From: Mesorhizobium sp. Root157
GTDB lineage: Bacteria > Pseudomonadota > Alphaproteobacteria > Rhizobiales > Rhizobiaceae
Assembly: GCF_001427385.1 (NCBI RefSeq)
Contig: NZ_LMGJ01000033.1
Location: forward strand, 124,001 to 188,000
Reading direction: 5' to 3'
Length of the DNA: 64,000 nucleotides
Part shown: positions 1-64,000 of the stretch, piece by piece
Layout: each line of letters begins with the position of its first letter
Position numbering within the stretch: the first letter of the stretch is position 1
The notes under the pieces: generated by a model
Seen by the model: only the letters and a program-made list of their open reading frames with translations
Databases searched by the model: none
What the model was told of the DNA's origin: nothing
Program-made: the position numbers and the translations under genes

Positions 1-765
1 GCTTTTGTGGCGCTGATCGTGTTTTTGATCCTTGGAGCGCTCTTTTATTCAGTGCCTGTGGTCATCGCCCTTTTGATCATGATGGTCGTATCCATGCTGC
101 TGGTGAGCCTTTACAACTGGGTCATCGAGAAGGCCGCCTACCGGCCGCTGCGCGGCTCGTTCCGGCTGGCGCCCCTGATCACCGCTATCGGCATGTCGAT
201 CGCCTTGTCGAACTTCGTGCAGGTCACCCAGGGTCCGCGCAACAAGCCGATCCCGCCGATGATCAGCAAAGTCTACGACGTCTACGGCATCAGCATTTCC
301 CTGAAGCAGATCGTCATCGTTCTGGTCACCGCAATTCTGCTGGCGATCTTCTGGTACGTGGTCAACAAGACGGCACTCGGCCGCGCCCAGCGGGCCTGCG
401 AGCAGGACCAGAAGATGGCGGCGCTGCTCGGCGTCAACGTGGACCGCACCATCTCCATCACCTTCATCATCGGCGCGTCGCTTGCTGCCGTCGCCGGTAC
501 GCTCTTTCTCATGTACTATGGCGTCGTGGTCTTCTCGGACGGCTTCGTGCCGGGCGTGAAAGCCTTCACCGCGGCCGTGCTGGGCGGCATCGGCTCGATC
601 CCCGGCGCCGTCATCGGCGGGCTTGCCATCGGCTTCATCGAGAGCATCTGGTCCGCCTACTTCTCCATCGACTACAAGGACGTGGCGGCCTTCTCGATCC
701 TCGCCATCGTGCTGATTTTCCTGCCATCCGGCATCCTTGGCCGGCCAGAAGTCGAAAAGGTCTGA
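1..765 (+). CDS. livH: Branched-chain amino acid ABC transporter permease LivH (5' partial)
   Basis: Inner-membrane permease of a high-affinity branched-chain amino acid importer. The reading frame is open from base 1, so the start lies outside the window and about 50 N-terminal residues of the usual ~300 are missing. The visible protein has several hydrophobic helices. It carries the family's cytoplasmic segment ([12 protein letters not shown], then AALLGVN), which contacts the ATPases, and ends with the glycine-rich stretch [16 protein letters not shown] typical of LivH. livM starts four bases after its stop, so the two are translationally close and form one operon. The assignment to the LivH/LivM family is firm; which amino acids are carried cannot be read from sequence. 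Confidence 0.93.
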
Positions 766-769
766 TCCG

Positions 770-2338
770 ATGGCTCTGGCTGAATCAAGCAAAGTCGCCG
801 GCGGCGAAAACAACATCGCGAAGGGTCTTCGGGAAGCGTTCTACGCGAGCCTTATCGCCTTTTTCATGTTCGTTCTTCTGATCGGGCTGAAGACCGACCA
901 GAATATCCACAACGAACTCATTCTCGTGCCGCGCTGGGGCTTGCTCGCCGCCGTGGTGGCGCTGACGGCGATCGGCCGCTTCGTTCATGTGATCTATATC
1001 GCACCGTTCCTGGCCGAGCAAAAAGTCGTCGACGCGAAGTCGGGCCTGCTGCCCACCACCATCGCAAAGCGTTTCTTCAGCAAGCGCAACCTTATTATCG
1101 GCGCAGTCACGGCGGCGGTTCTTCTCGCCGTCGGCAATGACATTCAGGCCGCTGTCGGACCGTATTGGGGCGTCTATGTCGGCATGGTGCGCGGCTTTGC
1201 CATCGTCTATGTCATCGCCTGGGCCATCTTCTACTACCGCCGCTTCATCGGCGCGCATTCCTATTCGATCGGCTTCACCCTCCTGGTCATCTACCCGGTC
1301 GCCATGGTCGCGTTGTTCGGCTTCCAGGGCTCGTTGAAGTGGGTCGACAATTTCGGCATCCAGATCCTCATCTACGTGATGCTGGCCTGGGGCCTGAACA
1401 TCGTCGTCGGCCTGGCCGGGCTCCTCGATCTCGGCTACGTCGCCTTCTACGCAGTCGGCGCCTATTCCTACGCCCTGCTCGGCACGCATTTCGGCTGGTC
1501 GTTCTGGATCCTGCTGCCTGCCGCCGGCGCCATGGCGGCGTTGTGGGGCGTCATCCTTGGTTTTCCGGTGCTGCGCCTGCGCGGCGACTATCTCGCCATT
1601 GTCACGCTTGCATTCGGCGAGATCATCCGTCTTGTGCTGATCAACTGGCGCGAAGTCACCAATGGCGCCGCCGGCATCTCGGGCGTGCCCAAGATCAGCT
1701 TCTTCGGGTTGATCTCCTTCAACGTGTCCGATCCCAACTACGTCGCCAAGGTGTTCGGCATCGCCCAGTCGGGCGCCTACTACAAGATATTCCTCTACTA
1801 CCTCATTCTGGCGCTGTGCGTGCTGACAGCCTTCGTCACCGTCAGGCTGCGCTCGATGCCGGTGGGCCGTGCCTGGGAAGCGCTGCGCGAGGACGAGATC
1901 GCCTGCCGCTCGCTCGGCATCAATACGACAACGACCAAGCTTACCGCCTTTGCGACGGGCGCCATGTTCGGCGGCTTCGCCGGCTCGTTCTTTGCCGCGC
2001 GCCAAGGCTTCGTCAGCCCCGAATCCTTCATCTTCCTGGAATCGGCCATCATTCTGGCCATCGTCGTGCTCGGCGGCATGGGATCGCTCGGCGGTATCGC
2101 AGTGGCCTCCGTGGTCATGATCGGCGGCACCGAGATCCTGCGCGAGATGCAGTTCCTGAAGATGATCTTCGGACCGGACTTTACCCCCGAACTCTATCGC
2201 ATGCTGCTGTTCGGCGTTGCCATGGTCATCGTCATGGTGTGGAAGCCGCGCGGATTTGTCGGCAGTCGAGAGCCAACGGCCTTCCTCAAGGAGCGAAAAG
2301 CTGTGTCAGGTGAATTCACTAAGGAAGGACACGGCTGA
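770..2338 (+). CDS. livM: Branched-chain amino acid ABC transporter permease LivM
   Basis: Second permease of the liv importer, 522 residues. I chose the ATG at 770, which follows the purine-rich GAAAAGG at 754-760 and lies just after the livH stop. A TTG at 737 would overlap livH. The C-terminal two thirds is the conserved permease domain ([20 protein letters not shown], then [18 protein letters not shown] and [20 protein letters not shown], the EAA-like ATPase contact). The N-terminal ~190 residues add extra membrane segments, making it longer than the ~425 residues of E. coli LivM; this is common in rhizobia. The stop overlaps the livG start (TGATG), which suggests coupled translation. Confidence 0.95.
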
Positions 2339-3975
2339 TGACCTTGAGTACAGATTCAACCAGCCCCATCCTCCAGGTGGAGCATCTGTCGATGAAGTTC
2401 GGCGGGCTGGTCGCCATCGGCGACCTGTCCTTCGACGCCCGGCGCGGCGAGATCACCGCGTTGATCGGCCCGAACGGCGCCGGCAAGACCACGGTGTTCA
2501 ACTGCATCACCGGCTTCTACAAGCCGACTGAAGGCATGATCCGTTTTACGGGCAAGGCCGGCGGCGAATTCCTGCTCGAACGGATGCCGGACTTCCAGAT
2601 CACGGCCAAGGCCAAGGTTGCCAGAACCTTCCAGAACATCCGGCTTTTCTCCGGCATGACCGTTCTGGAAAACCTTCTCGTGGCCCAGCACAACAAGCTG
2701 ATGAAAGCCTCGGGCTATACGATCCTGGGCTTGCTGGGCATTGGCGGCTATCGCCAGGCCTCGGCGGAATCGGTCGAGAAGGCCAAGTACTGGCTGGAGA
2801 AAGCCGAACTGGTCGACCGCGCCGATGATCCGGCCGGTGACCTGCCCTATGGTGCCCAGCGACGGCTCGAGATTGCCCGCGCCATGTGCACCGACCCCGA
2901 GTTGCTTTGCCTCGACGAACCGGCTGCCGGCCTCAATCCGAAGGAATCGCTGGCGCTCAACAGCCTGCTCAACGACATCAAGACGAACACCGGTACATCC
3001 ATTCTGCTCATCGAGCACGACATGTCAGTCGTCATGGAAATCTCCGACCACATCGTCGTGCTCGAATATGGGCGCAAGATTTCCGATGGCGATCCGACGT
3101 CGGTGAGAACCGATCCGCGCGTCATCGCAGCCTATCTCGGCGTCGACGACGAAGAAGTCGAAGACGTTCTGACCCAGGTTGGCGACGAAAACGTCATCGA
3201 AGAACTGGATACGGGCCCAGATGCGGACCACGGTCCCAGCGCCTCTGCGTCAATGCTGGCCGGGCCGGTCAGCGATACCGTCGTCCACGGCAATGGCGAA
3301 CGCGTTACTGTCGAAAAGGGAGCCTCGAAGGCGGCGCAGGTAAAGCCGGCGGCGAAGACAAAGACTGTTGTAACGCCAAAGGCTGCGGCGGCAAAAGTGG
3401 CGCAGGCAAAACCGGTAGCGGTGAAGGCCGCGCCCGTCACCCAGCCCAAGGCCTCAGCGGTCAAGGCACCCGTAGCAAAAGAAGCCGCACCGGCAACCAA
3501 GGCGAAGCCGGTACAGGCAACGGTCAAGCCTGCGGCTGCCAAGCCCGCAACCGTCAAGACTGTGGCGGCCAAGGCCGCGCCCAAACCGGCACCCAAGGCT
3601 GAGGCGCCGAAGGCAAAAGTCGGCAAGCCGGCAGCAACGGCCGTGAAAAAGCCGGTTGCCAAGGCTGCGGCAAAGCCCGCCGCAAGCCCTGCGGCGAAGG
3701 TGATTTCCAACCGCCTGGCCGCTCCGCGCGGCGGCAGGCCCGACGATCTTCTGGCCATCAACGGAATCGGCCCGGTCAATCTGAGGAAGCTTAACGAGCA
3801 CGGCATCTTCCACTTCGATCAGATCGCAGCGTGGAAAAAAGCCGATATCCAGGCGGCGGAAGCCTATCTTGCTTTTGACGGTCGTATTGCTCGCGAAGAT
3901 TGGGTCGGCCAAGCAAAAGCTCTGTCCAAGAAGGCCGCATCCGATGCGGCAGCCAAGCGCGGGGGACGCAAATAA
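2338..3975 (+). CDS. livG: LivG-type ATPase with Lys/Ala/Pro-rich tail and C-terminal helix-hairpin-helix-like domain
   Basis: ATPase subunit of the liv importer, 545 residues, about twice the usual ~255. Residues 1 to ~268 are a complete LivG domain: Walker A GPNGAGKTT at ~44-52, the LivG-type insertion, a PYGAQRRLEIARA signature and Walker B LLCLDEPAAGLNP. After an acidic linker (~268-310) comes a low-complexity stretch (~315-460) built of alanine, lysine, proline and valine repeats, like a histone H1 tail. Residues ~465-545 form a small domain beginning DDLLAINGIGPVNLRKLNEHGI. It resembles the helix-hairpin-helix-like end domain found at the C termini of some rhizobial NuoE and ribosomal L21 proteins. 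The frame is continuous, and livF follows with a one-base TAATG overlap. The role of the tail is unknown. Confidence 0.9.
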   Translation: MTLSTDSTSPILQVEHLSMKFGGLVAIGDLSFDARRGEITALIGPNGAGKTTVFNCITGFYKPTEGMIRFTGKAGGEFLLERMPDFQITAKAKVARTFQNIRLFSGMTVLENLLVAQHNKLMKASGYTILGLLGIGGYRQASAESVEKAKYWLEKAELVDRADDPAGDLPYGAQRRLEIARAMCTDPELLCLDEPAAGLNPKESLALNSLLNDIKTNTGTSILLIEHDMSVVMEISDHIVVLEYGRKISDGDPTSVRTDPRVIAAYLGVDDEEVEDVLTQVGDENVIEELDTGPDADHGPSASASMLAGPVSDTVVHGNGERVTVEKGASKAAQVKPAAKTKTVVTPKAAAAKVAQAKPVAVKAAPVTQPKASAVKAPVAKEAAPATKAKPVQATVKPAAAKPATVKTVAAKAAPKPAPKAEAPKAKVGKPAATAVKKPVAKAAAKPAASPAAKVISNRLAAPRGGRPDDLLAINGIGPVNLRKLNEHGIFHFDQIAAWKKADIQAAEAYLAFDGRIAREDWVGQAKALSKKAASDAAAKRGGRK

Positions 3976-4703
3976 TGGCCAACGCACCGCTGCTCGACAT
4001 AAAGGGCGTCCAGACGTTCTACGGCAACATCAAAGCGCTGAACGGCGTCGATGTGTCCGTCAACGAAGGCGAGATCGTCGCCTTGATCGGCGCCAACGGC
4101 GCCGGCAAGTCGACGCTGATGATGACCATCTTCGGATCGCCGCGGGCGCGCGCCGGCACGATCACCTTTGCCGGCACCAACATCACCCAAATGCCCACGC
4201 ACGAGATCGCGCGCATGCGTATCGCGCAGTCGCCGGAAGGGCGCCGGATTTTTCCGCGCATGACGGTGATGGAAAACCTGCAGATGGGCGCGAGCCTCGA
4301 CAACCTCAAATATTACGACGAGGACGTGGAAAAGGTGTTCACCCTGTTCCCGCGCCTGAAGGAACGTATTGGCCAGCGTGGCGGCACCTTGTCAGGCGGC
4401 GAACAGCAGATGCTGTCGATCGGCCGTGCCTTGATGGCAAGGCCCAAGCTGCTCCTGCTCGACGAGCCGTCGCTCGGGCTCGCACCGCTCATCGTCAAGC
4501 AGATCTTCGATGCCATCAGAGAACTCAACCGTACGCAGGGACTGACAGTATTCCTCGTCGAGCAGAACGCATTCGGTGCCCTAAAGCTCGCCACACGCGG
4601 TTACGTCATGGTCAACGGCAACGTGACCATGAGCGGCACCGGCAAGGACCTGTTGGCAGACCCGGAAGTGCGCGCCGCCTATCTCGAAGGCGGCCGGCAC
4701 TGA
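3975..4703 (+). CDS. livF: Branched-chain amino acid ABC transporter ATPase LivF
   Basis: Second ATPase of the importer, 242 residues, the normal family length. The start is the ATG at 3975, which shares its A with the livG stop and follows GGGGGACGC; an in-frame upstream start at 3900 would lie inside livG. Walker A is GANGAGKST at residues 39-47, the signature is LSGGEQQMLSIGRALM and Walker B is LLLLDEPSLGLAP. The segment QSPEGRRIFPRMTVMENL is characteristic of LivF. It pairs with LivG to drive the LivH/LivM pore. Confidence 0.96.
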   Translation: MANAPLLDIKGVQTFYGNIKALNGVDVSVNEGEIVALIGANGAGKSTLMMTIFGSPRARAGTITFAGTNITQMPTHEIARMRIAQSPEGRRIFPRMTVMENLQMGASLDNLKYYDEDVEKVFTLFPRLKERIGQRGGTLSGGEQQMLSIGRALMARPKLLLLDEPSLGLAPLIVKQIFDAIRELNRTQGLTVFLVEQNAFGALKLATRGYVMVNGNVTMSGTGKDLLADPEVRAAYLEGGRH

Positions 4704-4719
4704 ACCTGGAGGAATCATC

Positions 4720-5067
4720 ATGCAAGGCATTCTCTATGAAGAGGCCTCGATCTGGCAGTTTTTCTTCGTCACCTGCCTGCTTGGCGGATGGGCGGCATGG
4801 ATGACCGGCAGGGCGTGCGCACAGACGTGGCGTCCGCCCATGGCCCTCTTTTTCTACGTCCTCGGCCTCGGTCTCGGCATTCGTTTCATCCATCACGCCC
4901 TGTTCGAGGGCACGATGTTCTCGTTGCAGTATTATGTGGTCGATACGGTTGTGCTTATGATCCTTGCTTTCGTCGGCTATCAATACACGCGCACCAACCA
5001 GATGGTCACACAGTACAACTGGCTCTACGAGAAAGTCTCTCCGCTTAGCTGGAAATCAAAGAGTTAA
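4720..5067 (+). CDS. Small three-helix membrane protein of the liv operon (DUF6867-like)
   Basis: A 115-residue protein starting 16 bases after livF, preceded by the ribosome site TGGAGGAATCATC. It has three hydrophobic segments, around residues 12-28, 42-60 and 70-90, and a hydrophilic C-terminal end rich in Lys, Ser and Tyr. I recall proteins of this kind beside liv genes in rhizobia under the label DUF6867, but I could not check this. Its place between livF and the binding protein suggests an accessory subunit or a role in transporter assembly, which is inference only. Confidence 0.8.
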   Translation: MQGILYEEASIWQFFFVTCLLGGWAAWMTGRACAQTWRPPMALFFYVLGLGLGIRFIHHALFEGTMFSLQYYVVDTVVLMILAFVGYQYTRTNQMVTQYNWLYEKVSPLSWKSKS

Positions 5068-5204
5068 GGTTCACTATTAACGTCGCTTCAAAGATGAATC
5101 GACGTGACAACTGCCGGAAAATCGGCAAAGTTGGCTTTCTGCGATTAGGGTGGGCATCGCATGAAAGTATCATCCACGCCCACTCCGTAAATGGGAGCGT
5201 CTAA

Positions 5205-6323
5205 ATGAAGAAATCACTCTTGTCCGCGGTAGCCCTGACCGCGCTCGTCGCGTTCAGCGGCGCTGCGTGGGCTGACGTACTGATCGGCGTCGGTGGCCCG
5301 ATCACCGGCCCGAACGCCGCCTTCGGCGCGCAGCTGCAGAAGGGTGCGGAAATGGCTGCGGCCGACATCAACGCGGCCGGCGGCATGAACGGTGAGCAGA
5401 TCAAGATCAGCGTCGGCGACGACGTGTCCGATCCGAAGCAGGGTATCTCGGTAGCCAACAAGTTCGTTGCCGATGGCGTCAAGTTCGTGGTGGGCCACTT
5501 CAACTCGGGCGTATCGATCCCGGCTTCGGAAGTCTACGCGGAGAACGGCATCCTGGAAGTCACCCCGGCTGCCACCAACCCGACCTTCACCGAGCGTGGC
5601 CTGTGGAACACCATCCGCGTCTGCGGTCGTGACGACCAGCAGGGCGAGGTTGCCGGCGCCTACATCGCCGCCAATTTCAAGGACGCCAAGGTGGCCGTGA
5701 TCCACGACAAGACGCCTTACGGCCAGGGCCTGGCCGACGAGACCAAGAAGGCGCTCAATGCCGCTGGTGTCACGGAAGCCATGTATGAAGGCGTCAACAT
5801 CGGCGACAAGGACTTCTCGGCCCTCATCGCCAAGATGAAGGAAGCCGGCGTGACCCTCATCTATTGGGGCGGCCTGCACACCGAGGCTGGCCTGATCATC
5901 CGCCAGTCGGCTGACCAGGGTCTGAAGGCTCCGCTGTTCTCCGGCGACGGCATCGTCTCCAACGAACTCGCTTCGATCGCCGGCGACGCTGTTGCCGGCA
6001 CCTACAATACCTTCGGTCCGGATCCGCGCCGCAACCCGGCAGCCAAGGACGTCGTGGAGAAGTTCCGCGCCGCCGGCTTCGAGCCCGAGGCTTACACGCT
6101 CTACTCCTATGCTTCCACCCAGGTCATCGCGCAGGCGGCTGCCGCTGCCGGCTCGAACGATCCGCAGGAAGTGGCCAAGGCCATCAAGGAAAAGGGTCCG
6201 TTCAAGACCGTGCTCGGCGATCTGTCCTTCAACGAGAAGGGTGACCGTACCGACGCCGACTATGTCGTCTACCAGTGGAAGAAGGGTGACGACGGCAAGT
6301 ACAACTACTTCCAGCTCGACTAA
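5205..6323 (+). CDS. livK: Branched-chain amino acid ABC transporter substrate-binding protein
   Basis: Periplasmic binding protein of the liv importer, 372 residues. The N terminus is a clean Sec signal peptide ([19 protein letters not shown], cleavage after AWA before DVLIG). The mature part is a type I periplasmic binding fold of the LivJ/LivK family ([20 protein letters not shown], then [14 protein letters not shown]). The ribosome site GGGAGCG lies 10 bases upstream. A 137-base gap separates it from the preceding gene, so it may have its own promoter in addition to operon read-through. A strong terminator follows. Ligand choice (leucine, isoleucine, valine or another amino acid) is not decided by the sequence. 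Confidence 0.93.
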
Positions 6324-6343
6324 GCCAATCCTGTTGGCAAAGG

Positions 6344-6375
6344 AAATGCCCGGCGCACGCGCCGGGCATTTTCAT
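6344..6375 (+). terminator. Rho-independent terminator after the liv operon
   Basis: A perfect 12-bp stem (6344-6355 pairing with 6360-6371) encloses a four-base CACG loop and is followed by TTCATTTT. It lies 20 bases after the binding-protein stop and separates the liv operon from pyc. Confidence 0.85.
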
Positions 6376-6470
6376 TTTGCCCCTTACCGTACGTCATTCT
6401 CGTTTGCACCGCAGCATTTTCGCGCTATTCATGCGCGCCTTTTGATCCTCCTTGCTTGCGGAGCACCTCA

Positions 6471-9400
6471 TTGCCCATAACGAAGATCCTCGTCGCCAAC
6501 CGGTCCGAAATAGCCATCCGTGTGTTTCGGGCGGCTACCGAACTCGGCCTCAGGACCGTCGCGATCTGGGCCGAGGAGGACAAGTACTCCCTGCACCGTT
6601 TCAAGGCCGACGAGAGCTACGAGGTCGGACGCGGCCCCCATCTCAGCAAGGAGATGGGTCCGATCGAAAGCTATCTTTCGATTGAAGAGGTGCTGCGCGT
6701 CGCCAAGCTCTCCGGGGCCGACGCCATTCATCCCGGCTACGGGCTCCTGTCCGAAAGCCCCGAATTCGCCGAGGCCTGCGCCGAAGCAGGCATCATCTTC
6801 ATCGGGCCGAAGGCTGAAACGATGCGGCGCCTGGGCAACAAGGTTGCCGCGCGCAATCTTGCCAACGAAGTCGGCGTGCCGGTGGTGCCCGCCACGCAAC
6901 CGTTGCCCGACGACATGGAAGAGGTCAAGAAATTGGCTCATTCCATCGGCTATCCGGTGATGCTGAAGGCCTCCTGGGGCGGCGGCGGGCGCGGCATGCG
7001 CGCCATCCGCTCCGAGGCCGATCTCACCCGCGAGGTGATGGAAGGCAAGCGCGAGGCCAAGGCCGCCTTCGGCAAGGACGAAGTCTATCTCGAAAAGCTG
7101 GTCGAGCGCGCGCGCCATGTCGAGGTGCAGGTGCTGGGCGACACGCACGGCAACGCCGTCCACCTGTTCGAGCGCGACTGTTCGATCCAGCGCCGCAACC
7201 AAAAGGTGGTGGAGCGCGCGCCCGCGCCCTATCTCGATGCCGCCCAGCGCGAAGAGCTTTGCGGCCATGCCCTGAAGATCGCGCGCGAAACCGCCTATAT
7301 CGGTGCCGGTACCGTCGAATTCCTGATGGATGCGGACACCGGAAAATTCTATTTCATCGAAGTCAATCCGCGCATTCAGGTCGAACATACCGTCACCGAG
7401 CAGGTGACCGGCATCGACATCGTCAAGGCCCAGATCCATATCCTCGACGGCTTCGCCATCGGCTCGCCCGAATCCGGCGTACCGGCGCAGCAGAATATCC
7501 GCCTCAACGGCCATGCGCTTCAGTGCCGGATCACGACCGAGGACCCCGAGCACAATTTCATCCCGGACTATGGCCGCATCACCGCCTATCGCGGAGCGAC
7601 CGGCTTCGGCATAAGGCTGGATGGCGGCACCGCCTATTCGGGCGCGGTCATTACCCGTTTCTACGATCCGCTGCTGGAGAAGGTGACGGCCTGGGCGCCG
7701 ACGCCGGGCGAGACGATCTCGCGCATGACGCGGGCGCTGCGCGAGTTCCGCATTCGCGGCGTCGCCACCAATCTCACCTTCCTCGAAGCGATCATCAATC
7801 ACCCGAGCTTTGCCGACAATTCCTACACAACCAAGTTCATCGACAACACGCCGGAACTGTTCGAGCGTGTGAAGCGGCAGGACCGCGCCACCAAACTGCT
7901 CAACTATCTGGCCGACGTATCGGTCAATGGCCATCCGGAAACGCGCGGCCGCGCCCGCCCCAATCCGGATGCTGCCGCGCCCGTCATTCCGTGGTTCACC
8001 AGTTCCGTTCCCGAAGGCACCAAGAACAAGCTTGATGCGCTTGGTCCGGAGAAATTCGGCCAGTGGATGCGCGCGCAACGCGAGGTGCTGGTCACCGATA
8101 CCACCATGCGCGACGGCCACCAGTCTCTGCTGGCCACCCGCGTGCGCACGCATGACATCGCGGCGATCGCCGGCACCTATGCCCGCGCCCTGCCGCAGCT
8201 TCTGTCGCTGGAATGCTGGGGCGGCGCCACGTTCGACGTGGCCATGCGCTTCCTCACCGAGGACCCATGGGAGCGTCTCGCGCTGATCCGCGAAAAGGCG
8301 CCGAACATCCTGTTGCAGATGCTTCTGCGCGGCGCCAACGGCGTCGGCTACACCAACTATCCCGACAATGTCGTCCAGCATTTCGTCAAGCAGGCAGCGT
8401 CGGGCGGTATCGATCTGTTCCGCGTCTTCGACTGCCTGAACTGGGTCGAGAACATGCGCGTCGCCATGGATGCGGTCGCGGCCGAGGGCAAGCTTTGCGA
8501 AGCCGCGATGTGCTACACGGGCGACATCCTCGACCCTGCCCGCGCCAAGTACGATCTCAAATACTATGTGGCGCTGGCCAAGGAACTGGAAGCGGCAGGC
8601 GCCCACATCATCGCGGTCAAGGACATGGCCGGCCTGTTGAAGCCGGCAGCGGCGCGCGTTCTGTTCAAGGCGCTGCGCGAAGCGACCGACCTGCCGATCC
8701 ATTTCCACACCCACGATACGTCCGGCCTGTCGGCGGCAACCGTGCTGGCGGCGGTGGAGGCGGGTGTCGACGCCATCGACGCGGCGATGGATTCCTTCTC
8801 GGGCAACACTTCGCAGCCGTGCCTCGGATCGATCGTCGAGGCCTTGAAGGGAAGCGAGCGTGACCCCGGTCTCGATCCGCAATGGATCAGGAAGATTTCC
8901 TTCTACTGGGAGGCGGTGCGCAACCAGTATTCCGCTTTCGAAAATGACCTCAAGGGACCGGCTTCGGAAGTCTATCTACACGAAATGCCGGGCGGCCAGT
9001 TCACCAATCTGAAGGAGCAGGCTCGCTCGCTAGGGTTGGAAACGCGCTGGCACGCAGTGGCGCAGACCTACCACGACGTCAATCTGATGCTCGGCGATAT
9101 CGTCAAGGTGACGCCGTCGTCGAAGGTGGTCGGCGACATGGCCCTGATGATGGTGAGCCAGGACCTTTCCGTCGCCGATGTCGAAAACCCGTCGCGCGAC
9201 ATCGCCTTCCCGGACTCCGTCGTCTCCATGCTGCGCGGCGATCTCGGCCAGTCGCCGGGGGGCTGGCCGGAAGGCTTGCAGAAGAAGGCGTTGAAGGGCG
9301 ACAAGCCCTACACGGCCAGGCCAGGCTCGCTGCTTCCGGCCGCCGATCTTGCGGCCAACCGCAAAGACGTCGAGGAAAAGATCGGGCGAAAGCTTTCCGA

Positions 9401-9929
9401 GCAGGAATTCGCGTCCTGGCTGATGTACCCGAAGGTTTTTTCTGATTTCGCCGCTGCGCAGGAAATCTATGGGCCGGTCAGCGTTCTGCCGACTTTGACC
9501 TATTTTTACGGCATGCGGCCCGAAGACGAGATTTTCGTCGAGATAGAGAGGGGCAAGACGCTGGTGGTGCGCTGCCTCGGCACCGCCGAGGTCGACGACA
9601 AGGGCATGGCGACTGTGTTCTTCGAACTCAACGGCCAGCCGCGCCGGGTGAAAGTGCCGGATCGCGCGCATGGCGCTTCGGCGGCCAAGGCCCGACGCAA
9701 GGCTGAGCCGGGCAACGAACTGCATGTCGGCGCGCCGATGCCGGGCGTCGTTTCGACGGTGGCGGTGTCTGCCGGGCAAGCGGTCAAGGCCGGCGATGTC
9801 GTTTTGTCCATCGAAGCCATGAAAATGGAGACGGCACTGCATGCCGAGCGCGACGGCGTCATCGCTGAAGTTCTGGTGCGAACCGGTGACCAGATCGACG
9901 CCAAGGATTTGCTTGTCGTGTTCGGATAA
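6471..9929 (+). CDS. pyc: Pyruvate carboxylase
   Basis: Biotin-dependent anaplerotic enzyme that makes oxaloacetate from pyruvate, bicarbonate and ATP; 1152 residues, matching the ~1154 of the Rhizobium etli enzyme. Domains in order are biotin carboxylase (residues 1 to ~455, starting [20 protein letters not shown]), carboxyltransferase (metal-site motif [10 protein letters not shown] from residue 543), the allosteric linker, and the C-terminal biotin carrier domain with the lysine of EAMKMET at about residue 1118. I chose the TTG at 6471 because it gives the family's usual N terminus and sits 7 bases after GGAG. An in-frame TTG at 6456 would add five residues. It is a monocistronic gene with its own upstream region after the liv terminator. 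Confidence 0.97.
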
Positions 9930-10081
9930 CGCCGACGCGGCATATCCCGGGAGATTTTTCCACAAGCCTCTCGGCGCCTGACAAACAGCTTGACCGGCCG
10001 ACACCTGTCGGGCATCGAACCCCACGAAAAGTTGCCGCGACCCTTGCGAGTCGCGGCCATTCCAACATTGCGGAGAATGAC

Positions 10082-10342
10082 ATGGCCGACGACATCACCG
10101 AAACCAGCCAGACCGTTGCCGCCGGCCAGTTGCGCGCTTTCATCGAGCGCATCGAGCGGCTCGAAGAAGAAAAGAAGACCATCGCCGACGACATCAAGGA
10201 AGTGTATGCCGAATGCAAGGGAACCGGCTTCGAAGTGAAGGCGGTCCGGCAGTTGATCCGGCTCAGGAAACAGGATCAGGCGGAGCGCCAGGAGGCTGAA
10301 GCAATCCTCGACCTCTACAAGGCAGCTCTCGGGATGGTCTGA
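10082..10342 (+). CDS. gapR: Nucleoid-associated protein GapR (DUF2312)
   Basis: An 86-residue, highly charged, mostly coiled-coil protein of the GapR family, which in Caulobacter binds overtwisted AT-rich DNA ahead of polymerases and helps gyrase and topoisomerase IV. The family core is visible: [19 protein letters not shown], then [20 protein letters not shown] and [15 protein letters not shown] ribosome site (GGAGAATGAC) precedes the ATG. An 8-bp hairpin (10034-10041 with 10050-10057) lies in the leader and is not followed by a T run. The gene is single, 152 bases after pyc. Confidence 0.95.
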
Positions 10343-10519
10343 TCTCCCAGGCGATCTATCCTCGGAATGGGGCGGAAGCAAAGATCCGCATCCTATTGAA
10401 GGGTCGCGAACGGCAGGATTCCGAAATCAGCTTTTCTACCGGACCCGACCGCGCCACCCTTCACATACCGGATCCTTGCGCTGCGATCAGTTCACCCGTC
10501 CCGAATGCGGCAGCGAAGG

Positions 10520-10942
10520 CTATCGCACAACCAGAACCGGAATGGCTGAGGACTGGACAACCTCTGCCGTTTGGCTGCCGAGCAGAAGCCTGGTGACTCC
10601 ACGGCGTCCGTGAGAGGCCATCACGATAAGATCACAGCCAAGTTTCTGCGCCGTTTCCACGATCGCTTCAGCCGCGGATTCGTTCTTGGCGTGCACGACG
10701 TGCGCCTGGACGCCCATCTTGAAGGCCACCTTTCTGATTGGCGCCAAAACCTCGTCGGCATGCTCTTTCTGGCCGGCCTCCCAGGCATCCGCCGTCGTGG
10801 CGCTGCGCAAAGGATATGGCCGCGTTACCGTCAAAGCAGTGACCTTGCTGCCGAGTTCTTTTGCGAGCCTCAGCCCATGGTCAACGCCCCGCTGTGCGAG
10901 TTCCGAACCATCGGTCGTCAAGAGAATGTGAATGTACACCAT
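10520..10942 (-). CDS. Universal stress protein (UspA family)
   Basis: A 140-residue single-domain universal stress protein. I chose the ATG at 10942, which has a strong ribosome site (GAGGAGGGGC) directly upstream and gives the family N terminus MVYIHILLTTDGSELAQRG. The ATP-binding signature near the C terminus is MASHGRRGVTRLLLGSQT followed by VPVLVVR-like residues (SAIPVLVVR). Proteins of this type are cytoplasmic stress-linked nucleotide binders; the exact role is not defined. It is transcribed away from the frameshifted gene that begins at 10981 on the other strand. Confidence 0.92.
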   Translation of the reverse strand: MVYIHILLTTDGSELAQRGVDHGLRLAKELGSKVTALTVTRPYPLRSATTADAWEAGQKEHADEVLAPIRKVAFKMGVQAHVVHAKNESAAEAIVETAQKLGCDLIVMASHGRRGVTRLLLGSQTAEVVQSSAIPVLVVR

Positions 10943-10980
10943 GCCCCTCCTCAGTGATTGGCGTACATATCTGAGCATTG

Positions 10981-11252
10981 ATGGTAGAGAACGTCCATAG
11001 CTGCAGGCGACGGCCCAAGCCGGGAACGCTGATTGTCGTTGTGGCGTTCGACCGGTGCGAGGACGGGGAGTTGTTCCCGGCATTCGGACCAGCCGATCAG
11101 CAGAACGAAGAACAGCCGATCCGCGCGGCCAGAGCGCTTGCTGACAAGCATGTCGGCGTCATCGCCTGGAGCCGCGAGGCAACCCCGACATTGGCGAGTA
11201 TGGGCCGACGACCACGCTGTTCGTCTCTGGCGTCGTGCCGGAAATGGAGTGA
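10981..11252 (+). pseudogene. Frameshifted small conserved rhizobial protein
   Basis: The frame from the ATG at 10981 reads GTLIVVVAFDRCEDGELFPAF and later HVGVIAWSREA, then leaves the expected track at about 11179-11181. The next frame continues at 11181 as NPDIGEYGPTTTLFVSGVVP and ends PEME at the TGA of 11250-11252. Together the two parts make one coherent ~90-residue protein of a type I recall from rhizobia: a short VVVAFDR strand, a RAAR helix, and a REANPDIGEYG end. A single missing base after the second base of the alanine codon would explain the break. It could be a real pseudogene or a sequencing error. Confidence 0.6.
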
Positions 11253-11344
11253 CAGTTGCTTGTGATCAGCGGGAAAAGAGGGTTAGATCGGGCATGATTG
11301 GCCTCAACCCTTGCGTATCCGCCGTTGCCGCCCACAGTACTCCG

Positions 11345-11701
11345 ATGAGGCAAGCATCGGCGGGCGCAGTTTGCCTGCTGGTGGCAGCGCTCGCCGGCTG
11401 CACGACATCGCCCGCGGACTATGCAGCCACGCTTTCGAAGCAAGACCCTAAATGGCAGTCGCCGCAATGCGAACAAATCCGCTTGGCCGCTACGGAATAT
11501 GAGTCGGTGGAAAAGCAGACCATGAGCGTGGGATCCGGTCTCTTGCTTGGCCCCTATGGGCTCGGGATCGCTCTGGCTGGCAAAGAGCACCGGGAAAAGC
11601 AACGCAAGTTATTTGTCCGCGACATTCATATGCGATGCTCAAGCCTGCCATTGCCACGGAAACTTCAGATCACTCCTTCATCCATGCGACCGGGCAATTA
11701 A
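11345..11701 (+). CDS. Small lipoprotein, function unknown
   Basis: A 118-residue protein with a compact lipoprotein signal: MRQASAGAVCLLVAALAGC with the lipobox LAGC, followed by TTSPADYAATLSKQDPKW. The mature part has a glycine-rich hydrophobic stretch (SVGSGLLLGPYGLGIALAG) and then a basic segment (KEHREKQRKLFVRDIHMRC). An alternative ATG at 11294 has a better ribosome site (AAAAGAGGG upstream) but gives a long N-terminal region before the signal. I do not recognise a named family. It is likely anchored in the cell envelope. Confidence 0.65.
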   Translation: MRQASAGAVCLLVAALAGCTTSPADYAATLSKQDPKWQSPQCEQIRLAATEYESVEKQTMSVGSGLLLGPYGLGIALAGKEHREKQRKLFVRDIHMRCSSLPLPRKLQITPSSMRPGN

Positions 11702-11828
11702 GGCGGCGCGGGTGTTATGGATGCCAAGCTGGAGATATTGGGCTTGCCTAAGGACGGCGCTTAGCGGGTAAGGCGGCTATGGAAGAGCTTCGGATGCGCT
11801 TCGAGATCAATTTTCTTCAGACGGATCT

Positions 11829-12011
11829 GTGGTGACCAAAGAAGGTGAATACATCGGGACGTGGGATACTGATGAAACCGGCGCACTCTATGAGTTTACG
11901 CCCGATGGAGCGACGGAGCCGCTTTTGCGCGACGTGTCTATGGGGTTCTTTTGCAAGGCCATCGCTAATTGGCATGCCCACTCAACGGGAGAGCCGGAGG
12001 GCAAGGCGTAG
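11829..12011 (+). CDS. Possible short hypothetical protein
   Basis: A 60-residue frame starting GTG-GTG: MVTKEGEYIGTWDTDETGAL, then YEFTPDGATEPLLRDVSMGF. The composition looks like a real small protein (acidic, with ordered aromatic residues) and not like a shadow frame. No convincing ribosome site precedes it. Eighteen codons in another frame (11779-11835, from an ATG to TGA) end exactly where this one begins, so it may be a remnant of a longer frameshifted gene. No function can be given. Confidence 0.4.
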   Translation: MVTKEGEYIGTWDTDETGALYEFTPDGATEPLLRDVSMGFFCKAIANWHAHSTGEPEGKA

Positions 12012-12163
12012 ACGCACGATATTGGATATGTGACCCGGTTGGGGGCTTGGGGGAAACCCTCGCGACCTAGTCTCTTGGCTGAATGTTTACTGAACATCGC
12101 GTTCAACGCGAGTTCAAAGCGCGAATGGCATTCTTCTCATGCATCCAACGGGAGGAAGAAGCC

Positions 12164-12442
12164 ATGAACCTCAAGAACATCGTCAAAATCGCCATCGCAT
12201 CCGCCGTGTTGCTGGCACCAAACTCCAGTGCCTACGCTTACTCGATCCACTACAAGGACGGGAAGTACTCGGTCACTTGCGAAAACGGCGACAAATGGAC
12301 CCGAGGTGACGGCACCCAGCAGATTACCCATGCGGACGCCGCGAACATCTGCGCCAAGCGCGGGAGCAGCATTATAGCCCCGGACGGCACTAAGCCAGGA
12401 ACCATGAGGAAGGCTCCGTCCGGCGTGATAAAGCTCAACTAG
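12164..12442 (+). CDS. Small secreted protein, function unknown
   Basis: A 92-residue protein with a strong ribosome site (GGAGGAAG at 12151-12158) before the ATG. The N terminus is a Sec signal peptide (MNLKNIVKIAIASAVLLAPN, likely cut after SAYA). The mature ~65 residues contain two cysteines (VTCENGD and ANICAKRG) that could form one disulfide, and a lysine-rich C terminus. It is followed 15 bases later by a good terminator, so it is a self-contained transcription unit. I do not recognise the family; a periplasmic location is inferred. Confidence 0.75.
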   Translation: MNLKNIVKIAIASAVLLAPNSSAYAYSIHYKDGKYSVTCENGDKWTRGDGTQQITHADAANICAKRGSSIIAPDGTKPGTMRKAPSGVIKLN

Positions 12443-12457
12443 TTGCGCCCAACAAGG

Positions 12458-12478
12458 CCCCGCTCCGGCGGGGTTTTT
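12458..12478 (+). terminator. Rho-independent terminator after the small secreted protein gene
   Basis: CCCCGC at 12458-12463 pairs with GCGGGG at 12468-12473 around a TCCG loop, followed by five T residues. Confidence 0.8.
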
Positions 12479-12556
12479 CTTTGCCGCGGCGCAAAGCAGC
12501 CTCATCCCTGTTCGGCTAATCGTTCTCGACCCCCATCTTGTGATCGAGAGGATCCG

Positions 12557-12631
12557 ATGAACTACGTTGCCTATCTAGCCGCCTTCACCGTGATTGTGGT
12601 GGTTGTCCTGTCGTCCTTGGGCTTCGCGTGA
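12557..12631 (+). CDS. Possible 24-residue membrane peptide
   Basis: An ATG at 12557 opens a 24-codon frame, MNYVAYLAAFTVIVVVVLSS then LGFA, that is one complete hydrophobic helix. GAGAGGA lies 5-6 bases upstream as a plausible ribosome site. The frame sits between two terminators (12458-12478 and 12749-12772), which defines a small independent transcript. It could be a single-span small membrane protein; without conservation data the coding status is uncertain. Confidence 0.4.
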   Translation: MNYVAYLAAFTVIVVVVLSSLGFA

Positions 12632-12748
12632 TCCGCTTGGAGTTCCTGCAGTACATTTGCCCCAGCGCAAAGTAGCCCGGCTTCCAAAGCACTAACCTGG
12701 CACGGTGCCTACCCCAAACGGCACAGTGCTGCGCAAGCACCAACTCAG

Positions 12749-12772
12749 CCCCGGCCTCGCGCCGGGGTTTTT
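12749..12772 (+). terminator. Rho-independent terminator closing the 12.5-12.77 kb mini-unit
   Basis: CCCCGGC at 12749-12755 pairs with GCCGGGG at 12761-12767 around the loop CTCGC, followed by TTTTT. Confidence 0.8.
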
Positions 12773-12859
12773 GCTTGTAGACCGGCGGAGTGCCGGACGT
12801 GGGGTGACGAATAGGCCCACTGGCGGCGGAAGAGCTCAGGCGTAAGCCGTTGAAAATAT

Positions 12860-12935
12860 TGGTGCCCAGGGCCGGAATCGAACCAGCGACACGCGGATTT
12901 TCAATCCGCTGCTCTACCAACTGAGCTACCTGGGC
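12860..12935 (-). tRNA. tRNA-Phe (anticodon GAA)
   Basis: On the minus strand a complete 76-base cloverleaf runs from GCCCAGG to an encoded CCA. The D arm is AGCTCAGTTGGTAGAGC, the anticodon arm is GCGGA-TTGAAAA-TCCGC with anticodon GAA, and the T arm contains GGTTCGATTCC. The acceptor stem GCCCAGG/CCTGGGC pairs fully. Confidence 0.97.
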
Positions 12936-13202
12936 GTTGAACGGAAAGGCTGGATTGACCGCGCTCCCGGCTTTCGCAACATACATCCATACCTACGAAA
13001 GCGCGTGGGTTATAGCATGAGAATCTTGCCTGTCTAGCCGCGTCGGAGGGTTTTAGATTGCATATCGACGGTACATATCCAGCGATGCGCCAAGAGGGTG
13101 AAGTCCGGCTCCCCCACACTGAGTTGGCGTAGAATTGCTTGTGCTGGCGGGTTGGGCATTCACCGGATGTCGGCAGACATACCGGATCGGAAGTATTTGC
13201 AG

Positions 13203-13673
13203 CTACCCAAGGCGCCGATAGCGTGTCAGGCTCACATAGCGCTTGCGCGGTCCACGCACGCGCCAGAATTCTGACCAACAATTCCTGTTTTGAAACAGAA
13301 ATCGACCGCGATACATATCGGCGCCACAACAATGGTGCACCGTTTGACAAGCGGCAAGGTCGAGCCTGACGAATTCCAGGCCAGTGGCGAACCGGACGAT
13401 GACCCCGCCGTCGTCCATGGTCAGTTGGTAGGTTCGGCTTGCCTCGATTGCGGCATCGCCAATCTGCAATTCGCCCCTCTCGACGATTGACGTTCCGGTT
13501 ATCGTTGTCAAACCGGTGAAATCATGCCGTTGTCGATTGAAGTGGTCGATCACGGTGCGCCGCACTTGCCATTTGCCGGTGAAATCACGCGGCAAAACGC
13601 CGGCTGCCGATGCGGACACCACTCCAGCGACCGGTTCGCTGTCAGGAACTGCCGGGTGGCGGTCGGATTGCAT
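13203..13673 (-). CDS. DUF6314 family protein
   Basis: A 156-residue protein starting at the ATG at 13673; an in-frame TTG at 13721 would add 16 residues. The family features I recall for DUF6314 are present in order: FTGKWQVRRTVIDH, then GTSIVERGELQIG, a cysteine-histidine segment HHCCGADMYRGRF, and the end motif FWRVRGPRKRYVSLTRYR. It looks like a lipocalin-like beta-barrel of cytoplasmic location, but the function is unknown. It is divergent from eptA. Confidence 0.8.
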   Translation of the reverse strand: MQSDRHPAVPDSEPVAGVVSASAAGVLPRDFTGKWQVRRTVIDHFNRQRHDFTGLTTITGTSIVERGELQIGDAAIEASRTYQLTMDDGGVIVRFATGLEFVRLDLAACQTVHHCCGADMYRGRFLFQNRNCWSEFWRVRGPRKRYVSLTRYRRLG

Positions 13674-13983
13674 AGTGAGCCCTATCAAAGTCCCCGGCCT
13701 TTTTGCCACTTTCACGCACAAAAGCAGTGTCCGCAGTCCTGCAGCCTGGTCTTTACCCGATCGAGCAGCTTTTTGCCAATCTTAGGCAGTGTCATCCCGA
13801 CGTCCTCGAACACATTATCGGCCGTGCCTCTCGAGAACACGGCATTGAGCCAGGCCACGAAGATCGACCATCCCTGAATCTGTGTTGAGCGATTGAGCCG
13901 CATAATCTTGCAGATTGTGCCACAACAGAGACACAATCAAAGTGGCTTGAAAAGCCAGCCAATTTGACATCGCCGAGCCAGCC
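13674..13983. other. Intergenic region between DUF6314 gene and eptA
   Basis: This 310-base stretch separates two divergent genes and so should hold both promoters. Short open frames occur on both strands, but none has a ribosome site or a recognisable domain. I see no repeat or terminator in it. Confidence 0.5.
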
Positions 13984-15606
13984 ATGAAATTGCAGCGTCC
14001 CGTTATCGGCAGCACCGTTCTGTCGGTCATCGTTGCGGTCTACGTGCTTTTTCTGAACAACGCGACCTTCTGGAGCAAGATTTCCGGCCAATTTGCCGGG
14101 CATCCGCTGAACGTCGCGATTTTGGGCACTGCGGTATTGCTGCTCTATATCGTCTTTCTGGTCGCCTTCTCGGCCCCTTACGTGATCAAACCGGTGTTCA
14201 TGGCGGTGGTGATGATCTCCGCCGGCGTGGCCTATTTCACGGATACGTTCGGTACCATTCTGGATCGCGACATGATCCAGAACATTGCCCAGACCACCGG
14301 GCCTGAATCGAGCCATCTGATCACGTCCGAATTCCTGCTGCAGCTGCTGCTCTTCGGTGTCGTTCCTAGCCTGCTGATCGCCTGGGTGCGCATCAAGCAC
14401 AAACCGTTTTGGCAAAAGGTCAGGACGAACACCGTGCTGTGCCTCGGTCTCGTCGCGCTTTCCGTGCTGCTGGTTGCCAGCAATTTCCGCACCTACATCC
14501 CGTTCTGGCAGCATGAGCGCAAGGTGACGATGGTTTACCTGAACCCCGCCATGGCGCTGGTTGGATCAGTCGACTACGGGGTGCACCAGTTCCGGGACGC
14601 CAACATCGTTGCCCAGCCCTATGGCGAAGATGCCAGGCAAGGCCCCAGACTCACGGCAGCCAGGAAGAAGACGGTGCTGGTCCTGGTTGTCGGCGAGACC
14701 GCACGGGCACAGAACTTCAGCCTCAACGGCTATGCCCGCGACACCAATCCCGAACTTGCCGCCCGCAACGTCATCGCCTTCCAGAACGTGACGAGTTGCG
14801 GCACCGCCACCGCCGTCTCGATGCCTTGCATGTTTTCCCATCTCGGCCGCGACAATTATTCGAAGCGCGCCGCGCTCGGCTCTGAAAATCTGGTGGACGT
14901 GCTCCGGCACGCGGGCCTGACCGTCGAATGGTGGGAAAACAACACCGGCACCAAGAACATTGCCGACCGCGTTCCCACCATGCTGATGACGGCGCATCCC
15001 GACCCCAAGCTATGCAGCGGCGGCGAGTGTCTCGATCAGGTTCTTGTCGACAAACTCACTACGCGTCTCGACAATCTCGACGGCAACGCGGTTCTGATCC
15101 TGCACACCATGGGCAGCCACGGCCCTGCCTACTACCAGCGCTATCCGGAAAGTTTCGAGCGCTTCAAGCCGGCATGCCGAACGGCCGAACTCGCCAACTG
15201 CTCTGCGCAGGAACTGACGAATGTCTATGACAATACGATCCTCTACACGGATCATATCCTGGCTGCGATCATCGATGTGCTGAAGCAGCACGGCGACGCC
15301 TATGCCTCGGCCATGTACTACATGTCCGACCACGGCGAGTCGCTCGGCGAAAACGGCCTCTACCTTCACGGCGCGCCCTACCTGATCGCGCCGGAAACGC
15401 AAACATCGATTCCGTTCATCGTCTGGTTCTCGGACGATTTCGTCACGCAGGCCGGTCTTGACCTCGGCTGCCTCGGCGCCCGCACGGAAGAGCCGCTATC
15501 GCATGACAACATGTTCGATACGGTTCTGGGCCTGATGGACGTGCAGACCAAGGTCTACGATGCTGGGCGCGATGCCTTTGCCGCGTGCCGCAGCCAGGGA
15601 ACTTGA
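13984..15606 (+). CDS. eptA: Lipid A phosphoethanolamine transferase (EptA family)
   Basis: Inner-membrane enzyme that transfers phosphoethanolamine from phosphatidylethanolamine to lipid A, lowering surface charge and cationic peptide binding. The 540 residues comprise about five N-terminal membrane helices (to ~165) and a periplasmic sulfatase-fold domain. The zinc-ligand motif GETARAQNFSLNGY has its Glu at 238, the nucleophile segment TSCGTATAVSMPCMFS starts near 270, and the Asp-His zinc pair is in YYMSDHGESLGENGLYLHG. All key residues are present, so it should be active. It stands alone, without the two-component regulator often found beside eptA. The next gene is convergent. Confidence 0.93.
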   Translation: MKLQRPVIGSTVLSVIVAVYVLFLNNATFWSKISGQFAGHPLNVAILGTAVLLLYIVFLVAFSAPYVIKPVFMAVVMISAGVAYFTDTFGTILDRDMIQNIAQTTGPESSHLITSEFLLQLLLFGVVPSLLIAWVRIKHKPFWQKVRTNTVLCLGLVALSVLLVASNFRTYIPFWQHERKVTMVYLNPAMALVGSVDYGVHQFRDANIVAQPYGEDARQGPRLTAARKKTVLVLVVGETARAQNFSLNGYARDTNPELAARNVIAFQNVTSCGTATAVSMPCMFSHLGRDNYSKRAALGSENLVDVLRHAGLTVEWWENNTGTKNIADRVPTMLMTAHPDPKLCSGGECLDQVLVDKLTTRLDNLDGNAVLILHTMGSHGPAYYQRYPESFERFKPACRTAELANCSAQELTNVYDNTILYTDHILAAIIDVLKQHGDAYASAMYYMSDHGESLGENGLYLHGAPYLIAPETQTSIPFIVWFSDDFVTQAGLDLGCLGARTEEPLSHDNMFDTVLGLMDVQTKVYDAGRDAFAACRSQGT

Positions 15607-15713
15607 TCCGGCGCCCTATCGGATCTCAGCGGCCACGCCGTTTCATGCCGCTGAGCGCATTCCCGACGATACGGCTTCACATCTGGCACCGATGCTCCAA
15701 GCGGGTACACCAA

Positions 15714-15745
15714 ACCCGCCAGCCTCACGGCCGGCGGGTTTTTTT
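15714..15745 (+). terminator. Rho-independent terminator after eptA
   Basis: ACCCGCC at 15714-15720 pairs with GGCGGGT, extended by GCC/GGC past one mismatch around a TCAC loop, and is followed by a run of seven T. It lies about 105 bases after the eptA stop. Confidence 0.75.
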
Positions 15746-15755
15746 GTAACTGGCC

Positions 15756-16217
15756 TCAGGCGGCCTTCGGCTTGCGGCCTCGTTTGGCGGGAGCCGCCGT
15801 GGGCGCCGACTCGGCCTTGGCTTTGCGGCCAAGCCCCATCTTCTTGGCGAGTGCCGAACGGGCAGCGGCATAATTGGGAGCCACCATCGGATAGTCGGCC
15901 GCCAGCTTCCATTTGGCCCGATATTCATCGGGCGTCATGCCGAGCAAACCAAGATGCCGCTTCATCGACTTGAATTTCCGCCCGTCCTCCAGGCTCACGA
16001 TGTAGTCCGGGAATACGGACTTTTTCGGATTGACGGCCGGCGTCAACGAGACGGCCTCAACCTCGCCGGGTTGCCCCAGCCTCGAAAGCGCGGCACTGAC
16101 GCTGACTATGAGAGATGCCAGTTCAGTTGTCGGAACCGGATTGTTCGAAACATAGGCAGAAACAATGTCTGCTGTCAGTTCCAGATGGGTTTCGTTGTTT
16201 TCCAGCTGATCACTCAT
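15756..16217 (-). CDS. MucR/Ros family transcriptional regulator lacking two zinc ligands
   Basis: A 153-residue regulator of the MucR/Ros family, which in rhizobia controls exopolysaccharide, motility and cell-cycle genes by binding AT-rich DNA. The core reads [20 protein letters not shown] and then [13 protein letters not shown] and [21 protein letters not shown]. Compared with the canonical Ros zinc site (Cys, Asp, His, His), the Cys is Ser and the last His is Gly, while Asp and the first His remain. Mesorhizobium paralogues without zinc are known to fold and bind DNA, so this is probably functional. The C terminus ends [11 protein letters not shown], like an AT-hook. Its AT-rich upstream region could allow autoregulation. 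Confidence 0.9.
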
Positions 16218-16826
16218 TTATTATTGCTCTTTCAATATTGATCGGTATAGAGGCCCTCCAATAGTGAACATTTCCGACAATGTCACCCTATTTCCAACAT
16301 GTCGCCCGCCGTTATCAGGAAGAACCGCTTTCTGCCCGCAGACTTCGGCAGGTATGCGCGCTGATCGAGGGAACATAACAGCGGCTCGCGAGTTGATGGC
16401 GGCGCCCGTTCGCGGGAGCGTCTTAGGCAACAGGCCCGTCGTCTCCTATGAGGCGACGGGCTCTCCGTCGCAATCGTCAGGCCTGGCCGTCAGGCTGAAG
16501 CGGTCGACCTGAGCCCCTTGTATCCATGCGCGTTCTCGCCTGCTGGAGCTGAGATCGAGTGGATACGGGCGATGGTGACACAGAGCGATTAACCCGACGC
16601 CATCGGCCCAAAGGATAGCAGCGGCGGCAAAATGAGCCTTAGTGGCCCATTTTTACTTAGGCCAAAGCATAGCAATTGAGGTATTCATATTAGAAATTTA
16701 GCAAGTACATACCCGAAGCAGTATTCTTACATAAGGTAGTATTACTAAATGTATTAGTGGTTTCTTTACATTTTTTCTGCGAATGTTCCCATGGGTTAGT
16801 CGGCTTGGAATACGGATGGGGGCATC
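16218..16826. other. 609-base gene-free region with AT-rich tract and tandem hairpins
   Basis: Between divergent mucR-like and MHYT genes I find no convincing protein gene. Two hairpins occur: one with a TTCG loop around 16412-16430 (CCCG-TTCG-CGGG core), and a 12-bp stem (16434-16445 with 16450-16461, one GU pair, CTAT loop) not followed by T residues. From about 16630 to 16800 the sequence turns strongly AT-rich, with many TA steps, the sort of DNA that MucR/Ros proteins bind. It may hold promoters for both genes, and possibly a small RNA. Confidence 0.5.
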
Positions 16827-18923
16827 GTGCTTAAAGTAGTTTCGTGTCTCGCCTACGAGCATGATTATTCTTTCGTCGTCGTTGCCGCGATTGTCTGCAT
16901 CGCCGGCGCGGTGATGACGATCCAGCTCTTTGACCGAGCCCAAAGGCTCACCGCCCAGGCCCAAACCACCTGGGTCGTTCTGTCGGGCATTGCCGGCGGC
17001 GCGGCGATCTGGACGACGCACTTCGTTGCGATGCTCGGTTTCCAAATGCCGATGGACCATGCTTTCAATCCTGTCTTGACCATCGCGTCGCTTTTGATCC
17101 CCATTGGTTTCACGACCATGGCAGGTCTCCAACTCGCCGCTGGCAGGGCCGCCAGCGTGCCGAGCGAAATCGGCGGTGTAATCATCGGGCTCGGCATTGT
17201 CGGCATGCACTTTACCGGAATGGCCGGACTGGAGGTAGCGGGCCGCATCGAATGGGATTGGTCCCTCGTTGCCATGTCGATTCTGTTCGCGATCGGTTTC
17301 GGCGTGCTGACGGCTCATATCCTGGCGCGGCATAGCTTCCGGCTTTCCCGGCCGCTTGCGGTGGCTACGCTCGTTCTTGCCATTTGCAGCATGCATTTCA
17401 CCGCCATGGGCGCCGCAACGCTGATCCCGGATCCGTCGGTTGCAGTCCCGCCGCGGATGTTCTCCAGCGAATTCCTCGCCGTACTCGTCCTTGCCACCAT
17501 GGCGGTCGTGGCCGGGGTGGCGCTCTATGTCATGGATGCGCGCTCGCAGCGCGAACTGATCGACAGCTTCCGGCATGCGGCCATGCATGACGCACTGACC
17601 GGTTTGCCTAACCGCGCCTTCCTGTCGGCCAACCTTCCCGAAATGCTCGAACGCAGCCGGGCGGCCGGGCAGAAGGCGGCTGTGGTCGTCGTCGACCTCG
17701 ACCGGTTCAAGGAAATCAACGATGTTCACGGACATCTTGCCGGGGATCTGTTGCTGCAAAATCTTGCCGGCCGGCTCAGCCAAATTCTCGAGGCGGACGA
17801 AGTGATTGCCCGCGTCGGCGGCGATGAATTCGTCGCCGTAAGGCAGCATGTCCAGCACAAGCGAGAGGTCGATGAATTCGTGGATCGGCTTGTCGCCTGC
17901 GCCGTGGAGCCGCTTCAAAGAGGGGGCAGCACCTTGTCGGTGGGGGCGAGTGTCGGCGTCAGCCTTTACCCCAACGATGCCGACGATGTCGACGACCTGA
18001 TCGGTGCCGCCGACCTCGCCATGTACCGTGCCAAGCGTTCCATCGGCGACAAGATCTGCTACTACGAACCGTCGATGGACGAGGGGCGGCGTGAACGCAG
18101 CGCGCTGGCCATCGAGCTTCGCCCCGCAGTCACGCGTAACGAACTGGAACTGTACTATCAGCCGCAGTTCGACGTCCGCACCGGCGCAGTCAGCGGGTAC
18201 GAGGCGCTGCTGCGCTGGCACCACCGCGAGCGCGGCATCGTTTCTCCCGTCGAATTCATTCCGATAGCCGAGGAAACCGGGCTGATCATACCGATCGGCG
18301 AATGGGTGCTGAGGACCGCTTGCGCGGAGGCGGCCGGTTGGGGAAAGCCATATCGGGTGGCCGTCAATATTGCGTCGGCCCAACTCACGCAGGCAGACCT
18401 GCCGAGGATCGTCCACGAGACACTTCTGACGACCGGGCTGGCGGCCTCCAGGCTGGAACTCGAAATCACCGAGGCCAGCATCATAGAGGATCGCAACCGG
18501 GCCCTGTATGTCGTTCGCCAGTTAAAGGCGCTGGGAGTCAGCATCGCCATGGATGACTACGGAACCGGTTACTCGTCACTTTCGACATTGCGCATATTCC
18601 CCTTCGACAAGGTCAAGATAGACCGCTCCTTCATCGAGGGCGTGACCACCGACGACGCTTCGGCGGCGATCGTCAAGGCGACGATCCTGCTGGCTTCCGG
18701 TCTCCACATATCGGTGCTGGCCGAAGGCGTGGAGCGGCAGGAACATTTCGATTTCCTGCAGGCCGAGGGTTGCACCGAGGTTCAGGGTTTCCTCTTCGGG
18801 TACCCGCAACCGCTGTCGGAAATCGCCGAACTGGCCAATCGCGGCGGTCGCAAAAGCAAGACGGCCGCACCACGTGTTGCCTGGCCCATGGACGTACAGA
18901 TCGCCAGCGCCGCGGGCAGATAG
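16827..18923 (+). CDS. MHYT-GGDEF-EAL cyclic-di-GMP protein
   Basis: A 698-residue membrane protein that could both make and break cyclic di-GMP. The N-terminal ~240 residues are an MHYT sensor with about seven helices and the repeated motifs TTHFVAML, GMHFTGMAGLEV and MHFTAMGAAT, thought to bind copper or a diatomic gas. A GGDEF domain follows with an intact RVGGDEF site at about 329-335. The EAL domain has its EAL at about 459-461, with the catalytic Asn, DDYGTG and AEGVE elements in place. Both active sites look intact. The start is the GTG at 16827, after ATGGGGGC. It is convergent with kdpE and has no operon partners. Confidence 0.93.
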   Translation: MLKVVSCLAYEHDYSFVVVAAIVCIAGAVMTIQLFDRAQRLTAQAQTTWVVLSGIAGGAAIWTTHFVAMLGFQMPMDHAFNPVLTIASLLIPIGFTTMAGLQLAAGRAASVPSEIGGVIIGLGIVGMHFTGMAGLEVAGRIEWDWSLVAMSILFAIGFGVLTAHILARHSFRLSRPLAVATLVLAICSMHFTAMGAATLIPDPSVAVPPRMFSSEFLAVLVLATMAVVAGVALYVMDARSQRELIDSFRHAAMHDALTGLPNRAFLSANLPEMLERSRAAGQKAAVVVVDLDRFKEINDVHGHLAGDLLLQNLAGRLSQILEADEVIARVGGDEFVAVRQHVQHKREVDEFVDRLVACAVEPLQRGGSTLSVGASVGVSLYPNDADDVDDLIGAADLAMYRAKRSIGDKICYYEPSMDEGRRERSALAIELRPAVTRNELELYYQPQFDVRTGAVSGYEALLRWHHRERGIVSPVEFIPIAEETGLIIPIGEWVLRTACAEAAGWGKPYRVAVNIASAQLTQADLPRIVHETLLTTGLAASRLELEITEASIIEDRNRALYVVRQLKALGVSIAMDDYGTGYSSLSTLRIFPFDKVKIDRSFIEGVTTDDASAAIVKATILLASGLHISVLAEGVERQEHFDFLQAEGCTEVQGFLFGYPQPLSEIAELANRGGRKSKTAAPRVAWPMDVQIASAAGR

Positions 18924-18990
18924 CGGCCGGCATCCCAGTCATCGCCACCCCGGCCGGGGAACACGGGCGCAAGGCGCTGCGCGAGGCTCT

Positions 18991-19692
18991 TCAGCGATCC
19001 TCATCGGCTTCGCGCAGCCGGTATCCGACGCCTGTTTCGGTCGTAATGTATTGGGGCTCGTCCGGACTCCGCTCGATTTTCTGGCGAAGTTGGCGAACAT
19101 AGACCCGGAGATACTGAACGTCGGTCGTTCCGTCCCAAATCTGATTCAACAAGTAGCGGTGGGTGAGGACCTTTCCCGCATGCTGCACGAGAATGCGCAG
19201 GATGTCGTATTCCTTGGGCGACAGCTTTACCTCCTCGCCGGTAACCCTGACGATGCGCCTGACGAGATCGACGCTCAGGTCGCCGGTTTGGAATATCGCC
19301 CGCTCGCCCTTTTGCTGGAGCTTGTGGCGCAACGCGACCCGGATGCGCGCCACCAGTTCCTTCATGCCGAAAGGCTTGGTCACATAATCGTCGGCGCCAA
19401 GTTCCAGCGCCCTGACGATGCCGGCTTCGTCGGTGCGGCTGGACAAAATGACGACAGGCAGGTCCAGAAGCTCGCCCTGCCATTTCGCCACAAGATCGTG
19501 CCCGGCCATATCGGGCAGGCCAAGATCGAGAATGATAAGATCGGGCCGCTCCTGCTCGACCATGGCGATGGCGTGCCGTGCATTCGAGGCCTCGACAACC
19601 GCATAGCCCTCCGCCGCAAGGCCGACGCGAAGAAGCTTCCGGATTGGCGGCTCGTCGTCGACGACCAATATTGTCACGGCGGCGTTCGTCAT
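18991..19692 (-). CDS. kdpE: KdpE response regulator
   Basis: OmpR-family response regulator of the Kdp system, 233 residues. The receiver domain has the acidic pair DDE at 12-14, the phosphoacceptor in ILDLGLPD at Asp56 and the conserved KPFGMKELVARIRVALR segment. The C-terminal winged helix holds LSPKEYDILRILVQHAGKVL and YLRVYVRQLRQKIE. It overlaps the kdpD stop by four bases (ATGA) and is the last gene of the operon. It activates the kdp promoter when phosphorylated by KdpD under potassium limitation. Confidence 0.95.
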   Translation of the reverse strand: MTNAAVTILVVDDEPPIRKLLRVGLAAEGYAVVEASNARHAIAMVEQERPDLIILDLGLPDMAGHDLVAKWQGELLDLPVVILSSRTDEAGIVRALELGADDYVTKPFGMKELVARIRVALRHKLQQKGERAIFQTGDLSVDLVRRIVRVTGEEVKLSPKEYDILRILVQHAGKVLTHRYLLNQIWDGTTDVQYLRVYVRQLRQKIERSPDEPQYITTETGVGYRLREADEDR

Positions 19693-22391
19693 CGCAGATC
19701 GTCCAGTTGTGGTCCCCCGGCCGGTATCGGCATGCGGATCGTAAACACCGCCCCCGAACGGTCGGTCCTGTTTTCCGCTGAAATGGTCCCGCCCATTGCG
19801 TCGATGAACCCACGACAGATCGACAGCCCAAGGCCGGTTCCTGCAAGCACATGGTCGGCCTTGCGAACGCGGTAGAATGTGTCGAACACATGCTCCAGAT
19901 CGGTTGACGGGATGCCGGGGCCTTCATCCAGCACCTGAAGGAAGAGGCAAGCGCTGTCGGCCCAGCCCTGGATCCGGATTTTCGAGCCGGACGGAGCGTA
20001 TTTGGCCGCATTGTCGAGCAGATTGAAAAGAACCTGCTCAAACAGAACCGGATCGATCTTCAACATCGGCAGATCGGCGGGAATGTCGACCGCGGTTTCA
20101 TGCCGAGCCAGAATTTTCGCGGCCCGCCGCAGAGCCGCCCCGACAATATCGCCGGCATAGTGCAACGACGCATTCGGTTTCATTGCACCCGATTCGATCC
20201 TGGTCATGTCGAGAAGGTTAGCGATGAAACGGTTCAGCCGCTCGGATTCGTCGACAATGGTGGAAAGAAGCTCCGCGCGATCCGGCTCAAGCAATGACTT
20301 TGAATAGTCCCCCAGCGCGCCGGCAGCACCCAGGATCGCCGCCAGGGGCGTCTTCAAATCGTGTGAAATCGATGTGAGTAGAGCAGAACGAAGCCGGTCG
20401 GCCTCCGTCGCAAGCCGCGCCTGATCGACATCCGCGACAAGCTGAACGCGTTCGATCGCCAGTGCCGCCTGATCTGCGAGTGCATCCAAGAGGCGTTGCT
20501 CTGCCGGCGTGAACAGCGGCCCCTGTCTGTCATTGTCAAGGCCGACGACCCCGATGGCGGTCCTGCCGGTCTTGAGTGGAAGGTAGAGGCGCTTTGCGCC
20601 GGGAAGCGTATCGGCACCGCGACCGGCGGGCCGGTCGTGTTCCCACGCCCAGCGCGCGGCCGCGATATCAGAGTCGATCAGAGTATCATCCGGGGGGAAG
20701 CCGGCCCTGACCGCGAGCGTGCCATCTTCGGGAAGAAGTATGACGACACGAACCTTGAGCATCGCGGCGATCTGGTGCGCCGTGGTCCAAAGCACATCGT
20801 CAAGCGTGCCTGTGCCGGCAAGTTTCTTTGAGAAAAGATAAAGGCTTTCCGTCGTGCGAACCCGCTGGCGAGCGGCGGCGGCCTGCTGCTGGACCCGCGC
20901 CGTCAAGTTACTGGCAATGACGGCGACACCCAGGAAAAACACAAATGCGATCACACTTTCAGGATCGCCCAGATCGAGGGTGTAGACAGGCGGCAAGAAG
21001 AAGAAGTTGTAGGCAAGCGCGCCGAGCACCGACGCAAACAGCGCCGGCCAGAGCCCCCCTGTGACCGCCGTCGCCAACACCGCCATGAGAAAGACCAGTG
21101 CGATGTTGCGCACGTCGAAAGTGCGAAAGAGAAGCGTGCTGAAAGCCAGCGCGACCCCGACATAAACCGCACCAAGCAGGTACGGCTGGGGTTGGAAGCG
21201 CCGAGGCGGAGCGAGAGCCAATCCGCGTGTCGCCGCCGCATCATGCTCATTGCCAGAGATGACATGGACGCTGATGTCACCGGCATAGCGGATCAGTTCA
21301 TGGGATACCGATCCTTCGAAGAATTCTCGCCAGCGCGATCTGCTGGGTTTGCCAATGATCACATGGCTATAATTGTTTGAGGCCGCGTAGCGCAGTATCT
21401 CCTTGGCGATGTCTTCCCCCGGCGACGTGATCGCGTCGCCACCGAGTTGCTGGGCCAGCCGCAGGCTTGCCGCCACCCGATCCTTGCCGACCTCTGACAA
21501 CCTCGCCGAACGAGGTGTTTCGACGTAGAGGGCCGCCCACGACGCCCGAAGCCGATCTGCCTGCCGCTTGGCGTAGCGGACAAGCGAAGCGCTGCGCGAT
21601 TGATCGTCGATGCATACCAACACCCGATCGCCCGCGGCCCAGGGACCTGGGATTGCATGGGCTTGCATGTGCCGGAGGAGTTGGTCGTCGACCCGCTGTG
21701 CCGTTCGCCGTAGCGCCAGTTCCCTGAGCGCCGTCAAATTGCCAGGCGAGAAATAGTTCTCGATGGCCTGTTTCGCGGTCTTCGGGAGATAGACCTTGCC
21801 CTCATGCAGACGCTGAATGAGGTCGTCGGGGGTCAGGTCCACGATCTCGATGTCGTCCGCGCGGTCGATGATGGAGTCGGGTACGGTTTCGCGGACTCGT
21901 ATGCGTGTAATTTGCGCTACGATATCGTTCAGGCTCTCGACATGCTGGATGTTGAGAGTTGTGTAGACGTCAATCCCCCGGTCGAGAAGTTCCACCACAT
22001 CGAGGTAGCGTTTGGGGTGCCGGCTTCCTGGCGCATTGGTGTGAGCCAACTCATCGACGAGGATGAGAGCGGGTTTGCGCGCGAGGATCGCGTCAAGGTC
22101 CATTTCGTCGAGTGCGCGTCCCTTGTAGTCCACCTTGTAGCGAGGAACGATCTCGAAGCCTTCCAGAAGCGCTTGCGTTTCCTTGCGGCCGTGGGTCTCG
22201 ACGACACCGATGGCAACGTCGACGCCATCGGCCTTACGAGCCCGGCCGGCGGTGAGCATCTCGTATGTCTTGCCGACGCCCGGAGCAGCGCCAAGGAAGA
22301 TCTTCAGGCGACCGCGAGTCTCCCGCTTGGCGTTCTCCAGAAGGGCTTCCGGGGACGGCCTGTTTTCGGTCCTGAGATCGTCTTCCGTCAT
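19689..22391 (-). CDS. kdpD: KdpD sensor histidine kinase
   Basis: Potassium and osmotic sensor kinase, 900 residues (E. coli 894). Domains in order are the N-terminal KdpD domain with Walker A GAAPGVGKTYEML, a universal-stress-like domain, four membrane helices around 400-500, a GAF domain, then the kinase with H-box SISHDLKTPLAAILGAAGAL and the ATPase boxes DNAAKYAPSGSKI and GTGLGLSICRGFIDAMGG. It is encoded 68 bases downstream of kdpC, in the same direction. All regulatory motifs look intact. Confidence 0.96.
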   Translation of the reverse strand: MTEDDLRTENRPSPEALLENAKRETRGRLKIFLGAAPGVGKTYEMLTAGRARKADGVDVAIGVVETHGRKETQALLEGFEIVPRYKVDYKGRALDEMDLDAILARKPALILVDELAHTNAPGSRHPKRYLDVVELLDRGIDVYTTLNIQHVESLNDIVAQITRIRVRETVPDSIIDRADDIEIVDLTPDDLIQRLHEGKVYLPKTAKQAIENYFSPGNLTALRELALRRTAQRVDDQLLRHMQAHAIPGPWAAGDRVLVCIDDQSRSASLVRYAKRQADRLRASWAALYVETPRSARLSEVGKDRVAASLRLAQQLGGDAITSPGEDIAKEILRYAASNNYSHVIIGKPSRSRWREFFEGSVSHELIRYAGDISVHVISGNEHDAAATRGLALAPPRRFQPQPYLLGAVYVGVALAFSTLLFRTFDVRNIALVFLMAVLATAVTGGLWPALFASVLGALAYNFFFLPPVYTLDLGDPESVIAFVFFLGVAVIASNLTARVQQQAAAARQRVRTTESLYLFSKKLAGTGTLDDVLWTTAHQIAAMLKVRVVILLPEDGTLAVRAGFPPDDTLIDSDIAAARWAWEHDRPAGRGADTLPGAKRLYLPLKTGRTAIGVVGLDNDRQGPLFTPAEQRLLDALADQAALAIERVQLVADVDQARLATEADRLRSALLTSISHDLKTPLAAILGAAGALGDYSKSLLEPDRAELLSTIVDESERLNRFIANLLDMTRIESGAMKPNASLHYAGDIVGAALRRAAKILARHETAVDIPADLPMLKIDPVLFEQVLFNLLDNAAKYAPSGSKIRIQGWADSACLFLQVLDEGPGIPSTDLEHVFDTFYRVRKADHVLAGTGLGLSICRGFIDAMGGTISAENRTDRSGAVFTIRMPIPAGGPQLDDLR

Positions 22392-22459
22392 CGGCCCTTC
22401 TTTTCGCCATCAGGCTGCCCGGCCCAATATATACATATAAGGGAGCTTCGGCCGCTGTT

Positions 22460-23029
22460 TTACTGCGAGCCAGCAGCATCAAGCGCCAGGTTCAGGCTAA
22501 GGACATTGACAACGGCCTCGCCGATGAAACCAAGCTGGCCGGTCTCGATGTGGCTGTCGATCAAGGCCTTGACGGCGGCCTCGTCCATGCCTCGGGCGGT
22601 CGCCACCCGCGGCACTTGGAAATAGGCGGCTTCGGGGGAAATGTGCGGATCGAGGCCACTGCCGGAGGCAGTGACCAAATCCATAGGCACGGCCGCCTGC
22701 GGATTTTCTGACCGCAGCGCCGCGGCATCCGCCTTGATCCGCTCGATCAGCTTTGGGTTGGTGGGGCCGAGATTGGAGCCGCTTGAATTGGCCGCGTCGT
22801 AACCTTCGCCGGCTGCCGAAGGGCGCCCATGGAAATAGCGGTCGCTCGTGAAAGCCTGTCCGATAAGCTCCGAGCCGATCACTCGGCCGCTCCTCTCGAT
22901 CAGGCTGCCGTTGGCCTGATGCGGGAAAAAGACCTGGGCAATGCCTGTCGTGCCGAGCGGATAGATCACGCCGGTGATAATGGTGAAAGCGACGATCAGG
23001 ACGATCGCGGGCTGGAGTTGCTTCAACAT
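22460..23029 (-). CDS. kdpC: Potassium-transporting ATPase subunit KdpC
   Basis: The 189-residue KdpC subunit has a single N-terminal membrane helix ([20 protein letters not shown]) and a periplasmic domain. Family motifs are [21 protein letters not shown], then [27 protein letters not shown] and [15 protein letters not shown]-like sequence near the end ([17 protein letters not shown]). It stabilises the KdpFABC complex and helps potassium reach the channel-like subunit. It is 12 bases from kdpB. Confidence 0.96.
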
Positions 23030-23041
23030 TTTTAGACTCCT

Positions 23042-25114
23042 TTACGCCAGGCCAAGGCTGGTGACGGCCATGTCGATGGCCTTGATGCCGATGAAAGGAA
23101 CGATCACCCCGCCAAGGCCGTAGACGAGGAGGTTGCGCGATAGCAGCGCGCCTGCGCCGATCGCGCGATACTTCACGCCCCTGAGCGACAGCGGGATCAA
23201 GGCCACGATGATCAGCGCATTGAAGATGATTGCCGACAGGATGGCACTTTGAGGCGTTGACAGCCCCATGACGTTGAGCGCCCCGAGTTGCGGGTAGAAG
23301 GCCAAGAACATCGCCGGGATGATGGCGAAATATTTGGCGACGTCGTTGGCGATGGAGAAGGTCGTCAGTGCGCCCCGCGTCATCAGGAGTTGCTTGCCGA
23401 TTTCGACGATCTCGATGAGCTTGGTCGGGTCGGAATCGAGGTCGATCATGTTGCCGGCCTCGCGGGCCGCCACCGTGCCGGTGTTCATGGCCACGCCGAC
23501 GTCGGCCTGGGCGAGCGCCGGCGCATCGTTGGTGCCGTCACCGCACATCGCCACCAGTTTGCCCTTGGCCTGTTCCTCGCGGATAAGCGACAGCTTGTTC
23601 TCGGGTGTGGCCTGCGCGAGGAAATCGTCGACACCCGCCTCGGCGGCAATCGCGGCCGCCGTCATCGGGTTGTCGCCGGTGATCATCACGGTGCGGATGC
23701 CCATGCGGCGCAATTCCGAGAAACGCTCCCTGATCCCTCCCTTGACGATATCCTTCAGGTGGACGACGCCGAGCAGCCTGCCATCCTTGACCACGGCAAG
23801 CGGCGTGCCGCCGGACTTCGCGATCTCGTCGGCGATCGACTGGATCTCGCGTGCGGTTTCGCCGCTGGCGCGCGTGCTTGCGGCTGCCGTCGTCGCCAGG
23901 TCGACATGCTTGAGCACTGCATCGACGGCGCCCTTGCGAATGCTGGAGCCATCGAAATCCACGCCGCTCATGCGGCTTTGAGCCGTGAACGGAACGAATG
24001 CAGCGTGCAGGCTCACCATGTCACGGGCGCGGATGCCGTATTTCTCCTTGGCAAGTACCACGATGGAGCGGCCCTCCGGCGTTTCGTCTGCGAGAGACGC
24101 CAGTTGTGCAGCGTCCGCCAATTGCTGCTCGGTAACACCGCGCACGGGCCGCAACTCGGTCGCCTGGCGGTTGCCCAGCGTAATCGTGCCGGTCTTGTCG
24201 AGCAGCAAGGTATCGACGTCACCGGCGGCTTCGACGGCGCGGCCAGACATAGCAAGCACGTTGAAGCGCACCAGCCGATCCATGCCGGCGATGCCGATAG
24301 CCGACAGCAACGCGCCGATGGTGGTCGGAATCAGGGTCACGAACAGCGCGACGAGCACGATGACGGGAATGTAGCCGCCGGCATAGGTCGCGAAGCTCGG
24401 AATAGATACCACGGCGAACACGAAGATCAGCGTCATGCCGGCCAGCAGTATGTTCAACGCGATCTCGTTCGGCGTTTTCTGGCGCTCCGCTCCTTCGACG
24501 AGCGCGATCATGCGGTCGATGAAGGTCGATCCCGTCGCCGCCGTGATGCGGACCCGTATCCAGTCGGAGAGAACCTGCGTGCCGCCGGTGACGGCCGACC
24601 GATCGCCGCCCGATTCGCGGATGACCGGCGCGGATTCGCCCGTAATCGCCGCCTCGTTCACGGACGCGATACCCTCGATGACCTCGCCGTCCGAGGGGAT
24701 GACGTCGCCTGCTTCGACTAGGACGACATCGCCGACCTTCAGGCTATTGCCCGGCACCGATCTGTAGTCCGCACGATCGTCACCACTGAGCAACTTGGCC
24801 TGGGTTTCGGCGCGGGTGCGCCTGAGCGAATCTGCCTGCGCCTTACCCCGGCCTTCGGCAACGGCTTCGGCGAAATTGGCGAACAACACCGTGAACCAGA
24901 GCCAGATCACGATCTGCAACGAAAAGCCGAGGTTCTCAGCTCCGCTCGCCAGGTCCTTGATGAGCAAAACGGTGGTCAGAGCCGAGACAACGGCGACAAC
25001 GAACATCACCGGGTTCTTGGCAAGGCTACGTGGATCGAGCTTGCGGAAGGCGTCGCCGACCGCGGGCACGAGGATGCGAGCGTCGAGAATGCTCGTGGAT
25101 TGCAACTGGCTCAT
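23042..25114 (-). CDS. kdpB: Potassium-transporting ATPase ATP-binding subunit KdpB
   Basis: The P-type ATPase subunit of the KdpFABC potassium pump, 690 residues (E. coli 682). The phosphorylated aspartate is Asp306 in [10 protein letters not shown]. The TGES motif of the actuator domain ([10 protein letters not shown]), the hinge [22 protein letters not shown] and the inhibitory-serine TGES segment are all present. It couples ATP hydrolysis to potassium movement through KdpA. Confidence 0.98.
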
Positions 25115-25141
25115 GGGAGACTCCAGCTTTGATTTTCTGTG

Positions 25142-26845
25142 TCAGAAGGTCTGGCCTTGAACCATCGCCAGATGTTCGACGATGGGTCCGAGCGCGAGAG
25201 CCGGGAAATATTCCAGTCCACCCACGATCACGATGACGCCGAGCAAAAGGCCGACGAACAGGGGGCCGTGCGTCGGAAACGTGCCGGCCGATTCCGGTGC
25301 CGCTTTCTTCGTGACAAGGGAGCCGGCCATCGCCATGATCGGAACGATCATCAGGAAGCGTCCGACCAGCATCGCTATACCCAAGGTGATGTTGTACCAG
25401 GGCGTGTTCGCCGACAGGCCGGCAAAGGCCGAGCCATTGTTGGCCGTCGCCGAGACGTAAGCGTAGAGCGCTTCGGAAAAGCCGTGAGGACCGGGATTGG
25501 CCATCGACGCCACGCCCGTGGGAAGCACGACGGCAAACGCGGTGAAGCCGAGCATGGAGAGCGGCAGGATCAAGAGGGCGAGCATCGCCATCTTGACTTC
25601 CTTTGCCTCGATCTTCTTGCCGAGATATTCCGGCGTGCGCCCCACCATCAGTCCGGCGACGAAGATCGAAACGACCACGAACAGCAGCATCCCGTAGAGG
25701 CCCGCGCCGACGCCGCCGATGACGATCTCGCCCAGCATCATGTTGACCAGCGGAACCATGCCGCCGAGCGCCATGAAGCTGTCGTGCATCGCATTGACCG
25801 CGCCGCAGGATGCCGCCGTCGTGATGACGGCGAAGAGTGCAGAAAGGGCAATGCCGAAGCGGGTTTCCTTGCCCTCCATGTTGCCGCCTTCGATACCGAG
25901 CGCATGGACAAGCGGATTGCCGGCTGCTTCCGCCCAATAACAGACCGCGACGCCAACGACGAACAGGATGCCCATTGCAGCAAAGATCGCCCAGCCTTGG
26001 CGCTGATTGCCGACCATTCGGCCGAATACATTGGTCAGTGCGGCGCCGATGGCGAAGATCGAGACCATGTGGATGAGATTGGTCAGCGCCGTAGGGTTCT
26101 CGAACGGGTGAGCCGCATTGGCATTGAAGAAGCCGCCGCCATTGGTGCCGAGATGCTTGATCATCATCTGCGCGGCGACCGGCCCCTGGGCGATGGTCTG
26201 CTGCGCCCCTTCGAGCGTCGTTGCGACGCGATAGGGATTGAGGTTTTGAGGCACGCCCTGCCAGACAAGGACGATTGTGCCGACAACGCAGACAGGTAGC
26301 AGGATGTAGAAGACCGTGCGGGTCAGGTCGACCCAGAAGTTGCCGAGGGTGTTGACCGACTTGCGGGAAAACGCCCGGATCAACGCCACGGCTATCCCGA
26401 TGCCCGATGCGGCTGAGACGAAGTTCTGCACCGTCAATCCGGCCATCTGGGTCAGATACAACATGGTGCTTTCGCCGCCGTAGGATTGCCAGTTGGTGTT
26501 GGTGACGAAGCTTACAGCGGTGTTGAACGCCAACTCCGGCGGCACGGCGCCCACACCTGCAGGATTGAGCGGCAAGATTCCCTGCAAGCGCTGGAGGAAA
26601 TACAAGAGCACCACCCCGGCAAGGCTGAAGAACAGCAGCGCCGCCGTGTAGACGGTCCAATGCTGCTCCTCCGTCTCGCTCGTGCCGGCGATGCGGTAAA
26701 GGCCGCGCTCGATTGGAGCAAAGATCGGCGACAGCAAGGTGCGTTCGCCGTTGAAGACGCGCGTCATGTAGCCGCCAAGCGGCCTCACGAGGAGAATGAT
26801 GATCCCGCAGAAGACGAGGATCTGTATCCATCCGTTAAGGGTCAT
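25142..26845 (-). CDS. kdpA: Potassium-transporting ATPase potassium-binding subunit KdpA
   Basis: The 567-residue channel-like subunit (E. coli 557) related to Trk/Ktr proteins. It has about ten membrane helices and four repeated selectivity-filter loops, of which [40 protein letters not shown] and [12 protein letters not shown] are visible. The four filters together set the high potassium affinity. The ATG at 26845 follows kdpF by 33 bases. kdpB starts 27 bases after its stop. Confidence 0.98.
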
Positions 26846-26878
26846 TGGCTGAGCTTTCCGAGCTGCGGGCTTCTGCGA

Positions 26879-26968
26879 TCAGAAGTGTTCGGGACGAACG
26901 AGAGCGTAGGTCAGGTAGAGGAGCAGAAAGACAGCAACGACACCGCCAAGAGCGTATTCAAAAAGCAT
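26879..26968 (-). CDS. kdpF: KdpF, small subunit of the potassium pump
   Basis: A 29-residue single-helix peptide, MLFEYALGGVVAVFLLLYLT then YALVRPEHF, ending in the family signature RPE-F. AGGAGAA lies just upstream of the ATG. KdpF binds at the KdpA-KdpB interface and stabilises the complex. Confidence 0.93.
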   Translation of the reverse strand: MLFEYALGGVVAVFLLLYLTYALVRPEHF

Positions 26969-26985
26969 CGTTCTTCTCCTGTGTT

Positions 26986-27066
26986 CTAAAGAATGTCGCA
27001 GGCCCGGATGTAGACAAATGACAGCGCGAAAAACGCGGCGGCTATACCAAGAACGACGACATCCAT
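26986..27066 (-). CDS. 26-residue membrane peptide preceding kdpF
   Basis: An ATG at 27066 opens a 26-codon frame, MDVVVLGIAAAFFALSFVYI then RACDIL, one hydrophobic helix with an acidic start and a Cys-Asp end. AGAAAGAAGTGG lies upstream, and the stop is 17 bases before the kdpF start. I recall similar ~25-residue frames (hydrophobic, ending A-C-D/E-x-L) ahead of kdpF in other proteobacteria, usually unannotated. It may be a further small subunit or a leader peptide for the operon. Confidence 0.65.
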   Translation of the reverse strand: MDVVVLGIAAAFFALSFVYIRACDIL

Positions 27067-27365
27067 GGCTGTGGCTCCACTTCTTTCTCTCGACCGGAAC
27101 GCCGCGTTTTCCTGCGTGCCAGGACGCAACCGCATCCCATTCGGACGTCATGCCGACAGATCGAAATCTGACGTGAATATGGGGCGGAACCGCATAAAGG
27201 TTCGAGAGGAACCGGAGCGGAAAGAAATAGGAATCTCATAGGGATTTCAGGCCAGCGCCGGCCTGCACGGCCGAGAACTGGTCCACATAAAGCGTCAAGT
27301 CGGGACCAACCGCTTGGAAAGCGTGTCCGGCACGGTTTGGGTCGTCCGCTTGGGCAGGCTGAGCC
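27067..27365. other. Intergenic region upstream of the kdp operon
   Basis: This 299-base region lies between the rhaI stop and the first kdp peptide and should carry the KdpE-controlled promoter on the minus strand. I see no clear terminator for rhaI and no KdpE box I can name. A minus-strand open frame crosses it into rhaI in another register, with no ribosome site. Confidence 0.45.
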
Positions 27366-28658
27366 TTAGACGATCCCGCCGCTGCTACCAGAGACCGCAG
27401 GGCGCTCGTCCGCCACCTTGGCGCGATAGTCTGCGGCACGGTAGGCGGAGACCGGGTCGATTACCCCACCAGCGCGCAGGCGCGCCATGGCAAGGATCGG
27501 CTCGACATCGGTGCGGTAGGCGACTTTCAACGTCTGGGTCGCCATCAGGGCGTCATTGCTATCCTGGAAACCTTCGAGGGCTTTGCGATCGACCAGCAGG
27601 GCTTGGGCATAGGCACGCTGCACTTCGACCGCCGACAGCATGAGGCTTTCGATAGGATCGGTGACGTTATGGCTCTGGTCGAGCATATGGGCTGGATTGA
27701 AGCCCTTGGCGCCATTGATCTCGGCATCGACGAGTTCGTTGAAGACCAGGAACAGGCGGTAGGGATCGATCGAACCGGCGTCGAGATCGTCGTCGCCATA
27801 TTTCGAATCGTTGAAGTGGAATCCGCCAAGCTTGCCGAACTGGATCAGCCGCGACACGATCATCTCGATGTTGACGTTGGGCGCATGGTGGCCGAGATCG
27901 ACGAGGCAGAACGCCTTTTCGCCCAGCTCGCGGGCAATGATGTAGTTGGTGCCCCAGTCCTGAACCACGGTGGAATAGAAGGCCGGCTCATACATCTTGT
28001 GCTCGGTGAACAGCCTCCAGTCGTCAGGAAGCCCACGATAGATGTCGCGCATCGCTTCGAGGTAACGCTCGAAGGCGCGTGCGAAATTGACCTGTCCGGG
28101 GAAGTTCGAGCCATCGCCGATCCATACGGTGAGGGCCTTGGAGCCGATCTCGCGGCCGATTTCGATGCATTCGAGATTGTGGTCGACGGCCTGTCGGCGC
28201 GTGCCGGCATCGGCGTGGCTGAGCGAGCCGAACTTGTAGGATCGCTTTTGGTCAACGGCGTCGGAAAAGGTGTTGGAATTCATCGCGTCGAAGCCGAGGC
28301 CAAAACGTGAGGCGGCCTGCTTCAGCCGTTTCGGGTCCGCCTTATCCCACGGAATATGCAGCGACACGCTGGGCGTCGCCTGGGTGAGTTGCTGAATGAC
28401 TGCGCAGTCTTCGATCTTGTCGAAGATGTCGCGCGGCTCTCCCGGACCAGGAAAGCGGGCAAAGCGCGTACCGCCGGTGCCGACGCCCCAGGATGGGATG
28501 GCGACGTGGAAAGCCGCGACCTTGTCGCAAATGGCGTCGATGGCAATGCCGCGCCGGTCCAGCCGCTCGCCAAGGGTTTCGTAGTCACAGCGCAGATCCG
28601 CCTCGCGCGCAGCATTGTCTTTTTCAACGACATTGGCCGGGATGATCTGTTCGCCCAT
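27366..28658 (-). CDS. rhaI: L-rhamnose isomerase (rhizobial/Pseudomonas type)
   Basis: Converts L-rhamnose to L-rhamnulose. The 430-residue protein belongs to the xylose-isomerase-like TIM-barrel group found in rhizobia and Pseudomonas stutzeri and not to the E. coli RhaA group. Metal and substrate residues occur in AFHVAIPSWGVGTGGTRFARF, LTVWIGDGSNFPGQ, TEHKMYEPAFY, CLVDLGHHAPNVNIE and GGFHFNDSKYGDDDLDAGSI. The start at 28658 has a strong GGAGGAAGG site. It lies 37 bases after rhaD in the same minus-strand operon, which diverges from rhaRSTPQUK. Confidence 0.95.
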   Translation of the reverse strand: MGEQIIPANVVEKDNAAREADLRCDYETLGERLDRRGIAIDAICDKVAAFHVAIPSWGVGTGGTRFARFPGPGEPRDIFDKIEDCAVIQQLTQATPSVSLHIPWDKADPKRLKQAASRFGLGFDAMNSNTFSDAVDQKRSYKFGSLSHADAGTRRQAVDHNLECIEIGREIGSKALTVWIGDGSNFPGQVNFARAFERYLEAMRDIYRGLPDDWRLFTEHKMYEPAFYSTVVQDWGTNYIIARELGEKAFCLVDLGHHAPNVNIEMIVSRLIQFGKLGGFHFNDSKYGDDDLDAGSIDPYRLFLVFNELVDAEINGAKGFNPAHMLDQSHNVTDPIESLMLSAVEVQRAYAQALLVDRKALEGFQDSNDALMATQTLKVAYRTDVEPILAMARLRAGGVIDPVSAYRAADYRAKVADERPAVSGSSGGIV

Positions 28659-28695
28659 CTGCCTTCCTCCCGTCAGTTTGTTCTAGGGTCACGCC

Positions 28696-30798
28696 CTAGC
28701 GCGTAAAGCTCTGCGCGTTGCCGGCATCGACGTTGATGATGTTGCCGGTTGATTTGGCGGACATGTCCGATGCGAGAAAATAGACGGCTTCGGCAATATC
28801 TTCGGGATAGACCGAGCGCTTCAGCATGGATCGCGAACGATAATGCTCCTCGAGGTCGTCGGTGGACATCTTGTAGGCTGCTGCTCGCTGCTCTTTCCAC
28901 TCGCCGGTCCATATCTTGGAGCCGCGCAACACAGCGTCCGGGTTGACGACGTTGACCCTGATCTGTGCTTCCGCGCCTTCGAGCGCCAGGCATCGCGCAA
29001 GGTGGATTTCGGCGGCCTTGGCAGTGCAATAGGCTGAGGCATTGGGCGATGCCGCAAGCCCGTTCTTCGACGCGACGAAGACCACGTTGCCACCGAGTTT
29101 CTGAACCCGGAACAATTTGAAGGCTTCCCGACTGACCAGGAAATAGCCGGTCGCCAGAATGTCCATGTTCCGGTTCCACAGAGCGAGCGTCGTTTCTTCC
29201 ACCGGCGCGGACGATGCAAGGCCGGCATTCGACACCAGGATATCGACGCCGCCGAACTCCACCGCCGTTTCGGTGAACCCGACAGCAACCTGCTCTTCCG
29301 CCGTGACGTCAAGGCGAACAGGGCGCACGAAGTCCTTGCCGTGCAAGGCGGCAAGTTCCTCATGCGCCTTGGCAAGGGCCGTTTCGTCGATGTCGGCAAG
29401 CACAACGCAGGCGCCTTCGCGCAACAGGCGCGCGGCGGTCGCCCTGCCGATGCCGCCCGCACCGCCGGTGACCAGTGCGATCTGGCCGGCCAAGGCCTTC
29501 GGCTTGGGCATGCGCTGGAGCTTGGCTTCTTCGAGAAGCCAGTATTCGATGTCGAAGGCCTCCTGCTCGGGCAGGCCAACATAGGTCGAGACGCTCGAAG
29601 CACCGCGCATGACGTTGATGGCGTTGACGTAGAATTCACCGGAAATGCGTGCCGTTGCCTTGTCGTTGGCAAAGGTGAACATGCCGACGCCGGGCATCAG
29701 GTAGACCACGGCGTTGGGGTCGCGCATGGCGGGAGAGTCAGTGTGTTTGCAACGCTTGTAGTAGGCCTGATAGCCGGCCCGATAGGCGGTTATGTCGTCA
29801 GCGAGTCGCACTACTACCGCATCCGTGTCCGGTTTTGCCGGATCGAATTCGATAACCAGAGGCCTGATCTTGGTGCGCAGGAAATGGTCGGGGCACGAAG
29901 TCCCAAGCGCCGCCAGTTCGTGCAGGTTCGCTGAATTGACGAACTCCAGTACGGTATCGGAATCGTCGAAATGCCCAACCTTGTGGGATTTCTCGGATAT
30001 GAGGCCGCGGATCGCCGGCATCAGCCTGGCTGCGATAGTGCGGCGCTGGCCTGCGTCGAGCGATTTGACGACTGCGCCGCCGAAAGCTGGTTTTCCCTCG
30101 CTCCTGCGCTCGAACCAGTCGATAGCCTGGTTGATAACCGCAATGGTCGTTTCGTAGCAGGCCTTCGGGGTGTCGCCCCACGTGAACAGCCCGTGACTTT
30201 CGAGGATCACGCCCTTGGCGGCAGGGTTTTCAAGGCAGAATTTTTCCAGCCACAGCCCGAGTTCGAAGCCGGGCCTTTTCCACGGCAGCCAGCCGATTTC
30301 GCCGCCGAAAATCTCTTCGGTCAGCGCCCTGGAATCCTTGGCTGCAGCAATTGCAATGATGGCGTCCGGGTGCATGTGGTCGACATAAGCGTGCGGCACG
30401 TAAGCGTGCAACGGCGTGTCGATGGACGCCGCGCGCGGATTGAGGTTGAAGGTGCAGTGCGGCAGGAAGCCGACCATCTCGTCTTCATGCGCAAGGCCGC
30501 GATAAAGACCTTTCAATGCGCGCAGCTTGTCCATGTAGAGCGTGGCGAAGCCATCGAGCTTGATGGAGGCGCTATCGCCACCCGAACCCTTGACCCAAAG
30601 AACCTCGACCTGCTCGCCGGTCAGCGGGTCCGCCTGCGCTATCTTCGACGAGGTGTTGCCGCCGCCATAGTTGGTGACGCGCTTGTCGGAGCCGAGGATA
30701 TTGGAACGGTAAACGAGTTGCTCCGCCTCGTTCATTGCAGCCGCTTTGGTGTCATCCCACAGATTTGCGAGGCGCGAGCCGGTGCGCTTGTCGAGCAT
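28696..30798 (-). CDS. rhaD: Bifunctional rhamnulose-1-phosphate aldolase / alcohol dehydrogenase
   Basis: A 700-residue fusion. Residues 1 to ~430 are a class II aldolase that splits rhamnulose 1-phosphate (SNILGSDKRVTNYGGGNTSSK region, zinc histidines in YVPHAYVDHMHPDAI). Residues ~435-700 are a short-chain dehydrogenase with the nucleotide motif TGGAGGIGRA and the catalytic Tyr-x3-Lys in ASAYCTAKAAE, expected to oxidise the lactaldehyde product. The ATG at 30798 follows GGAGGATTTG; an upstream in-frame start at 30876 has no support and would run into the operator region. It is the first gene of the rhaDI operon. Confidence 0.94.
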   Translation of the reverse strand: MLDKRTGSRLANLWDDTKAAAMNEAEQLVYRSNILGSDKRVTNYGGGNTSSKIAQADPLTGEQVEVLWVKGSGGDSASIKLDGFATLYMDKLRALKGLYRGLAHEDEMVGFLPHCTFNLNPRAASIDTPLHAYVPHAYVDHMHPDAIIAIAAAKDSRALTEEIFGGEIGWLPWKRPGFELGLWLEKFCLENPAAKGVILESHGLFTWGDTPKACYETTIAVINQAIDWFERRSEGKPAFGGAVVKSLDAGQRRTIAARLMPAIRGLISEKSHKVGHFDDSDTVLEFVNSANLHELAALGTSCPDHFLRTKIRPLVIEFDPAKPDTDAVVVRLADDITAYRAGYQAYYKRCKHTDSPAMRDPNAVVYLMPGVGMFTFANDKATARISGEFYVNAINVMRGASSVSTYVGLPEQEAFDIEYWLLEEAKLQRMPKPKALAGQIALVTGGAGGIGRATAARLLREGACVVLADIDETALAKAHEELAALHGKDFVRPVRLDVTAEEQVAVGFTETAVEFGGVDILVSNAGLASSAPVEETTLALWNRNMDILATGYFLVSREAFKLFRVQKLGGNVVFVASKNGLAASPNASAYCTAKAAEIHLARCLALEGAEAQIRVNVVNPDAVLRGSKIWTGEWKEQRAAAYKMSTDDLEEHYRSRSMLKRSVYPEDIAEAVYFLASDMSAKSTGNIINVDAGNAQSFTR

Positions 30799-30873
30799 GA
30801 TGCAAATCCTCCCAAAGGCGCGCAGATCGCTGCGCAATATTAGTCGCAAACTTCCACGATCGTTTGCGCACGT

Positions 30874-30940
30874 CAATCAAAAACAATCAAATACAATCAT
30901 ATTGCGCTGCACAATGGAATTATTTGATTGGAAATGATTG
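30874..30940. promoter_or_regulatory. Probable DeoR-type (RhaR) operator array
   Basis: In the space between divergent rhaD and rhaR, CAATCA occurs three times at exact 10-base steps (30874, 30884, 30894). Its complement TGATTG then occurs twice, again 10 bases apart (30925 and 30935). Helical-turn phasing of such hexamers is typical of DeoR-family operators. The two arms could be bridged to repress both operons together. Confidence 0.75.
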
Positions 30941-30984
30941 ACGTTGCGCGAAATGCGTGCGTAGATGAGAAGCAGGGAGGAACC

Positions 30985-31791
30985 ATGCACGAGAAAGAAC
31001 GCCACAGGATCATTCTGTCCGCCGTCCAGGAAAAACCTGTCGTGACGGTGCAGGAATTGGTCGATCTGACCGATGCTTCGGAGGCGACGATCCGGCGCGA
31101 TATTGCCGCGCTGCACGTGCAAAAGCGGCTACGCCGGGTGCGAGGCGGTGCCGAGGCTATTTCTCCTCCGGCGTTCGTCGGTCTGGCCGGGCGCCCGTTC
31201 TCCGTCAATGAAACCATCAATGCCGTGCAAAAGCGGGCGATTGCCCGCGAGGCGGTTGAACTTTGCAGGGATGGCGAGCCGATCATCATCAATGGCGGCA
31301 CCACCACCTTCCAGATGGTGCATTTCCTCACCAATCGGCGCATGCCGATCTTCACCAATTCGTTTCCTATCGCCGAGCATCTGCTCAAGCATTCCAAGAA
31401 CACGGTGATGCTGTCCGGCGGCACCATCTATCGCGAGCAGAACATTATCCTGTCGCCGTTCGAGAACGACGTGACCCGTAATTTCTATGCACGGCGCATG
31501 TTCATGGGCGCGCAAGGGCTGGGACCGCTCGGGCTGATGGAAGGCGACCCGCTGCTGATCCAGGCCGAGCAGAAACTGATCGACCAAGCGGACGAACTGG
31601 TCGTGCTCGTCGACTCCTCGAAGTTCCGCCAGCGTTCGAGCCTGATCTTGTGCGGCCTGTCGCGCATCGCCACCGTGATCACCGACGAAGGCATCGAGGA
31701 CCGGGAGGCCAAGATGCTGGAGACCGCCGGCGTCACGCTGATCGTCGCCAAGGTGGCGGCCAAACCGCAAGAATCTTCGCTGCAGGCCTGA
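30985..31791 (+). CDS. rhaR: DeoR family regulator RhaR
   Basis: Probable repressor of rhamnose genes, 268 residues. The N-terminal winged helix is EKERHRIILSAVQEKPVVTV followed by LVDLTDASEATIRRDIAALH. The C-terminal DeoR sensor domain, related to sugar-phosphate isomerases, contains INGGTTTFQMVHFL and LSGGTIYREQN. The start at 30985 has the ribosome site AGGGAGG; an upstream start at 30928 would cover the operators. In Rhizobium leguminosarum the equivalent DeoR protein heads rhaRSTPQUK, exactly as here. Confidence 0.92.
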   Translation: MHEKERHRIILSAVQEKPVVTVQELVDLTDASEATIRRDIAALHVQKRLRRVRGGAEAISPPAFVGLAGRPFSVNETINAVQKRAIAREAVELCRDGEPIIINGGTTTFQMVHFLTNRRMPIFTNSFPIAEHLLKHSKNTVMLSGGTIYREQNIILSPFENDVTRNFYARRMFMGAQGLGPLGLMEGDPLLIQAEQKLIDQADELVVLVDSSKFRQRSSLILCGLSRIATVITDEGIEDREAKMLETAGVTLIVAKVAAKPQESSLQA

Positions 31792-31842
31792 ACCAGGCGC
31801 CGCAGTGCTGATGAGAATGCAACGCTCAAGGGAGGTATTTCG

Positions 31843-32838
31843 ATGAGCATCTGGAAAAAACTGCTGGTGACGGCAGCGTTCTCGGCCGCCATGGTCGTGA
31901 ACGCGGCCTATGCAGACAACGTCAAGATCGCGCTGGTGGTGAAGTCGCTGGGCAACGGCTTCTTCGACGCCGCCAACAAGGGTGCCGAGGAAGCGGCCAA
32001 GGAACTGGGCGACGTGGAATTGATCTACACTGGCCCCACCAAGGCGACCGCCGAGGCCCAGATCGAGGTGGTCAACGCGCTGATCGCTCAAAAGGTCAAC
32101 GCCATTGCCATCTCGGCCAATGATGCCGATGCACTGGTGCCTGCGCTGAAGAAGGCGATGGAACGCGGCATCACGGTGATCTCGTGGGATTCCGGTGTGG
32201 CGCCGGAAGGCCGGCAACTTCACCTCAATCCGTCCGACACCAACTTGATCGGTGAAACCATCATCAAGCTCGCCGCAGACTACCTGCCTGAGGGTGGCGA
32301 CGTCGCCATCCTGTCGGCCGCCTCGACGGCGACCAACCAGAACGCCTGGATCGATGCGGCAAAAAAGGTGCTGCCGGAGAAATTCCCGAAGATCAATCTC
32401 GTCGCCACCGTGTATGGCGATGACGATTCTGCCAAGAGCACCGACGAGGCCAAAGGCCTGCTGAAGTCCTATCCGAACCTGAAGGCGATCATTGCACCGA
32501 CCACCGTCGGTGTCGTTGCGGCCGCCCAGGTGGTGACCGACGAGGGGCTGATCGGCAAGGTCAACGTGACCGGCCTGGCGCTACCTTCGGAATTCAAGAA
32601 GTTTATCGACAATGGCGCCAGCCAGGCAGTTGCGCTGTGGAATCCGATCGACCTCGGCTACTCGGCGATCTATCTGGCGCACGACCTCGCCGTGAAGAAG
32701 GAAGAGGCAAAGCCCGGTGCCACGCTGTCGATCGGCCGCGTCGGCACGGTTACGCTCGACGACACCAACTCGGCTGCGATGGCGCCGCCCTTCCAGTTCG
32801 ACAAGTCGAACATCGAAGAGTTCTCGAAGATCTACTGA
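31843..32838 (+). CDS. rhaS: Rhamnose ABC transporter substrate-binding protein RhaS
   Basis: Periplasmic sugar-binding protein, 331 residues. It has a Sec signal peptide (MSIWKKLLVTAAFSAAMVVN, cut after AYA) and a type I sugar-binding fold of the RbsB/RhaS kind (LVVKSLGNGFFDAANKGAEE, later ISWDSGVAPEGRQL). AGGGAGG lies just upstream of the ATG. It follows rhaR by 51 bases and is followed by a hairpin that may give it higher expression than the rest of the operon. Confidence 0.95.
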   Translation: MSIWKKLLVTAAFSAAMVVNAAYADNVKIALVVKSLGNGFFDAANKGAEEAAKELGDVELIYTGPTKATAEAQIEVVNALIAQKVNAIAISANDADALVPALKKAMERGITVISWDSGVAPEGRQLHLNPSDTNLIGETIIKLAADYLPEGGDVAILSAASTATNQNAWIDAAKKVLPEKFPKINLVATVYGDDDSAKSTDEAKGLLKSYPNLKAIIAPTTVGVVAAAQVVTDEGLIGKVNVTGLALPSEFKKFIDNGASQAVALWNPIDLGYSAIYLAHDLAVKKEEAKPGATLSIGRVGTVTLDDTNSAAMAPPFQFDKSNIEEFSKIY

Positions 32839-32853
32839 TCGGGCAAGTCTGGC

Positions 32854-32886
32854 GGGCGGCCGGGTCGCACTCGGCCGCCCCTTTCG
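32854..32886 (+). promoter_or_regulatory. Intergenic hairpin between rhaS and rhaT
   Basis: GGGCGGCCG at 32854-32862 pairs perfectly with CGGCCGCCC at 32872-32880 around a nine-base loop, followed only by CTTTCG. The weak T tract suggests partial termination or 3'-end protection of the rhaS message, not a full stop. Confidence 0.55.
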
Positions 32887-32930
32887 ACCAAGGCGTTCAG
32901 GACCAAAGACATTCAGGGCTTGATACGGAT

Positions 32931-34472
32931 ATGGACACGACAGCCCGGCGCAACGGAGCAAATGAGCGGCCGCTGGCTTCGACGGCGCGCCTGACGCTCT
33001 CCGGCATCAGCAAGAGCTTTCCAGGCGTGCGCGCGCTCCACGATGTCGGTCTGTCGCTCTATCCGGGCGAGGTGACGGCGCTGGTCGGCGAAAACGGTGC
33101 CGGCAAATCGACGCTGGTCAAGATTATGACCGGCATCTACCAGCCGGACAGCGGCACCATCGCCGTGGACGGCAAGCCGGTTACGCTGCCGAGCGCGCAT
33201 GCGGCCTTCGCCCATGGCATCACCGCGATCCACCAGGAAACTGTCCTGTTCGACGATCTGTCGGTGGCGGAGAACATTTTCCTCGGGCACGCTCCGCGCA
33301 CCCGTCTCGGATTTATCGACTGGGCCATGATGCGGGCCAATGCGCACGAAGTGCTGACCACCATGCAGGCTGGGCATATCGATCCCGATTCCCGCCTCAA
33401 GGATCTCGGCATCGCCAACAAGCATCTGGTCGCCGTTGCGCGCGCCATGTCGATCGATGCCCAGATCGTGACCATGGACGAGCCGACAGCCGCACTTTCG
33501 ATGAAGGAGATCGAGGAGCTTTTCCTGCTGATCGAATTTCTCAAGAGCCAAGGCAAGGCGATCCTGTTCATCAGCCACAAGTTCGATGAGATTTTCCGCA
33601 TCGCGGACCGCTATACCGTTTTCCGTGACGGCGAGAAGGTTGGCGAGGGCCTGCTCAGCGAGACCAACCAGAACGAACTCGTCAAGGCGATGGTCGGACG
33701 CTCCATCGACCATATCTTCCCGCAGCGCACCGTCTCCATCGGCGAGCCGGTGCTGGCCATCGAGGGCTTGTCTCACCCGACTGAATTCGACGATATCGGC
33801 TTCAAGCTGCACAAGGGCGAGGTCCTCGGCTTCTACGGGCTTGTCGGCGCAGGACGAAGCGAAGTCATGCAGGCAATCACCGGCATTACCCGCACTAGCC
33901 GCGGCACGATTTCTCTTGAAGGCGCAGAGATCGCACCGAGATCGGCAGCCGATGCCATCGAGGCGGGTATCGTCTACGTGCCGGAGGAACGCGGCAAGCA
34001 AGGTGTGGTCATCGGCCTGCCGATTTTCCAGAACGTCTCCTTGCCTTCGCTGAAGCGCACAGGCAAGTCCGGCTTGTTGCGACTGGCCGAAGAGTTCACA
34101 TTGGCCCGCACCTACACGCAGCGGCTCGACCTGCGCGCCTCCTCGCTCAGCCAGGATGTCGGCACGCTCTCCGGCGGCAACCAGCAGAAGGTTGTCATCG
34201 CCAAGTGGCTGGCCACGCAACCAAAAGTCATCATTCTCGACGAACCCACCAAGGGCATCGACATCGGCTCCAAGGCTGCCGTGCACGGCTTCATGGGCGA
34301 ACTGGTCACTGAGGGGCTTTCGGTCATCATGGTGTCTTCCGAACTGCCCGAAATCCTCGGCATGTCGGATCGAGTCGTGGTCATGCGCGAAGGGCGGATC
34401 GCAGCTGTTTACGACAACAAGGAGCTTGACGCCGAGACGCTGGTGCGGGCAGCCGCGGGGATCGCCGCATGA
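32931..34472 (+). CDS. rhaT: Rhamnose ABC transporter ATPase RhaT
   Basis: Double ATPase of the sugar importer, 513 residues. The first half has Walker A GENGAGKST and Walker B VTMDEPTAALSMKE. The second half has the degenerate Walker A GLVGAGRSE usual in the RbsA/MglA family, the signature LSGGNQQKVVIAKWL and ILDEPTKGIDIGSK. The start at 32931 gives the family N terminus; longer in-frame starts fall inside rhaS. It overlaps rhaP by four bases (ATGA). Confidence 0.95.
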   Translation: MDTTARRNGANERPLASTARLTLSGISKSFPGVRALHDVGLSLYPGEVTALVGENGAGKSTLVKIMTGIYQPDSGTIAVDGKPVTLPSAHAAFAHGITAIHQETVLFDDLSVAENIFLGHAPRTRLGFIDWAMMRANAHEVLTTMQAGHIDPDSRLKDLGIANKHLVAVARAMSIDAQIVTMDEPTAALSMKEIEELFLLIEFLKSQGKAILFISHKFDEIFRIADRYTVFRDGEKVGEGLLSETNQNELVKAMVGRSIDHIFPQRTVSIGEPVLAIEGLSHPTEFDDIGFKLHKGEVLGFYGLVGAGRSEVMQAITGITRTSRGTISLEGAEIAPRSAADAIEAGIVYVPEERGKQGVVIGLPIFQNVSLPSLKRTGKSGLLRLAEEFTLARTYTQRLDLRASSLSQDVGTLSGGNQQKVVIAKWLATQPKVIILDEPTKGIDIGSKAAVHGFMGELVTEGLSVIMVSSELPEILGMSDRVVVMREGRIAAVYDNKELDAETLVRAAAGIAA

Positions 34473-35446
34473 AGAACCTCTTCAAATATCGCGAAGCCTG
34501 GCTGCTCTTGGCGATTGCCGTTGTGGTCGGGCTCATCTCCACCCGCTTCCCGGCCTTCGCGCGACCGGACAATCTCGCCCAGGTCTTCAACGACACGTCG
34601 ATCCTGATGATCCTGGCGCTCGGCCAGATGGTGGTGATCCTGACGCGCGGCATCGATCTGTCGATGGCCGCGAACCTGTGCTTTACCGGCATGGTCGTGG
34701 CAATGCTCAACGCCGCCTATCCGGGCATTCCGATCCCGTTGCTGATTGTCATTGCGCTGGCGGTCGGGCTGGTTTTGGGCGCCATCAACGGGCTGTTGGT
34801 CTGGCGTCTCGACATCCCGTCGATCGTGGTTACGCTTGGCACGCTCACCATCTATCGCGGCGCGACCTTTGTCTTGTCAGGCGGCGCATGGGTCAATGCC
34901 GACCAGATGAGCCCGGCCTTCATCGGATTCCAGCGAGCCGTTGTGGCGGGCATTCCAGTGCTATCCTGGGTCGCCATCGGTGTCATCGCGCTGTTCTTCG
35001 TGCTGATGACGCGCACGGCGCTTGGGCGCTCGATCTACGCTGCCGGAGTCAATCCGACGGCAGCCGTTTATGCCGGCATAAATGTCGGCCGCACGCAGTT
35101 CGTGGCGTTCTGCATTTCCGGCATGATTTCCGGCCTATGCGGCTATTTGTGGATTTCACGCTACGTCATCGCCTCGGTCGAGGTCGCAAACGGCTACGAA
35201 CTCAACATCATCGCAGCCTGTGTGATCGGTGGCGTGTCGATCGCTGGCGGTATTGGCTCGGTCGGCGGGGCTGTGCTCGGGGCGTTGTTTCTCGGCATAA
35301 TCTCCAACGCGCTGCCGGTCATCAACATCTCGCCATTCTGGCAGATGGCGATCTCAGGTTCGGCAATCATCCTCGCTGTCGTGCTCAATGCGCGCGGCGA
35401 ACGCCGCCAGGGCCGCATCATCCTCAAGAAGGCAGAAGCGCGATGA
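34469..35446 (+). CDS. rhaP: Rhamnose ABC transporter permease RhaP
   Basis: First permease of the rhamnose importer, 325 residues, with about nine or ten hydrophobic segments. Family motifs include LGQMVVILTRGIDLSMAANL, then IPSIVVTLGTLTIYRGATF and the GRSIYAAGVNPTAAVYAGIN loop that contacts RhaT. It overlaps rhaT by ATGA and rhaQ by ATGA, so the genes are translationally coupled. Confidence 0.94.
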   Translation: MKNLFKYREAWLLLAIAVVVGLISTRFPAFARPDNLAQVFNDTSILMILALGQMVVILTRGIDLSMAANLCFTGMVVAMLNAAYPGIPIPLLIVIALAVGLVLGAINGLLVWRLDIPSIVVTLGTLTIYRGATFVLSGGAWVNADQMSPAFIGFQRAVVAGIPVLSWVAIGVIALFFVLMTRTALGRSIYAAGVNPTAAVYAGINVGRTQFVAFCISGMISGLCGYLWISRYVIASVEVANGYELNIIAACVIGGVSIAGGIGSVGGAVLGALFLGIISNALPVINISPFWQMAISGSAIILAVVLNARGERRQGRIILKKAEAR

Positions 35447-36444
35447 GCGATACGCCAACCCCACGTCGCATACCCGACAGGCTCGACAAGCCGCTCAAAT
35501 CGGCCGTGTTTTCCTGGGAGGCGCTGCTGGTGGTGGTAGCTGTCGCGATATTCATCGCCAACAGCCTGGCGTCGCCCTACTTTCTCGATCCATGGTCGTT
35601 GTCGGACCTGACATTCAACTTCACTGAAAAGGCCATTGTCGCGCTCGCGATGGCATTGCTGATCATCGCCGGTGAGATCGACCTATCTGTCGCGGCAATC
35701 ATTGCACTGGCGTCCACTTTGATGGGCATGGCCGTGCAAGTGGGCGTCGGCACGCCTGGATTGGTCTTGATCGGCATTGCAGTCGGTCTTGCCTGCGGCG
35801 CCTTCAACGGGCTTCTGGTAACGCGCCTTGGCCTGCCGTCCATCGTGGTGACAATCGGCACGATGACGCTTTATCGAGGCATTGCCTTCATCATCCTCGG
35901 CGACCAGGCCTATAAGGGATACCCGTCCAGCTTCGCCTTCTTCGGGCAGGGCTATGTCTGGTGGGTGGTTTCATTCGAGGTCACGTTGTTTCTCGTCGCC
36001 GCAGCCATCTATTGGGCCTTGCTGCATCGCACGAGTTTCGGGCGGCGCATCTTCGCCATCGGCAACAATCCGGTCGCAGCGCAATTTTCCGGCGTGCGCG
36101 TCGGGCGCACCAAGTTCATCCTGTTTTGCCTGACCGGGCTTATGTCGGGCGTCGCGGCGATCCTCATCACATCGCGGCTGGGCTCGACTCGGCCCTCGAT
36201 TGCGCAGGGCTATGAGCTTGAGATCATCACCATGGTGGTGCTGGGTGGCGTCAATATCCTCGGCGGCGCGGGCAGCATTCCGGGCGTGGTGATAGCCGCC
36301 TTCATCATGGGGCTGGTCACCTTCGGCCTCGGCCTGCTCAATGTGCCGGGCATCGTCATGTCGATCTTCGTCGGCCTGCTGCTCATCGTGGTGATCGCGC
36401 TGCCAATCGTCTGGCGGCGCCTGCGCCGGGAGAAGTTGGCCTGA
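35443..36444 (+). CDS. rhaQ: Rhamnose ABC transporter permease RhaQ
   Basis: Second permease of the importer, 333 residues, homologous to RhaP along its length ([39 protein letters not shown], and the ATPase loop [19 protein letters not shown]). I chose the ATG at 35443, which overlaps the rhaP stop. It ends overlapping rhaU (TGATG). The two permeases are expected to form a heterodimer. Confidence 0.94.
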
Positions 36445-36761
36445 TGCCAGACAAATATGCCTTCCGCATGCGGCTCAACCCCGGCATGAAAGCCGAATAC
36501 AAGCGGCGCCACGATGAAATCTGGCACGAGCTTGTGACGTTGCTCAAAGATGCCGGCGTTTCCGACTACTCCATTCATCTCGATGAAGCGACCAACTGCC
36601 TGTTCGGCGTCTTGTGGCGCGCCGACAATCACGGCATGACCGACCTGCCCCGCCACCCGGTGATGCAGCGTTGGTGGGCTTACATGGCGGACTTGATGGA
36701 AACCAGACCGGACAACGAACCGGTGGTGGTGCCGCTCGAAACCGTTTTTCAAATGGAATGA
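36444..36761 (+). CDS. rhaU: L-rhamnose mutarotase
   Basis: A 105-residue enzyme that interconverts alpha- and beta-L-rhamnose. Family residues are clear: [20 protein letters not shown] with the catalytic His, the YSIHLDE strand, CLFGVLW, and the tryptophan-rich WWAYMADLM near the C terminus. It is called RhaU in Rhizobium leguminosarum and RhaM in E. coli. It overlaps both neighbours by a few bases. Confidence 0.95.
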
Positions 36762-38131
36762 CGATGGCCGATATCCGCCACGTCGCCGTCATCGACATCG
36801 GCAAGACCAACGCCAAAGTGGCGATGGTCGACCTTGAGACGCTATCGGAGACAGAGGTCAGAAAGACCGTCAATCGCCCTTTGCCCGATGGGCCTTATCG
36901 CCATCACGATGTCGAAGCGATCTGGAATTTCATCCTTGAAAGCCTTGCCGCGCTGGGGCGCGAACAAAGGGTCGATGCCATTTCCGTGACAACGCACGGC
37001 GCAACGGCTGTCTTGCTTGGCGCCGACCGGGCGCTGGCGATGCCGGTGCTGGACTATGAGGATAGCGGCCCCGACATGCTGCGCGAACGCTATGACGCCG
37101 TGCGGCCAGAATTCGAGGAAACCGGCTCACCAGCTCTACCGTTCGGCCTCAATCTTGGAGCGCAGCTTTTCTGGCAGAGCGAAACTTATCCCGAGGCGTT
37201 TGCCCGCGTCGCGAAAATCCTGACCTATCCGCAATACTGGAGTTGGCGGTTGACGGGTATCGCGGCCAGCGAGGTGACCTCGCTGGGCTGCCACACCGAT
37301 CTATGGAACCCCTATCGTGGAGATTTCTCCACACTCGTCGATCACATGGCGTGGCGTCGGCTGTTCCCTCCGCTGAAGGCCGCGCGTGCGCCACTGGGCA
37401 GTATCCTGCCCGAACTCGCCCTGAGCACGGGGATCGGTCCATCGACACCGGTCCAATGCGGCATTCACGATTCCAACGCTTCGCTGCTGCCGCACCTGTT
37501 GGCAAGGCAGGCCCCATTTTCGGTCGTCTCGACGGGCACCTGGGTTGTCTCCATGGCGATCGGCGGCCGAAAAACAGCCCTCGAACCGGCCCGCGATACG
37601 CTAGTCAATGTCAACGCATTCGGCGATCCGGTTCCTTCCGCCAGATTCATGGGCGGGCGCGAATTCGAGGTGCTGTCCGGCGGCGTGAGTTCGACGTCAA
37701 GTGACGAGGATCTGGCATCGGTGCTCGATCGCAAGATCATGCTCCTGCCTTCGGTGCAGCAGGGTTCCGGGCCATTTCCAACGGCGACCGCGCACTGGAC
37801 CGATAGGCCTTCGCCCGGCGAACGCAATGTTGCGATTGCTTTCTACCTCGCCATGATGACCGCCACTTGCCTCGATCTGATAGGCGGCGACGGCAGCACC
37901 GTCATTGAAGGCCCGTTTGCCGCGAACCAGCACTACTGCGACATGTTGCAGGCGGCAACGGAGCGGCCAGTTCTGCCTCAAAGCGGACAAGCTACCGGCA
38001 CGAGCATTGGCGCGGCACTATTGGCGAGTGCGCCCCGATTACCGCCGGTCGGCCAAGCCGAGCGAGCGAATCCGCCCTATGGATGGAGCCGCTACGCACA
38101 GGCGTGGCGTGAGGCGGTCAAAACCCTATAG
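36758..38131 (+). CDS. rhaK: Rhamnose kinase RhaK (FGGY family)
   Basis: A sugar kinase of 457 residues that phosphorylates rhamnose or rhamnulose and, in Rhizobium leguminosarum, is also needed for the ABC transporter to work. The N-terminal phosphate-binding loop is [16 protein letters not shown]. The second FGGY half includes [27 protein letters not shown] and [17 protein letters not shown]. The ATG at 36758 overlaps the rhaU stop (ATGA); a second ATG two codons on, at 36764, is equally possible. It is the last gene of the operon and is convergent with the next regulator. Confidence 0.93.
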
Positions 38132-38179
38132 CTATCCAGGCAAGGCGACGCGCCCTCACGTCTAGGCCGACCATAATTC

Positions 38180-38872
38180 CTACTCAGCCGCCTGCCTTAC
38201 CGAAAGGAGCCGCTGCTCGACCTGCTGCAGATGCTGTCGCATCGCCGCAGCGGCCCCGCTGAGATCGCGCACGGCAATCGCTTCGACGATCCTGTCATGA
38301 TCTGCAAAGCTGTGGTGGTCTTCTGGAGGACGCGCGCCCTCTGAACGCAGGCGTCCCCAAACCACGGTGCGGCGGATTGCGTTCAGTACGTCGAACAGGC
38401 CAAGCAGCACGTTGTTGCTGCTGGCTTGAGCGATCTGCCGGTGCAACAGGTTGTCGATGTTCTCATACTGGCGCCAGGTTGCGGCCTCGCGCGTCTGAAC
38501 GAGCGACTGGCGCATCGCGGCAATATCGGCAAGCGTGGCGTGAAGCGCTGCTTCGCGGGCGATTTCCGGCTCGATGATCAAACGTGCGCGCATCACATCG
38601 GTCGGATTGGTTCGCCCGGCAATCTCGGAGATGCCGATGGTCTCCTCGACCGGCCCGCTTCCCACGAAGGTGCCCTTGCCGACATGCCGCCAGATGTGGC
38701 CGTCCTTCTCCAGAACATCGAGCGCCTTGCGCAAGTCGCCGCGGGAAACGCCGAGGCTCTCGCAAAGCTCACGCTCCGGCGGCAATCTGCCGTCGCTCGG
38801 CAGATCTATCTGCGTAAGAAAAGCCTGAAGCTGCACCAATGCCGCATGGCCGCCATTTCCAATTTTGTCCAT
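38180..38872 (-). CDS. GntR family regulator (FadR/FCD type)
   Basis: A 230-residue regulator from the ATG at 38872; an in-frame ATG at 38896 would add eight residues but would put the operator inside the gene. The N-terminal winged helix reads LPPERELCESLGVSRGDLRK and KDGHIWRHVGKGTFV. The C-terminal FCD domain has the metal-site pattern RLIIEPEIAREAA, FHRQIAQASSNN-like (LLHRQIAQASSNN) and DHDRIVEAI plus AMRQHL. It diverges from the ABC/catabolic operon and very likely represses it until an acidic ligand binds. Neither start has a clear ribosome site. Confidence 0.9.
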   Translation of the reverse strand: MDKIGNGGHAALVQLQAFLTQIDLPSDGRLPPERELCESLGVSRGDLRKALDVLEKDGHIWRHVGKGTFVGSGPVEETIGISEIAGRTNPTDVMRARLIIEPEIAREAALHATLADIAAMRQSLVQTREAATWRQYENIDNLLHRQIAQASSNNVLLGLFDVLNAIRRTVVWGRLRSEGARPPEDHHSFADHDRIVEAIAVRDLSGAAAAMRQHLQQVEQRLLSVRQAAE

Positions 38873-38885
38873 TGGTTCGACCAAT
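38871..38885. promoter_or_regulatory. Perfect palindromic operator for the adjacent GntR regulator
   Basis: ATTGGT-TCG-ACCAAT is a perfect palindrome of the FadR-subfamily type (TTGGTnnnACCAA) overlapping the probable start codon of the regulator gene. Separate half-sites occur at 38905-38910 (ATTGGT) and 38997-39002 (ACCAAT). Confidence 0.75.
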
Positions 38886-38976
38886 CGTGAATCCATCGCT
38901 GAGCATTGGTAATAATGCGAATGCCCAAAACGGTCAACTGTACGGCAAACAAGGGTTTGGTGGCTGAAGTTTTTGG

Positions 38977-39037
38977 TTGACACCTGACGGTTATTGACCA
39001 ATTCTGCCGTAGAGTTAAACCAATCAGAAAATTGGTT
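38977..39037 (+). promoter_or_regulatory. Probable promoter and second operator of the ABC/catabolic operon
   Basis: TTGACA at 38977-38982 is a consensus -35 box. Downstream, AACCAAT (39018-39024) and ATTGGTT (39031-39037) form a perfect 7-bp inverted repeat with a six-base spacer, just before the ribosome site of the binding-protein gene. The half-sites match the palindrome at 38871, so the same GntR protein should bind here. The -10 box is not clear. Confidence 0.6.
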
Positions 39038-39052
39038 ATGGGAGGAAGTGAC

Positions 39053-40048
39053 ATGATCGAACTTTCCAGACGTACCGTCCTGGCTGCGGCATTCGCCGCC
39101 GCGCTTGGGAGCACAATGACCCTTCCGGCAGCAAGTGCCGGCGAAATGAAGATCGCATTCGGCGACCTTCCGGGGATCGAATCCATCCAGACGCTGGCTG
39201 CGATCGAACGCGCCAAGGAGCGCGGCGTCGGCGTTGAGCTGATCATCCTCAATGACGAGGACCTGGCCGCCCAGGCAATCGTCGGCGGGCAGGCCGATGT
39301 CGGCATCGGCGCACCCTATACGCTGATCCAGAAGGCTGGGGTGCCGATCCGCATGTTTGCGCAAATCTCGACGCAGCGCTTCTTCCCGGTGGTCAACGCG
39401 GAGGTCTACAAGACGTGGAAGGATCTCGACGGCCAGGAGATCGCCGTACAGGCGCGCGGGTCCGGCACCGAAGCGGTGATGATGCTGATGGCAAAGAACA
39501 ACGGCATCTCGTTCGGCAAGGTCAGCTACGTGCCCGGTTCGGAAGTCCGGCGCAACGCGCTGCTCCAGGGCACGATCAAGGCCTCCATTGTGGATGCGGC
39601 CAACCGTCGGGCACTGGAGACGGAAGCTCCTGGAAAATTCACCGTGCTTCCAGTCGAAAATGTCAGCGCCACCGACGAGGCGGTCTTTGCTACTGCGGAT
39701 TATCTGAAGAACAATGCGGCCGACGTCGATATCCTGGTCGAGGAATTGATGAAGACTGGACGCGAAATCACCGAAAATCCGAATGCGGCGGTCGAACTGC
39801 GCAACAAATACAAGCTTCTGCCGGATCTTGGAGCGGACGCCGATGCGGAAATCGCTGCCTATTACAAGGAGACGGCAGAAGCCGGCAGTCTTGCACTGAA
39901 TGGTGGTGGCGCAGAAGCTGCGGCCGACGATTTTGCCTTCTTTAGCGCCGCCGGCCAGATTGAAGGCGACCCGGCTTCGCTCAAGACGGAAGACTTCTGG
40001 GATACCAGCTCAATCGACCGCGTGCTGGCCACGCTCGGCAAGAAATAG
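39053..40048 (+). CDS. ABC transporter substrate-binding protein (NMT1/TauA-like)
   Basis: A 331-residue periplasmic binding protein of the nitrate/sulfonate/thiamine-precursor superfamily. The N terminus has a twin-arginine-like signal (MIELSRRTVLAAAFAAALG, cut after ASA). The mature protein starts GEMKIAFGDLPGIES and includes GGQADVGIGAPYTLIQ and VYKTWKDLDGQEIAVQARGS, the usual ligand-pocket strands. GGGAGGAAG precedes the ATG. It heads an operon with two permeases, an ATPase and three catabolic enzymes. The substrate cannot be read from sequence; the enzymes suggest a carboxylated or aromatic compound. Confidence 0.9.
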   Translation: MIELSRRTVLAAAFAAALGSTMTLPAASAGEMKIAFGDLPGIESIQTLAAIERAKERGVGVELIILNDEDLAAQAIVGGQADVGIGAPYTLIQKAGVPIRMFAQISTQRFFPVVNAEVYKTWKDLDGQEIAVQARGSGTEAVMMLMAKNNGISFGKVSYVPGSEVRRNALLQGTIKASIVDAANRRALETEAPGKFTVLPVENVSATDEAVFATADYLKNNAADVDILVEELMKTGREITENPNAAVELRNKYKLLPDLGADADAEIAAYYKETAEAGSLALNGGGAEAAADDFAFFSAAGQIEGDPASLKTEDFWDTSSIDRVLATLGKK

Positions 40049-40059
40049 GCGAAGGCCCG

Positions 40060-40884
40060 ATGTCTTCAGGATCGGGAGTGGGCGGGGCCGCCAGCCTCGC
40101 CTCGCCTTCGCGGGGCGTGCAGGCAGGAAGGCTGATCGAGCGACCGATCGTCTTGCGGTTGGTTTCGATCGCGCTGTTTGCAGCGATCTGGCAGGTTGCG
40201 GGGCTCATTCCGGTGAGCTTCGCCTTTCCAACCTTCTCCGACACGATGGTCGCCTTCGTCCGCATGATCGCGGATGGCAGCCTGCCCACGGCTTATATCT
40301 CGACCCTGCAGCCGCTCATCCTTGGCGTCATCCTGGCGACATTCGCCGGGGTCGGCGTCGGCACGCTGTGCGGCTTGTCGCGTCCGGGGGAATGGCTGCT
40401 CATTCCGGTCTTCATCGTATTGCAGGCTGCCCCGGTCGCTGCCTTCATTCCGCTGGTCACCTTCATCTACGGCATCGGGATGACCGCCAAGACGCTCGCC
40501 GTGATCATCCTGGCCCTGCCGGTGATCGTCCTCAATACCTACAAGGCCGTCCGCAATGTCAATGAATCGCTATTGGTCATGAACCGGTCCTTCATGGGCA
40601 CGAGATGGCAGGAAGTGACCAAGATCGTCCTGCCGGACGCCAGCCCGGTGATCTTCGCCGGGTTGCGCCTCGGTGTCGCCGCCGGTTTCGTCGGCGTCGT
40701 CCTGGCCGAACTGCTGATTACGCCGACGGGCATCGGCGACCTCATCACCTTCGCGCGTTCCCGTGCCAACTATGCCGGGATGTATGCCACGATCGCTTCG
40801 GTCATAGCCCTTTCGACCGTGACGCTGGTGGCTTTGCAGTGGATCGAAATCCGTGTCTTCAGGCCGGAAAAAAGGGGAGGCTGA
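40060..40884 (+). CDS. ABC transporter permease (SsuC/TauC-like), first copy
   Basis: A 274-residue permease with about six membrane helices. The family EAA loop is visible as FMGTRWQEVTKIVLPDASPVI followed by FAGLRLGVAAGFVGVVLAEL. It lies 11 bases after the binding-protein gene. A second, divergent permease follows the ATPase, so the transporter is probably a heterodimer. Many SsuABC- or TauABC-type systems have only one permease gene. Confidence 0.92.
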   Translation: MSSGSGVGGAASLASPSRGVQAGRLIERPIVLRLVSIALFAAIWQVAGLIPVSFAFPTFSDTMVAFVRMIADGSLPTAYISTLQPLILGVILATFAGVGVGTLCGLSRPGEWLLIPVFIVLQAAPVAAFIPLVTFIYGIGMTAKTLAVIILALPVIVLNTYKAVRNVNESLLVMNRSFMGTRWQEVTKIVLPDASPVIFAGLRLGVAAGFVGVVLAELLITPTGIGDLITFARSRANYAGMYATIASVIALSTVTLVALQWIEIRVFRPEKRGG

Positions 40885-40886
40885 AG

Positions 40887-41690
40887 ATGCATGCCGCCAT
40901 TGTTAGAAATGACGCCGTTCCGACCAATGTTGTATCAGACGCCATCGTCGAAGTGCGTGGCATCTCCAAGACCTATAGCGGCGTCGAGGCGCTGCGAGAC
41001 GTCGATCTGGATTTTCCGCGCGGCAAGCTGACCAGCCTGCTTGGACCGAGCGGATGTGGCAAGACAACGCTGCTCAAGATCATCGCCGGTCTGATCGGAG
41101 CCGATCGCGGCACTGTTGCGGTAAATGGAAAAAAAGTAAGCGCGCCGGGTCCTGAACGCGCCTTCGTTTTCCAGGATTTTGCCTTGCTGCCCTGGGCGAC
41201 CGTTCTGCGCAATGTGGCTTTCGGGCTGGAACTGCGCGGTACGGCGAAAGAGGAACGCGAGGCGATCGCCCGCCGTTATGTCGTCGATGTCGGGCTTGCC
41301 GGCTTCGAGGACAAATATCCGCACGAATTGTCGGGCGGCATGCGCCAGCGGGTCGGGTTGGCAAGGGCGCTGTGCGTCGATGCCGACGTGCTTCTGCTCG
41401 ACGAGCCGTTTTCGGCGGTGGACGAACAGAACCGACGCAAATTCCAGGAAGACCTGATCCGGCTGCGCACCAACCAGAACAAGACCTTTATCTTCGTCAC
41501 CCACTCGATCGAGGAGGCCGTCTATATTTCCGACCGCATCGTGCTGCTTTCGCCACGGCCGGGGCGAGTGTCGCGGATCATCGAACCGGAAATCGACCGG
41601 TCCGGCGATCCCGATCGTATCCATCGCGACAAGCACTATCTCGATACGGTTCAGGAAATCTGGCAAGGGCTGAAGCAATATGTGGAGTAG
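40887..41690 (+). CDS. ABC transporter ATPase (SsuB/TauB-like)
   Basis: A 267-residue ATPase with Walker A GPSGCGKTT, the Q-loop FVFQDFALLPW, signature LSGGMRQRVGLARAL, Walker B LLLDEPFSAVDE and H-loop FVTHSIEEA. I chose the ATG at 40887, just after AAAGGGGAGG. Longer in-frame starts lie inside the permease gene. It powers the importer formed with the two flanking permeases. Confidence 0.94.
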   Translation: MHAAIVRNDAVPTNVVSDAIVEVRGISKTYSGVEALRDVDLDFPRGKLTSLLGPSGCGKTTLLKIIAGLIGADRGTVAVNGKKVSAPGPERAFVFQDFALLPWATVLRNVAFGLELRGTAKEEREAIARRYVVDVGLAGFEDKYPHELSGGMRQRVGLARALCVDADVLLLDEPFSAVDEQNRRKFQEDLIRLRTNQNKTFIFVTHSIEEAVYISDRIVLLSPRPGRVSRIIEPEIDRSGDPDRIHRDKHYLDTVQEIWQGLKQYVE

Positions 41691-41696
41691 CCCGCG

Positions 41697-42449
41697 ATGA
41701 CCCTTTTTGGCTACCGCGTGCCGATGATGGCCTCGCTGCTCGTCTGGTGCATTCTGTGGGAAATCGTTGGCCGGATGGACCTGATGTTCATCCTGCCGCC
41801 ATTCAGCGACGTGCTGGTTGCTGCCGTCGATCTGGTGCAGCTTCCTTCCTGGCAGAGTGCGACCGTGACAACGCTGCGGGCCTTTTTCATCGGCATGGTG
41901 TTGTCGGTTGTCGTAGGCATTCCGCTCGGCATGCTGATGGGCCGGGTCAAGATCGCCGACGATCTGCTCGGCATGTGGGTCAACATCTTCTCCAGCGCGC
42001 CGCTTTCTGCCATCGTGCCGGTGCTGATGATCCTGTTCGGCTTCGGCGAAAACACCATCATCGCTGCCGTTTTCCTGTTTGCGATCTGGATCATCGTACT
42101 CGATACGCGCGCCGGTGTTCGCCACATCTCCCCCTCGCTCATCGAGATGGCGCGTTCCTACGGCGCCTCGCGGCCGGCGCTCTACAGCAAGATCATCGTC
42201 TGGGCGGCGCTGCCCGAAATCCTCGCCGGCATCCGGCTTGGCCTGATAAGGGGCGTCAAAGGTGTGGTCATCGGCCAGTTGCTGGTCGCCATCGTCGGCT
42301 ACGGGGCGCTGTTCGAGACCTTCTCGCGTAATTTCCGCATGCCCCAGTTCTGGGCGCTGACCATCATTCTGTTTGCCTTCGCACTCGTGGTTTCTGCACT
42401 GATCGAGTGGGCCGAGGCGAAAGTCGAATTCTATGCAGGAGTAAGGTAA
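41697..42449 (+). CDS. ABC transporter permease (SsuC/TauC-like), second copy
   Basis: A 250-residue permease with about six helices and the EAA loop ARSYGASRPALYSKIIVWAALPEI. It is only distantly like the permease at 40060 within the same family. GGAGTAGCC precedes the ATG, six bases after the ATPase stop. Its TAA stop overlaps the next start (TAATG), linking transport and catabolism in one message. Confidence 0.93.
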   Translation: MTLFGYRVPMMASLLVWCILWEIVGRMDLMFILPPFSDVLVAAVDLVQLPSWQSATVTTLRAFFIGMVLSVVVGIPLGMLMGRVKIADDLLGMWVNIFSSAPLSAIVPVLMILFGFGENTIIAAVFLFAIWIIVLDTRAGVRHISPSLIEMARSYGASRPALYSKIIVWAALPEILAGIRLGLIRGVKGVVIGQLLVAIVGYGALFETFSRNFRMPQFWALTIILFAFALVVSALIEWAEAKVEFYAGVR

Positions 42450-43153
42450 TGAACATCCAGGGTGCGGCCTCCAACTACATCATCGAACCAACGGCAATCG
42501 CGACATTGCCCGTGGTCGGCTCCGACCGCCTGTTTCCCGTGCATCGCGTCTATTGCGTCGGGCGCAACTATGCGGCCCATGCCGTGGAAATGGGGCACGA
42601 TCCCAACAAGGAACCGCCGTTCTTCTTCCAGAAAAACCCCGACAATCTCGACGTCAGCGGAAAGTTTCCCTATCCGCCGGCCTCCAGCGACGTCCATCAC
42701 GAGATCGAGATGATGGTGGCGCTGAAAAGCGGCGGCAAGGACATCCCGTTGGAAAAGGCGCTCGACTGTGTCTATGGCTATGGCGTGTCCCTCGACATGA
42801 CGCGGCGCGATTTGCAAGGCCAGGCCAAGGAGATGGGCCGCCCGTGGGAGGTCGGTAAGGCCTTCGAGGCATCCGCACCATGCGGCGCACTGGTGCCGGT
42901 GGAGAAGATCGGCCACCCGGAGCATGGCGCGGTCTGGCTCGACGTGAATGGCGAGCGCAAGCAGACCGGCGATCTCAACCAGATGATCTGGAAGGTGCCG
43001 GAGATGATCAGCTATCTGTCGGGCCTGTTTACTCTGATGCCGGGCGATGTCATCCTTTCGGGAACGCCGTCGGGCGTCGGGCCAGTCAAGCGCGGCGACG
43101 TGCTGCGTGGTCATGTTGACGGCGTCGGAGATATCGAGGTTCGCGTTGTCTGA
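42449..43153 (+). CDS. Fumarylacetoacetate hydrolase family protein (fumarylpyruvate hydrolase-like)
   Basis: A 234-residue single-domain FAH-fold enzyme. Metal-binding and catalytic signatures are VYCVGRNYAAHAVEMG, the ExE pair in HHEIEMMVAL, YGYGVSLDMTRRDLQ and DVILSGTPSGVGPVKRGD. The closest pattern I recall is fumarylpyruvate or acylpyruvate hydrolase, which cleaves a C-C bond in 1,3-diketo acids from gentisate-type ring cleavage. Other FAH members decarboxylate oxaloacetate, so the substrate is open. It begins within the upstream permease stop. Confidence 0.9.
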   Translation: MNIQGAASNYIIEPTAIATLPVVGSDRLFPVHRVYCVGRNYAAHAVEMGHDPNKEPPFFFQKNPDNLDVSGKFPYPPASSDVHHEIEMMVALKSGGKDIPLEKALDCVYGYGVSLDMTRRDLQGQAKEMGRPWEVGKAFEASAPCGALVPVEKIGHPEHGAVWLDVNGERKQTGDLNQMIWKVPEMISYLSGLFTLMPGDVILSGTPSGVGPVKRGDVLRGHVDGVGDIEVRVV

Positions 43154-44666
43154 GGCAGGATCGATCATCCAGCGGCTGGCACGGGGGCAACATGATGCGC
43201 CTGCCGTGTCGGCACCTGACCGGGCGACGCTGACACATGGCGGGCTGCGCCAATTGATGTCGGACGTTGCCGATCAGTTGCACGCGCGCGGCGTCGGGCG
43301 CGGCGATCGTGTCGCTATCGTGCTGCCGAACGGACCCGAAATGGCGACGGCCTTTCTCAGCGTTGCCGCCGCCGCCACGACCGCGCCGCTCAATCCCGCC
43401 TATCGTGCGGACGAACTGGATTTTTACCTGACCGATATCGGCGCCAAGGCCATCCTTGTCGCCGAGGAAGAAACCGGTCCTGCCGTTACCGTTGCCGAGC
43501 GGCTGGGGATCGGCATTCTTCGGCTTGTCGCGCTGCGTGACCAACCGGCAGGCAGCTTCCGGATCGAGGGCGATGCGGTTGGGCCAGCTGCCCCGCCCGA
43601 CCTCGCCAAGGCCGATGATGCAGCCCTTTTGCTGCACACATCGGGAACCACTTCACGGCCGAAGCTGGTGCCTCTGCGCCATGCCAATCTCGCCGCTTCA
43701 GCCGCGCATATCGGCGCGACACTGAGGCTAAGCGCGACTGACCGTTGCCTCAACATCATGCCCTTGTTCCACATCCACGGACTGGTCGCGGCGGTGCTGT
43801 CTTCGCTTGCCGCCGGCGCCAGCGTTTTTTGCACGCCGGGATTCAATGCACTGAAATTCTTCCATTGGCTGAACGAGGCGCAGCCGAGCTGGTATACGGC
43901 TGTGCCGACCATGCATCAGGCGATTCTGGCCCGGGCGGCGCGCAATGCCGAAGCGGTGGCCGCCTCACAATTGCGCTTCATCCGCTCGTCTTCCGCCTCG
44001 CTGCCGGCGCAGGTCATGGCCGAACTGGAAACCACCTTCCGCTGTCCGGTGGTCGAGGCCTATGGCATGACCGAAGCGGCCCACCAGATGGCGTCTAACC
44101 AATTGCCGCCGGGTATGCGCAAGCCTGGTAGCGTCGGTCCGGCAGCAGGTCCGGAAATTGCAGTCATGGCGGTGGACGGGCGGCTTCTGGGGCCGGGCGA
44201 AATCGGCGAAGTGGTCATTCGCGGCCCCAATGTCACCGCCGGCTACGAAAAGAACCCGGGCGCCAACGAGACTGCCTTCGCGCATGGCTGGTTCCATACA
44301 GGCGACCAGGGCGTGCTTGATCAGGACCGCTATTTGCGTGTGACCGGGCGGCTCAAGGAGATCATCAATCGCGGTGGCGAGAAGATCTCACCGCTTGAGG
44401 TCGATGAGGTCTTGATGGATCATCCCGCCGTCGCCCAGGTGGTGACCTTTGCCATGCCGCATGACAAGCTCGGCGAAGAGGTCGCGGCGGCGATCGTGCT
44501 GCGCGACGGTAGCACCGCCAACGAGAGCGAAATCCGTGATTTCGCGTCCGGCCGGCTGGCCGATTTCAAGGTGCCGCGGCGAATCGTGATTCTGGAGGAA
44601 ATTCCGAAAGGCGCTACTGGTAAGTTGCAACGCATAGGTCTTGCAGCCAAACTCGGCCTTGGCTGA
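43146..44666 (+). CDS. AMP-dependent acyl-CoA synthetase (oxalate-CoA ligase-like)
   Basis: A 506-residue adenylating ligase. The start is a TTG at 43146, eight bases inside the previous gene and preceded by GAGGTTCGCG. It gives LSEAGSIIQRLARG; the only longer option lies deep in the neighbour. Motifs are LLLHTSGTTSRPKLVPLRHA (ATP loop), YGMTEAAHQMASN (A5), FHTGDQGVLDQDRYLRVTGR, LKEIINRGGEKISPLEVDEV and the catalytic lysine in PKGATGKLQR. The pattern resembles plant and yeast oxalyl-CoA synthetase, so a short dicarboxylic or keto acid is a fair guess. Confidence 0.9.
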   Translation: MSEAGSIIQRLARGQHDAPAVSAPDRATLTHGGLRQLMSDVADQLHARGVGRGDRVAIVLPNGPEMATAFLSVAAAATTAPLNPAYRADELDFYLTDIGAKAILVAEEETGPAVTVAERLGIGILRLVALRDQPAGSFRIEGDAVGPAAPPDLAKADDAALLLHTSGTTSRPKLVPLRHANLAASAAHIGATLRLSATDRCLNIMPLFHIHGLVAAVLSSLAAGASVFCTPGFNALKFFHWLNEAQPSWYTAVPTMHQAILARAARNAEAVAASQLRFIRSSSASLPAQVMAELETTFRCPVVEAYGMTEAAHQMASNQLPPGMRKPGSVGPAAGPEIAVMAVDGRLLGPGEIGEVVIRGPNVTAGYEKNPGANETAFAHGWFHTGDQGVLDQDRYLRVTGRLKEIINRGGEKISPLEVDEVLMDHPAVAQVVTFAMPHDKLGEEVAAAIVLRDGSTANESEIRDFASGRLADFKVPRRIVILEEIPKGATGKLQRIGLAAKLGLG

Positions 44667-45649
44667 TGCGCATTGCGGTCTTCGGTGCGGGAGCGATTGG
44701 CGGCTATGTTGCGGCGAAACTCGCCGCCGCAGATAGGGCCGACCTGTCGATCGTGGCGCGCGGCGCACACCTTGCGGCCATGCGTGACACGGGGCTGCGC
44801 CTAATAGAAAGTGGGCAAGAACGCGTGCTTCAGGTGAGAGCGGCAGCGGACGCGCGCGAACTTGGGGTTCAGGACTATGTCGTGCTGGCGCTGAAGGCGC
44901 ATTCGCTTGGCGGTGCGCTCGACCAGATTGCCCCGCTTATCGGCGAGCAGACCGCAGTGGTCACCATGCAGAACGGCGTGCCTTGGTGGTATTTCCACAA
45001 GATCGGCGGGCCGTTGGAAGGTGCGCGCGTCGCGGCTGTCGATCCGGGAGGGACAATCTGGGACCGGATCGGTCCCAACCGGGCGATAGGTGCGGTCGTT
45101 TATCCGGCCGTCGAAGTCGATTCACCGGGCGTGGTGCGGCATGTCGACGGCAATCGCTTTTCGTTGGGGGAGCCATCCGGTGACAAAAGCGAGCGGGTGA
45201 CGCACCTTGCCGCGGAAATGATTGCAGCCGGGCTTCAGGCGCCGGTGCGTGAGGACATCCGCAGCGAGATCTGGGTCAAGCTATGGGGCAATCTGTGCTT
45301 CAACCCGATCTCGGCGCTGACTGGCAGCACGCTTGCCGAGATCGTCGCCGACGAAGGAACGCGGCTATTGGCGCGCACCATGATGCTGGAGGCGCAATCG
45401 ATCGGCGAAAGCCTCGGCGTGAAGTTCCCCATCGGCGTCGACCGCCGCATCAAGGGGGCGGGCGATGTCGGTGCTCACAAGACCTCAATGCTGCAGGACC
45501 TTGAGCGCGGCCGGCCAATGGAGATCGATGCGCTGGTGACCGCCGTACAGGAACTTGGTCGGCTCACCGGCCAGCTGACACCGGCCATCGATACCGTATT
45601 ATCGCTGGTTCGCAGGCTCGCCATCCAACGCGGTTGCTATCCCGCCTAG
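44666..45649 (+). CDS. Ketopantoate reductase-family oxidoreductase (PanE/ApbA)
   Basis: A 327-residue NADPH-dependent 2-oxoacid reductase family member. The Rossmann motif is IAVFGAGAIGGYVAAKLAAA. The catalytic lysine region is SEIWVKLWGNLCFNPISALTG, and the C terminus holds KTSMLQDLERGRPMEIDAL. The family includes true 2-dehydropantoate reductase, but the position at the end of a catabolic operon suggests reduction of a related 2-oxo acid instead of pantothenate synthesis. It overlaps the ligase stop (TGATG) and is followed by an intergenic repeat. Confidence 0.88.
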   Translation: MRIAVFGAGAIGGYVAAKLAAADRADLSIVARGAHLAAMRDTGLRLIESGQERVLQVRAAADARELGVQDYVVLALKAHSLGGALDQIAPLIGEQTAVVTMQNGVPWWYFHKIGGPLEGARVAAVDPGGTIWDRIGPNRAIGAVVYPAVEVDSPGVVRHVDGNRFSLGEPSGDKSERVTHLAAEMIAAGLQAPVREDIRSEIWVKLWGNLCFNPISALTGSTLAEIVADEGTRLLARTMMLEAQSIGESLGVKFPIGVDRRIKGAGDVGAHKTSMLQDLERGRPMEIDALVTAVQELGRLTGQLTPAIDTVLSLVRRLAIQRGCYPA

Positions 45650-45722
45650 TGCATGTCGCCCGAAAGCGGGCCGGTTTCAGGCAACGACATGCATTAAAAA
45701 CAAACACTTAAAGCGCGGCCAG
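45650..45722. repeat. Rhizobial palindromic intergenic repeat
   Basis: TGCATGTCG near 45651 and CGACATGCA near 45694 form the outer arms of an imperfect palindrome with CCCGAAAGCGGGCCGGTTTC-like sequence inside. It is followed by ATTAAAAACAAACACTTAAA and GCGCG. I recall this type of element (a GCATG palindrome plus the AAAAACAAA..TTAAAGCGCG tail) as a common dispersed repeat between genes in Mesorhizobium and Rhizobium. It may act as the 3' end of the catabolic operon. Confidence 0.7.
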
Positions 45723-46002
45723 TAAATCTGAAAGATCGCGACGTGCTTAGGGAAACGGACCGGAAATTGGAATCCGGCTTTAAGGATATTCGACGCTCTG
45801 AAAGAGCAATACCAGCAGAGAGGAGAAGACTACCCTCGGTTGCCGGAAAGTTGGACGCGCAAAAAGCGGTATGGGACACCGCGATCTTGCGTTCCTGTCC
45901 GGCTTCAGGAAACCGAACCCGTATGAAGCCATAATCTGTCCGCGGTGCGCCAATGTTTGGGCGACTCGGCGTCCGTCTCCAAATGCCGGAAGAATCAAAC
46001 CT
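45723..46002. other. Gene-free stretch before comM
   Basis: Between the palindromic repeat and the end of comM I see only a short open frame (45743-45934) without a ribosome site or domain, and no clear terminator. Confidence 0.4.
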
Positions 46003-47535
46003 TCAAGCGGCTTGAGCCATTCGCTCATTGGTCATGCGGTACGAAATGGCTTCCGCCAGATGAATGCGGCCGACCGTTTCGCTGCCATCGAGATCGGCGA
46101 GGGTCCGGCCAACCTTCAGCACGCGATGATAGGCGCGCGCCGAGAAGCCGAGCTTTTCGCTGGCATCGCGCAACAGCGCCAAGCCGGCCGCATCAGGCAT
46201 CGCGATCTCCTCGATCAATGCGGGCGGGCAGTGTGCATTGGTGGAAGCACCGCCAACCCCCAGGCGCTCGAACCGTTCGCGTTGCAAGGCCCGGGCCACG
46301 GCCACGCGCTGGCCCACGGCTGCACTGGTTTCGGCCTTTCCTGGACGGATGAGGTCAGCGGCGGAGACTGCCGGGACCTCGATCCGGAGATCGATGCGGT
46401 CGAGCAATGGCCCGGAAATGCGCGCCTGATATTCTGTGCGGCAGCGCTCGCCACGTGCGCATCGGTAACCCGGCTCGCCGGCCATGCCGCACCGGCACGG
46501 GTTCATCGCTGCGACAAGTTGGATACGCGCCGGATATGTGACGCGGTGATTGGCCCGCGCGATCATGCACTCACCGGTTTCGAGCGGTTGGCGCAACGCA
46601 TCGAGTGTCTGCGGCGAGAATTCCGGAAATTCGTCGAGGAACAAGACACCGTGATGCGCGAGAGACACTTCACCAGGACGTGCTCTCAACCCGCCACCGA
46701 CCATGGCCGCCATCGATGCCGAGTGGTGCGGCGAACGAAACGGCCTCCTGTCCGTCAACTTGCCTTCGGCCAGTTCTCCGGCAACCGAGGCGATCATCGA
46801 CACTTCCAGCAGTTCTTTCGGCACCAGAGGCGGCAATATCGACGGCAGCCGCTGCGCCAGCATCGATTTTCCGGACCCCGGCGGGCCAATCATCAGCAGG
46901 TTATGCCCTCCAGCAGCCGCGACCTCGATCGCCCGCTTGGCGCTTTCCTGCCCCTTGATGTCAGCCAGGTCCGGCAGATCGTTGGGGGCGGCGCGAATGC
47001 CGGCCTGAGGCCGCGACAGAACCTGCGAACCGCGAAAATGGTTGGCGATCGCGATCAGGCTGCGTGGTGCGAGGATGTCGATGTCGCTACCCGCCCATGC
47101 GGCCTCCGGGCCGCAACCATATGGGCAAATCAGTCCCTTGCCGTCCGCATTGGCGCCAATAGCCGCCGGCAGTGCGCCAGCGACCGCGGCTATGGTGCCG
47201 TCCAGCGACAACTCGCCCAACACGACATAGGCAGCCAGCATGTCGCCGGGAATGGCGCCCAGCGCCGCCATCAGCCCAAGTGCGATCGGCAGGTCGTAAT
47301 GGCTGCCTTCCTTCGGCAAATCAGCCGGCGCCAAGTTGATGGTGACCTTCTTGGCGGGCATCGACAGACCGGAAGCATGAAGGGCAGCTTGCACGCGCTC
47401 CCGGCTCTCGGCCACGGCCTTGTCCGGCAGGCCGACGATCGACATACCCACCTTGCCGGGCGCCACCATGACCTGGACGTCGACGGGCACGGCCTCGATG
47501 CCCTGAAAAGCCACTGTACGAACGCGCGAAACCAT
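46003..47535 (-). CDS. comM: ComM / YifB family Mg-chelatase-like AAA+ ATPase
   Basis: A 510-residue AAA+ protein. In Vibrio and Haemophilus, ComM is a hexameric helicase that promotes branch migration when foreign DNA is integrated. The N-terminal Lon-like domain is VQVMVAPGKVGMSIVGLPDK and later VTINLAPADLPKEGSHYDLP. The ATPase core has Walker A GPPGSGKSMLAQRLPSILPP and Walker B HGVLFLDEFPEFS. A four-cysteine zinc loop follows (NPCRCG, then YRCARGERCR). It is transcribed in the same direction as gshB, 185 bases downstream. Confidence 0.95.
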   Translation of the reverse strand: MVSRVRTVAFQGIEAVPVDVQVMVAPGKVGMSIVGLPDKAVAESRERVQAALHASGLSMPAKKVTINLAPADLPKEGSHYDLPIALGLMAALGAIPGDMLAAYVVLGELSLDGTIAAVAGALPAAIGANADGKGLICPYGCGPEAAWAGSDIDILAPRSLIAIANHFRGSQVLSRPQAGIRAAPNDLPDLADIKGQESAKRAIEVAAAGGHNLLMIGPPGSGKSMLAQRLPSILPPLVPKELLEVSMIASVAGELAEGKLTDRRPFRSPHHSASMAAMVGGGLRARPGEVSLAHHGVLFLDEFPEFSPQTLDALRQPLETGECMIARANHRVTYPARIQLVAAMNPCRCGMAGEPGYRCARGERCRTEYQARISGPLLDRIDLRIEVPAVSAADLIRPGKAETSAAVGQRVAVARALQRERFERLGVGGASTNAHCPPALIEEIAMPDAAGLALLRDASEKLGFSARAYHRVLKVGRTLADLDGSETVGRIHLAEAISYRMTNERMAQAA

Positions 47536-47720
47536 TCCGCCCCCGGATGGGGAACGTCCCCTTGCCCGCCTGTTCGCGGGCTCCCTCGACGACCCCGTTG
47601 GGACGTAACCACAGCCGGACGATCAAATCAAGAACATTTAGAGAACGATCTAAAGCACAGGCTGCAATCCGGTTGTGCGAAGTTGCAAGAGTAGAACAAA
47701 TGCGAGCCTTGAACGGCTGC

Positions 47721-48662
47721 CTATCGGCGCTTTTCCTCGACTGCGTCCCAGAACAAGGCGGTGATATCTGCACCGCCGAAGCGCTGAATCTCGCGTATGC
47801 CCGTCGGTGAGGTGACGTTGATCTCGGTCATGTAGTCGCCGATCACGTCGATGCCGACCAGAATGAAGCCACGCTCTTTCAGCGACGGGCCGATTGCCGC
47901 GCAAATCTCGCGTTCGCGCTTGGTCAGATCCGCCTTCTCTGCGCGGCCGCCTACATGCATGTTGGAACGTGATTCCGATTCTGCCGGCACGCGGTTGACC
48001 GCACCGACCGGTTCGCCGTCGATCAGGATGATGCGCTTGTCGCCAGAGCGCACTTCCTTGAGGTAGCGCTGGACGATGAACGGTTCGCGAAACAGTTGCG
48101 AGAACATCTCAAGAAGGGAAGCGAGATTGCGGTCGGCTTCATGCAGATGGAAGATGCCGGCACCACCATTGCCGTAGAGCGGCTTGACGATGATATCGCC
48201 GAACTCCTTGCGGAAGGCGGCCACTTCCTGCGGGTCCTTGGTGATCAAGGTTTCCGGCATCAGATCCGCAAACTCGGTGACGAAGATCTTTTCAGGGCTG
48301 TTGCGCACCCAGGCCGGGTCGTTGACCACCAGCGTTTTCGGGTGGATACGCTCCAGGATGTGCGTGGTGGTGATGTAGTTCATGTCGAAGGGAGGGTCCT
48401 GTCTGAGCAGGATCACGTCCATCTCCGAAAGATCGGTGCGCACCGGCTCGCCAAGAGAGAAATGGTTGCCCTTCTCATCGCGTACGGTCATCTCCTCGAT
48501 GCGGGCAAATACCTTGCCGTTCATCAGAGAGAGCCGGTCAGGCGTGTAATGATAGAGGGCGTGGCCCCGACGCTGCGCCTCCAGGGCAAGTGCGAAGCTG
48601 GTATCGCCGACAATCGACACGGTGGAGATATGGTCCATCTGGACGGCGATCTTGAGCGGCAT
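47721..48662 (-). CDS. gshB: Glutathione synthetase
   Basis: ATP-grasp ligase that joins gamma-glutamylcysteine and glycine, 313 residues (E. coli 316). Family motifs are [20 protein letters not shown], the YTPDRLSL segment, [33 protein letters not shown] and [19 protein letters not shown]. It is divergent from the GGDEF-EAL gene, with about 215 bases between them for both promoters. Confidence 0.97.
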
Positions 48663-48877
48663 TGCAAAGGCTCTCCGAAGTCACGACGCGTGTCATATAC
48701 GAGACTTGCCGCACCCTGCCAATGCAATTGCCTAAGCCAAACGCGGCGGAACCGGATCAACGGAAACGCCCGTAGGCTCTCAAACGCTGCGCTCGCAAAA
48801 AGATCCTCCGACGATACGTTTCCTAAAGGGTTTGATGCCACTGTCGCACCATACTTTGCGTGAGAACAGGAAAACCG

Positions 48878-50227
48878 ATGCAAACGCCGTTTAGCACCGG
48901 GCAAATAAGCAGGGACGGCAGCGACCTGGCTTTTACCGATGCGTTGACCGGGCTCGGCAACCATCGCCGCTTTTTCGACAAGGTGGACCGGTTGATCAGC
49001 GACCGGGCCGACGATCCGGCGCCGTTTGCCATCGGCATACTCGACCTCGACGGCTTCAAACCGATCAACGATCTGTTCGGCCACAGGGCCGGCGACGACA
49101 TCCTTGCCCAGGTCGCCATGCGCCTGCGCGCCTCGATGGACAGCTATTCGACCGTGTGCCGCATCGGTGCCGACGAGTTCGCCTTTCTCTACCCGATGGT
49201 CTTCAGCGAAGAGGCCGCCGCCGAACGCGCGCGCATGTTGATTGAAATTCTGTCCGCCCCTTATGATGTCGGTGAACGCACCGCGCGGCTTTCGGCTTCG
49301 ACCGGCTGTTCGCTGTTCTATTCCGGGGATGAAACCACGGAGATCCTCATCAACAAGGCGGAGACGGCACTTTACCACGCCAAGCGTTCGGGGCGCGGGC
49401 AGGTCGTCGTCTATACGCGCGAGATGGAAGAAGCGGCCAAGCGCGTAACCCGTATCGAGCAGGCCTTGCGGCGTGCGGTTTCAGCAGGCGAAGTGGAGCC
49501 GCATTTCCAACCCATCGTCGATCTCAATACGCGCCGCACGATCGGCTTTGAAACGCTGGCGCGCTGGACCGACCGCGATCTCGGGCCGGTTTCCCCGGTC
49601 GTCTTCATCCCCATCGCCGAGGAGCGCGGCATCATCGGGCCATTGTCGCAACTGGTGCTGCGCAAGGCTACCGAGGCGGCCAGAAACTGGCCGAAGGACC
49701 TGTTTTTGTCGTTCAACCTGTCACCGTCGCAACTGGTGGACCAGAATACCGGCCTGCACATCTTGTCTATCCTGGATCGGACCGGTTTCGACCCGCGCAG
49801 GCTGGAAATCGAGATTACCGAAACCGGCCTGATGAACGATCCGGCATCAGCCGAGAAGATCGTCGAGGACCTGCGTCGCGTCGGCATCCGCGTCGCGCTC
49901 GACGATTTCGGAACTGGCCAGTCGTCACTGGGGCGGCTGCGCGAATTTCACTTCGACAAGCTGAAGATCGATCGTGCCTTTGTCTCCTCGATCCTACAGG
50001 ACCGCCCATCCGAACACATCATCCGAGCCATTCTGGCGATGTGCCAGGGGCTCGGCATGGATGTTGTGGCAGAAGGTATCGAGGAAGAAGCCCAGGCGGA
50101 CCGTCTCGTGGAATTCGGATGCGGCGGCGGGCAAGGTTTCCTGTTCGGGAAGCCGGTCGACGCCGATGCGACGCTGGGCTATCTGCGAGACCAGTTCCGC
50201 GGTGCGCTGCGCGCTGCGGGAATCTAG
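48878..50227 (+). CDS. GGDEF-EAL cyclic-di-GMP protein with GADEF and ETL variants
   Basis: A soluble 449-residue protein with no sensor domain. The ATG at 48878 follows AACAGGA; a GTG at 48860 is in frame but less likely. The GGDEF site reads RIGADEF (residues 95-101), with Ala for the second Gly, so cyclase activity is doubtful. The EAL site reads ETL at 225-227 and keeps the catalytic Glu; the Asn (SFNLSPSQL), ITETGL, DDFGTGQ, Lys (KLKID) and AEGIEEE elements are present, so phosphodiesterase activity is likely. The TAG stop is the first three bases of an inverted-repeat element, so the C terminus may have been altered by that insertion. Confidence 0.92.
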   Translation: MQTPFSTGQISRDGSDLAFTDALTGLGNHRRFFDKVDRLISDRADDPAPFAIGILDLDGFKPINDLFGHRAGDDILAQVAMRLRASMDSYSTVCRIGADEFAFLYPMVFSEEAAAERARMLIEILSAPYDVGERTARLSASTGCSLFYSGDETTEILINKAETALYHAKRSGRGQVVVYTREMEEAAKRVTRIEQALRRAVSAGEVEPHFQPIVDLNTRRTIGFETLARWTDRDLGPVSPVVFIPIAEERGIIGPLSQLVLRKATEAARNWPKDLFLSFNLSPSQLVDQNTGLHILSILDRTGFDPRRLEIEITETGLMNDPASAEKIVEDLRRVGIRVALDDFGTGQSSLGRLREFHFDKLKIDRAFVSSILQDRPSEHIIRAILAMCQGLGMDVVAEGIEEEAQADRLVEFGCGGGQGFLFGKPVDADATLGYLRDQFRGALRAAGI

Positions 50228-50494
50228 GACCAATCGACATTCAGGTTTCGGGCGTGGCGCGAGCCGGATTTTGGTCCTGACAAGGAGAAAACGCAAGGCG
50301 GTGTTGACCACCGGCGAGCATTTTCGACGCATGCAGGGTTGAAACCCGCCGCGTCCCGCAGGGATATGGCCAAAATCGCCCAATTCTGCGTCGCGAAGCC
50401 TTGACGGAGGTCGACTCCGCCTTCGGCTTCGCTCCTTGAACTGGACGATTTTTGCTTATACCACGCCTCAAACCCTGAATGTCGATCGGTCCTA
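50225..50494. mobile_element. Short inverted-repeat element (MITE-like), about 270 bp
   Basis: The left end (50225-50257) and right end (50461-50494) are long terminal inverted repeats. Each starts TAGGACC, then A or G, then ATCGACATTCAGG; they continue TTT..GGCGTGG with one gap and a few mismatches, about 33 bases in all. The outer bases are TA on both sides, fitting a TA target duplication of the IS630/Tc1 type. The inside has no open frame of note, so it would depend on a transposase elsewhere. The left TA is part of the stop codon of the upstream gene. Confidence 0.8.
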
Positions 50495-50653
50495 GGTCAG
50501 TCCTGTTCTCCGACAATCGGATTCCACTTTTCGGTTCGCTGCTCCAGCATTGTCGATCCGGCGTCGAGGCGATGTCGGTTTCCGCGCAAACATGCGTCAT
50601 TGCGGATGCCAAACTGCGCGGCAAAATCGAAGCGCCTTACAGGATGCCTTGCC

Positions 50654-51724
50654 ATGCCAGTCTCCACCCTCTTGCTGGTCCATGAACCGGAGGCTATTTG
50701 CCTGAAGCGCTTGCTGGCCGAGGGGTTTGACAGAGAGCACGCAGCGGAAATCTCGTCCTATCTGGCGCAATCGACCGATCTGGCCGCCGAGTTTGACGCT
50801 CTGTCGCAAGCCTGCGAAGCGCATGGACTTGCCTTTCACCAGGTCGAACTGGATCAAGCTCCAGCCGCCTTGGCCGGTCAGGAACGGCAACGGACTTTGG
50901 TCTGGACGCTGACAGACGGCATCGCTTATTTCCGCGGCGGCGCCGCGCCGGCTTTGGCGCGGCTCAACGGCTTGTCGGTCATGGGGGCCGACGATTCCCT
51001 GTTCGCGCTGTGCCAGGACAAGTTCCGGTCCGGCGCCGTGCTAGGCGCGCTGGGGCTGCCTGTGCCTGCGGCAGGGCTTGCCCGCAACGGCGAATGGCTC
51101 GTAGGTCCGCCGGCCTCGAGCCGGGGCTGGTTCGTCAAGCCGAACCGATTGGGCGCGAAGATCGGCATTTGGCCGGATTCGCATTGTCACGACCTCGGCG
51201 CTGCGCTCGAGCTTAGCCGGCGCATTTTCAGCGCCTATCGTGATGACGCGCTCGTTCAGCCTTACGTGCCCGGCCGTAACGTCAGGGCAAGTTTCCTTGG
51301 TGTGAACCGTCAGGACGGATCGGAGGCACTAGGCATCTCATTTGTCGACTCCGGATCGGATTTCCAGACGATGAGCGACAGTCTTGCCCTTTACGGCGAG
51401 ACGGGTGAAGCCGCCAAGATGCGAGGCACCTATGCCGAACCCGAACTCGCCGCCGTTTTGGACACGTGGCCGGAAGCCGACCGGAAGATACGGGAACTGG
51501 CGGCCAGCATGATCCGCGGCCTCGGCCTGCGGGACGTGTTCTCGCTCGACCTGCGCGTAGTAGACGACAACACCGTGCATCTGATCGAGTTCGAGGTTTG
51601 TCCTGGCCTGCCTTGCTTCGATTTCCGCGCCTATTGCAAGTCGCAATGGGGTCTGGGCCTGCCCGAGGCGATGGCCAAGGCAGCGGCGAATCGCTTGACC
51701 GATGTCGGATCGAAAGCGATCTGA
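50654..51724 (+). CDS. ATP-grasp ligase-like protein, substrate unknown
   Basis: A 356-residue protein with an ATP-grasp layout like D-alanine-D-alanine ligase. After an N-terminal domain (to ~120) come SRGWFVKPNRLGAKIGIWPD (ATP-binding lysine and glycines), ALVQPYVPGRNVRASFLGVN and the metal-binding acidic strand VFSLDLRVVDDNTVHLIEFE with VCPGLPC where ligases have NxxPG. The Asn of the usual metal motif appears as Val-Cys, so activity needs testing. The ATG at 50654 follows AGGATG. It lies 149 bases before a peptide-transporter operon on the same strand, which suggests a peptide or amino acid substrate. The family name is inferred. Confidence 0.7.
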   Translation: MPVSTLLLVHEPEAICLKRLLAEGFDREHAAEISSYLAQSTDLAAEFDALSQACEAHGLAFHQVELDQAPAALAGQERQRTLVWTLTDGIAYFRGGAAPALARLNGLSVMGADDSLFALCQDKFRSGAVLGALGLPVPAAGLARNGEWLVGPPASSRGWFVKPNRLGAKIGIWPDSHCHDLGAALELSRRIFSAYRDDALVQPYVPGRNVRASFLGVNRQDGSEALGISFVDSGSDFQTMSDSLALYGETGEAAKMRGTYAEPELAAVLDTWPEADRKIRELAASMIRGLGLRDVFSLDLRVVDDNTVHLIEFEVCPGLPCFDFRAYCKSQWGLGLPEAMAKAAANRLTDVGSKAI

Positions 51725-51873
51725 ACCCAGTCGAATGCCATTCGCAAAAACCCCGTTGCCGGGTGGAAAACTGACGGATATGGTTGAGCTAAATGGGGGC
51801 GCACATCAGGGCGATGCGGCACCCCGACGCCATCTGCCGGAACCGGCACTTCAGGCCAACAACAACAGGGAAC

Positions 51874-53523
51874 ATGAACATGATGATGGAAAAGATCGCT
51901 CTTCGCTCTCGTCTGTGGATGGCGGGTGCTGCCATGTCGGCGGTTCTGGTCGCAGCATTGCCGGCCTACGCGGTCACGCCCGCCGATACGCTGGTCGAAG
52001 GGTTTGCCATCGACGACATCATCTCGATGGACCCGGCCGAGGCCTTCGAGATTTCGACGGCCGAGGTGACCGGCAATACCTATGACCTTCTGGTCCGGCT
52101 CGACCTGGCCGACACCTCCAAGGTGAAAGGCGATCTTGCCGAAAGCTGGACCGTCTCCGACGACGGCCTGACCTACACGTTCAAGCTGAAGCCGGGCCTG
52201 AAATTCGCCTCCGGCAATCCGCTGACCGCCGCCGACGTCGCCTGGTCGTTCGAGCGCGTCGTCAAGCTCGACAAGGGACCGGCATTCATCCTGACCCAGT
52301 TCGGTCTGACCGCCGACAATATCACGGAAAAAGCCAAGGCTGCCGATGACAGCACTTTCGTCTTCACCGTCGACAAGGCCTATGCGCCGAGCTTCGTTTT
52401 GAACTGCCTGTCGGCGACGGTCGGCTCTGTGGTCGACAAGAAGCTGGTATCGGAGCACCTCAAGGCGATGACGCCAAGCGATGATTACAAATTCGACAAC
52501 GACTTCGGCAATGAATGGCTGAAGACCAATTCGGCCGGTTCCGGTATCTACGCGCTGCGCGAATGGCGCGCCAACGAGGCGGTCGTGCTCGACCGCAACG
52601 AAAATTACCACGGCGAAAAGGGCAAGCTGGCCCGTGTCATCTACCGCCACATGAAGGAAAGCTCCGGCCAGCGCCTGGCGCTGGAGGCAGGCGACATCGA
52701 TGTCGCCCGCAACCTCGAGCCGAACGATCTGGAAGCCATCGCCAAAAACGCCGACATCGTCACCACGAGCGCACCGAAGGGGACGGTCTATTACATCAGC
52801 CTCAACCAGAAGAACGAAAAGCTCGCCAAGCCCGAGGTCCGGCAGGCGTTCAAATATCTGGTCGACTACGAGGCCATTGGCTCGACGCTGATCAAGGGCA
52901 TCGGCGAGATCCACCAGACCTTCCTGCCCAAGGGCGTGCTTGGCGAACTGGACGAGAACCCGTTCAAGCTCGACGTCGCCAAGGCCAAGGAACTGCTGGA
53001 AAAGGCGGGGCTGAAGGACGGTTTTTCCGTCACCATGGACGTGCGCAGCAGCCAACCGGTGACCGGCATTGCCGAATCCTTCCAGCAAACGGCTGGTCAG
53101 GCCGGTATCAAGATCGAGATCATTCCCGGCGACGGCAAGCAGACGCTGACCAAATACCGCGCCCGCAACCACGACATCTATATCGGTCAGTGGGGACAGG
53201 ATTATTTCGATCCGAACTCCAATGCCCAGACCTTCGCCTCGAATCCAGACAACGCCGACACCGGCAAGGTGGCGACACTGGCGTGGCGCAATGCCTGGGA
53301 CATTCCGGAAATGACCAAGGAGACGGAAGCCGCCTTGCTTGAAAAGGACGCGGCAAAGCGCGCCGACATGTACAAGAAGCTGGAGAAGGAAGGGCTCGAA
53401 ACCAGCCCGTTCGTCATCATCTTCCAGCAGATCGAGAACGCCGCGATCCGCAGCAACCTCAAGGGCTTCAAGCTCGGCCCGAGCTTCGACACCAACTTCG
53501 TCGGCACTATCTCGAAGGAATAG
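51874..53523 (+). CDS. Dipeptide/oligopeptide ABC transporter substrate-binding protein (SBP family 5)
   Basis: A 549-residue periplasmic binding protein of the DppA/OppA family. The ATG at 51874 follows CAGGGA. It has a signal peptide ending AALPAYA before VTPADTLVEGF. Family motifs include LAESWTVSDDGLTYTFKLKPG then LKFASGNPLTAADVAWSFER, and VRQAFKYLVDYEAI later. It is followed 18 bases on by the permease genes. The ligand may be a peptide, but this family also binds opines, sugars and nickel. Confidence 0.93.
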   Translation: MNMMMEKIALRSRLWMAGAAMSAVLVAALPAYAVTPADTLVEGFAIDDIISMDPAEAFEISTAEVTGNTYDLLVRLDLADTSKVKGDLAESWTVSDDGLTYTFKLKPGLKFASGNPLTAADVAWSFERVVKLDKGPAFILTQFGLTADNITEKAKAADDSTFVFTVDKAYAPSFVLNCLSATVGSVVDKKLVSEHLKAMTPSDDYKFDNDFGNEWLKTNSAGSGIYALREWRANEAVVLDRNENYHGEKGKLARVIYRHMKESSGQRLALEAGDIDVARNLEPNDLEAIAKNADIVTTSAPKGTVYYISLNQKNEKLAKPEVRQAFKYLVDYEAIGSTLIKGIGEIHQTFLPKGVLGELDENPFKLDVAKAKELLEKAGLKDGFSVTMDVRSSQPVTGIAESFQQTAGQAGIKIEIIPGDGKQTLTKYRARNHDIYIGQWGQDYFDPNSNAQTFASNPDNADTGKVATLAWRNAWDIPEMTKETEAALLEKDAAKRADMYKKLEKEGLETSPFVIIFQQIENAAIRSNLKGFKLGPSFDTNFVGTISKE

Positions 53524-53541
53524 TTTTCAGGGACGCGGCGC

Positions 53542-54609
53542 GTGAGCGCGGTTGATTCCCATACTGCGGCGCCGGGCGGCAGCGCCCGCGCCGCTGGTAT
53601 TGCGATGGCGATCGGCCGTTTCCTGCTGATCGCCATCACCACCTATCTCGGCCTCCTGGCGGTGACATTCTTCATCGGGCGCGTCATCCCCATCGACCCG
53701 GTGCTGGCGGTGCTGGGCGACCGCGCGCGCGCCGACGTCGTCGAGCGCACACGGCGTGAAATGGGGCTGGACCTGCCGCTGATCGAGCAATTCTACATCT
53801 ACGTGAAGAATGCCCTGAGCGGCAATTTCGGCACCTCCGTGCTGACCACCAACCCGGTGATGGTCGACATAAGACGGGTCTTCCCGGCGACCATAGAACT
53901 GGCCACGGTTGGAACGCTTATAGGCACGCTGATCGGCGTGCCGCTCGGTGTGTTGGCCGCCGTCAAGCGCGGTAGCTTCATCGACCAGATCGTTCGCGTC
54001 ATCGGCCTGGTCGGCTATTCCGTACCGATCTTCTGGCTCGGCCTTCTGGGGTTGGTGCTGTTTTACGCAAAGCTGCAATGGGTGGCCTTTCCCGGCCGCC
54101 TCGACATTGTCTATCAGTACACGTTCACGCCGATCACCGGCTTCTACCTTCTGGACGCCGCATGGCAGGGCCAGTGGGACGTATTTCGCGACGCCTTACG
54201 TCACATCATCCTGCCTGCGGCGCTGCTCGGCTATTTCTCGTTGGCCTATATCAGCCGCATGACGCGCTCCTTCATGCTGAACGAACTGGCGCAGGAATAT
54301 ATCGTGGCGGCGCGCGCCAAGGGCCTGTCGGAAACGCGCATCATCTGGGCGCATGCGCTGCGTAATGCTGCCGTGCCGCTGATCACCGTCATCGCGCTGT
54401 CCTATGCCGGCCTGCTCGAAGGCTCGGTGCTGACGGAAACGGTGTTCGCCTGGCCGGGCATCGGCCTCTACATCACCAATTCGCTGCAGAACGCCGACAT
54501 GAACGCGGTGCTTGGCGGCACCATCATCATCGGATCTGTGTTCATCGCCATCAACCTGCTGTCCGACCTGCTCTATCAGGTTCTCGACCCGAGGACGAAA
54601 AGCGCATGA
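53542..54609 (+). CDS. Dipeptide ABC transporter permease, DppB-like
   Basis: A 355-residue permease with about six helices. The GTG start at 53542 follows GGGACGCGGCGC. The N-terminal family segment VTFFIGRVIPIDPVLAVLGD and the EAA loop LSETRIIWAHALRNAAVPLITV are present, and the C-terminal DLLYQVLDPRTK is typical of DppB. It overlaps the next permease by four bases (ATGA). Confidence 0.93.
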   Translation: MSAVDSHTAAPGGSARAAGIAMAIGRFLLIAITTYLGLLAVTFFIGRVIPIDPVLAVLGDRARADVVERTRREMGLDLPLIEQFYIYVKNALSGNFGTSVLTTNPVMVDIRRVFPATIELATVGTLIGTLIGVPLGVLAAVKRGSFIDQIVRVIGLVGYSVPIFWLGLLGLVLFYAKLQWVAFPGRLDIVYQYTFTPITGFYLLDAAWQGQWDVFRDALRHIILPAALLGYFSLAYISRMTRSFMLNELAQEYIVAARAKGLSETRIIWAHALRNAAVPLITVIALSYAGLLEGSVLTETVFAWPGIGLYITNSLQNADMNAVLGGTIIIGSVFIAINLLSDLLYQVLDPRTKSA

Positions 54610-55538
54610 GTGTGGCGACCCGGATCATGCCCGAGCAGACCCGACGCGAATGGCTGTTGAGCGAACAGCCGGCATCGCGCTTGCAGGCGCGGCTCGGGCG
54701 TGCCTATGTCGCGTGGCTGCGCTTTTCAGCCAATCGGCTGGCGCTTGTCGGTCTTGCCATCATCATCGGGCTGATCGTAGTGGCGACACTTGCCGGCGTG
54801 CTGGCGCCCTATCCCGCGACCATCGGCGATCTCGCCGGCTCGCGGCTGCTGCCGCCGGGCGCAAAACACTGGTTCGGCACTGACGATCTCGGCCGCGATA
54901 TCTATTCCCGCATCCTTTATGGCTCGCGCTGGACGCTCTATGTCGTGGTGCTGGTCGCGATCATCGCCGCGCCCATCGGCCTGCTGGTCGGCACGGTCGC
55001 CGGCTATGCCGGCGGTTGGCTCGATACAGTGCTGATGCGCATCACCGACATCTTCCTCGCCTTTCCTAAACTGATCCTGGCACTGGCTTTCGTCGCGGCG
55101 TTAGGACCCGGCATCGAAAACGCGGTCATCGCCATTGCCATCACCTCATGGCCTCCCTATGCGCGCATCGCGCGCGCCGAAACGCTCACGGTGCGCAATT
55201 CGGACTACATCAAGGCGGTGCAACTGATGGGAGCGTCGCCGTTCCGCATCGTGCTGCGCCACATCATGCCGCTGTGCATCTCCTCGCTGATCGTGCGGGT
55301 CACGCTCGACATGGCTGGCATCATCCTGACCGCCGCCGGCCTCGGCTTCCTTGGTCTCGGCGCGCAGCCGCCGCTGCCGGAATGGGGCGCGATGATCGCG
55401 TCGGGCCGCCGGTTCGTGCTCGACCAATGGTGGGTCGCCGGCGCGCCGGGCTTCGCCATCCTGATCGTCAGCCTCGGTTTCAATCTCCTCGGTGACGGTT
55501 TGCGCGACGCGCTCGATCCCCGCAGCGGTGACCAATGA
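54606..55538 (+). CDS. Dipeptide ABC transporter permease, DppC-like
   Basis: A 310-residue permease with about six helices. It carries the DppC marks HWFGTDDLGRDIYSRILYGS, DIFLAFPKLILALAFVAALG and the EAA loop MGASPFRIVLRHIMPLCISS, and ends in the FNLLGDGLRDALDPR motif. It overlaps both neighbours by ATGA and pairs with the DppB-like permease. Confidence 0.94.
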   Translation: MSVATRIMPEQTRREWLLSEQPASRLQARLGRAYVAWLRFSANRLALVGLAIIIGLIVVATLAGVLAPYPATIGDLAGSRLLPPGAKHWFGTDDLGRDIYSRILYGSRWTLYVVVLVAIIAAPIGLLVGTVAGYAGGWLDTVLMRITDIFLAFPKLILALAFVAALGPGIENAVIAIAITSWPPYARIARAETLTVRNSDYIKAVQLMGASPFRIVLRHIMPLCISSLIVRVTLDMAGIILTAAGLGFLGLGAQPPLPEWGAMIASGRRFVLDQWWVAGAPGFAILIVSLGFNLLGDGLRDALDPRSGDQ

Positions 55539-56371
55539 GCGGCAACCTTCTCCAGGTCGAAGACCTGCGCGTCACCTTTCCGACCCGCACCGGCGCTATC
55601 GAGGCGGTACGTGGCGTTTCGTTCTCGCTCGGCCGTGAGAGGCTCGGCATCGTCGGCGAATCCGGTTCCGGCAAATCGCAAACCGGCCGCGCCATCATGC
55701 AATTGACGCCGCCGCAGGCCAAGGTCAGCGCCAAGAAACTGTCCTTCGACGGCATCGACCTGCTGACTGCCTCGGCTGCCGAGCGCCGAGCGCTGCGTGG
55801 AAAACGCATCGCCATGATCCTGCAAGACCCAAAGTATTCGCTCGATCCGGTGATGACCATCGGCCGCCAGATCGTCGAGACGCTGCGCACCCATGAGAAG
55901 GTCGGCAGGGCCGAGGCACGCGAACGGACGCTGGCCATGCTGGAGGCGGTGCAGATCCGCGATCCGAAGCGCGTCTTCGATCTGCATCCGCACGAAGTGT
56001 CGGGTGGCATGGGCCAGCGCGCCATGATCGCCATGATGCTCATTGCGGGCCCGGAACTGATGATCGCCGACGAGCCAACCTCGGCGCTCGACGTCACAGT
56101 GCAACTCGACGTGCTTGCCATCCTCGACAAACTGGTCAGCGAGCGCGGCATGGGCCTGATCTTCATCTCGCACGATCTGCGGCTGGTCTCGTCCTTCTGT
56201 GACCGCGTTATCGTCATGTATGCGGGCAAAGTGGTGGAGCAGTTAAAGGCGTCGGAACTCTCCAACGCCCAGCACCCCTACACGCGCGGCCTGCTCAACT
56301 GCATGCCCAGGATCGGCGACGACCGCCATCCGCTGCCGGTGCTGGAGCGCAAGCCGGAGTGGGCTGCATGA
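55535..56371 (+). CDS. Dipeptide ABC transporter ATPase, DppD-like
   Basis: A 278-residue ATPase with Walker A GESGSGKSQTGRAIM, the Q-loop ILQDPKYSLDP, signature VSGGMGQRAMIAMML, Walker B LMIADEPTSALD and H-loop FISHDLRLV. The C-terminal HPYTRGLLNCMPR is the oligopeptide-transporter extension. Note that the signature reads SGGMG where most have SGGMR. It ends overlapping the second ATPase. Confidence 0.94.
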   Translation: MSGNLLQVEDLRVTFPTRTGAIEAVRGVSFSLGRERLGIVGESGSGKSQTGRAIMQLTPPQAKVSAKKLSFDGIDLLTASAAERRALRGKRIAMILQDPKYSLDPVMTIGRQIVETLRTHEKVGRAEARERTLAMLEAVQIRDPKRVFDLHPHEVSGGMGQRAMIAMMLIAGPELMIADEPTSALDVTVQLDVLAILDKLVSERGMGLIFISHDLRLVSSFCDRVIVMYAGKVVEQLKASELSNAQHPYTRGLLNCMPRIGDDRHPLPVLERKPEWAA

Positions 56372-57114
56372 CGCCTGCGCTGACGATTGACCGATTGAAT
56401 GTGGTGTTCGACCGGTTCCGGGCGTTGAAAGATGTCAGCCTAGAGGTGCAGCGCGGCGAATCCTTCGGGTTGGTTGGAGAGTCCGGGTCCGGAAAATCGA
56501 CGTTGCTGCGGTCCGTCGCCGGCCTTGTCCCTGTGGCTTCCGGCAGTATTTCCCTCGATGGCCAGATACTTGGCCGGCGCCGAGACAAGGCGTTCTACCG
56601 CCAGGTGCAAATGGTGTTCCAGGATCCGTACGGCTCGCTGCATCCGCGCCAGACGGTTGATCGCCTGCTGCAGGAGCCGCTGGCCATTCACAACTTCTCC
56701 GATGGCGAGCAGCGCATCCGTCGAGCGTTGGACGAAGTCGGCCTCGGTTCAGGTTTTCGCTTCCGCTACTCGCACCAGCTTTCCGGCGGCCAACGCCAGC
56801 GCGTGGCGATAGCGCGTGCGCTCATCCTCGAACCTTCGATCCTGCTGCTCGATGAGCCGACTTCGGCGCTCGACGCCTCGGTGCAGGCGGAAGTGCTCAA
56901 CCTGTTGGAACAGGTGCGCCGCGACCGCAACCTCACCTTCCTGATGGTCAGCCACGACCTCGCCATCGTCACCCATATGTGCGACCGGCTGATGGTGATG
57001 CAGAACGGCGAAGGCCTCGAAAGCCTCGACGCGTCAGCTCTGGCCGCGCGCCGCGTGACCAGGGATTATACGCGCAACCTGCTCACCGCCAGCGAAGGCT
57101 TCGTTCGCACCTAA
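56368..57114 (+). CDS. Dipeptide ABC transporter ATPase, DppF-like
   Basis: A 248-residue ATPase with Walker A GESGSGKSTLLRSVAGL, Q-loop MVFQDPYGSLHPRQTV, signature LSGGQRQRVAIARAL and Walker B LLLDEPTSALDASVQ. The ATG at 56368 overlaps the preceding stop (ATGA). It lacks the long C-terminal peptide-transport extension seen in E. coli DppF. A candidate terminator hairpin follows. Confidence 0.93.
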   Translation: MTPALTIDRLNVVFDRFRALKDVSLEVQRGESFGLVGESGSGKSTLLRSVAGLVPVASGSISLDGQILGRRRDKAFYRQVQMVFQDPYGSLHPRQTVDRLLQEPLAIHNFSDGEQRIRRALDEVGLGSGFRFRYSHQLSGGQRQRVAIARALILEPSILLLDEPTSALDASVQAEVLNLLEQVRRDRNLTFLMVSHDLAIVTHMCDRLMVMQNGEGLESLDASALAARRVTRDYTRNLLTASEGFVRT

Positions 57115-57134
57115 CCCCCTCCATGGCGGCCCTT

Positions 57135-57170
57135 GCCGCCCTGCAGACGAATGGCGGGGCGGCTCGTTTT
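57135..57170 (+). terminator. Possible terminator after the dpp-like operon
   Basis: GCCGCCC at 57135-57141 pairs with GGGCGGC at 57157-57163 around a 15-base loop and is followed by TCGTTTT. The loop is long, so confidence is moderate. Confidence 0.45.
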
Positions 57171-57296
57171 GGGCCGATGTCTCCGAAGCCGGCGCCTGAT
57201 GTGATGCCCAGATAGACTCATGTGGCCACGTTAGGGTCCATTTACCTCAAGCTGGTAGAACGGAAAGGCATTCGACTTTGACCACGGGGCCCGACA

Positions 57297-58007
57297 GTGC
57301 CTGAGCGCAATGATCCCTCTCACGATACTGGTCGCACCCAACGGCGGTTGCGCCGCTTTATGGATGTCGAGATTGAGTTGGCGCCGGACGTGCTTGTTCC
57401 GCGCGCGGAAACCGAATTGCTTGGCAAGAACGCGATCTCGATCCTTGGCCGCATGGAAGGGGAGCCTGTCATTGTCGATATGTGCTGCGGTTCCGGCAAT
57501 CTGGCGCTTGCCGTCGCGCATCATTGTCCCAAGGTCCAGATATGGGCTGCCGATCTGACCGACAGCACTGTTGCGCTGGCCCGCAGCAACGTCGCACGCC
57601 TTTCATTGGCGGACAGGGTCAGTGTCATGCAAGGCGATCTGTTTGCCGCCCTTCAAGATGAGGGGATCGAGGGGCGTGTCGACATGGTCGTCTGTAACCC
57701 GCCCTATATTTCGTCGTCCCGGCTCGAAAACGAAAGCGCCCATCTGCTGGGCGACGAGCCCCGCGAGGCGTTTGACGGCGGCCCCTATGGCATCTCCATT
57801 TTGCAACGGCTGGTGAGAGAAGCGATTGACTATCTCAAGCCGGATGGATGGCTGTTGTTCGAGTTCGGAGAGGGGCAGGAGCGGCAGGTCGCCGCTCTTC
57901 TGGCGCGAACCAAGGCTTATGGTGAGCCGTCCTTTGCCGACGCGGATGGAAAGCCTCGTGTGGCTATCGTCAGGAGCAATAGGCGGAACGCGGGAGCAAG
58001 CGCTTGA
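57297..58007 (+). CDS. PrmC/HemK-like SAM-dependent methyltransferase without the N-terminal domain
   Basis: A 236-residue class I methyltransferase. VLVPRAETELLGKNAI matches the substrate hairpin of PrmC. SAM-binding motif I is VIVDMCCGSGNLALAVAH, and the amide-binding motif is VVCNPPYIS. It lacks the ~80-residue N-terminal domain that PrmC uses to recognise release factors, so its substrate is probably different, such as a glutamine, amide or small amine. The GTG start at 57297 has no good ribosome site; an in-frame ATG at 57360 would remove part of the hairpin. It overlaps the next gene by four bases (TTGA). Confidence 0.82.
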   Translation: MPERNDPSHDTGRTQRRLRRFMDVEIELAPDVLVPRAETELLGKNAISILGRMEGEPVIVDMCCGSGNLALAVAHHCPKVQIWAADLTDSTVALARSNVARLSLADRVSVMQGDLFAALQDEGIEGRVDMVVCNPPYISSSRLENESAHLLGDEPREAFDGGPYGISILQRLVREAIDYLKPDGWLLFEFGEGQERQVAALLARTKAYGEPSFADADGKPRVAIVRSNRRNAGASA

Positions 58008-59119
58008 GCCGCATTCGTCCGATCGAAGCTGCCGACATTCCAGCCATCGCGGCGCTATTCCAACGCGTGCTGCGCAAAAAATCATCCCCCGCACCGGATA
58101 CGCTCGCCGACTATATGCGCCGCTTCTATCTGGAAGCGCCGGGTTGCGACGAAGGCATCGCCTCGCTTGTGCATCTCGATGACGCCGGGCGGATTTCCGG
58201 CTTCGTCGGCGTCCATGCCATGCCGATGACGTTCAATGGCCGCAAATTGCGTGCGGCGATCTGCGGATCGCTGATGGTGGAGGATCGCGACAACGACCCG
58301 ATGGCTGGCGCGCGGCTGCTGAAGTCGTTTCTGGACGGACCGCAGGACCTGTCCTTCAGCGAGACGGCCAACGACGTCGCGACACAGTTGTGGACGCGCC
58401 TGCGTGGCGTCGTGCTGCCTCAGTACAGTCTCGACTGGGTGCGTGTCATCCGGCCTCTCGGGTTCACTCTTGGTGTTGCAACAGGCCGCGTCGGCATCGC
58501 CCAGATGCTTTCTCCGCTGGCCAACGTCATCGACGGACTGTGGCGTCGGCGCGTGAGACCCGGTGCAGGGAGTTGGGCGGCTGTATCAGCAGGCCGCAGC
58601 GGGCAAAAGGCGCTTCGGGTCGTCGAAATCGGCAGCGCAGAATTTGCCGGTCTGTTTGAGCCGCTGACCGACCAGTTCGCCCTGCGTCCCGATTGGGAAC
58701 AAAGCCGGTTGGACTGGATCCTTGCCGACGCGATGCTGAAGCCGGATCTCGGCGATCTGGTTTTTGCTTCGATCACTTCGCCTTCTGGAGCCTTGGTTGG
58801 TGCCTTCGCCTACTATGCGAAGCCGGGTAGGATCGGCCGCGTGCTTCAGGTACTGGCGCGCCCCGGCCAGGCCGGCCATGCCATCGATTGCCTTGTCGAT
58901 CACGCGGCAGCGCGCGGCCTGTGCGGCCTGCGTGGCCGCACGCAGGCCGCACTTATGGAGGCGATGCTTAGGCGGCGCATTGTTTTCGTGCCGGTTGCCT
59001 CCACCGTCGTCCATTCACGCGATACCGAACTTCTGCGGGCGATGACGGCTTCGCAAGCCTTCCTGAACGGAGTGGCAGGCGAGCAGTGGAGCAGGCTGAT
59101 CGGCGGCCGCTTCGACTGA
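58004..59119 (+). CDS. GNAT-like acyltransferase family protein
   Basis: A 371-residue protein whose N terminus (RIRPIEAADIPAIAALFQRV) is typical of GNAT acyltransferases, followed by GRISGFVGVHAMPM and further strands. The length would fit a tandem GNAT or a FemAB-like peptidyl or aminoacyl transferase. No clear acetyl-CoA loop is visible in the second half, so the substrate is open. The start is a TTG at 58004, four bases inside the methyltransferase gene and preceded by CGGGAG. It ends only 26 bases from the end of the convergent nadE-like gene. Confidence 0.7.
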   Translation: MSRIRPIEAADIPAIAALFQRVLRKKSSPAPDTLADYMRRFYLEAPGCDEGIASLVHLDDAGRISGFVGVHAMPMTFNGRKLRAAICGSLMVEDRDNDPMAGARLLKSFLDGPQDLSFSETANDVATQLWTRLRGVVLPQYSLDWVRVIRPLGFTLGVATGRVGIAQMLSPLANVIDGLWRRRVRPGAGSWAAVSAGRSGQKALRVVEIGSAEFAGLFEPLTDQFALRPDWEQSRLDWILADAMLKPDLGDLVFASITSPSGALVGAFAYYAKPGRIGRVLQVLARPGQAGHAIDCLVDHAAARGLCGLRGRTQAALMEAMLRRRIVFVPVASTVVHSRDTELLRAMTASQAFLNGVAGEQWSRLIGGRFD

Positions 59120-59145
59120 GGACGGGCGGACGTTGAGCCGGTCGA

Positions 59146-60141
59146 TCAGGCGCTGATTTCCTCGACCTTCGAAACCAGTTGCGGGCCAAGGTGCAGATAG
59201 CGTGTTGCCTTGCGTTTGGCGGCAATGTCGGCCCACACGCGCTCGACCTGCGCAGCGGTCAACCCCACGGCCTGCCCGACGATCTCCGGCGCAATCCCCT
59301 TATTGAGGCCGCAGAGGCACAGGTCCATGCGGTCATAGGACAGAGAGAAGTAGAACTCCTCCTGCGTCTGGGCGAGAGAGTACGTGTCGGTGGTGGGCGG
59401 GCGCCGCCTGATTTCCTCAGGAATGCCAAGATGTGCGGCCAGCGCATAGACCTGCGTCTTATAGAGGTGGGCGATCGGCTTGACGTCGGCTGCACCATCT
59501 CCGTTTTTGACGAAGAACCCCTGGTCGTATTCCAGCCTGTTGGGCGTGCCGACGACGGCGAAGTTGAGGCGGTCGGCGTGGAAATATTCGATCTGCTTGC
59601 GTGTACGCTGCTTCATATTGGTGGCGGCGACAATGCCAAGATAGACCGCAGGCGGCATTCGCAATCTGGTCTGTTGCCCATGAGGGTCCTGAACGACGAG
59701 GGATGAGATATTGTAGCCCTCGCCTTCGAGGGCGTTGGCTATGACGATCTTGGATGCCCAACCCACGCCGTAGTCCGGCACGAGTTCGCGGATGAACGCG
59801 TCGCGGCGTTCGTAGCAGCCCATGGCGCTGAGGGTCGGGCCGATATCCTCGACGGTCGCCTCGACGCCGAATGCTTCGGCGACAAGCCGGCCCAGCCGCA
59901 GGCTTTCCGGGTCGGAATCGTCTTCCGGCATGAAGATGCAAAACACGTTCCTGGCGCCGACCGCGCGCACGGCCAAGGCAAGCGACACACTTGAATCGAT
60001 GCCGCCCGAGAGGCCGAGCACGAGGCCACGCTTGCGCATCCGACGCAACTGCCCGCGCAATTCAGTCGCAATCCGGTCGATTTCCGCTTCCGCGTCGATC
60101 TCCAGCAGCTTCGACAGGTCGTGCAGCGGAGAGATCGTCAT
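59146..60141 (-). CDS. NadE-like NAD synthase paralogue (ammonia-dependent type)
   Basis: A 331-residue ATP-pyrophosphatase-fold enzyme. The PP loop is LGLSGGIDSSVSLALA (SGGIDSS at 45-51), with ATNMKQRTRKQIEYFHADRL, VVGTPNRLEYDQGFFVKNGD and IAHLYKTQVYALAAHLG as in NAD synthase. It has no glutaminase (nitrilase) domain, unlike the long glutamine-dependent enzyme usual in alphaproteobacteria. It overlaps the upstream AMP-ligase by four bases. Its position at the end of an amidotransferase-carrier-ligase operon suggests it amidates or adenylates a pathway intermediate and is not housekeeping NadE, but that is inference. Confidence 0.85.
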   Translation of the reverse strand: MTISPLHDLSKLLEIDAEAEIDRIATELRGQLRRMRKRGLVLGLSGGIDSSVSLALAVRAVGARNVFCIFMPEDDSDPESLRLGRLVAEAFGVEATVEDIGPTLSAMGCYERRDAFIRELVPDYGVGWASKIVIANALEGEGYNISSLVVQDPHGQQTRLRMPPAVYLGIVAATNMKQRTRKQIEYFHADRLNFAVVGTPNRLEYDQGFFVKNGDGAADVKPIAHLYKTQVYALAAHLGIPEEIRRRPPTTDTYSLAQTQEEFYFSLSYDRMDLCLCGLNKGIAPEIVGQAVGLTAAQVERVWADIAAKRKATRYLHLGPQLVSKVEEISA

Positions 60142-61679
60142 TTTAAGGTCTCCACCGACTCGGCTGCCAGGCGGCGGCTGATCTTGCCCGTGTCCGTCTT
60201 CGGCAGTTCCGTGCGGAACTCTACGGACTTGGGCACCATGAAATCCTCAAGATGGCGAGCGCAATGACGGATGACGTCCTTTTCGCTCAGCGTTGGATCG
60301 CTGGCTACGACAAGGGCTCCGACCGCTTGCCCGAGCACAGGGTCAGGCAGTCCGACGACTACCGCTTCCGCAATGCCGGGATGGTTATGGAGCACGGCCT
60401 CCACTTCCTTCGGCGCGACCTTTTCCCCTCGCGTCTTGATGATGTCGTCCTTGCGCCCGACGAAATAGAGGAAGCCGTCCTCGTCGGCCTTGAACAGGTC
60501 GCCTGTATAGAGAACTTTTTCCCAAGGGTTGGGGCCGGGGCGCAGCATCTGCTGCGTTGCAGTAACGTTGCGCCAATAGCCTTGCATCACATGCGGCCCG
60601 CGAATGACCAGTTCCCCTGCGACACCGGGCGCAACACGGCTGCCGTCTTCATCGACGACGAAGGCTTCGGTGTTGGGAATGGCGACGCCGACCGATCCCG
60701 GCCGCCGCTCCAGTTGTTCCGGCGGCAGATAGGTGCAGCGCTTGCACTCGGTCAAGCCATACATGGAGTAGAGTTGGACGCCGGGGAAAAGCGTCCGCAA
60801 GCGCTCTATGTGGGCAACCGGCAAGGCAGCCGCGGTATTGGTGATGTAGCGCAGGCTGGGCAGGGACCCCGGCTTGAGGTCCCGCATCTGCAATATCATG
60901 GCCGCCATCGTCGGCACCAGCGGCAGGCCGCTCACACCTTCTTGCCGGATGCGATCGAAGATCGCTTGCGGAAATGCGAAGGACTTCTCCAAGACCAGTG
61001 TGGCGCCCAGCCTTATCGCCATCAGCAACTGGTAAAGGCCGTAATCGAAGGCGAGCGGCAGCACGTTGAGAATGACGTCGTCACGCGTGTTGTTCAGATA
61101 GGTGGTGATGGAGTCCGACGCCGCATCGCAGTTGCGGTGAGACATCATCACGCCCTTCGGCCTGCCGGTCGAACCCGACGTGTAGATCAGCATGGCGAGA
61201 TCAACGTCGATGCCGCGATGGTCAACCTGGCGAGCCTCATTCAACAGGCAATCCGTGAAGGAAATTGCGCCGGGCGGACACTCTCCAGCAGTCCCTGCCG
61301 TGGACGCAAGGAAGATACCGGCACTTTCGCCAACTGCCTCGGTGACCACGGGCATCAGCTTCGCCTGTGTCAGGATGGCTGCGGCTTCGCAGTCCGCACG
61401 GATGTAAGCGAGTTTGTCGGCCTTGGTCGAGGCGTTGATCGGGCTGAAGGTAGCGCCTGCCTTCATAGCGGCGAAGATCGAGACCGCCGCTTCCCAGCAA
61501 TTGTCCATGAAGATCAGCACGCGGTCGTTGCGCTTCACGCCATTGCTGGCAAGCGCAGTGGCAAGACGGCCGGAGAGGTCATCCAGTTCCGCGTAGGACA
61601 GCCGTCTGCGGTCGGTGACCAGCGCCGTCTTTTCCGGATGGCTCGAAGCGTTGGCTGTCAGAAATTGCTCGACACGCAA
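60138..61679 (-). CDS. AMP-dependent acid ligase paired with a carrier protein
   Basis: A 513-residue adenylating ligase. Core motifs are MLIYTSGSTGRPKGVMMSHR (ATP loop), YSMYGLTECKRCTYLPPEQL (A5), VLYTGDLFKADEDGFLYFVG, RKDDIIKTRGEKVAPKEVEA and the A10 lysine in PKTDTGKISRRL. The TECKR-xx-YLPPE pattern is the one I recall in ligases that partner exosortase loci and other stand-alone carrier proteins. The start is a TTG at 61679, with GAGG eight bases ahead, 24 bases after the carrier gene. It probably loads an acid onto the adjacent carrier. It overlaps the nadE-like start (ATGA). Confidence 0.88.
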   Translation of the reverse strand: MRVEQFLTANASSHPEKTALVTDRRRLSYAELDDLSGRLATALASNGVKRNDRVLIFMDNCWEAAVSIFAAMKAGATFSPINASTKADKLAYIRADCEAAAILTQAKLMPVVTEAVGESAGIFLASTAGTAGECPPGAISFTDCLLNEARQVDHRGIDVDLAMLIYTSGSTGRPKGVMMSHRNCDAASDSITTYLNNTRDDVILNVLPLAFDYGLYQLLMAIRLGATLVLEKSFAFPQAIFDRIRQEGVSGLPLVPTMAAMILQMRDLKPGSLPSLRYITNTAAALPVAHIERLRTLFPGVQLYSMYGLTECKRCTYLPPEQLERRPGSVGVAIPNTEAFVVDEDGSRVAPGVAGELVIRGPHVMQGYWRNVTATQQMLRPGPNPWEKVLYTGDLFKADEDGFLYFVGRKDDIIKTRGEKVAPKEVEAVLHNHPGIAEAVVVGLPDPVLGQAVGALVVASDPTLSEKDVIRHCARHLEDFMVPKSVEFRTELPKTDTGKISRRLAAESVETLK

Positions 61680-61703
61680 CGGAAGTGCCTCGCCAACGCA
61701 GGC

Positions 61704-61967
61704 TTACGCCGCGACCGTTCCGGTTCGGGAGCCGATGAAGGCCGAGATGCGGGCAACCGAGTCCAGATTGGCCGGAACGATGTCGGAATCGCTCATGGTG
61801 ATGTCGAAACTATCTTCGATGAAGGCCACCAACTCCAGCACGGCTGTCGAGTCGATGATGTCGTTCTCGATCAGTGAGGCGTTTTCCGCCAGGTCGTATG
61901 AGGTATCGCCGAACAAAAAATTCTCGATGATGAAGCTGCGAACCTTGTCCTTGGTCGTTTCGGCCAT
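61704..61967 (-). CDS. Acyl carrier protein
   Basis: An 87-residue phosphopantetheine carrier. The attachment serine is Ser40 in IENDIIDSTAVLELVAFIED, the DSxxxxEL pattern, within a four-helix acidic protein. GGAAGG precedes the ATG at 61967. It is not the housekeeping AcpP type (which has DSLDTVELVMALEE) but a stand-alone carrier, as in small-molecule or exosortase-associated pathways. It lies 21 bases after the amidotransferase and 24 before the ligase. Confidence 0.9.
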   Translation of the reverse strand: MAETTKDKVRSFIIENFLFGDTSYDLAENASLIENDIIDSTAVLELVAFIEDSFDITMSDSDIVPANLDSVARISAFIGSRTGTVAA

Positions 61968-61988
61968 GCGTTTCCCTTCCCTCTTATC

Positions 61989-63926
61989 TCAGGCTGCCTG
62001 CTCTGTTCGGTTACCCTGTTGGATAAAGTTCTTGTGCCAAAGCTGTGTTGATAAAATGCCGACAAATGCCGCATTGTCGCGGAAGCCAGATGCTGGTTGC
62101 GTGCGGCACTTCTGTTGGAGTTTCGCCACAGCCTTGGCGTTGAACAGGCCGTCGGCGGCAATGCTTTCCGCGCTCAGGCATTGTTGCACGTAATCGAGGT
62201 CGCCCTTGCCGGTAAATGCCTGGCTGTCCGGGGCGCGATAGGGCTGCTTGGTACGCTCCCGGATGCTCCGAGGAAGCAGGTCTGTCGCCGCCTTGCGCAA
62301 TATGTACTTCTCCACCAGCCCTTTCAGCTTCATTTCGGGCGGCAGCCGCGCCGCGAATTCGACCAACCGATGATCGAGAAAGGGGAAGCGGCCCTCGATG
62401 CCGTGCGCCATCGCCATGCGATCACCCTGGCTGGAAAGAATGTAGCCCGGCAGCAGGAAACGGCTCTCCAGATATTGGGCCTGGTTGAGAGGGTGCCATC
62501 GGCTGAATGCATCGGGCAGTCGGCTAACCAGATCATCGGCCGCATCGTAACCCTTCAGCGTCTCGCGCAACTCGCCCGAGAAAAAGATCTTGGTCGCGGC
62601 CGTCGTCTTGAAGCGTGGCCGGTGCGAAAACAAGGGGTCATTCGGCAGGGCATCGCCTGCCCCGAAAAAGGCGGCGAGATACTCGACCGATTGCTGCCGC
62701 AGGCCGGGCAGGTAGGGATAGAGCTTGCGGAACAGGTGCGGCCTGATGCGAGAGGTTGGCTGTCGCGCGCAGAAGCGGCGCACGCGCGCCTCCTTGAACA
62801 CATCGTAGCCGGCAAACACTTCGTCGGCCCCTTCGCCGGTCAGCACCACCTTCAGGCCGGCGTCGCGGACAAGACCGGACAGTTGGTAGAGAGGTGCAGG
62901 GGCGGTGCGGATGATTGGCCTCTCGGTGGAACGGATCACCTGTGGAAAGACGCGCGCGATATCGCCTTCACGGCAGGCGATCGCCCGGTGTTGGGTGCCG
63001 AGCGCTGACGCCATCTCATGCTGATAGGCGCTTTCGTCATGCTCGGCGCTGTCGAACGTCACGGAGAACGTCTTGAGGCCCTGGGGTGCCATGCCAGCGG
63101 CGAGTGCCGAGACCAGGGACGAATCGAGCCCCCCCGAAAGATATGACCCGACTGGCACATCGGCACGCATGCGCAATCTGACGGCGTCGGTCAGAAGCGC
63201 GCGCAGTTCCTCCGCCACCTCGACTTCGTTCACTATCTTCGACGGCGTGTCCCGGTGCGGAAAAGCGAGTTGCCAATAGGGCTTCACCGTCACCCGGCCT
63301 TGCTCGACGATCATCACGCTGGCCGGTTCCAATTCGTGGATATCGCTGAAAGCCGTGCGCGGGGCGATGGGCGCCCACAACGTGAAAATCTGGTCGAGCG
63401 CCAAAGGATCGATTTTCGCCGAGATACCCGGAATCTTCAGCAGCGCTTTGATTTCCGAGGCGAAATAGAACGTCCCGTCCTTGCTGGTGTGAAAGAGGGG
63501 ACGCACGCCCATCCTGTCGCGGGCGAGTACCATGCGCCGGCGTCGTTGGTCCCATAAGGCGAAGGCGAAGTCGCCGTTGAGCAGAGACAAACACTCTTCG
63601 CCCATCTGGTCGTAGAGATGCAGGATGACTTCGGTATCGCTCGACGTACGGAAGCGACGCCCCCTGCTGCGTAGCTCCTCGCGCAATTCGACGTAATTGA
63701 AGATTTCACCGTTGAAGGCGATCGTCAGTTGTCCGGTTTCGTCAGACATCGGCTGCTGGCCGTCGTCGAGGCCGACGATAGAAAGCCGGGCATGTCCAAG
63801 TCCGGCGCCGGATGCCACGAACTTGCCCTGTGCGTCCGGACCGCGATGTGCGATCGCGTCGGTCATCTGCTTCAGCAGCGTGTCCGCGTCATGCACCTGG
63901 CCGACATAACCAGCAAATCCGCACAT
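61989..63926 (-). CDS. Glutamine-hydrolysing asparagine synthetase-family amidotransferase
   Basis: A 645-residue AsnB-family enzyme. The start codon is followed directly by Cys2, the glutaminase nucleophile (MCGFAGYVG). Class II amidotransferase motifs AIAHRGPDAQG and IAFNGEIFNYVELREEL follow. The synthetase half holds the PP loop SYLSGGLDSSLVSAL (SGGLDSS at about 264-270), TGEGADEVFAGYDVF and HGIEGRFPFLDHRLVEFAAR. At 645 residues it is longer than E. coli AsnB (554), in the range of family members that amidate secondary metabolites or surface polymers. It is the first gene of the minus-strand operon that continues with carrier, ligase and NadE-like genes. Confidence 0.92.
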   Translation of the reverse strand: MCGFAGYVGQVHDADTLLKQMTDAIAHRGPDAQGKFVASGAGLGHARLSIVGLDDGQQPMSDETGQLTIAFNGEIFNYVELREELRSRGRRFRTSSDTEVILHLYDQMGEECLSLLNGDFAFALWDQRRRRMVLARDRMGVRPLFHTSKDGTFYFASEIKALLKIPGISAKIDPLALDQIFTLWAPIAPRTAFSDIHELEPASVMIVEQGRVTVKPYWQLAFPHRDTPSKIVNEVEVAEELRALLTDAVRLRMRADVPVGSYLSGGLDSSLVSALAAGMAPQGLKTFSVTFDSAEHDESAYQHEMASALGTQHRAIACREGDIARVFPQVIRSTERPIIRTAPAPLYQLSGLVRDAGLKVVLTGEGADEVFAGYDVFKEARVRRFCARQPTSRIRPHLFRKLYPYLPGLRQQSVEYLAAFFGAGDALPNDPLFSHRPRFKTTAATKIFFSGELRETLKGYDAADDLVSRLPDAFSRWHPLNQAQYLESRFLLPGYILSSQGDRMAMAHGIEGRFPFLDHRLVEFAARLPPEMKLKGLVEKYILRKAATDLLPRSIRERTKQPYRAPDSQAFTGKGDLDYVQQCLSAESIAADGLFNAKAVAKLQQKCRTQPASGFRDNAAFVGILSTQLWHKNFIQQGNRTEQAA

Positions 63927-64000
63927 AGTTCGATTTCACATTGAAAGATCGAGCCAAGCATAAGGGGCAAGGCACAACCATGCGTTACCCGTTCGGTTTC
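63927..64000. other. Upstream end of the amidotransferase operon, cut by the window
   Basis: Only 74 bases precede the amidotransferase start. I see no certain promoter, so the true 5' end of the operon, and any further genes, may lie outside. Confidence 0.4.

Follow-up and report, generated by a model that had tools for sequence, protein, structure and literature searches.

The window, a stretch of 64,000 nucleotides from Mesorhizobium sp. Root157, contains on its forward strand a gene for a 455-aa GGDEF-EAL protein (48860-50227; Pfam PF00990 and PF00563), which ends in ...RAAGI and whose TAG stop codon at 50225-50227 is the insertion site of a gene-less element. This element occupies 50227-50492 (266 bp, forward strand, non-coding, GGACC...GGTCC) and is bounded by TA at 50225-50226 and at 50493-50494, the left TA forming the TAG stop together with the element's first G and the right TA being followed by a G. 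Its 5' end reads GGACCAATCGACATTCAGG, and its 3' end is the near-perfect inverse of this. The left terminal inverted repeat (50227-50249, forward strand) matches one end of IS5-family elements in 22 of 23 nt, and the right repeat (50471-50492, reverse strand) matches the same end in 20 to 21 of 22 nt. Inverted-repeat detection returned arms of 25 nt at 50224-50248 and 50471-50495 that are 92% complementary, and pairing extends inward from the terminal repeats across the whole element; the repeats of about 33 bases reported in a first-pass annotation of this DNA describe the imperfect outer stem reasonably well. The RNA fold of 50215-50505 has a predicted energy of -150.9 kcal/mol (z of -9.6, with 0 of 200 shuffles equally good), and the single-stranded DNA fold of 50225-50494 has a z of -7.0. 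ORFs of at least 50 aa run across the element in several frames; none of them reads as a separate gene lying within it, in agreement with the gene-free interior that the same annotation had described, and TA is present at both ends. An inverted-repeat mobile element at this position is confirmed, and it is a MITE: a short element without transposase, having terminal inverted repeats and dispersed copies.

The next gene (50654-51724, forward strand) encodes an ATP-grasp protein, whose match to the D-Ala-D-Ala ligase C-terminal domain has a score equal to the Pfam cut-off and which has close matches in five of six relatives. Compared with relatives, about 3.5 kb is missing at 50228-50653: the GGDEF-EAL and ATP-grasp genes are 3.46-3.60 kb apart in all five relatives holding both neighbours and 426 nt apart here, MITE included. 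In G097, the sole relative read for the intervening genes, these encode a short-chain dehydrogenase, a DGOK kinase, a KDPG/KHG-type aldolase and an SMP-30/SGL protein. A deletion adjacent to the element and produced by it is not supported, because homology to the relatives restarts only at 50550. For 50495-50549, the 55 nt that follow the right TA, no homologue could be detected in either of the two nearest relatives, so the window copy can be compared with an empty site on its left side only, and the evidence for an empty site with both sides comes from other copies.

The GGDEF-EAL protein has the same C-terminal residue in 29 of 29 relatives (the best 29 of 145 searched), none of which has the element at this locus. 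Of these relatives, 27 use TGA as the stop, G097 uses TAA and G099 uses TAG (in the context ATC TAG|GT). Because all of these element-free relatives end at the same residue, a stop at this codon is older than the insertion, and the protein, judged by this comparison, was not trimmed. The first-pass annotation had suggested that the insertion may have trimmed the protein, and had named an identical protein end in relatives lacking the element as the observation that would speak against it; this is what all 29 relatives have. Its further statement that the TAG stop is made by the element holds for the G, which alone is the element's first base; the T and the A are the duplicated target, and a stop was there already. 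As a warning for annotation, a protein is not necessarily truncated where its stop codon straddles the boundary of an element.

The draft genome (38 contigs, 4.19 Mb in total; range within the genus 3.3-8.9 Mb) contains 14 copies of the MITE, 12 of them two-ended and 2 one-ended, and the seven full-length copies share 88-98% pairwise identity. With up to 3 mismatches allowed, the 19-nt end has 15 matches on each strand, vs. 0 for the reversed control, with three of these 30 matches being isolated ones at 3 mismatches. The absence of other copies, which the first-pass annotation had also named as speaking against its reading, is not what was found, as the search for the same ends returned many copies, both these and similar ones in other Rhizobiales. 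Among 41 genomes (the own genome, 24 of the genus and 16 of the order), 5 have element matches. A survey of the genus gave matches in 13 of 146 genomes, which are long only in the own genome (G000), G097 and G099; the remaining ten have pieces of 25-49 bp alone. Weak matches of 42-49 bp in G034, G039 and G004 (L031-L033) look like chance and were rejected, two of the three regions being without inverted repeats and the other, L032, having two 16-nt pairs.

The 19-nt end was matched exactly in at least 106 stretches of a collection of species genomes. The matches listed include Mesorhizobium, Neorhizobium, Rhizobium, Ensifer, Pseudaminobacter and Corticibacterium, as well as Microvirga, Bradyrhizobium, Methylobacterium, Brevundimonas, Sphingomonas and Rhodobacterales. 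Pairing of the ends among these listed matches, with three mispairings discarded, resulted in 57 elements, 41 of them gene-less and 16 longer. Among the same matches, 27 of the gene-less elements measure 266-269 bp, a doubtful Sphingomonas pairing excluded, and copies of this size occur in six genomes besides the own one. Phage records gave no match to the element, and three plasmid records had a match, at 68-76% identity.

The 16 longer elements among the matches listed have terminal sequence in common with the MITE, measure 833-865 bp (one 637 bp) and carry a transposase, which is often split over two frames. The IS5-family model NF033580 is the best NCBIfam match in 16 of 16; 15 of them score 133.7 to 176.0 bits, over the 110-bit cut-off of the model, and L209 scores 91.1 bits. 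These elements are not all independent: L113, L148 and L160 score equally and belong to a single Microvirga genome, and L104 and L127, located at the two ends of one contig, may be one element. In Pfam, PF01609 was found in all 11 C-terminal transposase fragments scanned and PF13340 in one N-terminal fragment; DDE_3 (PF13358), the IS630-type catalytic domain, is absent from the reported matches of these 12 fragments and has 0 matches in the own genome. The element is thus an IS5-family derivative by its ends, and IS5-family transposases are found between the same ends in other genomes; the IS630-type assignment of the first-pass annotation is rejected on these matches. Homology between the MITE and the insertion sequences is limited to the terminal 22-23 nt. 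Both MITE ends match the same single end of the insertion sequences, whose other end differs, reading GGCTGAATCGACATTCA in several, and the MITE interior is not derived from the insertion sequences among the matches listed.

In the own genome, there are four matches to NF033580. Two come from one place, which has premature stops and no MITE end even at up to 5 mismatches; a third, L059, is a decayed IS5-type element that has a matching MITE end and lies close to the terminus of contig C12, and no other sign of a partner element was seen in this genome; the fourth is weak and lies elsewhere. As the IS5-type matches are few and decayed, the family may be stranded in this genome, or an intact partner may have been lost in contig breaks. 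Movement of the MITE, probably by mobilisation in trans, is only inferred because no intact transposase gene with MITE ends was found in the own draft genome.

The flanks were compared in 54 pairs among the matches listed, these being the 57 elements minus the doubtful pairing L070 and two with too short a flank. They comprise 32 pairs with C-TA on the left and TA-G on the right, 12 with another Y-TA and TA-R, and 10 that do not fit on both sides, giving YTAR on both flanks in 44 of 54. In the 12 pairs of the second kind, a 2-bp TA duplication plus a fixed terminal G fits, and a 4-bp duplication needs an extra mutation in each. The duplication of the target site is shown by empty sites at two other copies, each against two relatives. 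At L008, the clearest of these cases, the gene ends in CTAA in the two nearest relatives and the own genome reads CTAG-element-TAA, the insertion having changed the stop from TAA to TAG via the element's G with the protein length unchanged; at L012, the two nearest relatives read TTAG, with recognisable sequence on either side. For the copy L003, compared by eye, three of five clear homologues have the same end residue and two end one residue earlier, a sixth match being discounted as no homologue. For L014, also by eye, three of six relatives have the same end residue and three end two residues later.

The element inserts at YTAR, mostly CTAG, duplicating the central TA. The TAR part of this motif spells a stop codon, either TAG or TAA, so that an in-frame insertion at a gene end rebuilds the stop, TA and the element's G giving TAG, and keeps the protein length. 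At 50225, a copy very probably landed in the pre-existing stop codon of the GGDEF-EAL gene, and it now lies directly behind it. The best explanation, given a probability of about 0.9, is that a MITE with IS5-type ends landed in the GGDEF-EAL stop codon and rebuilt the stop, leaving the protein unchanged. As far as the evidence reaches, the element is a passenger. That the stop is instead a premature one made by an IS630-type insertion, which would have shortened the protein, is extremely unlikely: the TAG does span the element boundary, and a TA duplication is typical also of IS630, but all 16 same-ended longer elements among the matches listed have IS5-family transposases, the own genome lacks DDE_3, and the C-terminal length is equal in the 29 relatives. 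The interpretation made in the first-pass annotation is, as a whole, partly supported.

Of the 14 own copies, 6 have a gene prediction that stops precisely where the element starts or finishes, and the same holds for 19 of 50 elements among the matches listed (own two-ended copies 5/12, other MITEs 8/26, insertion sequences 6/12), seven of the 57 elements having been dropped for less than 600 nt of flank. The gene caller, a home-made score of codon usage, was trained on the own genome and is less reliable for other genomes, and three 'overlap' cases among the 50 may be its errors. In a count free of the gene caller, over 47 elements with at least 700 nt of flank (94 boundaries, among the matches listed), 21 frames of at least 180 codons end at the boundary TAG, vs. 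4 and 10 for the other two frames; the doubtful pairing L070 is included in both counts. As background, 464 kb of the own genome have 155 CTAG sites, of which 28 are predicted stops, 70 lie in gene interiors and 57 are intergenic, and the other loci have 74 (6 stops, 31 interior, 37 intergenic). Sites of the TTAG/CTAA type are stops more rarely than CTAG (25/285 in the own genome, 14/206 in the other loci).

It is likely that this placement needs no special preference for stop codons, CTAG often occurring in stops and insertions in gene interiors being lost by selection. The CTAG background of the own genome agrees with this, as does the weak excess once gene interiors are excluded: 19/47 elements vs. 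34/128 sites (p=0.095) overall, and 6/14 vs. 28/85 (p=0.30) in the own genome. Against it stands the excess over all CTAG sites (19/50 vs. 34/229, p=0.0005; own genome 6/14 vs. 28/155, p=0.028), together with the still rarer stops among the half-matching TTAG/CTAA sites. The excess at stop codons is clear over all CTAG sites and not clear outside gene interiors, and the target motif with loss of gene-interior insertions can explain most of the placement at gene ends. This account is compatible with landing and stop rebuilding at the GGDEF-EAL gene. Such rebuilding is a simple route to harmless settling at gene ends, in which the motif holds a stop codon that the element's first base completes again.

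Between the terminal repeats, the window copy has a first internal palindromic arm (50258-50353; alignment columns 32-132), a small central hairpin (50354-50364; columns 133-143) and a second internal palindromic arm (50365-50460; columns 144-239), all given on the forward strand. The alignment consists of 27 copies from seven genomes (7 own, 2 from G097, 12 from Neorhizobium lilium and 6 from four others), which are the 27 of 40 gene-less copies among the matches listed that measure 266-269 bp, with 13 shorter or longer ones excluded; mean identity is 83% and the minimum is 73%. In the consensus fold, the small hairpin sits between two long arms enclosed by an outer stem, the family-wide outer helix having 29 pairs across about 31 columns. 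Paired cells make up 97.2%; shuffles reach 92.6%, and shifting the partners by 1 to 3 columns leaves 33.4-48.5%. Both sides have changed in 24 of 93 pairs, vs. 12.4 +/- 1.8 in shuffles, in counts that repeat related copies, 12 of the 27 being from one genome. The excess is weaker when only Watson-Crick double changes are counted on the 71 pairs that folding of either strand predicts: these changes occur in 17 pairs, vs. 10.7 on average and at most 16 in shuffles, and the seven own copies alone have them in two pairs. The family thus has a conserved three-armed palindrome with compensatory changes and without a clear RNA-strand preference.

The strong predicted hairpin sits directly behind the GGDEF-EAL stop codon, and the first-pass annotation had raised a possible transcription terminator. 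A canonical intrinsic terminator was not seen and is rejected, as there is no T-run after the element and the terminator-like sites, on the opposite strand to the gene, are at chance level (2 vs. 0.9 +/- 1.2). A structured RNA is likewise rejected, with no Rfam family matching the element up to E=5 and no strand bias on the 71 both-strand pairs. It is improbable, more broadly, that the element is kept as a functional RNA structure at the 3' end of preceding genes, as a terminator or mRNA stabiliser. The conserved fold with its changes on both sides, and the many copies directly adjoining stop codons, would be consistent with such a role. Selection on RNA is expected to tolerate G-U above A-C on one strand, and for all 93 pairs predicted from the forward strand the cells indeed number 128 G-U vs. 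28 A-C; however, the pairs predicted from the reverse strand give the opposite, 36 vs. 169, and those predicted from both give 30 vs. 22, in 18 columns each. The G-U excess mirrors whichever strand was folded. The lack of a terminator signal above chance and of an Rfam match also stands against the RNA role, as do the six own gene-end copies, four of which have one orientation to the gene and two the other.

The complementarity of the arms would be maintained at the DNA level, through a need of folded DNA or through copying between the arms, and the conserved branched palindrome of an element that carries no gene offers a case in which maintenance of structure at this level can be tested. A more specific and rather doubtful proposal combines both aspects of the family: the YTAR target and the terminal G would make stop codons safe sites, and the palindrome would be kept across genera because folded DNA is needed for mobilisation or repair.

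Among known elements, the Rhizobium intergenic mosaic elements (RIME) are palindromic, intergenic and found in Rhizobiales, RIME1 having about 108 bp; they resemble the present MITE by description. The NF033580-type insertion sequences (16 among the matches listed) are like the MITE in one end and in YTAR flanks, and 6 of the 12 with enough flank adjoin predicted gene ends, as MITEs do; they differ in having a transposase, an unrelated interior and another end. MITEs targeting CTAG or YTAA are already known: MITEPsy1 of Pseudomonas syringae is a gene-less element, labelled 'IS5?', which has CTAG or YTAA as target and is reported to move in vivo (PMC3189936). MITEPsy1 has 100 nt, 18-nt ends and a reported 4-nt duplication, and is derived from ISPsy2 per its authors (PMC3189936). 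It is like the present MITE in being gene-less, IS5-linked and placed at a CTAG-type target; the present element has other ends, is larger (266-267 bp), duplicates TA and contains a long palindrome with branches. Sites of IS5 in E. coli are given as CTAA or CTAG with a reported 4-bp target duplication, in contrast to the 2 bp seen here (PMC11677980). MiniMdi3 of Methylobacterium extorquens is also an alphaproteobacterial MITE without the transposase of the related insertion sequence, ISMdi3; it differs in size, with about 400 bp (PMC2680597). The present family is set apart from MITEPsy1 and IS5 by its ends, size, 2-bp duplication and branched interior. Titles and abstract openings, whose partial coverage makes them weak evidence, held no published description of this element or of stop-codon rebuilding.

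The length of the element varies in some genomes. In two Mesorhizobium assemblies, L106 and L125 have identical 12-nt flanks and occupy the same insertion site, one copy having 267 bp and the other 177 bp, with a shorter interior and the ends retained. Longer versions of 336 and 381 bp (L087, L103, L153 and L154) occur in Pseudaminobacter arsenicus and Neorhizobium lilium, and the 336-bp version was found in both species.
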